Shown here: in pieces, positions 1 to 36,057 of the stretch
How the letters are laid out: each line of letters starts with the position of its first letter
Numbering within the stretch: the stretch's first letter is position 1
IMG/VR virus record: IMGVR_UViG_3300046714_000323
Span: 1-36,057 of that record
Reading direction: 5' to 3' (one strand)
DNA length: 36,057 nucleotides
DNA from: a virus
Program-made: the position numbers and the translations under genes
Notes under the pieces: generated by a model
Told to the model about the DNA's origin: nothing
Databases searched by the model: none
The model's input: only the letters and a program-made list of their open reading frames with translations

Positions 1-93
1 CGTTGCTACAAGCTTATATGCGTGAGCTCAGCTCCAATAGTCGTGTTGGGCGCAGTTCAGAATAAGCGTCGGTCAAGTGGAGGAGCAAACTAA
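1..93 (+). CDS. 3' end of gp10-like tail protein (wraps from right end)
   Basis: The first 31 codons of the window, ending in TAA at 91-93, are the same as the last 31 codons of the gene at 34257-36023. This is not a separate gene; it is the wrapped end of that gene on the circular map. Its stop overlaps the next start as TAATG. Confidence 0.93.
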   Translation, partial: RCYKLICVSSAPIVVLGAVQNKRRSSGGAN

Positions 94-127
94 TGTCGAT
101 ATTCTTAGATAGAGTCGATTCAGCTCC
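1..127. repeat. Terminal direct repeat, left copy (circular join)
   Basis: Bases 1-127 are identical to bases 35931-36057. The repeat covers the 3' end of the gp10-like gene and the first codons of the next gene, so genes read continuously across the join. A 127-base exact overlap is the usual sign of a circular or circularly permuted molecule assembled with a 127-mer graph. It is therefore most likely an assembly overlap rather than a biological terminal repeat, giving a unit genome of 35,930 bases. Confidence 0.95.
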
Positions 128-422
128 TTTAGCAGATGACGATTTCTCCTTTACATTTAATTCATGGATTTCAAATACGGTAGATACGATTAATGAGAAC
201 TTTGCAGATACTGAAGAACAGCTGAATGGTTCGGGTGATGCAACATTCATCACTAGAAAAACTTCCGCTCAAATAGTGGCATTAATAGGCATGAATGCAG
301 TTCCAGTCTTAGATGTAGGTTCATTATGGTTTGATACGACAATTAGCAAATTAAAAGTATTGGTTACAGCTGCGGTCCCGGGGATTGCAAATGGGATTAC
401 AGAAACAGTAACAAGCGTTTAA
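93..422 (+). CDS. Small virion protein in the gp26 position
   Basis: This 109-residue protein starts at a TAATG overlap with the gp10-like gene and has a strong GGAGGAG ribosome site. It has no signal peptide or membrane segment. The N-terminal half is acidic and probably helical, with a heptad-like stretch around residues 30-48 (VDTINENFADTEEQLN). The C-terminal half is small and beta-like, with the motif GSLWFDTT. In P22 this slot, between gp10 and the ejection proteins, holds the tail needle gp26. This protein is less than half that length and lacks a long coiled coil, so the needle role is only a positional guess. A structural protein translated together with gp10 is the safer call. Confidence 0.7.
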   Translation: MSIFLDRVDSAPLADDDFSFTFNSWISNTVDTINENFADTEEQLNGSGDATFITRKTSAQIVALIGMNAVPVLDVGSLWFDTTISKLKVLVTAAVPGIANGITETVTSV

Positions 423-431
423 GGATTTATT

Positions 432-1079
432 ATGGGCATGTTTGATTTAGGTATTGGCGGACTTTACAAGGGTTTTAAAAGCTTTATGAACCCTGAGAAA
501 GGCTATAAAAAAGGCCAAGAGCAACTTGACAAATACTACAATCAATCTCAAGGATATCTGCAGCCTTATAACGATCAAGGTCAAGAAGCTTATGGGCATT
601 TAAATAATGCTATGCAGTCCCTGATGAATCCCACTGAACTTTATGACAAGTTTTTGGGCGACTATCAGCAAAGTGATGCTTCTAGGTATTCACAAGGCCG
701 AGCAATGAATAATGGCCTGGATATGCTCTCGTCTATGGGGATGCTTGGTTCAACTCCTGGGTTGCAATCATTACAGGCTGGCGCTTCTCAAATAGGCGCA
801 CAAGATGAACAACGTTATATCGACCAAATGATTCAACAATATTTACAAGGCGCGGGATTAGCCCAAGGTATATATGGCCAAGGCGCTCAAGCGGCTGGTC
901 AAATGGGTCAAAACGCTCAACAAATGGGCAATAACAGCGCTGAGATGGCGTTTGGTCAACAAAATGCTCCTGGCCAGATGTTTGGCAATCTATTAGGTAC
1001 AGCTGCAAGTCTTGGCGGCTCATACATGGGCATGCAGGGTGCCAATAACATGGCCAATGCATGGAAGACGGGGAAGTAA
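432..1079 (+). CDS. Internal virion / DNA ejection protein, gp7-like
   Basis: A 215-residue protein rich in Gln, Gly, Met and Ala. The N-terminus (MGMFDLGIGGLYKGF) and the segment GYKKGQEQLDKYY resemble a family of podovirus ejection proteins that I recognise by composition and motif order (GYLQPY, SSMGMLGS, SQIGAQDEQRY, then AGLAQGIYGQGAQAAGQM). The C-terminus is glycine and alanine rich and likely inserts into or crosses membrane. It is the first of three such genes, in the order of P22 genes 7, 20 and 16, whose products leave the head with DNA and line a channel across the cell envelope. The ribosome site AAGGA lies 7 bases before the ATG. The assignment to gp7 is by position and composition. 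Confidence 0.75.
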   Translation: MGMFDLGIGGLYKGFKSFMNPEKGYKKGQEQLDKYYNQSQGYLQPYNDQGQEAYGHLNNAMQSLMNPTELYDKFLGDYQQSDASRYSQGRAMNNGLDMLSSMGMLGSTPGLQSLQAGASQIGAQDEQRYIDQMIQQYLQGAGLAQGIYGQGAQAAGQMGQNAQQMGNNSAEMAFGQQNAPGQMFGNLLGTAASLGGSYMGMQGANNMANAWKTGK

Positions 1080-2210
1080 ATGACTAGGATTCCATTACCA
1101 GGAAATGGTGCAGAAGCGCTCCAAAGAGGAGTAGAGCATGGAACGAGTGCATTTGCTAATCTGCTTGGTCAAGGCATTCAAAGAGCTCAGATGCATCAAG
1201 CTCATGCTCATCATCAAGATACGCATGCCATTCAACAGCAACAACAAGCTCGTCTTGCTGAATTGCAACCTTATGTTATTGAGCAATACAAGCAGCAAGC
1301 AGCTGCGCATCCATACATTATTGAGCAATATAAGCAAGCGGCTGCTTTAGCTCCTTATGAACAACAAAGAAAAATAGCTGAAATCAATAATTTTGTTTCT
1401 CAGCAAGCTCAGCGTGAGTTTGACCAAAACTTTGTTAAACAGTTCATGGGTGGTCAAATGGGTGGCCAAGGATCACCTATGCAGCAGCCTGCTGCACAAA
1501 TTCCAGGACAACAATCAGGAATGCCTCAAGGTCAAGGGCAGCCTATGGTTGCGCCTCCTAGTATGCAGCAGATTCAGCAAGGCTTTGGAGGACAGCAAAC
1601 GCATCCTGCCTTGGCTGCAAAGATGAAAAAGCTGACAGGTTGGGATCCAAATGAATTAAGTCAAGAACAAAAAGATGCCAATAGTTTGGAATTATTTAAA
1701 AAGAAAGAAGAATATAAAAAAGATCAAGACCTCAATAAGCCAACGACTGCAACAGTTACTAAGCAGCAAAGTATTATTTCTGGAGGGAATGCGGCTAAAC
1801 ACAATCTAAAAAGATTGAAAAGTCTATCTGCTCCTATTCATTTTGGTGATTATTCTTTTAGTCCAAATGAATACGCTGATTATGAAGGTGCTGTAGAAAG
1901 TCTATTAGATAATTTATTAGAAGTAAGGGGATTATCTGGAACTTCCGAAAATAAACAAGCTGCGAGAAAAGAAATTTCAAGAAGAGATAGAGAAAGTGAA
2001 GCAAATTGGAAAAAAAGATTAGATATATTAGACAAAGAAATTGATCACCGAATGAAGTTAGCGTCTGATATTAATAAAACCAAAAAGGTTGAGCCACAAC
2101 ATGAGTCAAATTCCGGTATGTTGAAGGGCGTTGATGCAAGTGGCCAAAAATGGGAAGTAAAACCGGAAGATAAAGAAGGTTTTATGAAGGCGGGTGGTAA
2201 AATATTATGA
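1080..2210 (+). CDS. Internal virion / DNA ejection protein, gp20-like
   Basis: A 376-residue protein whose ATG directly abuts the stop of the gene before it. Residues about 35-105 are Gln and Ala rich and carry 14-residue tandem units of the type PYxIEQYKQxAA. Residues 120-175 are Gly, Gln, Met and Pro rich, and the C-terminal half is highly charged and helical (residues about 190-345). This fits the second ejection protein of a P22-type trio (gp20), which is glutamine-rich and helical, but no catalytic motif is visible. It overlaps the next gene by ATGA, so the three are translationally coupled. Confidence 0.7.
   Translation: MTRIPLPGNGAEALQRGVEHGTSAFANLLGQGIQRAQMHQAHAHHQDTHAIQQQQQARLAELQPYVIEQYKQQAAAHPYIIEQYKQAAALAPYEQQRKIAEINNFVSQQAQREFDQNFVKQFMGGQMGGQGSPMQQPAAQIPGQQSGMPQGQGQPMVAPPSMQQIQQGFGGQQTHPALAAKMKKLTGWDPNELSQEQKDANSLELFKKKEEYKKDQDLNKPTTATVTKQQSIISGGNAAKHNLKRLKSLSAPIHFGDYSFSPNEYADYEGAVESLLDNLLEVRGLSGTSENKQAARKEISRRDRESEANWKKRLDILDKEIDHRMKLASDINKTKKVEPQHESNSGMLKGVDASGQKWEVKPEDKEGFMKAGGKIL
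1269..1394 (+). repeat. 42-bp imperfect tandem repeat in ejection gene
   Basis: Three units of 42 bases start at 1269, 1311 and 1353. The first two encode PYVIEQYKQQAAAH and PYIIEQYKQAAALA; the third is diverged (PYEQQRKIAEINNF). The repeat is in frame and alters only the length of a helical segment. Confidence 0.75.
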
Positions 2211-4192
2211 CTGTATGGCAAAACCCAGAGAAAAAACTTCCTGTATGGAAACAAACCGAGCCTGAAAAGAAAGGTTGGCTTGGTGTTAAAGAAGATGTTT
2301 ATAAATCTGGAAAAGAGTTTTTGCCTGAATTTTGGGAAGCTTTAAAACAACTGCCTTCTGAAGCTGGCGGTGTAGCCACTAATCCTGGAAGGATTCCCCA
2401 AAACCTATTGGCTGGATTAGCTCAAGGTGGGGCAGGATTGCTTAATACGCCTGCTAATATTAGAGATTACTTGGCTAAAAAAGAGCTTATTTCCAATGAA
2501 TCCCCTAGTTTACGATTGCCAGAATCAATTTTACCCAGAGAGTATAATTATGCGGAAGGCGTAGGCCTTGAAGGTCAAAAGCCAGGGGATGCCTTAACGC
2601 AAGGAATCGCATCAGCTGCGCCTTATGTTATGGGTGGTGAATTAGGTGCTTTAGGTGTGCCAGCGAGAATGGCTGCCAGAAGTGCTGCTCAAATACCTTT
2701 TGCTATTGGCCAAAATGAAAATCCTCTCAAGGCTGCCGCTATGGTGCCAGCTTTTGAGCTGCCTATTCGTGGGGCAATGAGAGGATATCAAGCTGCTCGC
2801 CCTGCTAATGCATTACGTGGAAATCTTCCCGTTGGTGAATTGCAAGCTAATGCCCGCGCCGCCGAAGGAACAAATACTGACTTGGGAAATATCATTGGCT
2901 CGCCTACACTCAAGCAGGTCTTTGAAAACATGTCTACTAAATGGCCAGGAAGTGGCTCAGATGAGCTTTTAGCTAGAATGGGGCAGCAAGTTGAAGGTCG
3001 TGCGCAAGGGTTGCTTAATGAGGCTGGCGAAGGATTAGGTCCCGGGGAGAGAAATGCACAATTAAAAACTGCATTAGAAAATGCGTATGAAACTCAAAGG
3101 CAGCGTAAGAATGAACTTTATAGACCTGTGACTGAATTGTCTGAGGCTGAAGGGTATAGGCCTCAATTTCCAACCTTTACAGAAAGAGCGGTAGATCACT
3201 TACAACAAATGGAAAATAGCCCTTTGTTACATTTTGATGCTGATTTTAGAAAATCCTATAATAAGGTTGCAAATTTAGGTGAAGGTAATCCGACGATATT
3301 AGATGCAAATCTTGTTTCCGGAAAATTACATGAAGAAGGTACAAGGCTAAAAAATAATCGACAAGCGAGCGCAAGCGATAGAGCAATTGGTAATCTATAT
3401 TTAGATTTATCGAATAGGATAAGAAATGATTTAAGAAATGATTTAACAAATAGGGCTTCTCCTGAGTTAAACAGGGCTTTTGAGGAGGCTACCGAAAATT
3501 ATCGAGAAAATTTTTCACAATTTCTCGACCAAGATATTTACAGGCTTGCGCAGCCCGAGGTTGAAGCCGAAACTATTGTTAATGACATTATTAAGCCAGG
3601 CAAAAAGGGCGATAAATATACGCGAATAGAAAAGATACAAAACGCTTTACCTCCAGAACAAAGAAATATATTAGGCGATGCTTGGTTGAGAAATGCGTTA
3701 GATAAAGAAGGTGCTATTGATGCTAAGAAATTTTCACGTCTTATTGATGAATTAGGAACAAGACAATTTGAAGCATTATTCCCTGACGCTCAATATCGTC
3801 AAAGATTATTAGATTATGGTCGGTTGCGCGGAATGAATGAAAAAGCTTTAAGCAGAATGGCAAATCCAAATACAGGTCAACAAGCTCTTGCGCCATATAT
3901 GCTGGGCGGTCAAATTGCTGGGGTGACTACGGGGTTAGCCACAGGCAATCCTTTGAAAGCTCTTGGAATGGCGCTAGGTCCACAGATTGGATCAAGAATG
4001 GTAAACAGAATGCTGACTAGTCCAGCTGTTAGAGACAGGGTAATTGATAATATTTTGCGCAACGAAGGTATACCCCCTGGCAGATTAAATGACAGAAATA
4101 TGATGTCAGCTTTATTAGCCGCTTATGGGCAAAAGGAACCTTTTATGCAAACTGAAAATTATGATTTCTTTGATTCGAATCCTGGCGAATAG
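2207..4192 (+). CDS. Large internal virion / ejection protein, gp16-like
   Basis: A 661-residue protein that overlaps the gene before it by four bases (ATGA). The N-terminal part has a Trp- and Pro-containing segment, then glycine and alanine rich helices (residues about 60-95 and 128-185) that look able to insert in membrane. The middle (about 260-470) is charged and helical. The C-terminus (about 545-600) again holds a Gly/Ala hydrophobic stretch (GGQIAGVTTGLATG). P22 gp16 is about 609 residues and is the largest ejected protein. Size, position as third of the trio and composition fit that role. No lytic or protease active site is visible. Confidence 0.72.
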   Translation: MTVWQNPEKKLPVWKQTEPEKKGWLGVKEDVYKSGKEFLPEFWEALKQLPSEAGGVATNPGRIPQNLLAGLAQGGAGLLNTPANIRDYLAKKELISNESPSLRLPESILPREYNYAEGVGLEGQKPGDALTQGIASAAPYVMGGELGALGVPARMAARSAAQIPFAIGQNENPLKAAAMVPAFELPIRGAMRGYQAARPANALRGNLPVGELQANARAAEGTNTDLGNIIGSPTLKQVFENMSTKWPGSGSDELLARMGQQVEGRAQGLLNEAGEGLGPGERNAQLKTALENAYETQRQRKNELYRPVTELSEAEGYRPQFPTFTERAVDHLQQMENSPLLHFDADFRKSYNKVANLGEGNPTILDANLVSGKLHEEGTRLKNNRQASASDRAIGNLYLDLSNRIRNDLRNDLTNRASPELNRAFEEATENYRENFSQFLDQDIYRLAQPEVEAETIVNDIIKPGKKGDKYTRIEKIQNALPPEQRNILGDAWLRNALDKEGAIDAKKFSRLIDELGTRQFEALFPDAQYRQRLLDYGRLRGMNEKALSRMANPNTGQQALAPYMLGGQIAGVTTGLATGNPLKALGMALGPQIGSRMVNRMLTSPAVRDRVIDNILRNEGIPPGRLNDRNMMSALLAAYGQKEPFMQTENYDFFDSNPGE

Positions 4193-4358
4193 AGGGGTTT
4201 ATATTTTTCTGGCTCTCGTGCCGATACTCCTAAATATAGATAAACAAGAGGCACAAGAATTATAAATAGGATGTAGCCCATAAGTAAGCCTTATAAATAG
4301 AGATTATGAAAAAAGTATATATGAAAAGACAAACAGATAACAATGGAAGATACACGAG
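4193..4358 (+). promoter_or_regulatory. Gap with hairpin and two TATAAATA boxes
   Basis: This 166-base AT-rich gap separates the ejection genes from the adhesin block. A stem is formed by 4214-4222 and 4250-4258 (eight of nine pairs, 27-base loop), with no T-tract. TTATAAATAG occurs twice, at 4260-4269 and 4291-4300. Each has a good -10 shape, but I see no matching -35 box. The gap may hold the promoter for the tail fibre genes; evidence is weak. Confidence 0.35.
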
Positions 4359-6491
4359 ATGATAAACGGGTGCGGTGAAGGTCCAGATGTTCGCGGTTCT
4401 AATCCCGTATGGTCTTTTGTTGACCTAGCGGGCAATCAATTCGACGATACATTTTACATGTGGGTATTAGAAAACGATGTGCCTTATATCCCTGCGACTG
4501 TATGGCACGATCCTGCTGGCACTTTGCCATGGACTAACCCTATACAGTTTCTCGCGAATGGGACGCTTCCTATCGATATTTATTGGGATCCCTCAAAGTT
4601 CTACCGCTTGGAATTTAGACACAATGTAGGGCCATTGCCGCCGTCACAAGCCGATCCTTTGATTTACTTGGTTGAAAACTATAGTCCTAACAATGCGCCG
4701 ATGACGCCTGTTGGTGGAGATGGCTTCACGACAGACAATCAGATAGCTAACCCACAGTTTGCTAATATGAGTTCGCCAAATCCATATGTGCTGACTGCTG
4801 TCACTAATCCTCCTCCTATAGAAGTGGCTCCAGGCTGGTTCTTAGACCTAGTGGGAACGGGTAGCGCTACTATTGAGCGTATTCCCTTAAATACTGCCAT
4901 TTCTACGCCCACAAATGCGCCATATGCGTTGCACATCAATTTAACGGGCGGATGGACAGGTCAGCCAGTTTTGCGTCAAAGATTCCAGCAAAATGGTCAA
5001 AACTGGAGAAATAAGAACTTATCGGCATCTGTGACGGCAAGAATTAACGGCATTACAGCTCCTTTCCTTGTGAGAGCCGATGCATCAAATGGACAACCTT
5101 TAGGAATTATAATCAATGATTTCTTAATAAATACATTTGAAGAGTTTACAGGCACCATTCCTGTGGCGGCTTATGCGAATTTAGATTTGCCGCCTAATGC
5201 TTATATTGATTTCAAAGTATTACTCCCTGCAACGGGGGATATGTACTTTACGAGCTTCCAGTTAATCGTATCTGATGTGGCAGCTCCTTTCTCATATGAA
5301 CAAATCACTGTAGATAGGCAAATTGACCATTTATTTCATTACTATCAGCCAAAGATTCAATACATGCCTATTCCATCCTATTTGGTTGGTTGGGACTTTC
5401 CTTTAAATCCAGCTCAAATCAATGGGGATGCGCTTGCAGCTCAAGCGACAGCGATTAACCAAGGCTATTATGCTTGGGATCAAACAATCATATATCAAAC
5501 AGCGGTAAGCAGCGTTACAACTGCTCGCGGTGTTAATGGAAGCTTACAGCTAACCTGCGCTGTTGCTGGTCAGGTTGCCTTAATTCAATATTTAGACCAA
5601 GTACAGGCTCGAAAAATCCTGAGTGATAGGGCAAGCGTTCATCTATCCTTGTTTGGTAGTCTTGCTGGTGGTGGACACGGAAACGTAACATTATGGGCAA
5701 CAACCGATGCCACCTTACCGGCATTGCCTAATACTTTTGTAACCACATTAGATGCAGATGGTAAACCGGCTACTGTGAGTTCAGTGAACTGGGTTCAAGT
5801 TCCTAATCTCTATCAGAATACACGTTTTACGGTGCCTGCAATCTCTGCCACAAATGCTGAGTCGAATGATATTAACCTCAATGGATGGGATTTAGCCGGG
5901 GCAGTTCCTGTTAACACGGCTACATTCTTTGCGATTGTTGTTGGTTTCTCCCCATGGGCGGTTGCTGATATTTTAAATATCAATTCAATTGCTTTGTGCG
6001 CGGGAGATATTGCTACTCGTCCAGCTCCAAAGACTCAGGCTGAAACATTAATTGCGTGCCAACGTTTCTATGAGAAGAGTTATTCTCAAGGCGTGGTGGC
6101 TGGAACTGTTTCAGATCCAAACTCTATTGTTAAAGCTCAAAGCGCTTGGTTGCAAGCTGGCGTTGCTTATCGAATGGTTGCCACAAGCTTTTCGCTTGAT
6201 TATCAAACCGAGAAACGAACAGCTACTCCATCAGTGCATTTATATAATCCTGTGACGGGGACTATTGATTCTGTAAGAGGTTATGTATTTGGCGCTGGTA
6301 GTGCTGCAGCTGGTCAAGGCAATTTAGGTGCGGCTTTATGGGTAGCAAATGCCAATACCAAAACAGCTTATTACTTAATACAGACTTATGACCAAACCAT
6401 TACAGAGGGTTCATTTGCCGGTGCTGGATGGGCAGAAGGGAATATTCGCTTTCATTACGTGGCAGACGCTCGGCTTGGCGTTGTAAATTAA
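4359..6491 (+). CDS. Tail fibre / receptor-binding protein
   Basis: A 710-residue, beta-rich protein. Residues about 12-95 form a compact N-terminal domain with motifs NPVWSFVDLAGNQFDDTFY, NPIQFLANGTLPIDIYWDP and YRLEFRH; I read this as the part that attaches to the virion. The rest lacks long helices and has many Thr, Asn and Gly residues, as in trimeric phage fibres and spikes. No hydrolase motif is visible, so receptor binding rather than polysaccharide cleavage is the default. It opens the adhesin block. The ATG at 4359 has only a weak ribosome site (ACGAG); I see no better in-frame start. Confidence 0.75.
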   Translation: MINGCGEGPDVRGSNPVWSFVDLAGNQFDDTFYMWVLENDVPYIPATVWHDPAGTLPWTNPIQFLANGTLPIDIYWDPSKFYRLEFRHNVGPLPPSQADPLIYLVENYSPNNAPMTPVGGDGFTTDNQIANPQFANMSSPNPYVLTAVTNPPPIEVAPGWFLDLVGTGSATIERIPLNTAISTPTNAPYALHINLTGGWTGQPVLRQRFQQNGQNWRNKNLSASVTARINGITAPFLVRADASNGQPLGIIINDFLINTFEEFTGTIPVAAYANLDLPPNAYIDFKVLLPATGDMYFTSFQLIVSDVAAPFSYEQITVDRQIDHLFHYYQPKIQYMPIPSYLVGWDFPLNPAQINGDALAAQATAINQGYYAWDQTIIYQTAVSSVTTARGVNGSLQLTCAVAGQVALIQYLDQVQARKILSDRASVHLSLFGSLAGGGHGNVTLWATTDATLPALPNTFVTTLDADGKPATVSSVNWVQVPNLYQNTRFTVPAISATNAESNDINLNGWDLAGAVPVNTATFFAIVVGFSPWAVADILNINSIALCAGDIATRPAPKTQAETLIACQRFYEKSYSQGVVAGTVSDPNSIVKAQSAWLQAGVAYRMVATSFSLDYQTEKRTATPSVHLYNPVTGTIDSVRGYVFGAGSAAAGQGNLGAALWVANANTKTAYYLIQTYDQTITEGSFAGAGWAEGNIRFHYVADARLGVVN

Positions 6492-6500
6492 GGAAACATT

Positions 6501-6848
6501 ATGGCAATTCAATATAACAATAACTTTGAGCAAACAATCCCGTTCAGTGATGTTTGCGCAACTTTAGCATTAGCTACTGGCGTGGATTTAACTTATACAA
6601 TCCCTGGTGCGGCAACTGTTAAATATTCAATGATTATTACCTACATATGCACTTCTAATGTGTTTGTAAGGCTGAATGGGGCAGCGGCTACGCCTGGTGC
6701 AGGCTTGGTTACGCAGCTTCAATATCAAGAATTCAGGGGTGGGTCAGATGGCACCAAAAGATTAGTTCAAGGTGGAGATGTTGTCCATTTTATTACACCT
6801 GATGCGAGCGCCTACGTTGGTATTCGCTTAATGCAATTGCCAGGTTAA
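6501..6848 (+). CDS. Small beta-rich virion or fibre-associated protein
   Basis: A 115-residue protein with alternating hydrophobic and polar residues, almost free of charge clusters, consistent with a single beta-sandwich. The motif order (YTIPGAATVKYSMIITYICTSN, then VFVRLNG) suggests a cap or adapter of the fibre. It is preceded by AAGGAAAC nine bases before the ATG and sits ten bases after the fibre gene. The function is inferred from position only. Confidence 0.65.
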   Translation: MAIQYNNNFEQTIPFSDVCATLALATGVDLTYTIPGAATVKYSMIITYICTSNVFVRLNGAAATPGAGLVTQLQYQEFRGGSDGTKRLVQGGDVVHFITPDASAYVGIRLMQLPG

Positions 6849-6858
6849 GGAAATAAAC

Positions 6859-8382
6859 ATGCCGCTAACACGTAAATTTAGCCAGTTTGTCGCACAGAAC
6901 GTTACCTCAGTAGTGGGGCTAACGGGTGGCGCAAACTCAATTGGTCCGAATAGTGGTGGCGGTGGTGGAGCTGTTACCCAAGTAATTATTCAAGCGAACA
7001 CCTTTACAATAGGGCAATGGATTCGATTTGATGTCGCTTCTAATATGTATGTATTGGCGCAAGCAACAACACCTTTGGCCGCTGAAGTGATTGGTGTGGT
7101 GATTGTTGCCAGTCCTACACAATTCACATTACAGCAATCAGGGTACATAACAACCGCTCAAGGCATATATGCAGGATTAATTCCAGGACAGCCACAGTTC
7201 TTAGATGATGCCGTTCCAGGAAATATGATTAACGTCGATGTTCTCATCGATGGCGAAGTTTCACGACCTGTTTTTATACCTGATACACCAACAAGCGGTT
7301 GGGTATTGCCTTATAGAGGAATCATCGTTGGTGGTGGTCCTGATACTGGTGGCGGCGGTGGTACCACTCCTACAGACACAAGTATTGTAACAGTTGTTCA
7401 AAATGGCCATGGCTTTAATCCTGGTGATTGGGTAAGAGTTGAGACGCCTACAGTTGGTCCAAATCAAGTTCATTATGTAAAAGCAATTGCAACAACACTG
7501 GCAAACTCACAAGCGGTAGGCGTTGTAATTGAAGTAATCAATGCGAATCAATTTAAATTGCAATTCTCTGGTTACATCGCTACCGATGGCACAGTATTTG
7601 CGCCTTTCCAAGACGACGCAGCTGCATTGCTTGTTCCCAAAATTGTTTATTACTTATCAAGCACGGTTGCTGGCGAGCTTACGGCTGTTGATCCATCCAT
7701 AGCAAGCGCAGGATTCAGTAAACCTCTTTATATTCCAGAACAAACCGTCGGTACAGTTAATAGAAATGCTGGCTACATTTTGCCACAAAGACCGCTGAAT
7801 CCTTATGTAGCCAATCCTAATTCAAGTCCTTGGATATTCCTTGGAATATTAAATGATGCCAATGGATTTTCAAGCGATACTATTTTAACGGGTCCATACC
7901 ATGCTTACTGGATAATATTCAACTCAACGCTTGGAGCACCTTTACAGTCAACCAATGGTGGCGCACCTTCTGGATTTGGTTTGCAAATCAGATCTGCGGG
8001 TGTCTGGTCTGTTGGTCCTGGCTCAGCTTATATGGATGGTGTAAATAGTACTGCGGGTGTTAATACAGCTACTTGGTGGGGTTATGTTAGAAACACCATT
8101 GGTCCAGCTTCAATGTTACTGGCACCTCCATTAGTTAACCAACCAGAGCTAGGGTTTGGATTCTGCTTATTAACATCAAACAATGGATTTGGAAATATAA
8201 GTGGTGAGATAGATTTTGCTAATTATGGCGTAGTTCCTAATATAGGTTATACATGCGATTTTTCTAGTGCAATTGGCATTGTCGCAGCAGCACAAGGATT
8301 GAGATTAGTAATAGAAGGGCCTGGCGCTTTAATTCCTGGAAGTGGATTTTATATTACTGTTTATGGGGTACCAAATTCATGA
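6859..8382 (+). CDS. Multi-module adhesin with duplicated beta module
   Basis: A 507-residue protein. After a short N-terminus and a glycine run (33-37), module copy 1 spans about residues 39-152 and copy 2 about 174-312, joined by a second glycine run (164-168). Both copies contain a (F/Y)xxGxWxR(F/V) start, an (A/V)xGVVI core, Q(F)x(L)QxSGYI, and a PxxIP(D/E) end. The last 190 residues look like a separate jelly-roll-like domain that ends in a hydrophobic strand. A third copy of the module opens the next gene. This is most likely a secondary tail fibre or tip protein. The stop overlaps the next ATG by four bases. Confidence 0.72.
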   Translation: MPLTRKFSQFVAQNVTSVVGLTGGANSIGPNSGGGGGAVTQVIIQANTFTIGQWIRFDVASNMYVLAQATTPLAAEVIGVVIVASPTQFTLQQSGYITTAQGIYAGLIPGQPQFLDDAVPGNMINVDVLIDGEVSRPVFIPDTPTSGWVLPYRGIIVGGGPDTGGGGGTTPTDTSIVTVVQNGHGFNPGDWVRVETPTVGPNQVHYVKAIATTLANSQAVGVVIEVINANQFKLQFSGYIATDGTVFAPFQDDAAALLVPKIVYYLSSTVAGELTAVDPSIASAGFSKPLYIPEQTVGTVNRNAGYILPQRPLNPYVANPNSSPWIFLGILNDANGFSSDTILTGPYHAYWIIFNSTLGAPLQSTNGGAPSGFGLQIRSAGVWSVGPGSAYMDGVNSTAGVNTATWWGYVRNTIGPASMLLAPPLVNQPELGFGFCLLTSNNGFGNISGEIDFANYGVVPNIGYTCDFSSAIGIVAAAQGLRLVIEGPGALIPGSGFYITVYGVPNS

Positions 8383-9110
8383 CGTCATATACAGCGCGAG
8401 CCTTATCTACTGATAGATTACAACATTTTATTCATCAAGTTGCTCACGGATTTGTAATTGGAAAAGTCTTAAAATTTAATGGAATGCTCTATGGAGAAGC
8501 TCAGGCAGATGATGCAAATGATTCAGAAACCGTCGGCATGGTTTCATTTATCGTTGGACCAGATGATTTTGTTCTTACTCAAGCAGGTTATGTTAAAGAC
8601 ATCGTAAATGCTTCTTCGCCTTTGATTGCTGGTTTAATGCATTATCTTGATCCTGTTAATCCAGGTGAGGTTACGACTACACGTCCCACTACCATTGGTG
8701 AAGTGATAGTTCCACTCTTGATTGCAGACACGACAAGTTCTGGCTGGTATTTTAATAATGCTGGAACTGTAATTAAAAGTACAGGAGTAACATCATGGCA
8801 AGTTGTTGCAATTAATACTGCCATGGTTCCCAGCGATGGTTATATAACATCTTCTGGTGGAACATTAACCATGACTTTACCGGCTGCCTTTGCGGTTGGG
8901 GACATAATCAGAATCACAAATCTATTAGGGCAATTTACAATTGCTCAAAACGGGGGTCAAAGTATTAACTTTGGTCAAGATACGACAACTGTGGGTGGAG
9001 GCGGTTCACTTACCACCACTCATATCGGAGATACTTTAGAATTGGTTGGTATTACGGCTAATACTAAGATGCAAGTGTTAAGTTCTATTGGTAATTTTAC
9101 CATTGTTTAA
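8379..9110 (+). CDS. Adhesin with module A plus module B
   Basis: A 243-residue protein made of two recognisable modules. Residues about 15-128 match the duplicated module of the gene before it (HGFVIGKVLKFNG, ETVGMVSFIVGPDDFVLTQ, AGYV, then IADTTSSGWYF). Residues about 140-243 match the C-terminal half of the gene after it (TLTMTLPAA, AVGDIIRI, GQFTIAQN, INFG, VGGGGSL, NFTIV). It therefore bridges two neighbours by domain shuffling. No enzyme motif is seen. It probably forms or decorates a tail appendage. Confidence 0.7.
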   Translation: MTSYTARALSTDRLQHFIHQVAHGFVIGKVLKFNGMLYGEAQADDANDSETVGMVSFIVGPDDFVLTQAGYVKDIVNASSPLIAGLMHYLDPVNPGEVTTTRPTTIGEVIVPLLIADTTSSGWYFNNAGTVIKSTGVTSWQVVAINTAMVPSDGYITSSGGTLTMTLPAAFAVGDIIRITNLLGQFTIAQNGGQSINFGQDTTTVGGGGSLTTTHIGDTLELVGITANTKMQVLSSIGNFTIV

Positions 9111-9122
9111 GGATATTGAGAT

Positions 9123-9614
9123 ATGACGACTATAAATGCCACAAATACTCCTCAGTTAACAACCAATGGTCAGGTTATCATCGGTTCTACAGGAGCATTC
9201 CCAGTTGCCGCTACGTTAACAGCGGGAACAAACATTACCATCACCAATGGTGCAGGATCTATTACCATTGCGGCGGTAAACGAACCTGGTCCTTTTAGTG
9301 AGGTTAGCGGAACAACGCAGACTATTGCCGTGAATAATAGATATTCAGCCAATAATGCCGGTGTAGTAACATTTACACTTCCTGCTGCTGCCGCCATTGG
9401 TGATACATTTGAAATCATGGGTAAAGGCGCTGGTAAATTTGCAATTGCTCAGAATGCATCAGGACAAATTAACTTCTGTAGCTTGAGTACGACTGCTGGG
9501 GTGGGTGGTTCTTTAACAGCAATTCAGCAATACAATTGGATCAGATGTACTTGCATTACAGCAAACAATATTTGGGATGTAACCGGCGCTACTGGCGATT
9601 ACACGATTGTTTAA
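9123..9614 (+). CDS. Adhesin with modules C and B
   Basis: A 163-residue protein. Residues 1-53 (MTTINATNTPQLTTNGQ and TITNGAGSITIA) match the N-terminus of the next gene. Residues about 63-163 (VVTFTLPAA, AIGDTFEI, KFAIAQN, INF, VGGSL, DYTIV) match the C-terminal half of the gene before it. It is Thr, Asn, Gly and Ala rich, with no membrane segment. The start at 9123 is chosen for the AAGGA upstream and because the next gene begins with the same residues. Confidence 0.68.
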   Translation: MTTINATNTPQLTTNGQVIIGSTGAFPVAATLTAGTNITITNGAGSITIAAVNEPGPFSEVSGTTQTIAVNNRYSANNAGVVTFTLPAAAAIGDTFEIMGKGAGKFAIAQNASGQINFCSLSTTAGVGGSLTAIQQYNWIRCTCITANNIWDVTGATGDYTIV

Positions 9615-9623
9615 AGGATAAAT

Positions 9624-10649
9624 ATGACAACTATTAACGCATGTAATCTTCCTCAGTTAACAGCAAATGGTCAGTTGCATATTGGCAATGGAAGCGCTGA
9701 GCCTACGGCGGCAACGCTCACGGCTGGCGCTGGGATTGGGATAACTAATGGGGCGGGTTCTATTACTGTAGCGAATTCTCTTACCATAAATACTCAGAAC
9801 GCAAATTACAATATCGTTTCTGGAGATGCTGGAAAGGTAGTTTTCTCTAATTTGGCCACGGTTGCATCAATAGGTTATAACTATACGCTTCTTGCTCCAG
9901 GAACAGCGGGTTCAGGATGGTATTGTTATTTTGAAAATCAAAACTTATCTTCAAGCGCAACAAACTTCCTAATTCCGGCAAGTGGGTCTATCAATGGAAG
10001 ATCGACATTCCCATTGCATTCTGGCAATGCATGTATGGTCTATTGCGATGGGTCGAATTATTATGTGATTGCGCAGTCTTCTGCAACCTGTCCAATAATG
10101 ACAGATATATATGCAGCCCTTCCGGGACAACTAGGTGTAACTCAAAGCACTACCTTAACTCAAACACAGGGTGTTTTGTTAAATTCTAATGTCGTAACAT
10201 TTCCTTTTTTTGCGCCAAATAATGGACAAATAACGGATGCAACAATCAGCGCTAGCGTTGGATTAGCTGCATCTACTGTAACAGTCGGTGTATATAATGA
10301 TAATGGATATAATTCTTTGCCATCTGGCGCAGCTATCCGCGCCGTTTCTATTTCCACCGCTACATCAGGGGTGAAAACAGGAACATTTAGCACGGCAATT
10401 CAACTCTATGCGAATCAATATTATTGGGCGGCTATTCAATGTAGCTCTGCCATAACATTGTCACTTGTGAACAATATTATTAATACACAACTATTTCCTA
10501 GTGGTGGAGGATTTAGCAATCTAATGACGCCCGGAATGAATTTACAAACTTTAGCGAATACTTATTCTGCCGGTACATTGCCTACATGGTCAGGTGCCGC
10601 TAATAGCTTTCAGGCATATATGCCATTAATTGCGTTCGTTGTTCAATAA
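9624..10649 (+). CDS. Adhesin with module C and large C-terminal beta domain
   Basis: A 341-residue protein. Its first 53 residues repeat the start of the gene before it (MTTINACNLPQLTANGQ, then GAGIGITNGAGSITV). A middle beta region (about 58-150) holds GDAGKVVF and SGSINGRSTFPLHSGN, which resembles carbohydrate-recognition or fibre-cap folds. The last 185 residues form another beta domain (TVTVGVYNDNGYNSLPSG, YYWAAIQCS). The role is probably receptor contact. It is the largest of the three shuffled genes and has AAAGGA before the ATG. Confidence 0.68.
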   Translation: MTTINACNLPQLTANGQLHIGNGSAEPTAATLTAGAGIGITNGAGSITVANSLTINTQNANYNIVSGDAGKVVFSNLATVASIGYNYTLLAPGTAGSGWYCYFENQNLSSSATNFLIPASGSINGRSTFPLHSGNACMVYCDGSNYYVIAQSSATCPIMTDIYAALPGQLGVTQSTTLTQTQGVLLNSNVVTFPFFAPNNGQITDATISASVGLAASTVTVGVYNDNGYNSLPSGAAIRAVSISTATSGVKTGTFSTAIQLYANQYYWAAIQCSSAITLSLVNNIINTQLFPSGGGFSNLMTPGMNLQTLANTYSAGTLPTWSGAANSFQAYMPLIAFVVQ

Positions 10650-10668
10650 GATAATCAAAGGAGATAAC

Positions 10669-10833
10669 ATGCCTCTAAAGAAAGGGACTAGTAAAAAAAC
10701 AATCGGTCGTAATATTGCCGAGATGGAGGCATCTGGTCATCCTCGAAAGCAAGCTATAGCTGCATCTTTGAATGAAGCAAGAGAATCGGGGGCTAAAATC
10801 CCAAAGAAATCAAAATCTACCAAAAGGAAATAA
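10669..10833 (+). CDS. Small basic phage protein, DUF6496-like
   Basis: A 54-residue, lysine-rich protein with the motif KKTIGRNIAEMEASGHPRKQ followed by AIAASLNEA. This pattern (K-S/T-KK-x-I-x-x-N-I, then G-x-P-x-K-Q-A-x-A-I/A-A) is common in short phage proteins placed among virion genes. The ATG at 10669 is chosen because AAAGGAGAT lies just upstream; an upstream in-frame start at 10630 would overlap the fibre gene and lacks a site. Its function is unknown; binding DNA or a virion partner is a guess. Confidence 0.72.
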   Translation: MPLKKGTSKKTIGRNIAEMEASGHPRKQAIAASLNEARESGAKIPKKSKSTKRK

Positions 10834-10837
10834 CATT

Positions 10838-11851
10838 ATGTCATTTAAGCCGGTCAATTTAGTATTACAAAGCATGCCTCCTTTAAATGTGCAACCTCAA
10901 ACGTTGCCAAGATTGTGGGCGTATTTAACCGTAGATGATACCGTTGCGACGGTTTCTGCTGCTGGTTATTTTAATGCTGATCCAGGTACTTTATTACAAG
11001 ATATTGATTTTAACATTGGCGATCAGGTTTATTGTGTTTGCTCTGATGCTGCTGTTCAATTGTTTTTGACTGCTGTTGGCAGCACAGGAACAACGACAAT
11101 GGCTGTAACGGTGGGTATCAATTCTGTTGCTACTGCTGATATTCAAAACTTAGCAGTTACTACAGCGAAGATTGATAACTTGGCTGTTACTAATGGAAAG
11201 CTTGCGGCTGATGCTGTTACCAATGTTAAAGTTGCGGCGGCTGCTGCAATCGACTTTAGTAAATTGGCAGCATTAGCAAGCGGTAATATTATCGTTGGTT
11301 CTGCTGGAACAGTTCCAACTTCAGTTGCAATGAGCGGTGATGTTGCCATTATTGCAAGTGGTGCAACGACCATTCAAGCAAATGCGGTTACAACGGCTAA
11401 AATTATTGATGCTGCTGTGACGACTGCCAAGTTAGATGCTACAACCATTCAATACGTCAAGGTTCCTATGACAGCAGCTGAATGGAATGGCATGTACGCG
11501 GCACCTAAACTTTTGGTTGCTGCTCCTGCTGCCGGTAAACAAATCGTCGTACAAAGAGCAGTTGCTGCTATGACTTTCGTTGCTGCACAGTATGCCGCCG
11601 GTGGTGCTGTAGCGCTTCAGTATGACTCTACCGTGCATGGTGCAGGTCCATTAGCTTCAGCAACCTTAGCAGCTGCCACAGTTAACGCTTATGCAGCTTC
11701 TTCCGATGTTGGCTTAGATGGTGCAGACACTTCAGGCGCAAGTTCTACCAAGACTGCCAAAGGTTTGTATATCTCCAATGACACGGGCGCTTTCACAACC
11801 GGTGATGGTACTTGGAATATCCATGTTTGGTATGAAGTAGTAACGCTTTAA
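10838..11851 (+). CDS. Adhesin, paralogue of 12234-12884 with repeat linker
   Basis: A 337-residue protein. The N-terminal part (about 15-80) has LTVDDTVATVSAAGYFNAD, matching DTLATITAAGYLAAQ in the gene at 12234. The C-terminal part (about 215-337) has MYAAPKLL, GKQIVVQRA, AAQYAAGGAVALQYDST and SNDTGAFTTGDGTW, matching MYATPVLM, GKQIILTKI, AAYAAGGAIGLERANT and SNDTAAFTTGDGT. Between them lie about 120 residues of linker with repeats such as AVTTAKI and AVTNVKVA, typical of fibre shafts. The ATG at 10838 follows AAAAGGAAATAAC. It is probably a fibre with the same base and tip as its smaller relative. Confidence 0.72.
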   Translation: MSFKPVNLVLQSMPPLNVQPQTLPRLWAYLTVDDTVATVSAAGYFNADPGTLLQDIDFNIGDQVYCVCSDAAVQLFLTAVGSTGTTTMAVTVGINSVATADIQNLAVTTAKIDNLAVTNGKLAADAVTNVKVAAAAAIDFSKLAALASGNIIVGSAGTVPTSVAMSGDVAIIASGATTIQANAVTTAKIIDAAVTTAKLDATTIQYVKVPMTAAEWNGMYAAPKLLVAAPAAGKQIVVQRAVAAMTFVAAQYAAGGAVALQYDSTVHGAGPLASATLAAATVNAYAASSDVGLDGADTSGASSTKTAKGLYISNDTGAFTTGDGTWNIHVWYEVVTL

Positions 11852-11877
11852 CTTTGAACTATGATAGGAATATTGAA

Positions 11878-12006
11878 ATGAAACCTTATGAAAGCAAGAA
11901 AGAACATGGGAAAAAAGAACACATGGAAAAGAAATCCTCTTCTAAAAAAGAGGGTGAGCATTCCATGAAACGTCCCAAGGAAAGCCATAAAAGGAAAAAG
12001 GGGTAA
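11878..12006 (+). CDS. 42-residue Lys/Glu-rich miniprotein
   Basis: The ORF reads MKPYESKKEHGKKEHMEKK and so on, ending in KRKKG. It is very basic, rich in Lys, His and Glu, and has no hydrophobic core. A GGAATATT segment lies before the ATG, and only two bases separate it from the next gene. It may be an intrinsically disordered virion-associated or DNA-binding peptide. Coding is supported by tight packing between genes, but nothing is recognised. Confidence 0.5.
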   Translation: MKPYESKKEHGKKEHMEKKSSSKKEGEHSMKRPKESHKRKKG

Positions 12007-12008
12007 CC

Positions 12009-12209
12009 ATGAAATCTAAAGAAAGAACGTTTGAAGGAGAGCGTGGCACAGACCGTGACAATCGCATCCATACAAACTATGATGATGATATTAACAAAGC
12101 GAAAAGCGCTAGAATTAATCAATACCATGATACTGATCCAATGATTGAAAAAGAGGGTTTTCTTGGTGTTGATGATCTAGATAAAATGCGCAGACGAAAG
12201 ATTCGATAA
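12009..12209 (+). CDS. Small charged hypothetical protein
   Basis: A 66-residue, highly charged and probably partly disordered protein (TFEGERGTDRDNRIHTNYDD, ending in DKMRRRKIR). It lies two bases after the lysine-rich miniprotein and 24 before the last adhesin gene. It has no recognised family; a late-block minor protein is inferred from context. Confidence 0.6.
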   Translation: MKSKERTFEGERGTDRDNRIHTNYDDDINKAKSARINQYHDTDPMIEKEGFLGVDDLDKMRRRKIR

Positions 12210-12233
12210 TTTACATTTTAGGAGATAGATATT

Positions 12234-12884
12234 ATGGCTATTACTGCAATTTCCCGTGACTTCGGTGCTCTCGATCCAAACATCGTGCGTATCGTTTCTA
12301 CGGATACTTTGGCAACCATTACTGCAGCTGGTTATTTGGCTGCGCAAGCAACCAATATTGCTGCATTAATCAATGGTGCATTTCAATGGAAAACTGATGA
12401 TACCGTTTTGATTAGTTATAACGGTGGCAGTGGGTTTTTCACTTATGATTCACTCAATGCATTGCTCGTCGTTGCTGGCGCAGGTGTTACACAGGTTCGC
12501 GTTACTAGCGCTCAAATCCTGGGCATGTATGCGACTCCAGTTTTAATGATTCCAGCTCCCGGAACTGGCAAACAAATCATTTTAACTAAAATTACGGGCA
12601 CATATTTGTTCGGCACGGCTGCTTATGCTGCTGGTGGTGCGATTGGACTTGAAAGAGCAAATACTGCTCATTTAGCTGGTCCTGCTGCTTCTAACACATT
12701 AGCAGGCGCTACATTTGATGGTTATGTTGCGAGCAATAACTTTGAATTGACTCCCGACAATACCGATACTGTGGCAAATATTACTGGCGCTGGAATCTGG
12801 CTGAGTAATGATACAGCTGCGTTCACAACCGGTGATGGCACATTATTAATGACCATTAGCTATAACGTAGCTGCCGCGGCCTAA
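12234..12884 (+). CDS. Adhesin, short paralogue of 10838-11851
   Basis: A 216-residue, beta-rich protein with almost no charged residues. Both its ends match the longer paralogue: DTLATITAAGYL near residue 23, and from about residue 95 the series LGMYATPVLM, GKQIILTKI, AAYAAGGAIGLERANTAHLAGP and SNDTAAFTTGDGT. It lacks the AVTTAKI shaft repeats. The ribosome site TTTAGGAGAT is strong, in keeping with a high-copy structural protein. It is the last adhesin gene and is followed by a GC-rich hairpin. Confidence 0.72.
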   Translation: MAITAISRDFGALDPNIVRIVSTDTLATITAAGYLAAQATNIAALINGAFQWKTDDTVLISYNGGSGFFTYDSLNALLVVAGAGVTQVRVTSAQILGMYATPVLMIPAPGTGKQIILTKITGTYLFGTAAYAAGGAIGLERANTAHLAGPAASNTLAGATFDGYVASNNFELTPDNTDTVANITGAGIWLSNDTAAFTTGDGTLLMTISYNVAAAA

Positions 12885-12921
12885 GAGATTGGTATGGGCA
12901 TTGTAGGTATTTCGCGATATT

Positions 12922-12935
12922 GGGGCGAAAGCCCC
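12922..12935 (+). terminator. GNRA hairpin after adhesin block
   Basis: GGGGC-GAAA-GCCCC forms a perfect five-pair stem with a GAAA tetraloop. Flanking CGATA (12915-12919 region) and TATCG (12937-12941) can extend it past a small bulge. The following TTAT is too short for a strong intrinsic terminator, so it may instead be a weak terminator or an mRNA-stabilising end. Confidence 0.55.
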
Positions 12936-12962
12936 TTATCGTGGCATATAAGGGAATAACGA

Positions 12963-13403
12963 TTGCTGAGTCTTAAAAGTTCTCGTGGTTCCCATTTGTC
13001 CATTGAGGTCAAGACAAAAAAGCGCAAACCCTCTAGGAGAGTAGAGGATTGCCATCAGATAGCTTATTTTGAATGGCTCCAGAAACTCTTCCCAGCGATT
13101 TATATGGTCACAGCTGCCATATTCAACCAAGGGCAGAGAAATCAGCTCTATGCTTATTCTATGGGCCTTAAAGCGGGCATGCCTGACATTGTTATGTTTG
13201 TACCCAGTGTTATGAATGGGATCCAATATCATGGACTCCTAATTGAGCTGAAGCGGCCTGAAGACAAGAATACTAGGGCAGGTAAGCTCAGCGACAAGCA
13301 ATGCACGATGATTGCCAGATTGAGAGAGAATGGCTACTACGTGTGTGTAGCCTTTGGGTGGGATGAAGCTATGAATATAACTAAACTGTATCTGGGGGAT
13401 TAA
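12963..13403 (+). CDS. VRR-NUC domain nuclease
   Basis: A 146-residue protein of the VRR-NUC (PD-(D/E)xK) type. Visible active-site pattern: Glu28 (RVEDCHQ), then GMPDI at 72-76 with Asp75, IELK at 94-97 with Glu95 and Lys97, and Gln113 in the DKQ motif. This family has stand-alone phage members that cut branched or flap DNA; a role in recombination or in clearing DNA before packaging is inferred. A TTG start at 12963 is used, with AAGGGA upstream; the next ATG would remove Glu28. Its stop directly abuts the stop of the convergent gene at 13404. Confidence 0.83.
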   Translation: MLSLKSSRGSHLSIEVKTKKRKPSRRVEDCHQIAYFEWLQKLFPAIYMVTAAIFNQGQRNQLYAYSMGLKAGMPDIVMFVPSVMNGIQYHGLLIELKRPEDKNTRAGKLSDKQCTMIARLRENGYYVCVAFGWDEAMNITKLYLGD

Positions 13404-13646
13404 TCACAACCCCAATGCAACTGCTAAAACAACAGCCATCACAATTAATGTAAACCCACATAATGAATAACAAACAGAATGAAAGAGGGCAGATTTAGTT
13501 TTCTTTTCGATTAGGTTCTCTAATTTGCAGACTTCTAGATCTATTTTATCGTTTAAAAATATGTATAAATCCTTCATATTGCCGATGATGACTTCTTTAT
13601 CGCCAAGAGGTGTATGAAGAGTGTATTTAAATGATTCATCTGTCAT
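13404..13646 (-). CDS. Small membrane protein with C-terminal anchor
   Basis: An 80-residue protein: a soluble, charged N-terminal part (about 1-52), then one hydrophobic segment (about 54-78, SVCYSLCGFTLIVMAVVLAV). It is the last gene of the leftward early block and ends base-to-base against the VRR-NUC stop. The start overlaps the stop of the upstream gene by three bases. No family is recognised. A tail-anchored inner-membrane protein acting on the host is a guess. Confidence 0.65.
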   Translation of the reverse strand: MTDESFKYTLHTPLGDKEVIIGNMKDLYIFLNDKIDLEVCKLENLIEKKTKSALFHSVCYSLCGFTLIVMAVVLAVALGL

Positions 13647-13819
13647 GATTCAACCCCATTAATCAAATCCAATAATTGCTGGCATGTCCACATAGTTCCT
13701 GACTCATGACCGCAACCAAAACTATTCTGTGACATTTTCTGTTCATGCATCTCTTGTAGAGTTTCCCTTGCTTGATCGCGAATTTGCTCTATTTCTATTT
13801 TAAGCTCTTCAATTGTCAT
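13643..13819 (-). CDS. 58-residue hypothetical protein
   Basis: The ORF begins MTIEELKIEIEQIRDQARE and has a helical, charged N-terminus and a C-terminus with two cysteines (GCGHESGTMWTCQQLLDLI). It overlaps its upstream neighbour by 11 bases and its downstream neighbour by 4, the same spacing seen throughout this operon, which supports coding. The helix plus Cys pair suggests a small adaptor; function unknown. Confidence 0.6.
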   Translation of the reverse strand: MTIEELKIEIEQIRDQARETLQEMHEQKMSQNSFGCGHESGTMWTCQQLLDLINGVES

Positions 13820-14117
13820 CTTTGCTCCATACAGGCAAATCTAATCCTAAAGTATCTTCTCGATGTATATAACCAACCACCCAATGCTTAGGGTAATGAG
13901 GATGTCTAAAATATTCAGCCATTAGAAGATATATATAATCCGCATAATGAGATATTGAAAATCTTTTAAAATATGGATTATAGTTTTCATTGTGAAAAAA
14001 GCATTGAGTGAATTTCTTAACAAAAGGTATTTCTAATAATTCCTCAAGAGAATTGAATTCAACTTCTAAAGGCGATAAGCCATCACAGGCCGCTGGTATA
14101 TGCTGTTTAATCTTCAT
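13809..14117 (-). CDS. Hypothetical early protein with WVVGYI motif
   Basis: A 102-residue soluble protein rich in aromatic residues (NYNPYFKRFSISHYADYIYL, and HWVVGYIHRED near residue 79, then LDLPVW). A C-terminal W-V-V-G-(Y/F) followed by LDLPxW is a pattern I recognise from other small phage proteins of unknown role. It overlaps both neighbours. No catalytic residues are evident. Confidence 0.65.
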   Translation of the reverse strand: MKIKQHIPAACDGLSPLEVEFNSLEELLEIPFVKKFTQCFFHNENYNPYFKRFSISHYADYIYLLMAEYFRHPHYPKHWVVGYIHREDTLGLDLPVWSKDDN

Positions 14118-14262
14118 TTTGTTTTCCCTGAAGTTCGGCTATTCTCTTCTCAATTAAGGCTTTCATCAATATTAATGCCCTTAAATCCATCCTGCTGATT
14201 TGATGTGGGAATTCATGGCCACAACAACATGGGGTTTCCCAACAATGTGGGCAATCAGACAT
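14107..14262 (-). CDS. 51-residue Cys-rich, zinc-binding-like protein
   Basis: The ORF starts MSDCPHCWETPCCCGHEF: a CxxC pair followed by a CCCxH cluster within 17 residues, which could bind one zinc ion. A helix rich in Leu, Arg and Lys follows (RMDLRALILMKALIEKR). It overlaps both neighbours by 8-11 bases. Short zinc-knuckle proteins of this kind in early operons often bind nucleic acid or host proteins; here that is inference. Confidence 0.6.
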   Translation of the reverse strand: MSDCPHCWETPCCCGHEFPHQISRMDLRALILMKALIEKRIAELQGKQNED

Positions 14263-14485
14263 CGCCATTTTTACACAACGCATTTATAATCATTTTATAA
14301 GTATCAGTTTTAAAAGTTTCGAATGCTTTTTGTATTTCAGTATTTTGCCAATTTAACATATTGATTTGAGCCTGGAGTCTTTCCATGCCAACTTGCTGTA
14401 TATTTAGCTCAATAGGCCTGACCCCGTAAGGATTGGATTTTAATTTGCAGCAATTAGGGCCGCCATGGCAATTGCATGTACTCAT
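14255..14485 (-). CDS. Small protein with N-terminal Cys/His cluster
   Basis: A 76-residue protein starting MSTCNCHGGPNCCKLKSNPYG, with five cysteines and a histidine in the first 14 residues (metal-binding look), then a helical coiled-coil-like part (about 30-70). It resembles its neighbour at 14107 in having an N-terminal Cys cluster and a helical tail, so the two could be distant relatives or partners. It overlaps both neighbours. Confidence 0.62.
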   Translation of the reverse strand: MSTCNCHGGPNCCKLKSNPYGVRPIELNIQQVGMERLQAQINMLNWQNTEIQKAFETFKTDTYKMIINALCKNGDV

Positions 14486-14733
14486 TTTATCATTACCTTA
14501 TCTTTGGCATCACAGTAAGCACAACCAACCCATTCTCGGAACATTCTCTTTAACCATTCACGCCCTGGCTCTCCATATTGAAGCACAACATGGTTTACTA
14601 GGTTGATGAATACTTCTTCATAGGTAAGGGCCATATAATCGGCATTAGATAGCTTGGTTTGAGCGCCTTCACTTAAGATGCAAAACATATTCCTGGTTGT
14701 GCTTATCTTTTTGAATTCATTATTTGTCATCAA
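14482..14733 (-). CDS. Hypothetical early protein
   Basis: An 83-residue soluble protein, mixed helix and strand, with a C-terminal WVGCAYCDAKDKV segment holding a CxxC-like pair. ATGA overlaps link it to both neighbours. No family is recognised. Confidence 0.6.
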   Translation of the reverse strand: MMTNNEFKKISTTRNMFCILSEGAQTKLSNADYMALTYEEVFINLVNHVVLQYGEPGREWLKRMFREWVGCAYCDAKDKVMIK

Positions 14734-15032
14734 TGCGTCTCTTTTACGATTTTGAACTTTTTAAACATAAATGTTGCATATTCAACAATATCCCGCGACA
14801 GGTCTTTTATTGGTGGCTTTCTTTTGTCCGCATCCTGCTCTCGCACAACAGCGAAATGAGCGGCCATAAACCAAGAAGATAGCTGAGAATAAATGAGAGC
14901 CTGGAGTATGCCATCTTCAGCCATGTTTGATATATGTTTTCGCATGGATTGTTCTAGTTCTTCAGCAAGCTCGCAAGCAATCTTGGCTGATTGGGCCTCT
15001 AAATCCTTTTTGGCGGCATCATTTAGTTTCAT
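14730..15032 (-). CDS. Helical early protein
   Basis: A 100-residue, mostly helical protein. The first 40 residues are charged (AAKKDLEAQSAKIACELAEE); the centre (about 42-65) is more hydrophobic (ILQALIYSQLSSWFMAAHFA), but probably packs in a bundle rather than spanning membrane. It overlaps its neighbours by four bases each. Function unknown. Confidence 0.6.
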   Translation of the reverse strand: MKLNDAAKKDLEAQSAKIACELAEELEQSMRKHISNMAEDGILQALIYSQLSSWFMAAHFAVVREQDADKRKPPIKDLSRDIVEYATFMFKKFKIVKETH

Positions 15033-15355
15033 TTCTTTTTCACTTTAACGGCTTTCTTAACTGGTTTAGCTTTCTTTTTGGTAGCTTTTTTCTTTTTAGG
15101 TTCTTTTTCGCCATTGATAACCGGAACTTCGTCGATATACTTTTCTGGAACTTTCACAGTTAGCTTAACCAATACCAATTGCTTGATATCTTCTTTGACT
15201 TCTTCAAGATTGACGAATTCCGCATCAACATTATCTTTCAATATTTCAATATGAGACATAAGGCTTTCTAGGCATGCATTGCAACATTCGCTAAAAAAGT
15301 CTTGAAATATTTTAAAGCCTTCCTGGTCCTTCATTTGCTCGATTGTTTTAATCAT
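15029..15355 (-). CDS. Early protein with lysine-rich tail
   Basis: A 108-residue protein. Residues 1-80 are acidic and helical with a pair of Cys (CCNACLESL); the last 30 residues are nearly all Lys, Ala, Val and Pro (KKKKATKKKAKPVKKAVKVK), similar in composition to histone H1-like tails. Such tails bind nucleic acid without sequence preference. An acidic head with a basic tail suggests a DNA-associated early protein, which is inference. Confidence 0.62.
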   Translation of the reverse strand: MIKTIEQMKDQEGFKIFQDFFSECCNACLESLMSHIEILKDNVDAEFVNLEEVKEDIKQLVLVKLTVKVPEKYIDEVPVINGEKEPKKKKATKKKAKPVKKAVKVKKK

Positions 15356-15566
15356 TTTGAGTCTCCATTTTCTCGTTATACTTTTTAATATCTTCCCTGT
15401 TGTGAGGGTTTGTTTTCATTAATATGTGCATTCTAAGCTCTTCCAAGATGTCATAAGAGCCTTTAAATTTATTCCAGCTCTCATCGTTGGTGACATTGCT
15501 TTGCATTGATTGCCATAACTCAACGCTCTTTTTGGATATCCAAGACATAACATCATCAATCGTCAT
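15348..15566 (-). CDS. Hypothetical early protein
   Basis: A 72-residue helical protein (MTIDDVMSWISKKSVELWQS, later SYDILEELRMHILMKTN). It overlaps the next gene by eight bases and the previous one by eleven. There is no membrane segment and no recognised family. Confidence 0.58.
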   Translation of the reverse strand: MTIDDVMSWISKKSVELWQSMQSNVTNDESWNKFKGSYDILEELRMHILMKTNPHNREDIKKYNEKMETQND

Positions 15567-15753
15567 ATTTCACCATCGCTTGGCAGATTTCTTGGCCTAA
15601 TCCTTTGCCTTCATCATTAACAAAAGGGCTGCCATATAGCTCATAACCTTCCTCAGACCATTCCATAACGAATTGACAAAGTTGTTTATCATCATTTGAG
15701 CAAACCATAATATAACCAACCAATATCCTTTTTGGCTTCATAAATCTTCGCAA
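15556..15753 (-). CDS. DUF1737-like small protein, copy 1
   Basis: A 65-residue protein. After a basic start it has the pattern strand (RILVGYIMVCS), helix (DKQLCQFVMEWSEEGYELYG), strand (SPFVNDEG), ending ICQAMVKY. The order aromatic-E/W-G-x-x-L-x-G ... (A/C)QAMVKY matches the DUF1737 type and the two genes at 19991 and 20229. The biochemical role of the family is unknown. Confidence 0.68.
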   Translation of the reverse strand: MRRFMKPKRILVGYIMVCSNDDKQLCQFVMEWSEEGYELYGSPFVNDEGKGLGQEICQAMVKYDD

Positions 15754-15992
15754 ATCTCATATCGTTCCAGAAACTCTTCTGCGCATACTGAATAAAGAAA
15801 GTTTTCTAGAGTTTTAACCAAGTAGTCTCCAGGCTCAGCGCATTGAAAGCCTTTGTCAGCATCCATAAAAATGCACTGTTTCACATCGCTTTCCCAATGA
15901 GCATAATTTGCAGCCCATTCAGGAATATCTTCGTATTTGGTCACTTTCCAGGCATAGCATTTAATGGGTTTTTTACCGCTAAGCAATTCCAT
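15738..15992 (-). CDS. Phage protein with PGDYLV motif
   Basis: An 84-residue protein. The C-terminal part, AEPGDYLVKTLENFLYSVCAE followed by FLERYE, follows a pattern (PGDW/YxV ... x-Y-x-C/V-xxxxFxxxYE) that occurs in many short phage and prophage proteins of unknown role. The N-terminus has two Trp residues near 35. It sits two bases after a small membrane protein gene. Confidence 0.65.
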   Translation of the reverse strand: MELLSGKKPIKCYAWKVTKYEDIPEWAANYAHWESDVKQCIFMDADKGFQCAEPGDYLVKTLENFLYSVCAEEFLERYEICEDL

Positions 15993-15994
15993 GC

Positions 15995-16156
15995 TTAAAA
16001 TCTATCCTTAAATATCCAGCATATAGTTAAGATGAAATCTAAGATTATCGTTATGTGAGGATTTGGAACAGTACTTTCAAAATATGAGCGCGCATCCTTC
16101 ATTCCCCACATTAATATCCCTAAACCTGCATAAGTTCCAAATGTAATCATTATCAT
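15995..16156 (-). CDS. 53-residue membrane protein
   Basis: The ORF starts MIMITFGTYAGLGILMWGMK and has a second hydrophobic stretch near the C-terminus (ITIILDFILTICWIF), so two membrane segments with a short charged loop are likely. It overlaps the upstream gene by ATGA. Size and topology would fit a holin-like, anti-holin or exclusion protein, but the early position does not favour a holin. Function unknown. Confidence 0.6.
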   Translation of the reverse strand: MIMITFGTYAGLGILMWGMKDARSYFESTVPNPHITIILDFILTICWIFKDRF

Positions 16157-16419
16157 TCCTCCATGATTGCCGCAATCTTTGCTAATTTAAGTCTCATTTT
16201 ATCGTGCGATTCCACAAATTCAAAAGTGTGCTTGTTAGATGCATTGAAATCGCCCAATCCAAATGAATAACAAAGCCATGCAAGCTTTTGAATATCTTCC
16301 ATAAGTTCTTCCATCTTTGCTTGAGGTAAGCAATATCCACTTTCTAAGAAAGTCTTGGTCATGGATTGAACTTTGCTAATTTCAGCTTCAATATGTTGAG
16401 TATAAGAGCAATATTTCAT
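16153..16419 (-). CDS. Helical early protein, possible paralogue of 16416-16673
   Basis: An 88-residue helical protein with a central segment SMTKTFLESGYCLPQAKMEEL followed by a second helix and a (Y/F)GxG(D/E) turn (CYSFGLGDFNA). The neighbour at 16416 has a similar layout (DPMTKILIDKGLAENQVENI, then YGFNQGEIHGRE), so an old duplication is possible. Function unknown. Confidence 0.62.
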   Translation of the reverse strand: MKYCSYTQHIEAEISKVQSMTKTFLESGYCLPQAKMEELMEDIQKLAWLCYSFGLGDFNASNKHTFEFVESHDKMRLKLAKIAAIMEE

Positions 16420-16673
16420 TGGGATGCCATTTCATTCGGTTGCGGGACGCTTTTCATGAGAGAGGCGACAATGATATCAAGTGCTAATTGTTTGCCAACT
16501 TCTCTACCATGGATTTCACCCTGATTGAAACCGTATTCAATGCATGCCTTTAATATTTCTCGTATATTTTCAACCTGATTTTCAGCCAATCCTTTGTCTA
16601 TCAATATTTTAGTCATTGGATCGATCATTGATATTGATTCAGTTAAAAACAATTCTCTATTGTTAATATTCAT
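16416..16673 (-). CDS. Helical early protein
   Basis: An 85-residue helical protein. Motif PMTKILIDKG near residue 19 and YGFNQGEIHGREVG near 52 parallel those of the gene downstream at 16153. It has no membrane segment. It overlaps the gene on each side by four bases. Function unknown. Confidence 0.62.
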   Translation of the reverse strand: MNINNRELFLTESISMIDPMTKILIDKGLAENQVENIREILKACIEYGFNQGEIHGREVGKQLALDIIVASLMKSVPQPNEMASQ

Positions 16674-16837
16674 TTGTGCTTCTCTAAAGTTTTACTAATA
16701 TTGTGACCAACTTCTTTGTAGAAGCTTCCAGCCTCATATATGATTTTAGGAAGCATAAAGACCGCCGCTGTTATTAAAACAACGGCTAACGGAGTCCCAA
16801 GGGATTGCTCTATATTTTTGAGTGTAATTTGTTCCAT
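16670..16837 (-). CDS. Membrane peptide, paralogue of GG-leader peptide
   Basis: A 55-residue peptide that aligns without gaps, from Met onward, with the peptide encoded just upstream. Shared positions include EQ at 10-11, G14, L17, AVF at 25-27, PKII at 30-33, Y40, E42, GH at 44-45, I47 and TL at 50-51. It has one membrane segment (about 17-34). The leader-like start (MEQITLKNIEQSLGT) has Gly at -2 but Thr at -1 and lacks the Glu at -8, so if the upstream copy is a processed peptide, this copy may be unprocessed (for example an immunity or partner protein). It overlaps the next gene by ATGA. Confidence 0.62.
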   Translation of the reverse strand: MEQITLKNIEQSLGTPLAVVLITAAVFMLPKIIYEAGSFYKEVGHNISKTLEKHK

Positions 16838-16846
16838 GATTTCACC

Positions 16847-17035
16847 TTAATGATTTGGATCGTAGGGATGATTATATTCATATAATGTTTCCCCGATTTG
16901 ATGTCCCCATTCATTGTACTCTTTACGAGTATCATTGATTATTTTGGGAAATACAAACACGGCAACAACGGCGGCTATCAGCTGTAAGAATCCGCCTGAT
17001 ACTTGTTCTACTTCTGAAACATTAAGCTCTATCAT
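16847..17035 (-). CDS. Peptide with double-glycine leader (bacteriocin-like)
   Basis: A 62-residue peptide starting MIELNVSEVEQVSGG. Counting back from the cut after the second Gly, it has Leu at -12, Glu at -8, Val at -7, Val at -4 and GG at -2/-1, all the key positions of leaders cut by C39 peptidase ABC exporters (class II bacteriocins and microcins). The predicted mature part of 47 residues has a hydrophobic start (about 16-34, FLQLIAAVVAVFVF) and a polar C-terminus rich in Tyr, His and Asn. No exporter or peptidase gene is present in this genome. It may instead be a plain small membrane protein whose leader match is chance. Confidence 0.62.
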   Translation of the reverse strand: MIELNVSEVEQVSGGFLQLIAAVVAVFVFPKIINDTRKEYNEWGHQIGETLYEYNHPYDPNH

Positions 17036-17048
17036 TCAATATCCTTAT

Positions 17049-17297
17049 TTATTCAATATCTTCGTTTTTAATATCTTCATCAACTTTTAGTTTGTAAACG
17101 CATTCTCTGGTTTTAACAGATACTTCTTTATCCTCCGTTTTGCTGGTTCTCCTAATCCATTGGCTTTTTTCAAGAATTAACGAAATATTTAAAGGTTTGA
17201 AATAATTTGCCGCCCCAACTTCTCCTTTTGAAATTTCATGGTCACCGTGTTTGTTCATCATTTCTTGGCAATATTTTATATGTTCGCTTAATTTCAT
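17049..17297 (-). CDS. Small early protein, MKLSEHI type
   Basis: An 82-residue soluble protein. The start MKLSEHIKYCQEMMNKHGDHE follows a common phage pattern (M-K/T-x-x-E-x-I/L-x-x-L ... GD), also seen in the gene at 21522. It ends in an acidic tail. It overlaps the recT stop by four bases and is probably translated from the same mRNA. Function unknown. Confidence 0.62.
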   Translation of the reverse strand: MKLSEHIKYCQEMMNKHGDHEISKGEVGAANYFKPLNISLILEKSQWIRRTSKTEDKEVSVKTRECVYKLKVDEDIKNEDIE

Positions 17298-18121
17298 TTT
17301 AATTTGTCCGCTAATGCATCTGCCTGCTCTGTCACAGGTTCAGCGTCAATCACTTCACCTGTGTTGTAGTCAATAACGATGTCCTCACTAGAAGCATAAT
17401 CCTTAAGGATATCGCGAGTATCCTGGGTTCCAAAATCAGCTTGCTCGTCGATAGCTGTAGCTTGCTGCAACTTCTCAATGGATACTGGCAGGTATTTAAA
17501 TAACTTTCTAAGCACAGTCTTCTTCGCCATCTCTTCATAATCTGTTACCCATGGTCCTGAGTTCCCAGATTTCGACCTAGCACGAATCTTGTCAACGTCA
17601 GGCTTGGACATAACCTCAATCTGATGGCCGCCTCCAACGAAATGGGCGACCGAATAGACTGCCATAAGCTTTCCTCTGTCAGCGAGAGAGGGGACATGCC
17701 TCAATTTCTCGGTTAAACCGTACTCAAACTCGAAGGTATCGTTTTCATAAACCTCATGGGCTGCGAGTGATACAATCTGCCCTGAGCGTCTGGCGAGCTC
17801 TATCATGCCTCTATAGCCCATGATTACTTGCACTTCAACCGTATTCTTCTTACGATTGTCGAAAGGTATGAGGTAGATATGCCCTAACGCGCCGCCTGGC
17901 TCCAAGCCAAGCTGAGCACACATCATGATTGCACCACAGAAGGACATTGGATCACATGTCGCGAGCTTTGGTACTTTTCGTAGCTCGGTTAGGGCTATAC
18001 GGGTCATCCTATCTGGTGACAGATGTTTGGGTAGCGCTTTCAATAGTTGCGGTTGCAATTTTTCTAGAAGATTTTGGACGCTCGCTAATTGGTTATTAGA
18101 TTTAGGCGCAGAAACTGTCAT
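17294..18121 (-). CDS. recT: RecT-family single-strand annealing protein
   Basis: A 275-residue protein that anneals complementary single strands during recombination. Family features in order: N-terminal helices (ASVQNLLEKLQPQLLKALP), RMTRIALTELRKVPKL, the signature LGLEPGGALGHIYLIPF near residue 75, the GYRGMIELARRSG helix, and a C-terminal region ending in a disordered acidic tail. The ATG at 18121 is chosen because GGAGAC lies eight bases before it; the longer frame to 18265 would run into the yqaJ gene and adds residues foreign to the family. It lies 22 bases after the exonuclease gene, forming the usual two-gene recombination pair. Confidence 0.92.
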   Translation of the reverse strand: MTVSAPKSNNQLASVQNLLEKLQPQLLKALPKHLSPDRMTRIALTELRKVPKLATCDPMSFCGAIMMCAQLGLEPGGALGHIYLIPFDNRKKNTVEVQVIMGYRGMIELARRSGQIVSLAAHEVYENDTFEFEYGLTEKLRHVPSLADRGKLMAVYSVAHFVGGGHQIEVMSKPDVDKIRARSKSGNSGPWVTDYEEMAKKTVLRKLFKYLPVSIEKLQQATAIDEQADFGTQDTRDILKDYASSEDIVIDYNTGEVIDAEPVTEQADALADKLK

Positions 18122-18143
18122 ATCAATGTCTCCAAAGTAATAG

Positions 18144-19061
18144 TTATTTGTTGTTTTTGATAAGGAATCTTCTGGAAGTACTTCCTTCTTTGAGGTATTG
18201 TTCATACAATTTCTGGTTTTCATCCGCAAATTTCTTTGCATCGAAACGCACAGCTCCTTTTGCATTTTTCCAAGTAGCGATCATTTTACCATTTTGTCCG
18301 TGTAAAATACTTTTGTCTTTCATGAAAGTTTTAATTCTGGTTTCGCAAATCTTTATGCCTTCTTCCAGGCTTTTTAGGTTTTGCTTATTTATTATCAATT
18401 GATCGATATATTCCTGAATTGATTCATCAGCTATTAATGGCTCATCGTCCATAGCGTTTGCGTATAGACTTACCACTTCATCAGGCGTTCTAGGTTCAGG
18501 AGGGATATCATTTTTCACACAATCCCAGAATTCCTTTTCTTTTTTGATTATCATATCCTCAAGCTTGGCGTTTCTCTCATACACATAATGTCGAAAATCA
18601 CTTCCAGCAATCAAGACAGCAATATAAGCTCGCTCTAGATCTAATGTGGCCACATAATGGGCAACCTGGCATAAATAATAATCGGGAATTATATTCTCAC
18701 CATCTGAACCCCATCCAATATCTCGCCCAGCAGTTTTGCATTCCAATATGGCCTTTTCGCCCTTGACGAGCCTATCAACGTTTGCAGCCATGTAAGGTAT
18801 AGACTTGTGATAAAACGTATCCTTGGCAATCTCCAGTGGCTTGCCTGTGTCATCTTCAAACCATTGCGCAACGACAGGCTCAAGATAATTACCCGCTCTA
18901 ATAACAGGCTTGTCGCTTATATCCTCGATTTCTTTTAAGCCGAGCTTTTCTTGCCATAGCTCAATAATGTTTCCATAAGGATTGACGCCACAAATAGTGC
19001 TTGCATCTGAGCCTCCTATGTAATTTTGTCTTTCTATTAGTTGTTGTTCAGTTAAGCTCAC
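18144..19061 (-). CDS. YqaJ-type viral exonuclease
   Basis: A 305-residue protein of the YqaJ / lambda-exonuclease fold. Visible motifs: GGSDAS near residue 16, ICGVNPYGN at 23-31, Glu61 in NYLEPV, Asp96 in AANVDR, and the catalytic LECKT with Glu107 and Lys109, followed by a helix with CQVAHY. It is expected to degrade one strand of double-stranded ends, giving single strands for RecT. The C-terminal third is helical and charged. Its start overlaps the stop of a small CxxC protein gene by 14 bases, so it belongs to the leftward early operon. Confidence 0.92.
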   Translation of the reverse strand: MSLTEQQLIERQNYIGGSDASTICGVNPYGNIIELWQEKLGLKEIEDISDKPVIRAGNYLEPVVAQWFEDDTGKPLEIAKDTFYHKSIPYMAANVDRLVKGEKAILECKTAGRDIGWGSDGENIIPDYYLCQVAHYVATLDLERAYIAVLIAGSDFRHYVYERNAKLEDMIIKKEKEFWDCVKNDIPPEPRTPDEVVSLYANAMDDEPLIADESIQEYIDQLIINKQNLKSLEEGIKICETRIKTFMKDKSILHGQNGKMIATWKNAKGAVRFDAKKFADENQKLYEQYLKEGSTSRRFLIKNNK

Positions 19062-19218
19062 TTTCTGCTTCCTTTGTTATCTCATCTATGCAAGATTGAC
19101 ATATTTTTATGCCAAATTTATTCGTATCAAATAAATCTTTAGGACTAAAATAGTTTCTACATCTATAGCATGGAATTATAGTTGGCCCTGATATTATATC
19201 TGGTCTTTTATCGTTCAT
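19048..19218 (-). CDS. 56-residue zinc-ribbon-like protein
   Basis: The ORF holds two CxxC pairs, IPCYRCRNY at about 15-21 and KICQSCIDE at about 40-47, which together can hold one zinc ion as in zinc ribbons. It overlaps yqaJ by 14 bases and the upstream acidic gene by ATGA. It might be an adaptor for the exonuclease or a transcription factor-like protein; both are guesses. Confidence 0.65.
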   Translation of the reverse strand: MNDKRPDIISGPTIIPCYRCRNYFSPKDLFDTNKFGIKICQSCIDEITKEAESELN

Positions 19219-19337
19219 TTGCAATAATCCTGCATATCTCTCGCACGTTCACGACAATCATCTTCGAACCATTCATCCTGTTCGCTTTTCTCGCATACTT
19301 CATCTTCGTAGTATTCATCGGTTTCTTCGCAATACAT
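19215..19337 (-). CDS. 40-residue highly acidic Cys protein
   Basis: The ORF starts MYCEETDEYYEDEVCEKSEQ. Close to half of the residues are Asp or Glu, and there are four Cys at 3, 15, 29 and 39. It starts in a TAATG overlap with the first gene of the operon and ends in an ATGA overlap with the next. Small acidic early phage proteins can mimic DNA and block host nucleases, but no family match is claimed. The tight overlaps support coding. Confidence 0.55.
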   Translation of the reverse strand: MYCEETDEYYEDEVCEKSEQDEWFEDDCRERARDMQDYCK

Positions 19338-19534
19338 TATAGAACCCCTAAGGCTGCTTTCATGAGAGGAATCAACAATGCAACTACAGCAATCCCTATC
19401 AATAGATTAATTTTGTAATCAATATGCGTGAATCTATCATCAATGTTTTTCTGCATCATGGTAAATTTACTGTCCGTCGTTTCTTTCAAAACGCGTATCT
19501 GCACTTCATGCTCTATATATTGTTGGTCGTTCAT
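19337..19534 (-). CDS. First gene of leftward operon; tail-anchored protein
   Basis: A 65-residue protein: a charged helical N-terminal part (about 1-42, with a heptad look, DDRFTHIDYKINL) and a C-terminal hydrophobic segment (about 44-65, LIGIAVVALLIPLMKAALGVL). This is the layout of small phage hemolysin-XhlA-like or tail-anchored proteins. It is the first gene after the early leftward promoter. A role at the inner membrane is inferred. Confidence 0.65.
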   Translation of the reverse strand: MNDQQYIEHEVQIRVLKETTDSKFTMMQKNIDDRFTHIDYKINLLIGIAVVALLIPLMKAALGVL

Positions 19535-19557
19535 TGTTTGCCCCTTAACTGCTTGGC

Positions 19558-19586
19558 TTGATTAGTATGGGTTAATCCTATATCAT
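19558..19586 (+). promoter_or_regulatory. Early rightward promoter
   Basis: TTGATT (19558-19563), a 17-base spacer, and TATCAT (19581-19586) form a good sigma70 pair. It would start transcripts near 19593, about 29 bases before the ribbon-helix-helix regulator gene. Its -10 box touches the -10 box of the leftward promoter. Confidence 0.6.
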
Positions 19587-19603
19587 AGCTTCCTGACGGT
19601 CAA
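19575..19603 (-). promoter_or_regulatory. Early leftward promoter
   Basis: On the minus strand TTGACC (19603-19598) is followed after 17 bases by TAGGAT (19580-19575), a sigma70-type pair. It would start transcripts near 19568, about 34 bases before the first leftward ATG. It is interlocked with the rightward promoter, so both cannot be occupied together. Confidence 0.55.
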
Positions 19604-19621
19604 GCACCTTGGGAAAGAAAT

Positions 19622-19786
19622 ATGCAAGATAGTGAAAAGAAGGTAAGAAAGTTCTCGGTTAGATTGACCGAAGAGGAATATGAGATATTTAACAAACTTT
19701 GCCACTTAAGGTTTGATCAAATGGCTCCTGTGGCTAGACGGCTTATTCAAGAATGGATCGAGAAGAACAGGAAGAAAATGAAATGA
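19622..19786 (+). CDS. Ribbon-helix-helix regulator (Arc/CopG type)
   Basis: A 54-residue protein with one basic beta strand (VRKFSVRLT, about 8-16), helix one (EEEYEIFNKLCHLRF) and helix two (APVARRLIQEWIEKN), ending in a basic tail. This is the Arc/CopG/MetJ layout; dimers insert paired strands into the major groove. As the first gene to the right of the divergent promoters it most likely controls them and itself. GGGAAAG is the ribosome site. Its stop overlaps the next start as ATGA. Confidence 0.75.
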   Translation: MQDSEKKVRKFSVRLTEEEYEIFNKLCHLRFDQMAPVARRLIQEWIEKNRKKMK

Positions 19787-20001
19787 AAACCATTTCTCTT
19801 AAAGCCGAACAAGTCATCAAAGGATTAATTGATGGAAACATACAAAACCATGAATCTACCGACTCAACATCTACATGGTTTGTTTTGAAATATGAAAATC
19901 AGGAATTTGATATTACTTTAAGCAGCAAAACAGACAGACAAGTTGTTATTCATTACTTTTATAGCAAAATAATGGAATTGGAGATGCAAAATGAGTCTTA
20001 A
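19783..20001 (+). CDS. Small early protein
   Basis: A 72-residue protein starting MKTISLKAEQVIKGLIDGN. The ATG at 19783 (ATGA overlap with the regulator gene) is preferred over the in-frame ATG at 19753, which would lie far inside that gene. It has mixed strands and helices, no membrane part and no recognised family. Confidence 0.62.
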   Translation: MKTISLKAEQVIKGLIDGNIQNHESTDSTSTWFVLKYENQEFDITLSSKTDRQVVIHYFYSKIMELEMQNES

Positions 20002-20236
20002 ACAACCAACAATAAATGTTAATTTCGACCATCCAGAAGTCATTAAAAGTATAGGTAAGATAGTGGGGCAAAGGAAAGTCATTGATTATTATATTTGCCG
20101 CGATCCCTCTGCTATGGATGTTCGGGAAGAAGTGATGGATTTGATAGGTGATGGTTGGGAGCTTTTAGGCGGTATCAGTGTTACTTTTGATGAAGAAAAG
20201 TCTTTTTATGCTCAAGCGATGGTGAAATATGGATAG
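19991..20236 (+). CDS. DUF1737-like small protein, copy 2
   Basis: An 81-residue protein. Core: VIDYYICRDPS, then VMDLIGDGWELLGGISVTFDE and FYAQAMVKYG. DGWELLGGIS followed by YAQAMVKY is the clearest of three copies of this motif in the genome. It overlaps both neighbours by about ten bases. Its role is unknown. Confidence 0.7.
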   Translation: MSLKQPTINVNFDHPEVIKSIGKIVGQRKVIDYYICRDPSAMDVREEVMDLIGDGWELLGGISVTFDEEKSFYAQAMVKYG

Positions 20237-20408
20237 AAAAATAGTTCAATATAAAACGATTTGGGTTAAAGATAAATGCATTGATGAGGATGTAAATGAT
20301 GCAATTAAAACAGGGTGGGAACCATTAGGAGGGATAAGCCATATTATCGATAACGAAGAGCCATGCGTTATGTATTGTCAGGCCATGGTGAAATATGAAG
20401 CTCAGTAA
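20229..20408 (+). CDS. DUF1737-like small protein, copy 3
   Basis: A 59-residue protein starting MDRKIVQYKTIWVKD. It carries AIKTGWEPLGGIS and YCQAMVKYE, the same core as the gene before it, so the two are a tandem duplication. The start overlaps the stop of the gene before it by eight bases, and its end overlaps the next gene by 14. Confidence 0.68.
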   Translation: MDRKIVQYKTIWVKDKCIDEDVNDAIKTGWEPLGGISHIIDNEEPCVMYCQAMVKYEAQ

Positions 20409-21303
20409 TGACTATAGCGGCTATTGGGAAACAGATGAATTTGAGGATTTAGTAGCAAGAGGATTAATTGGCCTGTATGAAACAAAAATAAAAAGACAAA
20501 AAAAAGTTCCAAGATGTATTAGATTTGACGATGAATCTCTTGCAAGATTCAGAAAGATGGGGTGCTATTTTTCTCCTCATGATAGAGAATTTAGTGTTAA
20601 ATTTTCTGATAAAGATGAGGAAATCGTTTCCTCTGTTCAAGAGATTGACATGTTAAATGATGGTGTTCCAGATAGAGCAGTTATAACATTCCGTCCTGAT
20701 ATAAAAGAGGGATCATATTTGTGGGGGTTTTATATTGAGAAGCTTCCAGGAAAGCCAAAAGCATTTAATAGTGATATCCATGGAGACTATTTTAGAATTA
20801 CACAATTAGATTTTACCAAGGATAGTGTATGGGGCGGAGGAACAATTTTAGTTATTAATAAAAAAGGTGTTATTCAATCCTGCTATACATCAGGTTTATT
20901 TCTTGATCCCAATACAAATAGGCCAAGACACATACAAAAACATAGACCTGTTATGGATGATGGCCCCGGATCATGTGAAGATTATTATAGTGTATGGGGC
21001 TCCATTACTATTCAAACATATCAAGATCGTCGTTATTTATGGAATGTTAGAGCTTCTGATGGCGAAGCAAAGGCTGTATTTGGCGTATACCCAGAGCAAA
21101 TTAAATCCTTATTTTATGCCAGGGATTTGCCTCAAACAGGATCTGGACGCAAAAGGCCAATATTGCATTGGGTTCAGGCTCATCAGCGCAGAATGCAAAG
21201 CGGTATAGAAGTGGACGTTGAACAATATTTAAGAGGAACGCATGAATTTGTCATGAATGGAACAAAGTTCAAAATAGTAAATCCTCTCAAGGAAGTTAAA
21301 TGA
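20395..21303 (+). CDS. Conserved phage protein of unknown function
   Basis: A 302-residue soluble protein. The C-terminal segment RKRPILHWVQAHQRRMQSG, then VDVEQYLRGTHEFVMNGTKF, is a pattern I recognise from hypothetical proteins of several proteobacterial phages (K-R-P-x-L-H-W-V ... RG ... F-x-M-x-G-T/F-x-F). The centre is beta-rich with Trp and Gly (SYLWGFYIEKL, VWGGGTILVINKKG). No catalytic motif is identified. It is the largest gene of the rightward early block before the replication region, which may mean a DNA-metabolism role, but that is only context. Confidence 0.75.
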   Translation: MKLSNDYSGYWETDEFEDLVARGLIGLYETKIKRQKKVPRCIRFDDESLARFRKMGCYFSPHDREFSVKFSDKDEEIVSSVQEIDMLNDGVPDRAVITFRPDIKEGSYLWGFYIEKLPGKPKAFNSDIHGDYFRITQLDFTKDSVWGGGTILVINKKGVIQSCYTSGLFLDPNTNRPRHIQKHRPVMDDGPGSCEDYYSVWGSITIQTYQDRRYLWNVRASDGEAKAVFGVYPEQIKSLFYARDLPQTGSGRKRPILHWVQAHQRRMQSGIEVDVEQYLRGTHEFVMNGTKFKIVNPLKEVK

Positions 21304-21512
21304 AAAGCGAATATGAAATAGTTCAAGATGAATTTGGCAAGAATACAGTTTATATCGGTGATGCTGTTTATGTGTCTCATGATGGCTATCAATTCTGGCT
21401 GGCTACGACTAATGGGATACAAATCACAAATCGAATAGCGTTAGAGCCAGCGGTTTTAAAGCTATTCTTGGATTACACGATAGAGATGGGTGAATTTCAA
21501 AAGATTATGTAA
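21300..21512 (+). CDS. Small early protein
   Basis: A 70-residue protein with beta-strand character (KNTVYIGDAVYVSHDGYQFWL), then a C-terminal helix (PAVLKLFLDYTIEMG). It overlaps the gene before it by ATGA. The start GDAVYVSHDGYQFWL..TTNG resembles small phage proteins of unknown role. Confidence 0.65.
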   Translation: MKSEYEIVQDEFGKNTVYIGDAVYVSHDGYQFWLATTNGIQITNRIALEPAVLKLFLDYTIEMGEFQKIM

Positions 21513-21521
21513 GGAAATGAA

Positions 21522-21701
21522 ATGACAGCAGAAGAATTTATCGAAGAACTAAAAAAGTATCCTCCCGAGACGCCTGTGGTCTCTTATTGTGAGAAAGGGG
21601 ATAGGTATATGGAAACTGGCTTGGTTGAATTTGCGCCAAAAATGGAGATTTGGGAGGATTTTTCAGAATTCTATACAGCTGACGCTATAATTGTAGGATG
21701 A
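21522..21701 (+). CDS. 59-residue early protein, MTAEEFIEELKKYPP type
   Basis: The ORF starts MTAEEFIEELKKYPPETPVV, a widespread small-phage-protein pattern (helix, then PPxTPVV strand), and ends in a strand (ADAIIVG). AAGGAAATGAA precedes the ATG. It is similar in design to the gene at 17049. Function unknown. Confidence 0.65.
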   Translation: MTAEEFIEELKKYPPETPVVSYCEKGDRYMETGLVEFAPKMEIWEDFSEFYTADAIIVG

Positions 21702-21704
21702 ATA

Positions 21705-21896
21705 ATGGACACAGATACTATTGCTATTTTGAGAATATTAAATGTTTTCAGAGATTATAAAATCGTTTACGAAAATTATTATTTAACTTCAAACGTGACA
21801 AAATTTACTAAAATTGTAGAAATTATTGTTCGTCCAGATTTAGAAATTATTAAGGTGCGACTAGGATTAGATGATACTGATATTGATAATCAATGA
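21705..21896 (+). CDS. Small early protein
   Basis: A 63-residue protein with alternating strands (YKIVYENYYL, KFTKIVEIIVRPDLEIIKVRL) and an acidic end. It is three bases after its neighbour. No family is recognised. It is the last gene before the non-coding replication-control-like gap. Confidence 0.55.
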   Translation: MDTDTIAILRILNVFRDYKIVYENYYLTSNVTKFTKIVEIIVRPDLEIIKVRLGLDDTDIDNQ

Positions 21897-21995
21897 TAAC
21901 CGTGAAACATCTGGATCACAACCAACTTAGTAAGATGTCTTGAGCCCAATGAATACGTTGATTGCATGGAATAATCATTCTATGCATTTTTAGGA

Positions 21996-22015
21996 GTGAT
22001 AATAACCCTTATCAC
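21996..22015. promoter_or_regulatory. Perfect dyad, operator candidate
   Basis: GTGATAA and TTATCAC flank a six-base spacer, an ideal size for a dimeric repressor (half-sites separated by about 13 bases centre to centre). It lies 276 bases before the rep ATG. Confidence 0.45.
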
Positions 22016-22213
22016 GCTTTTGATGGGTCAGATAGATTCATAGTGCAAAGGCTGGCTAATATCGAGATTTTTCGATACGATTAATTATCTTGAATTTAAA
22101 GTAAATGTATATGAAAAACAATGAAAAAAAGGCAAAAGAAAAACGAGCGTCCTTGCTACTACTAACGCTTACATTTAAACGTAAGGTTTAAAAACCTTCT
22201 TATTATTTTAGCC

Positions 22214-22255
22214 CTCAATCATTCCGATGTTTTGGCGACGAAAGAATGAATTGAG
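22214..22255 (+). promoter_or_regulatory. Stem-loop in rep leader
   Basis: CTCAATCATTC can pair with GAATGAATTGAG, leaving one bulged base and a 19-base loop. It ends 35 bases before the rep start codon, which has only a weak ribosome site, so an mRNA structure that limits Rep synthesis is plausible. Confidence 0.4.
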
Positions 22256-22290
22256 ACACCAGCAACTTACAACGAAAACTGGATCTCTAA

Positions 22291-23337
22291 ATGTTATCAA
22301 ACCAGACTTATAACTACAATACCCCCCCAGCTCATATTTCCGGCTTGCTACAAGATATAGCGATACCCCAGCCTAATACCACAACATCTAAGATAGTAAA
22401 CAAAAACAGTATCGACTATTCACTTAAGAATGCCATCGAGAAAGAGCTTAATGCCATCATTAAGGCTAAGGGATACAAGGGTAGCCGAGCTCTTATCATC
22501 AAACAGATTGGTTATCGCCTGGACAAAGACATGACGTCGGGCGTGGGGCAAAAGAAGCTTGCCTTTGTGACCGGCTATTCCGTCAAAACAATAGAACGTT
22601 CCTATGTTCAATATGCAGCTGATGGCTTGCTCCTTTACGAGCGCGAGGGTAAGTGGCAGGAGCGTAGGCCGAACAAAACTACTATGTTATGTTTACAACA
22701 TTTGTTGCCGCTCGTAACAGACAAAATGTCTGATGATATAAATAATCTTACTAATCTGAGAGATCTAAACAATAACATAACATATGAAGAACATGTCAGT
22801 CTTTTTAATAACTTACAGAAAGAGAAGATCCAAACCCAAGTTCCTACCGAGAAACCGAAACCCTTAGGCACACATATATCGCAAAGCGCTCTAGGAGGTC
22901 CTGGGAGAAACGATGAGTTACTCAGGGTCTGTCTGGCCTGGTTGCTAACAGACGCCCAAACCAAGTACGTTATTACTCGTATGGCAGATAAATCAATTGT
23001 GAACCAAGCATACTATCTCTCGGCTTTATGCCGAGGCTTGAAGGAGGGAACCTGGAATATGAGCACACGAGAAGATCTCGGTTATACAAAAACAACTGGC
23101 ACAGGAAAGCCGCATCAGTCTGAGGCACCAAAACCAAAAGTCAGTCCTGAGAAACGACAAGAAATTCATGATTGGGCTGAGAAGAAAGCTTATGACCGCG
23201 CCAAAGAATTAGGCAAGACTCGCTCAGATACTGACTACGAGCAAATGAGGAACTTCGACTCATTCATCACAAGCGAAACTCTCAATTTCGAAAAACAGGC
23301 TTTTCTCAAAATTCACATGAGGGAGATTGGCAAATGA
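22291..23337 (+). CDS. Putative replication initiator (helix-turn-helix)
   Basis: A 348-residue protein. Residues about 44-130 look like a winged helix: a helix (LKNAIEKELNAIIKAKG), then KKLAFVTGYSVKTIERSYVQ (helix-turn-helix, about 88-107), and a wing (LLLYEREGKWQERR). The middle is a low-complexity linker; the C-terminal third is helical and charged (KRQEIHDWAEKKAYDRAKELG). This layout resembles initiator proteins of phages and plasmids (lambda O or RepA-like winged helix at the N-terminus). Position next to a dyad-rich gap and upstream of parA supports the role. A plain transcription regulator remains possible. The ribosome site is weak. Confidence 0.62.
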   Translation: MLSNQTYNYNTPPAHISGLLQDIAIPQPNTTTSKIVNKNSIDYSLKNAIEKELNAIIKAKGYKGSRALIIKQIGYRLDKDMTSGVGQKKLAFVTGYSVKTIERSYVQYAADGLLLYEREGKWQERRPNKTTMLCLQHLLPLVTDKMSDDINNLTNLRDLNNNITYEEHVSLFNNLQKEKIQTQVPTEKPKPLGTHISQSALGGPGRNDELLRVCLAWLLTDAQTKYVITRMADKSIVNQAYYLSALCRGLKEGTWNMSTREDLGYTKTTGTGKPHQSEAPKPKVSPEKRQEIHDWAEKKAYDRAKELGKTRSDTDYEQMRNFDSFITSETLNFEKQAFLKIHMREIGK

Positions 23338-23537
23338 ATGAGTGTTATATAACTAATAAAGTTCGTGAATTGTTCCATGTGAAACCTAATGACAGGACTT
23401 TGAGATTGCTTGAGAACGAAAAGAAGGTCGAAGAGATTATGGACGCTCTACACTTTGAAATTCGAACCTCAACCGAGCTTCTGGAAAGGAAGATTATGAG
23501 ATTGCTCAGTTTACATATGCATGAGTATTTATCGTAA
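23334..23537 (+). CDS. Small helical protein coupled to rep
   Basis: A 67-residue charged helical protein (DRTLRLLENEKKVEEIMDAL). It overlaps the rep stop by ATGA, so it is made with Rep. Helicase-loader or copy-control roles are possible from position, but no motif supports either. Confidence 0.6.
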   Translation: MNECYITNKVRELFHVKPNDRTLRLLENEKKVEEIMDALHFEIRTSTELLERKIMRLLSLHMHEYLS

Positions 23538-23546
23538 GGAGGCATC

Positions 23547-23741
23547 ATGGGAACCTTGGCTGTTATTGGGATATGTGTTCTGTTAGCGCTCGTGGGAGTC
23601 GCAAGCGTGAAAGTATTAGGTCCTAACAATGAAGTGGAACAAGTAACAGAGGAAATCATCGAGGAAGAAGGTGAGACGCTGTTGTTCAATCTTCATGACC
23701 AAAGGGTTGATTCCACTCAACCAAACAAAGACAATGATTAA
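23547..23741 (+). CDS. Small single-pass membrane protein
   Basis: A 64-residue protein with an N-terminal hydrophobic segment (2-23, GTLAVIGICVLLALVGVASV) and an acidic C-terminal part (EEIIEEEGE). AAGGAGGCATC is a strong ribosome site. There is no cleavage-type signal end, so it is likely anchored. Holin-like and exclusion roles are both open. Confidence 0.62.
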   Translation: MGTLAVIGICVLLALVGVASVKVLGPNNEVEQVTEEIIEEEGETLLFNLHDQRVDSTQPNKDND

Positions 23742-23834
23742 GCCCAAGGACGTCCGTCTGTATGGGCATTTTGCCGCTCGGAGCCCTGTAAGATGTGGAT
23801 GGATATAAACGAGCGGTCAATTTTAGGAGGGTTC
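23742..23834. promoter_or_regulatory. Dyad-rich gap before par operon (centromere/operator candidate)
   Basis: A 93-base gap holds GGACGTCC (23748-23755), flanked by GCCC (23742-23745) and GGGC (23764-23767), and a long inverted repeat CCGCTCG (23774-23780) with CGAGCGG (23810-23816) that extends by TTG/CAA past one bulged base. It lies just before a two-gene lead into parA. ParA-ParG type systems bind the partner protein upstream of the operon, so this is the natural place for a parS-like site. It could also be an attenuator stem. Confidence 0.45.
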
Positions 23835-23978
23835 ATGAATCCAGAAGACAATCCCATCCTTGAGGATGAGGACGCAGTTTATGCGCTAAGGTATTTGATA
23901 TCTTGCGGGTATGAAGTTGAGCTAGTAGAGCAAGCATTTATTTATATCGACAAACATGGAGAATGGAAGGAAGAATGA
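23835..23978 (+). CDS. 47-residue protein leading the par operon
   Basis: The ORF starts MNPEDNPILEDEDAVYALRY and is acidic and helical. The ATG at 23835 is preferred over an in-frame ATG at 23793 because TTTTAGGAGGG lies directly before it. Its stop overlaps the parA start by ATGA. Function unknown; its position makes it part of the partition transcript. Confidence 0.6.
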   Translation: MNPEDNPILEDEDAVYALRYLISCGYEVELVEQAFIYIDKHGEWKEE

Positions 23979-24634
23979 AAATAATCTCGTTAGTTAACTC
24001 TAAAGGTGGGGTAGGAAAAACGACCCTGTGTATTAACTTGGCCAGACAGATGCAAATGCATATTTGCGCAAAAGAGCAAAAGCCGAAAGATGCAAAAGTG
24101 CTTCTTGTCGATGCCGATCCACAAGGGTCTATAAGGGATTGGCATGATGCAGGTGGTCACGTCTTAATTGACATGGTCTCGCTGGACAGGAAGAGCGCCA
24201 TAATCCAACTTCGGGATATGAACATGGATTATGATTTTGTTTTTATCGATACGCCTGGAAAGGTGGATGAGATTATGTGCTCAGCCATCGCCGTAAGCGA
24301 CTTAGTGCTCATACCTGTCCAACCTTCACCCTATGACATTTGGGCAAGTATGGACACCATTGAGCTTGTCAAAAACCGTCAGGCGATAGCAAATGATAAG
24401 CCGGAATGTCGTTTTGTGCTCAATCGATGTATCCCAAACACCATCATAGCATCAGATGTAAAAGCGCATATGCATAAAAGCGCTTTTAAGCATTTACAGA
24501 CAAGCATCTCCAATAGAGTGATTTTTGCCGAGTCAGCACAGCGAGGATGCACGATATTTGAATCAGGCAATGAGCTGGCTATTAGCTCTATCAAGTCATT
24601 AGGTGATGAGATGAGAGAGGTGTTGTATGTCTAA
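23975..24634 (+). CDS. parA: ParA-family partition ATPase
   Basis: A 219-residue ATPase of the ParA/MinD family. The deviant Walker A motif KGGVGKTT is at residues 10-17, with the signature Lys10; the second motif DADPQGS is at 46-52; Walker B-like FVFIDTPG is at 88-95, and PVQPSPYDIW at about 113-122 fits the family. It lacks an N-terminal DNA-binding domain, as in the short type Ib ParA (ParF) proteins that move plasmids over the nucleoid. The ATG at 23975 follows GGAAGGAAGA and begins the conserved strand; the upstream frame adds only four residues. It overlaps the partner gene by eight bases. Confidence 0.9.
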   Translation: MKIISLVNSKGGVGKTTLCINLARQMQMHICAKEQKPKDAKVLLVDADPQGSIRDWHDAGGHVLIDMVSLDRKSAIIQLRDMNMDYDFVFIDTPGKVDEIMCSAIAVSDLVLIPVQPSPYDIWASMDTIELVKNRQAIANDKPECRFVLNRCIPNTIIASDVKAHMHKSAFKHLQTSISNRVIFAESAQRGCTIFESGNELAISSIKSLGDEMREVLYV

Positions 24635-24848
24635 TCCATTGGATAGAAAACGAGGTCCATCAACTCATAGTGGAATGCTCGCAGCTAAACGAGAAGTTCT
24701 CAAGCCCAAAAAAATCAAAGCCAGCGTCATCTTCAATGTCTCGACTCATCGGATGATTAAGGCTATGGTTTCAACTCAGGGTGGCACTATCTCTGACTTA
24801 ATGGAAGAGCTAGCTTATAACTATCTCAAAGAACATGGAAAGGTTTGA
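24627..24848 (+). CDS. ParG-like ribbon-helix-helix partner of ParA
   Basis: A 73-residue protein. The basic N-terminal half (LDRKRGPSTHSGMLAAKR) looks unstructured; then a strand (KIKASVIFNVS, about 29-39) and two helices (THRMIKAMVS and TISDLMEELAYNYLKEHG) give the ribbon-helix-helix fold. Length, flexible basic N-terminus and position directly after a short ParA match ParG and Omega, the centromere-binding partners. It is expected to bind near 23742-23834, stimulate ATP use by ParA and repress the operon. The identity of the binding site is inference. Confidence 0.78.
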   Translation: MSNPLDRKRGPSTHSGMLAAKREVLKPKKIKASVIFNVSTHRMIKAMVSTQGGTISDLMEELAYNYLKEHGKV

Positions 24849-24946
24849 TGGATGGATTTGAATTAGGATTTGCGGCGAGGCTCATGATTACGATCATGGG
24901 CTTCATCATTGGTTACTTTGTTTTTCGATATTACCAAAACAAATGA
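24848..24946 (+). CDS. 32-residue single-pass membrane peptide
   Basis: The ORF MDGFELGFAARLMITIMGFI and on is one hydrophobic segment with a charged C-terminus (FRYYQNK). It overlaps both neighbours (TGATG at the start, ATGA at the end), which supports translation. Its small size and topology leave holin, exclusion or regulatory peptide as options. Confidence 0.55.
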   Translation: MDGFELGFAARLMITIMGFIIGYFVFRYYQNK

Positions 24947-25182
24947 AATATCTCCTCGTTTGGTCATTCATGATCAACTCCAGCTGGATTACAGGTAGCG
25001 CGACTTTCCCATCCCTTGAACAATGTTTAGAAGCTAAAGAAATCATCCTTCAATATGAAGTCGTGAACAAAAAAGCATATATTGAGTGTAGGCTGGTCGA
25101 GGCTAAAGACGACAGAATCTATACTCGATTCACTGCGAGGTTTTTTAAGAAAGATATGGAAAGACAAATAACTAAGGGGTAG
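24943..25182 (+). CDS. Small protein with hydrophobic N-terminus
   Basis: A 79-residue protein with a hydrophobic start (MKYLLVWSFMINSSWITGSA) that could be a signal peptide or anchor. The rest (TFPSLEQCLEAKEIILQYEV, then KKAYIECRLVEA) has two Cys in the spacing (about 27 residues) seen in small secreted phage and prophage proteins with one disulphide. Its periplasmic location is inferred. Confidence 0.6.
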   Translation: MKYLLVWSFMINSSWITGSATFPSLEQCLEAKEIILQYEVVNKKAYIECRLVEAKDDRIYTRFTARFFKKDMERQITKG

Positions 25183-25184
25183 GG

Positions 25185-25418
25185 ATGCGTGATTACAGAC
25201 TTAAGACAGATTACCTTCATCTCAGAATCACAGAAATGCTCGAGCTATGTGAAGAAAGTGAAGATTGTTTTGTGAAGTTCTTTCACAATCGCTTATCAAG
25301 TATGTACGACGAAGTTACTGAAACATATGAAGAACAGATATCTTCTTTAGAACGGAAAATCCTCGAGCTCGAGAAAGAGCTCATCTTTGCTAATCTGCCA
25401 GCAGAGCAACACAGATAG
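25185..25418 (+). CDS. Small coiled-coil protein
   Basis: A 77-residue, highly charged and helical protein with a heptad pattern in the C-terminal half (YEEQISSLERKILELEKEL). It is the last rightward early gene and starts two bases after its neighbour, with AAGGGGTAGGG before the ATG. No family is recognised. Confidence 0.6.
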   Translation: MRDYRLKTDYLHLRITEMLELCEESEDCFVKFFHNRLSSMYDEVTETYEEQISSLERKILELEKELIFANLPAEQHR

Positions 25419-25578
25419 CTTCCCATTCTTCCTCTTCTTTACGAATCAAATCCCGATAACCCTCCAAGAAATATTTGTTCGCTTCCTCAGGCTGAAGTTT
25501 GTACCGCTGCATAATCTTCAGAGCCAAATATGGATCTTGTCGTCGTGCACACATTCTCAGAAGCTTAGCTGCATTCAT
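25390..25578 (-). CDS. Possible small convergent gene
   Basis: A 62-residue frame starting MNAAKLLRMCARRQDPYLAL and helical with an acidic stretch (LIRKEEEEWEAICVA). Its amino acid make-up looks protein-like, and the plus-strand frames over it are poorer. It overlaps the tail end of the gene at 25185 by 29 bases and has no clear ribosome site, so it is a possible rather than a sure gene. Confidence 0.4.
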   Translation of the reverse strand: MNAAKLLRMCARRQDPYLALKIMQRYKLQPEEANKYFLEGYRDLIRKEEEEWEAICVALLAD

Positions 25579-25934
25579 GGCGGAATTCTCAGTAAGAAGG
25601 GCGTTCTATCATAGACTTTTCACTAAGGTTTTAAAGGTCTCGAATTCGACACCTTTAGATGCATAAGAGCAAAAGAGCTTAAGCGTCTATGAGCTTATAT
25701 GGATTTGCTCCAGTCGGTGATATTTTGTAACCATCTGCCCTAACATGTTTTAAATAAAAAATCTAGGGACAAAAATCAGCACTTTTTTGGCAATATTTCA
25801 CCCTTGACTTTTCATTGATATGCCATTGCGATAACAAAGAAATAAAAATAACTCATAAGTATTGTTTATCTATTGACCATGTGCTAGCGTGAACAGAGGG
25901 TAATTACATCAATTCCACTTAGAGGGTTATAACC
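25579..25934. promoter_or_regulatory. 356-base gap before late block (late promoter region)
   Basis: No gene is visible. The stretch has a 24-base near-perfect palindrome (25633-25656), then AT-rich DNA from about 25730. Promoter-like parts include TTGACT near 25805 and TTGTTT (about 25864) with TAGCGT 17 bases on and TG before the -10. Neither is strong, so late transcription may need an activator. This is where late transcription must begin. Confidence 0.45.
25633..25656. repeat. 24-bp near-perfect palindrome
   Basis: Eleven of twelve pairs match around the centre GAATTC; only 25639 and 25650 (C and C) do not pair. The outer arms read AAAGGT and ACCTTT. It is followed at 25669-25700 by direct copies of GAGCTTA. 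It is a candidate binding site for a dimeric regulator of the late block, or a partition or replication site. Confidence 0.6.
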
Positions 25935-26117
25935 ATGTCAGAAGTTAAAGATTACACATCAGGCGAAAAAGGCGAATACACCCATTACAATGGCGTGCCT
26001 TCTTTTTATGGCAAAATTGTTGATGAACAATGCCGCGAGCAACCAGATTATTGCAATCCTGGCGAACCTGGCGGTGCTATGCAGGGTGAACATCGCAATA
26101 CCCAGAAAGGTCCCTAA
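25935..26117 (+). CDS. Small protein before terminase
   Basis: A 60-residue polar protein without a hydrophobic core (SEVKDYTSGEKGEYTHYNG, then QPDYCNPGEPGGAMQG), with two Cys. It is first in the late block. GAGGGTTATAACC precedes the ATG. It is followed by a small stem (GTCCC 26110-26114 with GGGAC 26122-26126) over its stop codon. No family is recognised. Confidence 0.6.
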   Translation: MSEVKDYTSGEKGEYTHYNGVPSFYGKIVDEQCREQPDYCNPGEPGGAMQGEHRNTQKGP

Positions 26118-26134
26118 ATTTGGGACTATAAAAC

Positions 26135-26485
26135 ATGGCTAAGGCTGGAAAACCCGAGCACAAGCCAACGAGTGAGACCAGGGCAGAAGTATCTGCTCTG
26201 GTTGCTTTTGGTATTAAACAAGAGCATATCGCAAGAAGATTGCGTATTTCTGATGAAACACTCAGGAAGTACTATGAGCATGAATTAGAAACTGGCTTGT
26301 CTAATATGATAGGCGAAGTTGCAAATGCTCTATATAGAAAAGGCGTTGAAGAAGGTGATACAACAGCGCTAATTTTTATATTGAAAACTCGTGGCAGATG
26401 GCGCGAGAAAGATCCAGAAGACAATAGACAAGCCTTGTCTATAATTGAGCAATTTTTAGAAAAAATCCCACAACCACCAAAGTGA
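26135..26485 (+). CDS. Terminase small subunit
   Basis: A 116-residue protein. An N-terminal helix-turn-helix (EVSALVAFGIKQEHIARRLR, then ISDETLRKYYEHEL, about 17-52) would recognise the packaging site; the middle (ANALYRKGVEEGDTTALIFI) and LKTRGRWREKDP complete a pattern common in small terminases of proteobacterial phages. It lies three bases before the large subunit. It is expected to form a ring that selects phage DNA and loads the motor. The ribosome site is poor; a hairpin sits just upstream. Confidence 0.85.
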   Translation: MAKAGKPEHKPTSETRAEVSALVAFGIKQEHIARRLRISDETLRKYYEHELETGLSNMIGEVANALYRKGVEEGDTTALIFILKTRGRWREKDPEDNRQALSIIEQFLEKIPQPPK

Positions 26486-26488
26486 GCC

Positions 26489-28018
26489 ATGAGCGAAGAG
26501 AAGCTAATATCAGTATTGCAGTCGCTACCTCTTTTCGCTCAGGGCTTCCTAAACATTCGTTCCAAATCTGGACAAATCAAACATTTTGAACTTAACCGAG
26601 CCCAGCTCTATTTACATAGTCGTTTAGAAGAGCAATTAGAAAAAGCAGGAAAAGTTCGAGCTTTAATATTAAAAGGTAGGCAACAAGGATGTAGTACCTA
26701 TGTGCAGGCTCGCTACTTCCATAAAGTCATTACTCAGCGCGGTAAAAAGGCGTTTATCCTTACGCATGAGGCTGAGGCAACTAAAAATCTGTTTGATATG
26801 GCAAAACGCTATTATGAGAGTTTACCTGAGGGTCTCGCCCCAAAGTCCGATGCTTCTAACGCTAAAGAGCTTAATTTTAGGTCACTTAATAGCGGATATA
26901 GTGTGGGCACTGCCGGCAATAAAGCGGTCGGACGCTCTCAAACTATACAGCTTATGCATGCTTCGGAAGCTGCTTATTATCCCCATGCTGAGGAGCATGC
27001 CAAGGGGATATTACAGGCGGTTTCAAATGAGGCTGGAACGGAAATTATAATTGAATCGACAGCTAACGGGATTGGTAATTACTTTTACAATCTTTGGATG
27101 GGTGCAATCTCAGGCCAGTCAGATTTTCAGGCGATATTCATTCCTTGGTATTGGCAAACAGAATACACGGCACATCCAAGAGAGAATGATACGGTCAGTC
27201 TTACAGACGAAGAACAAACTTTGTTGGAAACTTACAAGCATGATGGCTTAACCACAGAGCATTTATACTGGCGTAGACGTAAATTATTAGAATTCAGCAA
27301 TGACTTTGAAACAGCGCGTGAATTATTTAGTGTAGAATATCCAATGACTGCGCTAGACGCCTTCAGAAACCCTGTTGCAGATAGATTTATTAAGGCCGAG
27401 CTTGTTAATAGAGCAAGGAAGCACAAAGTTGATAGTTCATCCCCTCTGGTTATCGGAATCGACCCGGCGATTTCTGACCATGATAGAACAGCGATTATCC
27501 GACGTAAGGGACGAGTCGCTTATAACCTTGAGACGCATTTTAATCTTAATACAATGGAGCTTGTTGGCGCTATTCGCCGCATCATTGATAAAGAGCGCCC
27601 TGCAAAAGTTTGCATAGATTGCATTGGAATCGGGGCTGGGATCGTCGACAGATTATTAGAGATTGGTTATGAAGTGGTTGAGGGTATTAACGTCGCTCGC
27701 AGTGCTAATGATAAAGATAAATTTAGGAACCTTAGAGCCGAACTTTGGCATGACATGCGTGAATGGATGGCTCAAGACTCGCCCATACAAATACCAGATT
27801 CAGATGAACTCTTGGGTGACTTAACGTCGCTCGGATATAAGTTTGACAGCTCAGGTAGGCTTCAAATAGAATCTAAAGATGAATTACGCAAAAGGGGCAT
27901 GAAGTCGCCTGATACAGCAGATGCCTTAGCGCTTACATTTTCCGTAGGTGATTTCTTAAATCAAAGCGGATACGTTTCTAACAGAATCGATTCAAGGGCA
28001 CAAGGCATGTTCTTATAA
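26489..28018 (+). CDS. Terminase large subunit
   Basis: A 509-residue packaging motor with ATPase and nuclease parts. The ATP site is deviant: KGRQQGCST at residues 62-70 has Cys where the classical Walker A has Lys. The Walker B region is MHASEAA at 156-162 with Glu160 as likely catalytic residue. The nuclease has acidic residues Asp325 (VIGIDPAISD), Asp377 (VCIDCIG) and Asp475/Asp478 (SPDTADAL), an RNase H-like arrangement. P22 gp2 is 499 residues, close in size. It cuts concatemers and drives DNA into the prohead through the portal encoded next. Confidence 0.93.
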   Translation: MSEEKLISVLQSLPLFAQGFLNIRSKSGQIKHFELNRAQLYLHSRLEEQLEKAGKVRALILKGRQQGCSTYVQARYFHKVITQRGKKAFILTHEAEATKNLFDMAKRYYESLPEGLAPKSDASNAKELNFRSLNSGYSVGTAGNKAVGRSQTIQLMHASEAAYYPHAEEHAKGILQAVSNEAGTEIIIESTANGIGNYFYNLWMGAISGQSDFQAIFIPWYWQTEYTAHPRENDTVSLTDEEQTLLETYKHDGLTTEHLYWRRRKLLEFSNDFETARELFSVEYPMTALDAFRNPVADRFIKAELVNRARKHKVDSSSPLVIGIDPAISDHDRTAIIRRKGRVAYNLETHFNLNTMELVGAIRRIIDKERPAKVCIDCIGIGAGIVDRLLEIGYEVVEGINVARSANDKDKFRNLRAELWHDMREWMAQDSPIQIPDSDELLGDLTSLGYKFDSSGRLQIESKDELRKRGMKSPDTADALALTFSVGDFLNQSGYVSNRIDSRAQGMFL

Positions 28019-28029
28019 GGAAATTCATC

Positions 28030-30273
28030 ATGGTCAAAAAAGCAGAGAAAACAGCACAACAAGCAAGATTAGCCGTAGAAAAATGGCGAGAATATTTTAA
28101 ATACAATATCGACCAATACCATCAGATGCATAGTTTCGTATTAGGGCGACAATGGGAAGATGAAGAAGAGGATATGCTTGTTAAGACTTTCAACAAAGTT
28201 CCTCTCCAATTCAACAAACTTGCCACATTGGTTAACACATTGCTTGGCGAACAACAGCAAAACACACCTCAGCTTGAGGTCGTTCCATTAACCAATTGTG
28301 ATGAAGAAACTGCCGAAATCAGGCAAATGATTGTTAAAGACACCATGCTTTCAACTGATGCTAAGACTGTCTATCAAGTTGCAGCAGCACAAGCATTTGT
28401 TGGTGGCTATGGTGTATTCGTCGTTGATACGGATTACACCCATGATAAAAGCTTTGAGCAGGATATTGTTTATAGGCATTTGAAAGATGCAACACGCGCC
28501 TATTGGGATATAGGTTCAGAAGATGTAAATAAAACTGACGGTATGCGAGCTGGTTATGTTTCTCGAATGACTCGTAAAAAATTCCGACAGGTCTACGGTA
28601 AAAAGGTTGAGCAAGAAATCTCGGCTGTCCATGGCATAACAGCCACCACAGAAGAAATTGCTTTAGCAGTTCAGCCATCAGGCGCTGGCAGTGACGATCC
28701 TTTCACTTGGTTTGATGATAACTCCATCACTATCGTAGATGATTATGCTCGAACCTTCGTACGAGATACGCTATACAAGCTCTCAAATGGCAAGACTCTC
28801 AATCAGCTTGAAATGGACGAGTTAATCGTACAGTCTCGTGAATTCTCCCGTCAGCTTCAAGAACAGCAGTTTGCAATGGGTGAAATGGCTGGAATTGATG
28901 AAATGATGGGTATGCCAATGCAGGCAGAAGCTGTCATGGAAGTAGCCGAAACTGAAGATGAACTCGAGCAACCCGAAATTGAAACGCTTTACGATGAAGG
29001 TATGCCGGTTCGAATAGAAGAGCAAAGACCATCTAAGCGCTCTAAAATCATGCATAGAAAGATTGCTGGCGATTACATCCTTGAAGAAAGTGAATTTCCT
29101 GCTGAAGACTTGCCCGTCATATTCGTTGACCAAAATAGTTATTATGACAAAAGCGGCAAACAAGTCTGTAGGCCATTTGTAATCGATGCTATTGACGCTC
29201 AGCGTTATTTAAACTATCTCGGCACGCAATCAGCCTATATCCTCAAAATATCACGCTATGACCAGTTTATGGGCTCTAAAAAGAACGTTCAAAGCTTAGA
29301 CACTCAAAGGGACTGGAAAGACCCCCAAAACGTTAAGGGAATGATAGCTTATGATGAATCCCCTAGTGGCGCTAAGCCTGAGCAATTACGACCACCCGAA
29401 TTATCCGCTAGTCTTATGCAGCAATATCAGCGAGCAATCGACGACATGTATACGAGTACTGGCCTATATCCGACTAGAATGGGGCAGCAGGGTAATGAAA
29501 TTTCGGGAGCGGCTATCGATGCCAGGACGCGTCAAGGAAGTTATTCCACCTATGTTGCATTCAACTCCATTAACCGTGCAATAACGGCTGGCGGGGTTAT
29601 CGTTAATCAAATGATACCAAGAGTCTATGACTCAGAACGTGTTGTAAGTTTAATGACGCCTGACAAGGGGAGACAAAACATAATTGTCAACCAACAGATG
29701 GACGAGTACGGGTCACGCATCAAGAATGACCTATCAAAGGGATCGTTTGAGGTTCGATTGCAAGCTGGTCCCTCATACGAAGGGCAAAAAGCACAAGCAC
29801 TTGAATCGCTTAATATGGTCCTGCAGGCTAACCCGCAACTCCTTAACCTTTTCGCAGATTTATACGCAGAAAACTTGCCGCTTGTTAATACGATTGAGAT
29901 TAAGAATCGCCTTAAAACAATCGTTCCGCCTGAAATACTCCAAGCTGGAAAAACTGGAGAAATGCCAAAAGAGCAGCAAAAAATAGACCCAGCAGCTCAG
30001 GCAGCTATGGCAGAAGCACAATTCAAACAGCAGCAGATTGAAATCAAAAAACAAGAATTACAAATGAAGATGCAGGAGCATCAATCTAAAACTGAAATGG
30101 AACGTATCAAGCTTGAAATGGAGAGGCTTGAAATCGCTGCCAAGTTAGAAGAGCAAAAGTTACGTTATATGGCGGAAATGGACAGAACTCATAGCGATAA
30201 TGCTATATCGCACGCTGACAACATAACGAAATTATTGATCAACAAGCAAAAAGAAAGGAAGCAATATGTCTGA
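28030..30273 (+). CDS. Portal protein, P22 gp1-like
   Basis: A 747-residue protein (P22 portal is 725) that forms the twelve-part ring at the head vertex. Features: N-terminal WREYFKYNIDQYHQMHSFVLG RQWEDEE-type helix, LNYLGTQSAYIL and QYQRAIDDMYTSTGLYPTRMG helices in the stem and crown region, and a long C-terminal coiled coil (about 640-745) rich in Gln, Glu and Lys, equal to the barrel of the P22 portal. An acidic insertion at about 290-335 (Met/Glu rich) is unusual. AAGGAAATTCATC precedes the ATG. It overlaps the scaffold gene by eight bases. Confidence 0.92.
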   Translation: MVKKAEKTAQQARLAVEKWREYFKYNIDQYHQMHSFVLGRQWEDEEEDMLVKTFNKVPLQFNKLATLVNTLLGEQQQNTPQLEVVPLTNCDEETAEIRQMIVKDTMLSTDAKTVYQVAAAQAFVGGYGVFVVDTDYTHDKSFEQDIVYRHLKDATRAYWDIGSEDVNKTDGMRAGYVSRMTRKKFRQVYGKKVEQEISAVHGITATTEEIALAVQPSGAGSDDPFTWFDDNSITIVDDYARTFVRDTLYKLSNGKTLNQLEMDELIVQSREFSRQLQEQQFAMGEMAGIDEMMGMPMQAEAVMEVAETEDELEQPEIETLYDEGMPVRIEEQRPSKRSKIMHRKIAGDYILEESEFPAEDLPVIFVDQNSYYDKSGKQVCRPFVIDAIDAQRYLNYLGTQSAYILKISRYDQFMGSKKNVQSLDTQRDWKDPQNVKGMIAYDESPSGAKPEQLRPPELSASLMQQYQRAIDDMYTSTGLYPTRMGQQGNEISGAAIDARTRQGSYSTYVAFNSINRAITAGGVIVNQMIPRVYDSERVVSLMTPDKGRQNIIVNQQMDEYGSRIKNDLSKGSFEVRLQAGPSYEGQKAQALESLNMVLQANPQLLNLFADLYAENLPLVNTIEIKNRLKTIVPPEILQAGKTGEMPKEQQKIDPAAQAAMAEAQFKQQQIEIKKQELQMKMQEHQSKTEMERIKLEMERLEIAAKLEEQKLRYMAEMDRTHSDNAISHADNITKLLINKQKERKQYV

Positions 30274-31144
30274 AACCAGTAGCATTGACGATGTTTTAGC
30301 GAGCGCAACAGCAGGGATCCCACCTAAGGTTGAAATAGAACCTCAGGATTCTTTAGCTGAAGAAGTATCATCTGAGTCCACTCCCGAAAAAGCACAGGAG
30401 ACTACTAATGAATACAGCGAACCTGAAGACCCGGCGCCAAAAGATACTCAAGAGTCATCAGTCGATGAATATGGTAATGAGAAGCCAGCTCCTCGCCAAT
30501 ATTCGCAAGAAGAAGCCGATGAGTACGTCAATAGAATGGTCCGCGAACGATTGGCGAGAATAGAAAGGAATGCTCAACCACCAACCCCACAGCAAGTTCA
30601 ACAAGCTCAACAAGCTGGTTTTCAATATAATGCTGAATCAGGTGAAGATTGGCAGCAGCAATTAGCTGCCTTCACTGAGCAAGTTATCGTTCAACGCGAA
30701 CAAAGACAGATGCAGCAAGCGCATCAAATGCGAGAAGACAGGGAAAAAGCTGAGTTTCATCATAAATTTCAGGCAGGCATGGGAAGATTCCCTGATTTTG
30801 TTGATGCAGTCGGTTCGCAGCCAATAACAGATTATATGACAGAAGCTTTGTCAGGCATTAAAGATCCAGCTGCTTTCATTTATGCAGCTTCAAAAAGAAT
30901 GCCACAAGAATTGGAAAGAATATCAAAAATACAAGGTAAGGCAGCTCAAATGGTCGAAATGGGCAAATTAGAGGAAAGAATGAAGCAGGTTAAACCAGCT
31001 ACAAAGGCTCCTAAGCCCATTAGCAGAACGCAAGAAGATATGGCGATCAAGCATTCTAATGAGAAGCGAGAACCTACCATTGAAGAGTTGATCGCTCAAT
31101 CTGACGCGAAACGACGTGCCTTGCAAGCTCAAAAGAGAAGGTAA
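30266..31144 (+). CDS. Scaffolding protein
   Basis: A 292-residue, very hydrophilic helical protein; P22 gp8 has 303. The first 95 residues are acidic and disordered (EPEDPAPKDTQES). The middle is Gln-rich and helical. The C-terminus is basic (EELIAQSDAKRRALQAQKRR), like the short coat-binding helix pair of gp8. It sits between portal and coat genes, as in P22. It would guide coat assembly and then exit the prohead. No sequence signature is strict in this family, so the call rests on size, composition and place. Confidence 0.85.
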   Translation: MSETSSIDDVLASATAGIPPKVEIEPQDSLAEEVSSESTPEKAQETTNEYSEPEDPAPKDTQESSVDEYGNEKPAPRQYSQEEADEYVNRMVRERLARIERNAQPPTPQQVQQAQQAGFQYNAESGEDWQQQLAAFTEQVIVQREQRQMQQAHQMREDREKAEFHHKFQAGMGRFPDFVDAVGSQPITDYMTEALSGIKDPAAFIYAASKRMPQELERISKIQGKAAQMVEMGKLEERMKQVKPATKAPKPISRTQEDMAIKHSNEKREPTIEELIAQSDAKRRALQAQKRR

Positions 31145-31147
31145 TCC

Positions 31148-31354
31148 ATGAAAAAGAAAGTCGTATTTCATGTCGAAATTTCTTACAAAATAAGAAAAGA
31201 TGGTCCAAGACAGCATATTAGGATGGGAAACCTTAAGACATATCAAACTTACGAAGAAGCAGAGCAAGCTATTATGGCTGCCTGCTTTGTTGATGAATGG
31301 TTTGATGAGGAATTTTCTATTGTGAAAACATGGCAGAAAGATAATGCTAATTAG
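31148..31354 (+). CDS. Small protein between scaffold and transglycosylase-like gene
   Basis: A 68-residue protein starting MKKKVVFHVEISYKIRKDGP, with a strand-helix pattern, then a helix YEEAEQAIMAACFVDEWFDE. It has a basic start and acidic end. It overlaps the next gene by eleven bases. It has no recognised family; perhaps a head-associated factor. Confidence 0.6.
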   Translation: MKKKVVFHVEISYKIRKDGPRQHIRMGNLKTYQTYEEAEQAIMAACFVDEWFDEEFSIVKTWQKDNAN

Positions 31355-31817
31355 TCAAATTAGAAATTTCGTTATCATGCCTGCTCTAAAGTTGTGCAAT
31401 CTATGGTGCGAGTCGGCTGAAATATTGCTGACCGGCACCTTGATGATGGAAACCAATGCTGTGGCCATTATACAGAACCATGGTCCGGCATTGGGGTTCT
31501 TCCAGATTGAGCCAGAGACGCATGAGGACATAAAGTTATACCTTTCACACCCTGCGAGCGTTCACTTGCTTAAACCTTTACTGGAGTGTTGTTATTTCTC
31601 AAACTTGCCGAATGATTCAGAATTAATCTCAAACATTAAATACAGCTGTCTCATTGCAAGGTTAATCTATTTTAGAAATCCTGAGAGATTGCCTGATCAA
31701 GAAGACAGAGAAGAGCTCGCCCATATGTACAAGAGAATCTATAACACATCAGGTGGAAAAGCTGACATTGATAAATGCTTGGAGGTGTTCAAGTCCATCC
31801 CTTGCAATTTACCTTAA
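31344..31817 (+). CDS. Transglycosylase-like virion protein
   Basis: A 157-residue protein. The segment LTGTLMMETNAV (Glu36) followed 15-20 residues on by GPALGFFQIEPETHEDI matches the Glu plus G-(L/F)-(M/F)-Q pattern of GH23 lytic transglycosylase-like phage proteins, in which Glu attacks the glycan chain. Several cysteines are present (18, 22, 82, 83). Being in the head cluster rather than a lysis cassette suggests it acts on the cell wall at DNA entry or is a structural relative that has lost activity. It overlaps the gene before it by eleven bases. Confidence 0.7.
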   Translation: MLISQIRNFVIMPALKLCNLWCESAEILLTGTLMMETNAVAIIQNHGPALGFFQIEPETHEDIKLYLSHPASVHLLKPLLECCYFSNLPNDSELISNIKYSCLIARLIYFRNPERLPDQEDREELAHMYKRIYNTSGGKADIDKCLEVFKSIPCNLP

Positions 31818-31974
31818 TTTAGTGAAAGATATTAATTGACGTGTATCTCTAGCCTTAGGCACCGTCGCTTAAGCAACCAATAAGGTGTGTATTGTGTCTG
31901 CCGCCGGACAAACGGGAATAGTGCTCTGTTAAGGAGCGTTGTAATCATTTGTCTTAAAATAGGTAGGCGCTATC
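31818..31974. other. 157-base gap before coat gene
   Basis: No gene seen. Two short stems, TGTC/GACA (about 31897-31912) and GCTC/GAGC (about 31923-31937), lie in the last half. The coat gene is the most expressed late gene, so a separate promoter or mRNA processing site would fit, but I see no clear promoter. Confidence 0.35.
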
Positions 31975-33219
31975 ATGCCCAATCAATTTCAAACAACACA
32001 GTATGTGTTGGACGACGTATTCATTCGCTTTTGGAACTCCCTTGCTTTTGCTCGTACAGCAAACCGCAATCTTGAAGGCGATTTCAAAAACTTAAAATTC
32101 GCGACAGGCCAAACGATTAACTATCGTTTAGAAGAAAGATATCTTGCCGGAGAAGGCGCTGTTGCAGTGTCAGAAGCACGCACACAGATTATCCGCCCTC
32201 TAACTATCAGCAAACAATTCCGTACCATGGTCGAATATAGCGGCTTCGAACTAACGTTTGATCGCGCTCGTGACGAACCTTACTTAGAGATGGCTAATGC
32301 TCCAAGAGCTAAGCGCCTAGCTAATATGGTTGAGAAGTTCATCGCAACTGATAACTTCCAATTACAAACCTATCAAGCTGTTGGTACTCCTGGCGTCCCT
32401 GTCGATTTCAATACGATTTTGACCGCTGATGCATACATGACCGAATTGGGCATTCCTGAAGATGGCAAGCGCTATGCTGCTATTCCTCCTCGAATTGCTG
32501 CGAACCTTTCAAACGATTTGTTTGCTGTGTTCAACAATTCTGTTAATACAGGGGCTCTCATCGACGGCTTCATAGGACATTTGTCAGGCTTTGACTTCTT
32601 CAAGACAAACTTCCTTGCTCGTCAAATCGCTGGTGCTGGTCAAGCAGCTGGTGCACCTCCTGCAGGCTTCAGATTGGGCGGTACGGTTACTAACGGTCCT
32701 ATTAATGGCGGAAACACCATTTCTGTGACTGGCCTTGTAGCTAACCAAGCAATCGCTTTCAACGTTGGTGACATCATCGAAGTAGCTGATGCTTCTAATG
32801 TGTTCATGGTTAATCCTTTAACCTACCAACCATTAGCACAGCGTGCTCAGTTCGTTGTTACGGCTGTAACACCTTCTGATGCTGGTGGTAATGCGAACAT
32901 CCCTGTCAATCCTACGATTGTTACTACGGGTGCTCGTCAAAACATTTCTGCTCCAATTCCTAATGGCGCTCAAATGTTGCTTCGTTTAGATCATAACGTT
33001 TCACTTGCCTACCATACACAAGCCATTGTGTTTGCAGCTCCTCCTTTAAAAGAATTGAAAGGTGGTGTTGAAGCTGTGACCCGTTATTCTGACCTATACA
33101 AACTGGCAATGACCTATTCTCTCGGTGCTGATATTCGTAACTACGAACAATTAGACCGTATCGACGTCATCGCTGGTGTTGCAATTAACCCAGAATTTGC
33201 AGTGAGAATTTGTTCTTAA
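31975..33219 (+). CDS. Major capsid protein, P22 gp5-like
   Basis: A 414-residue protein; P22 coat has 430. Pattern MPNQFQTTQYVLDDVFIRFW at the start, ARTANRNLEGDFKNLKFATG, then FELTFDRARDEPYLEMA is typical of P22-type coat proteins with the HK97 fold. The central part (about 225-300, VTNGPINGGNTISVTGLVANQ and VGDIIEVAD) is a beta-rich inserted domain like the I-domain of gp5. It is expected to form the T=7 head. TAGGTAGG is the ribosome site. A strong terminator follows the gene. Confidence 0.92.
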   Translation: MPNQFQTTQYVLDDVFIRFWNSLAFARTANRNLEGDFKNLKFATGQTINYRLEERYLAGEGAVAVSEARTQIIRPLTISKQFRTMVEYSGFELTFDRARDEPYLEMANAPRAKRLANMVEKFIATDNFQLQTYQAVGTPGVPVDFNTILTADAYMTELGIPEDGKRYAAIPPRIAANLSNDLFAVFNNSVNTGALIDGFIGHLSGFDFFKTNFLARQIAGAGQAAGAPPAGFRLGGTVTNGPINGGNTISVTGLVANQAIAFNVGDIIEVADASNVFMVNPLTYQPLAQRAQFVVTAVTPSDAGGNANIPVNPTIVTTGARQNISAPIPNGAQMLLRLDHNVSLAYHTQAIVFAAPPLKELKGGVEAVTRYSDLYKLAMTYSLGADIRNYEQLDRIDVIAGVAINPEFAVRICS

Positions 33220-33237
33220 TGTAAATGTCTAAGGTTT

Positions 33238-33277
33238 GGCGTGCTGCATTCACTAACTTAAGTAGCACGCCGTTTTT
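33238..33277 (+). terminator. Intrinsic terminator after coat gene
   Basis: GGCGTGCT (33238-33245) pairs perfectly with AGCACGCC (33264-33271), with an 18-base loop, followed by G and five T. This is a good rho-independent terminator that would reduce transcription into the adaptor and tail genes. Confidence 0.8.
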
Positions 33278-33295
33278 GCAATAAAAGGGGGCTCG

Positions 33296-33538
33296 ATGGA
33301 AGGCGAAACCGTTTTGTATGATGGACGCATAGTCCCTAAGCAAGGATTCCGCGTATTTATTTATGGCTTTGACGGTCAAACTAAACTAGTCGAATCCTGG
33401 GAAGAATACCAAGAAAACATTTCTTCAGGTGTTTGGTTTTCCCATGCAGACAATCCAAAATTGTCCAAAATTAGTCCAGATGTAGACAAAAGTCCAAATA
33501 TAGACTCGCGCAAAGACAAAAAGCGGAGTCGTGACTAA
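33296..33538 (+). CDS. Small head-tail region protein
   Basis: An 80-residue protein. The N-terminal half is strand-rich (GETVLYDGRIVPKQGFRVFI), and a helix follows (KLVESWEEYQENISSG). The C-terminal 30 residues are polar and charged, probably disordered. The pattern fKxFxYxxxGExKLVxSxxEYxxxxxSGxWFxxK occurs in short virion-region phage proteins of unknown role. It ends in a TAATG overlap with the adaptor gene. Confidence 0.65.
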   Translation: MEGETVLYDGRIVPKQGFRVFIYGFDGQTKLVESWEEYQENISSGVWFSHADNPKLSKISPDVDKSPNIDSRKDKKRSRD

Positions 33539-34257
33539 TGGTTCAAACAGTCAGACAATTCATAACACAAAGCTATCGGTTGATTAGCGCTTCAAATCCG
33601 ACTGTACCACTTCATGGAAATGATTTAGAGCAGGGGATTTTGATATTAAATGAGTTGTTAGATTCCTATGCTTCTACTGGCTTGCTGCTCACAATTGCTA
33701 AAGAGGTGAATGTTCCTCTCGCGGTTGGTCAGCAAGAAGTTGTTTGCGGGCCACTTACGGCTATCCCACTCCCGGATATCACGTTAGGGCGGCTCGCCAA
33801 TTTAAACGAAGCATGGCTTTTATTGGATGGTGTAACCTATCCTTTAATTGATAAGTCACGCGATGAATTCCTCGCTTCATTTAAATACGATCCATTATTA
33901 GGATTGCCAAGATTTGTCATTGTTTATCCTGATACAGATGTAGTTCGTATTAGGCTTTATCCCGCACCTAGCCAGTTCTTTCAGTTTTACTTGAGAGGCA
34001 AGTTTCAGCTCACTAATGTAACGTCTAATGACGATATGAGCAGCTTGCCAGGATATTACTCAAGATTTCTTAAGTTCGCTGTAGCAAGAGACATCTCGAT
34101 GTATAAAGGACGAGCTGATGCTTGGACACCTAAACTTGAGGCGCTCCTTCAAGAAGCTCAAGACAAGATGGAAGCAGCCAGTGAGGTCAATTTGTCCATC
34201 ACAGGCGACAGAGCAAGCTTATTGAATGGTGCTTGGCGAGTGAGGGCGGGTATATAA
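33538..34257 (+). CDS. Head-to-tail adaptor, P22 gp4-like
   Basis: A 239-residue protein placed like P22 gp4 (166 residues), which binds the portal ring after packaging. Visible parts: N-terminal helices (VQTVRQFITQSYRLISASN and GILILNELLDSYASTGLLL), strands (VVRIRLYPAP, FYLRGKFQ), then helix YYSRFLKFAVARDISMYKG and a coiled C-terminal helix (KLEALLQEAQDKMEAASEV). It is longer than gp4 by about 70 residues. The stop overlaps the next start as TAATG. Confidence 0.82.
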   Translation: MVQTVRQFITQSYRLISASNPTVPLHGNDLEQGILILNELLDSYASTGLLLTIAKEVNVPLAVGQQEVVCGPLTAIPLPDITLGRLANLNEAWLLLDGVTYPLIDKSRDEFLASFKYDPLLGLPRFVIVYPDTDVVRIRLYPAPSQFFQFYLRGKFQLTNVTSNDDMSSLPGYYSRFLKFAVARDISMYKGRADAWTPKLEALLQEAQDKMEAASEVNLSITGDRASLLNGAWRVRAGI

Positions 34258-36023
34258 TGCCAGTTGAAACCCTTCCAATATTCACATACTTCAACCGACA
34301 AAGGTTTACCCAATTCGGTTCGATGGATTGTGCCAATTGGTATGGTATTTCTGCGCCTAACACTAAAAAAACTCAAGCTTTATATCCTGCTATGGGAAGA
34401 AAGCATATTGAGTTTTTTGGTCAAAATAAGCTCGTTTTTGCAGTTGAACCTCAGAACATATTCAAAACTATTGATTTCATGTATGTGATTGTTGGCACGA
34501 CAGTCATTCAAGTTGATAAGTTTTATAATGAAAAAGTGCTTGGGAATGTGCCATTAGGCTCTCAAGTTTGGTTTGATTTCCTGCCAGTAGATAATCAGGT
34601 TTTTGCCATCCTTACCGCTGAAACTGTAATGTACCTCATTACTGAGAGTCCTGGTGGTGGCGTAACATTCCAACAAATAACAGATCCAAATGCACCTACG
34701 AATCCTTTATTCGTGGTCGCTTTCGGTAATAGATTCGTTGTTAGCCAAAAAGACACGCCTGATTTCTTCCTAAGCACAGTGAATGTAGCTGGTACCCCGA
34801 ATACCATCTTCACTATTCCTGTATTAGGTGGGCCATTGCAAGCAAGGGCAACAGGCGTGATTAGGCAGCTTGGCGTTTTACATAATCAAATGTATATGTT
34901 CTGCGATTATGTGACTAATATTTGGGCAAATATCCCGAATCAGATCACTATTGCTGGCGCACCATTCTCATTTCCATTTAAGCAAAATAGTTCCTATAGC
35001 TGGGATTATGGCATTGCCGATCCATTTACTTTAAGTATCGATTTCGGGCGTTTAGTATTTTTGGCTAAAAATGCTAGTGGATTGGTAAGCTTTATGGCCT
35101 CAAATGGTCAGCAACCAGTCGATATATCCTCACAAGCAGTCAATGTATTGCTTGAAAATTCCAGGAATCCTGACGAGATAAGTCCTTTTCTCCAGGGAAA
35201 TTCAGATGGGTTCATATATCAATATGAAAACACTATTCTATACAGGGTTTCTGGTGGGGTTTATAAAAATTACAGGCAGCTTGACCTTAAAGAAGACACG
35301 ATTGCTATTGAATACAACTTCTCAACGGGAACATGGGCTCGCGTCATTGAATTAAATGGCGAAAGAAACCGAATCGAAAAGCATATATTCTTTAATGGCG
35401 TTCATCTAGTAACTGTTCAGAATGATGGCGCTATTTACCAGATGGCTGGCAATCTCTATTTTAATGAGCTTAGAACACCGGACGTTGACGCTCAAGCGGC
35501 TAATGCATTTAGCAAATATCCAATGAGATATGAACTTACAACAGAGCAAATCTTTGCAGAAGACTATTCAGAATTCATTACTGATTATGTAGAAATCGAC
35601 TTTGTATTTGGCGATAAAACATTCTATAGAAATGACGCTCCTTTCGATAACACCATATTTATCATTACGGAAGATAGCGATCCCGCTTGCCCTACATATT
35701 GTATAGCGGAAGACCAGCCAGGAGGCGAAGATGTTTTCCTTATTATTGAAGAAGGTAATACACCATCCTTCGATGACAACCATTATAACAGTCTCTTCAA
35801 GCCTAATATTAGCCTTTATTATTCTGACGATGGTGGCGTCGTGTTTTCCGCAGCAGACCTTCGAGAATTCTCCCAATTGGGGCAGTACCGATGGCGAATG
35901 CGATGGTATGAATTAGGGCCTTCCCGAAATCGTTGCTACAAGCTTATATGCGTGAGCTCAGCTCCAATAGTCGTGTTGGGCGCAGTTCAGAATAAGCGTC
36001 GGTCAAGTGGAGGAGCAAACTAA
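34257..36023 (+). CDS. Tail hub / packaged-DNA stabilisation protein, gp10-like
   Basis: A 588-residue protein (P22 gp10 is 472). The start PVETLPIFTYFNRQRFTQFG is followed by a DCANWYGI segment, then a beta-propeller-like series of repeats (VFAVEPQN, YVIVGTTVIQVD, VWFDFLPVDNQVFAILTAET, LVFLAKNASGLVSFMASNGQQ, TWARVIELNGERN), as in the gp10 family. It closes the tail below gp4. The ATG at 34257 is used; the longer frame to 34233 would start inside gp4. The C-terminus after about residue 430 has an insertion rich in Asp and Glu. The gene continues across the join, ending at base 93 on the circular map. Confidence 0.88.
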   Translation: MPVETLPIFTYFNRQRFTQFGSMDCANWYGISAPNTKKTQALYPAMGRKHIEFFGQNKLVFAVEPQNIFKTIDFMYVIVGTTVIQVDKFYNEKVLGNVPLGSQVWFDFLPVDNQVFAILTAETVMYLITESPGGGVTFQQITDPNAPTNPLFVVAFGNRFVVSQKDTPDFFLSTVNVAGTPNTIFTIPVLGGPLQARATGVIRQLGVLHNQMYMFCDYVTNIWANIPNQITIAGAPFSFPFKQNSSYSWDYGIADPFTLSIDFGRLVFLAKNASGLVSFMASNGQQPVDISSQAVNVLLENSRNPDEISPFLQGNSDGFIYQYENTILYRVSGGVYKNYRQLDLKEDTIAIEYNFSTGTWARVIELNGERNRIEKHIFFNGVHLVTVQNDGAIYQMAGNLYFNELRTPDVDAQAANAFSKYPMRYELTTEQIFAEDYSEFITDYVEIDFVFGDKTFYRNDAPFDNTIFIITEDSDPACPTYCIAEDQPGGEDVFLIIEEGNTPSFDDNHYNSLFKPNISLYYSDDGGVVFSAADLREFSQLGQYRWRMRWYELGPSRNRCYKLICVSSAPIVVLGAVQNKRRSSGGAN

Positions 36024-36057
36024 TGTCGATATTCTTAGATAGAGTCGATTCAGCTCC
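35931..36057. repeat. Terminal direct repeat, right copy
   Basis: Identical to bases 1-127. It contains the end of the gp10-like gene and the first 35 bases of the next gene (start at 36023). It shows that the molecule is circular or circularly permuted. Confidence 0.95.
36023..36057 (+). CDS. 5' end of gene at 93-422 (wrapped copy)
   Basis: The ATG at 36023-36025 and the following bases repeat the start of the gene at 93. It is an effect of the overlap, not an extra gene. Confidence 0.93.
   Translation, partial: MSIFLDRVDSA

What the first reader, a model, noticed from the sequence alone, without database searches (positions are those of the whole stretch)
16670..17035. Phage-encoded pair of paralogous peptides, one with a textbook double-glycine leader
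The peptide at 16847-17035 begins MIELNVSEVEQVSGG: Leu -12, Glu -8, Val -7, Val -4, Gly -2, Gly -1, the positions used by C39-peptidase exporters. Its neighbour at 16670-16837 aligns with it gaplessly from Met to about residue 55 (EQ, G14, AVF, PKII, Y..E.GH.I..TL) but has lost the GG site and Glu -8. One processed and one unprocessed copy, both with a membrane segment, would fit a toxin with immunity protein, a two-part bacteriocin, or a membrane exclusion pair. There is no exporter on the genome, so a host one would be needed. A GG-leader peptide in an early phage operon beside recT is unexpected and I know of no described system like it.
Basis: partly seen in the sequence, partly recalled or inferred. 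Interest (0 to 1): 0.75.

Follow-up and report, generated by a model that had tools for sequence, protein, structure and literature searches.

The report
Phage-borne bacteriocin cassette using host exporter
A virus of soil- or water-dwelling gammaproteobacteria appears to carry a tiny exported antibacterial peptide (with a look-alike partner that may protect its carrier) whose export tag nearly matches one used by bacteria that all own the matching export machine, so the phage may arm its host with two small genes and no exporter.

Summary
Peptide A (16847-17035, minus) has a canonical 15-residue double-glycine leader; B (16670-16837, minus) is a true paralogue that lost the GG site. A is no chance match. 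A leader matrix built only from nine bacterial GG leaders ranks A first of 9,646 start-ORFs in 33 related phage genomes, and another phage's GG peptide second, far above the rest.

Two other complete phages of the group, G001 and G010, carry GG/GA peptides in the same early operon, downstream of the recombination genes. Each is followed by a ~60-residue membrane protein. Relatives of both genes form bacteriocin-immunity-like operons in an unnamed gammaproteobacterial order; two of those peptides pass NCBI's class IIb bacteriocin cut-off. All 14 sampled genomes of that order encode C39 exporters. One bacterial precursor there shares 12 of 15 leader residues with A.

Best reading: an exporter-less bacteriocin cassette. 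The precursor is cleaved and secreted by the host's C39 exporter. B is most likely immunity; a second peptide is the alternative. Not shown: cleavage, toxicity, immunity, and this phage's own host. Phage-borne bacteriocins are known (SPbeta sublancin, telocins): a new variant of a known kind.

The parts
16847..17035 (-). Peptide A: 62-aa double-glycine bacteriocin precursor (candidate)
   Evidence: ORF with RBS AAGGA; GG leader; ranks 1st of 9,646 phage start-ORFs against bacterial GG leaders
16991..17035 (-). Leader of A, MIELNVSEVEQVSGG; predicted C39 cleavage after Gly15 (between 16991 and 16990)
   Evidence: 12 of 15 residues identical to the leader of a bacterial GG precursor in L272
16850..16990 (-). 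Predicted mature A, 47 aa: hydrophobic helix then charged helix
   Evidence: sequence; hydrophobicity; AlphaFold2 helices 5-26 and 28-54 in the model, which lacks Met1
16670..16837 (-). Peptide B: 55-aa paralogue of A without a GG site; candidate immunity protein (alternative: second peptide)
   Evidence: BLASTP 1e-10 to A; z=12-17 against shuffles; leader score at background, rank 140 of 9,646
17049..17297 (-). 82-aa ORF between recT and A in the same operon, function unknown
   Evidence: ORF; no significant family match
17294..18265 (-). RecT-type single-strand annealing protein, upstream in the operon
   Evidence: PF03837 1.7e-54, phrog_148 3.6e-90
18144..19061 (-). RecE/YqaJ-type exonuclease
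   Evidence: PF09588 2.9e-24, phrog_434 1e-82
16416..16673 (-). 85-aa ORF overlapping the end of B (ATGA), function unknown
   Evidence: ORF and overlap
23963..24634 (+). ParA-type partition ATPase (suggests plasmid-like maintenance)
   Evidence: PF13614 1.1e-21; ParA also in sister phages
24627..24848 (+). ParG-like partition protein, overlapping parA
   Evidence: PF09274 22.8 bits against a cut-off of 21.4

Best explanation
A and B are a minimal bacteriocin cassette carried by a temperate or phage-plasmid-like P22-type podovirus. A is made with a 15-residue leader; the host's own C39-peptidase ABC exporter (CvaB-like, with its membrane-fusion protein and TolC) recognises the leader, cuts after Gly-Gly and secretes a 47-residue membrane-active peptide that harms related cells lacking the phage. 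B, a duplicate of A that lost the cleavage site, stays in the inner membrane of the carrier and protects it, most likely by pairing with mature A. The gain would be to favour phage-carrying cells and kill phage-free segregants and competitors. Shown by sequence: leader, paralogy, operon position, equivalent cassettes in sister phages, bacterial relatives of those cassettes, exporters in the best-matching host order. Inferred: export and cleavage, toxicity, immunity by B, the ecological role and the host of this phage.
For: A ranks first of 9,646 phage start-ORFs against a matrix of bacterial GG leaders, and an HMM of core peptides from bacteria only finds G001 (2.5e-18), G010 (1.3e-6) and then A (0.0077), next noise 0.24. 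G001 (81% RecT, 91% capsid) has, downstream of recE/recT, MRTLTLNEIHEVDGG|KFKF... joined by ATGA to a 62-aa membrane protein. G010 has a GA-leader relative plus a homologous membrane protein below its own exonuclease gene. The partner family lies directly below GG precursors, often two in tandem, in G461, G458, G459 and G462; two of those peptides pass the TIGR03949 class IIb bacteriocin cut-off. A's leader matches a bacterial GG precursor in the same order at 12 of 15 residues, while the cargo differs, p=0.09, as expected for one exporter and varied cargo. All 14 genomes of that order carry C39 domains; all eight exporters inspected keep Cys, His, Asp and Walker A, beside a ~420-aa partner ORF. 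ParA and ParG fit stable carriage.
Against: No homologue of mature A or of B was found in any collection, so the cargo cannot be tied by homology to a known bacteriocin. A falls below the TIGR03949 cut-off (15.5 against 21.5 bits) and has no Pfam bacteriocin match. B resembles A, not the membrane partner family of the sister phages. Nearly all other phages of the group lack such a cassette. The order that best matches the leader was not shown to host this phage; composition is inconclusive, and the one physical host link in the group is a Legionellales single-cell genome in which no C39 domain was found.
Confidence: 0.6

Rival explanations
1. Two-peptide (class IIb-like) bacteriocin: A and B are both active peptides acting together, B being processed poorly or at a non-standard Gly-Thr site, with immunity from another small membrane ORF downstream.
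For: Bacterial operons of the related cassettes often hold two GG peptides in tandem plus one membrane partner (L265, L268, L269). A and B are similar in size and hydrophobic pattern, and several membrane-like ORFs follow, for example 15995-16156.
Against: B's leader scores at background (rank 140 of 9,646) with Thr at -1; no other immunity candidate is supported, and the 53-aa ORF does not match the partner family.
Confidence: 0.17
2. Envelope peptides for superinfection exclusion: A is moved out through the host C39 exporter and B stays in the inner membrane; together they block DNA entry of related phages instead of killing cells.
For: Small phage-encoded membrane proteins with early expression are typical of exclusion systems (general knowledge); both have one strongly hydrophobic segment.
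Against: It does not explain why the same early operon of two other phages holds relatives of bacterial bacteriocin-immunity-like operons; no PADLOC or PHROG exclusion match.
Confidence: 0.1
3. Secreted GG signal peptide used by the phage to sense the density of carriers, or a self-acting lysis peptide like the Nap peptides.
For: GG leaders are also used for pheromones; Nap peptides of Neisseria are GG peptides that promote autolysis, not competitor killing (PMC11798529); the cargo of A differs from that of its sister phages.
Against: No receptor or sensor gene seen beside A; the sister cassettes are related to class IIb bacteriocin models.
Confidence: 0.08
4. The leader is a chance resemblance; A and B are ordinary small membrane proteins of unknown function.
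For: No homologues of either peptide; below curated bacteriocin cut-offs.
Against: Rank 1 of 9,646 with a wide margin against an independent matrix, with sister phage G001 second at the same operon position; 12 of 15 leader identity to a bacterial GG precursor.
Confidence: 0.05

Closest known systems
Class II microcins of Enterobacterales (microcin V type; PMC9746304)
   Same: 15-residue GG/GA leader, small unmodified peptide, adjacent small membrane protein as immunity candidate, C39 exporter with Cys-His-Asp in the likely host group
   Different: Carried by a phage without exporter genes; the partner B is a paralogue of the peptide; no activity known; sequence unrelated
Class IIb bacteriocins, lactobin A/cerein 7B family (TIGR03949)
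   Same: Two bacterial relatives of the sister-phage peptides pass this model's cut-off; tandem GG peptides plus one partner
   Different: A itself scores 15.5 against 21.5 bits and lacks the GxxxG-rich cargo
Sublancin 168 of prophage SPbeta (PMC8270828)
   Same: Phage-encoded leader peptide bacteriocin with immunity gene; kills cells that have lost the prophage
   Different: Glycosylated, Gram-positive host, and the phage brings its own exporter SunT and modification genes
Telocins of Klebsiella telomere phages (PMC12042878)
   Same: Toxin-immunity locus that differs between otherwise related phage-plasmid-like phages and arms the host
   Different: Large protein bacteriocins, not GG-leader peptides; linear plasmid prophages
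Nap peptides of Neisseria (PMC11798529)
   Same: GG peptides with C39 peptidase; NapC is related to an inovirus protein
   Different: Chromosomal island with its own peptidase and channel; acts in autolysis, not killing of competitors

Membership tests
Class II microcin / GG-leader bacteriocin | N-terminal double-glycine (GG or GA) leader recognised by C39 exporters | tested here: met
   Rank 1 of 9,646 against bacterial leaders; 12 of 15 identity to the L272 leader
Class II microcin / GG-leader bacteriocin | Adjacent small membrane immunity protein (51-216 aa) | tested here: inconclusive
   B fits by size, place and membrane segment but is a paralogue of A; protection untested
Class II microcin / GG-leader bacteriocin | C39 exporter with catalytic Cys, His, Asp plus membrane-fusion protein available to the producer | tested here: inconclusive
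   Present in all 14 genomes of the best-matching order, absent from the phage; not shown that this order hosts the phage
Class II microcin / GG-leader bacteriocin | Secreted peptide inhibits other bacteria | not testable with these tools
   needs expression and activity assays
TIGR03949 class IIb bacteriocin, lactobin A/cerein 7B family | Score above the curated cut-off of 21.5 bits | tested here: not met
   A 15.5 bits; sister phage G001 20.3; bacterial relatives 22.2 and 26.5
PF10439 Bacteriocin_IIc | Score above the curated cut-off of 27.1 bits | tested here: not met
   No match for A or B
Two-peptide bacteriocin | Both peptides carry a cleavable GG leader | tested here: not met
   B ends its leader-like stretch in Gly-Thr and scores at background
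Phage-plasmid | Phage structural genes together with plasmid partition genes | tested here: met
   Portal, terminase, coat plus ParA and ParG
Phage-plasmid | Plasmid replication initiator and circular extrachromosomal state | tested here: inconclusive
   The 348-aa ORF 22291-23337 has no Pfam match; circularity and extrachromosomal state could not be tested on this record
Known anti-phage defence or exclusion system | Match to a PADLOC model | tested here: not met
   No match for A, B or the sister-phage pair

The most novel reading that the evidence does not exclude
A lineage of P22-like phage-plasmids swaps two-gene, exporter-less bacteriocin cassettes in and out of one early-operon position and hijacks a host C39 exporter to kill phage-free kin; in this phage the immunity protein arose by duplication of the bacteriocin precursor itself and loss of its cleavage site, so that the uncut copy guards the membrane against the cut one.
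Probability: 0.3. Interest if true: 0.8.

Novelty: new variant of a known kind. Interest (0 to 1): 0.62.

Why it matters
The phage-borne bacteriocins found in the literature here are large proteins or bring their own export and modification genes. A two-gene, exporter-less GG cassette in a podovirus would be about the smallest such weapon and would tie phage carriage to competition among uncultured gammaproteobacteria. The paralogous pair also makes a concrete question testable: can an immunity protein arise by duplicating the toxin precursor and losing its cleavage site? The work further turned up an apparently undescribed family of GG bacteriocin plus membrane partner operons in a bacterial order whose sampled members all keep the exporter.

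Tried and rejected
Direct homologue searches for A and B in IMG/VR, phage and plasmid records and 369 gammaproteobacterial genomes gave nothing, except one leader match (L272). The sister peptides and their partners find only G001 in IMG/VR pattern scans, and the G001 peptide nothing among phage or plasmid records. I tested whether the 53-aa membrane ORF at 15995-16156 is a relative of the partner family; a weak pairwise signal (p about 0.01) vanished with the ten-member HMM. GG peptides beside the C39 exporters in the order of the single-cell genome were not found. PF10439 in that order gave only sub-threshold hits. Tetranucleotide composition did not separate host orders. A capsid tree does not make window, G001 and G010 an exclusive clade: with midpoint rooting they are early-branching with G004 and L089, and G001 pairs with G038, which lacks a cassette. 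G010's leader alone scores at background (rank 114); its case rests on cargo and partner homology. DNA-level repeats of A and B were not obtained (strand error).

Full report
What was checked. The window is a 36,057-base virus record of a P22-like podovirus: portal, terminase and coat match PHROG families, and the portal is about 26% identical to phages such as Shewanella X14 and Vibrio VvAW1. Peptide A (16847-17035, minus) and B (16670-16837, minus) are real ORFs with ribosome-binding sites, in a tight early operon below recE and recT. They are paralogues: 34% identity over 53 gapless residues, E=1e-10, z=12-17 against shuffles. A has the full double-glycine leader; B keeps only Gly-2 and has Thr at -1.

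Is the leader more than chance? A strict motif scan over 2.33 Mb of related phage DNA (partly redundant) gave only two hits: A, and a peptide of the sister phage G001. As an independent test, a matrix was made from nine GG leaders of bacterial chromosomes only, and used to score every ATG start of ORFs of 35-150 codons in 33 near-complete phages. A came first (30.8), G001 second (25.3), the next 15.3, of 9,646. B scores 9.2, at background.

Sister phages. G001 (RecT 81%; capsid 91%) has MRTLTLNEIHEVDGG|KFKFHFNVFQAVFMVF... about 1.4 kb below recT, with a strong RBS and an ATGA overlap with a 62-residue membrane protein. G010 (capsid 89%) has a GA-leader peptide, MRYLKSIEIKLANGA|GWGSW..., below its exonuclease gene, again followed by a small membrane protein. 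The two membrane partners are homologous (z=8.5-9.8) and the two peptides weakly so (p=0.003-0.012). The two peptides lie in the same operon position as A but their cargo is unrelated to A. Most other phages of the group have no such cassette.

Bacterial relatives. A profile of the two phage partner proteins found, among 369 gammaproteobacterial genomes, one genome with two copies (G196). Searching its order (14 genomes) found the family in five. In G461, G458, G459 and G462 it lies directly below GG precursors, often two in tandem, with a ~145-residue HTH-like ORF upstream in most. L263's precursor is a clear homologue of G001's peptide (score 157, best of 5,000 shuffles 64). Two of these bacterial peptides exceed the NCBIfam cut-off for class IIb bacteriocins (22.2 and 26.5 against 21.5 bits). 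So the phage G001 and G010 cassettes look like captured bacteriocin-immunity pairs. The immunity role of the partner is inferred from position, size and membrane character, which are the criteria used for class II microcins (PMC9746304).

The link to A. In G312, of the same order, a precursor begins MKELNCQEVEQVSGG|FWLLAAR... and shares 12 of 15 leader residues with A (MIELNVSEVEQVSGG), while the cargo is not significantly alike (p=0.09). Conserved leader and variable cargo is what one expects when different peptides use the same exporter. An HMM from bacterial core peptides alone ranks G001 and G010 first and then A (E=0.0077; next 0.24); for A this comes from the leader.

The exporter. The phage has none, but all 14 genomes of that order have C39 domains, 13 with E below 1e-35. 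Eight exporters inspected carry the catalytic Cys, His and Asp and Walker A, next to a ~420-residue ORF, HlyD/CvaA-like in the one translated. In G461 and G458 the cassettes and exporters lie far apart, so an exporter working in trans would be normal there.

Host. Not settled. One capsid relative (79%) lies in a single-cell genome classed as Legionellales UBA4722 (PMC7453286), in which no C39 domain was found; 12 of 36 genomes of its order have one. The leader match points to the order of G196 instead. That order is unnamed here; genome sizes of 3.6 and 3.0 Mb resemble Ca. Berkiella (PMC9803151), which is a guess.

How it most likely works. A is exported and cut by the host's C39 exporter and acts on membranes of related cells; B remains uncut in the inner membrane and protects the carrier. 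ParA and ParG suggest plasmid-like carriage, where a secreted toxin with immunity would kill phage-free segregants, as sublancin does for SPbeta (PMC8270828). Cleavage, toxicity and protection are inferred.

Known or new. Phage-borne bacteriocins are established: sublancin (with its own exporter) and the telocins of telomere phages, where toxin-immunity loci differ between related phages (PMC12042878). A Neisseria GG peptide is related to an inovirus protein (PMC11798529). No paper describing exporter-less GG cassettes in podoviruses was found in nine searches of an open-access library (most subscription journals are not in it). A does not meet the TIGR03949 or PF10439 cut-offs, so it is filed as working like a GG bacteriocin, not as a member of those families.

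Noticed in passing
L263 924-1348; L264; L265 1142-1683; L266; L268; L269 (genomes G461, G459, G458, G462): Apparently undescribed bacterial operons: HTH-like ORF in most, one or two GG peptides, and a ~60-aa membrane partner with a conserved pattern (W...(E/D)....H..W).
   Followed up: partly
L256 723-911; L257 8767-8979 (genome G196): Stand-alone copies of the membrane partner without a GG peptide beside them, in a genome with a complete C39 exporter; may be orphan immunity genes.
   Followed up: partly
L271 1477-2382: The first ~20 residues of the partner family appear fused in frame to a longer nucleotidyltransferase-like ORF.
   Followed up: no
window 15556-15753, 19991-20236, 20229-20408: Repeated small ORFs with a shared G(W/Y)E..G(G/S) ... 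QAMVKY pattern; similar ORFs occur in G004 and G010.
   Followed up: no
L088 (BMAG01000039.1, 36,484 bp): A relative of this phage, about whole-genome length, lies in a single-cell genome of an uncultured Legionellales bacterium, a direct host link for the group.
   Followed up: partly
window 23963-24848 and ParA in G001, G026, G035, G036, G038, G040: Partition genes are common in this group of P22-like phages, which suggests phage-plasmid carriage.
   Followed up: partly
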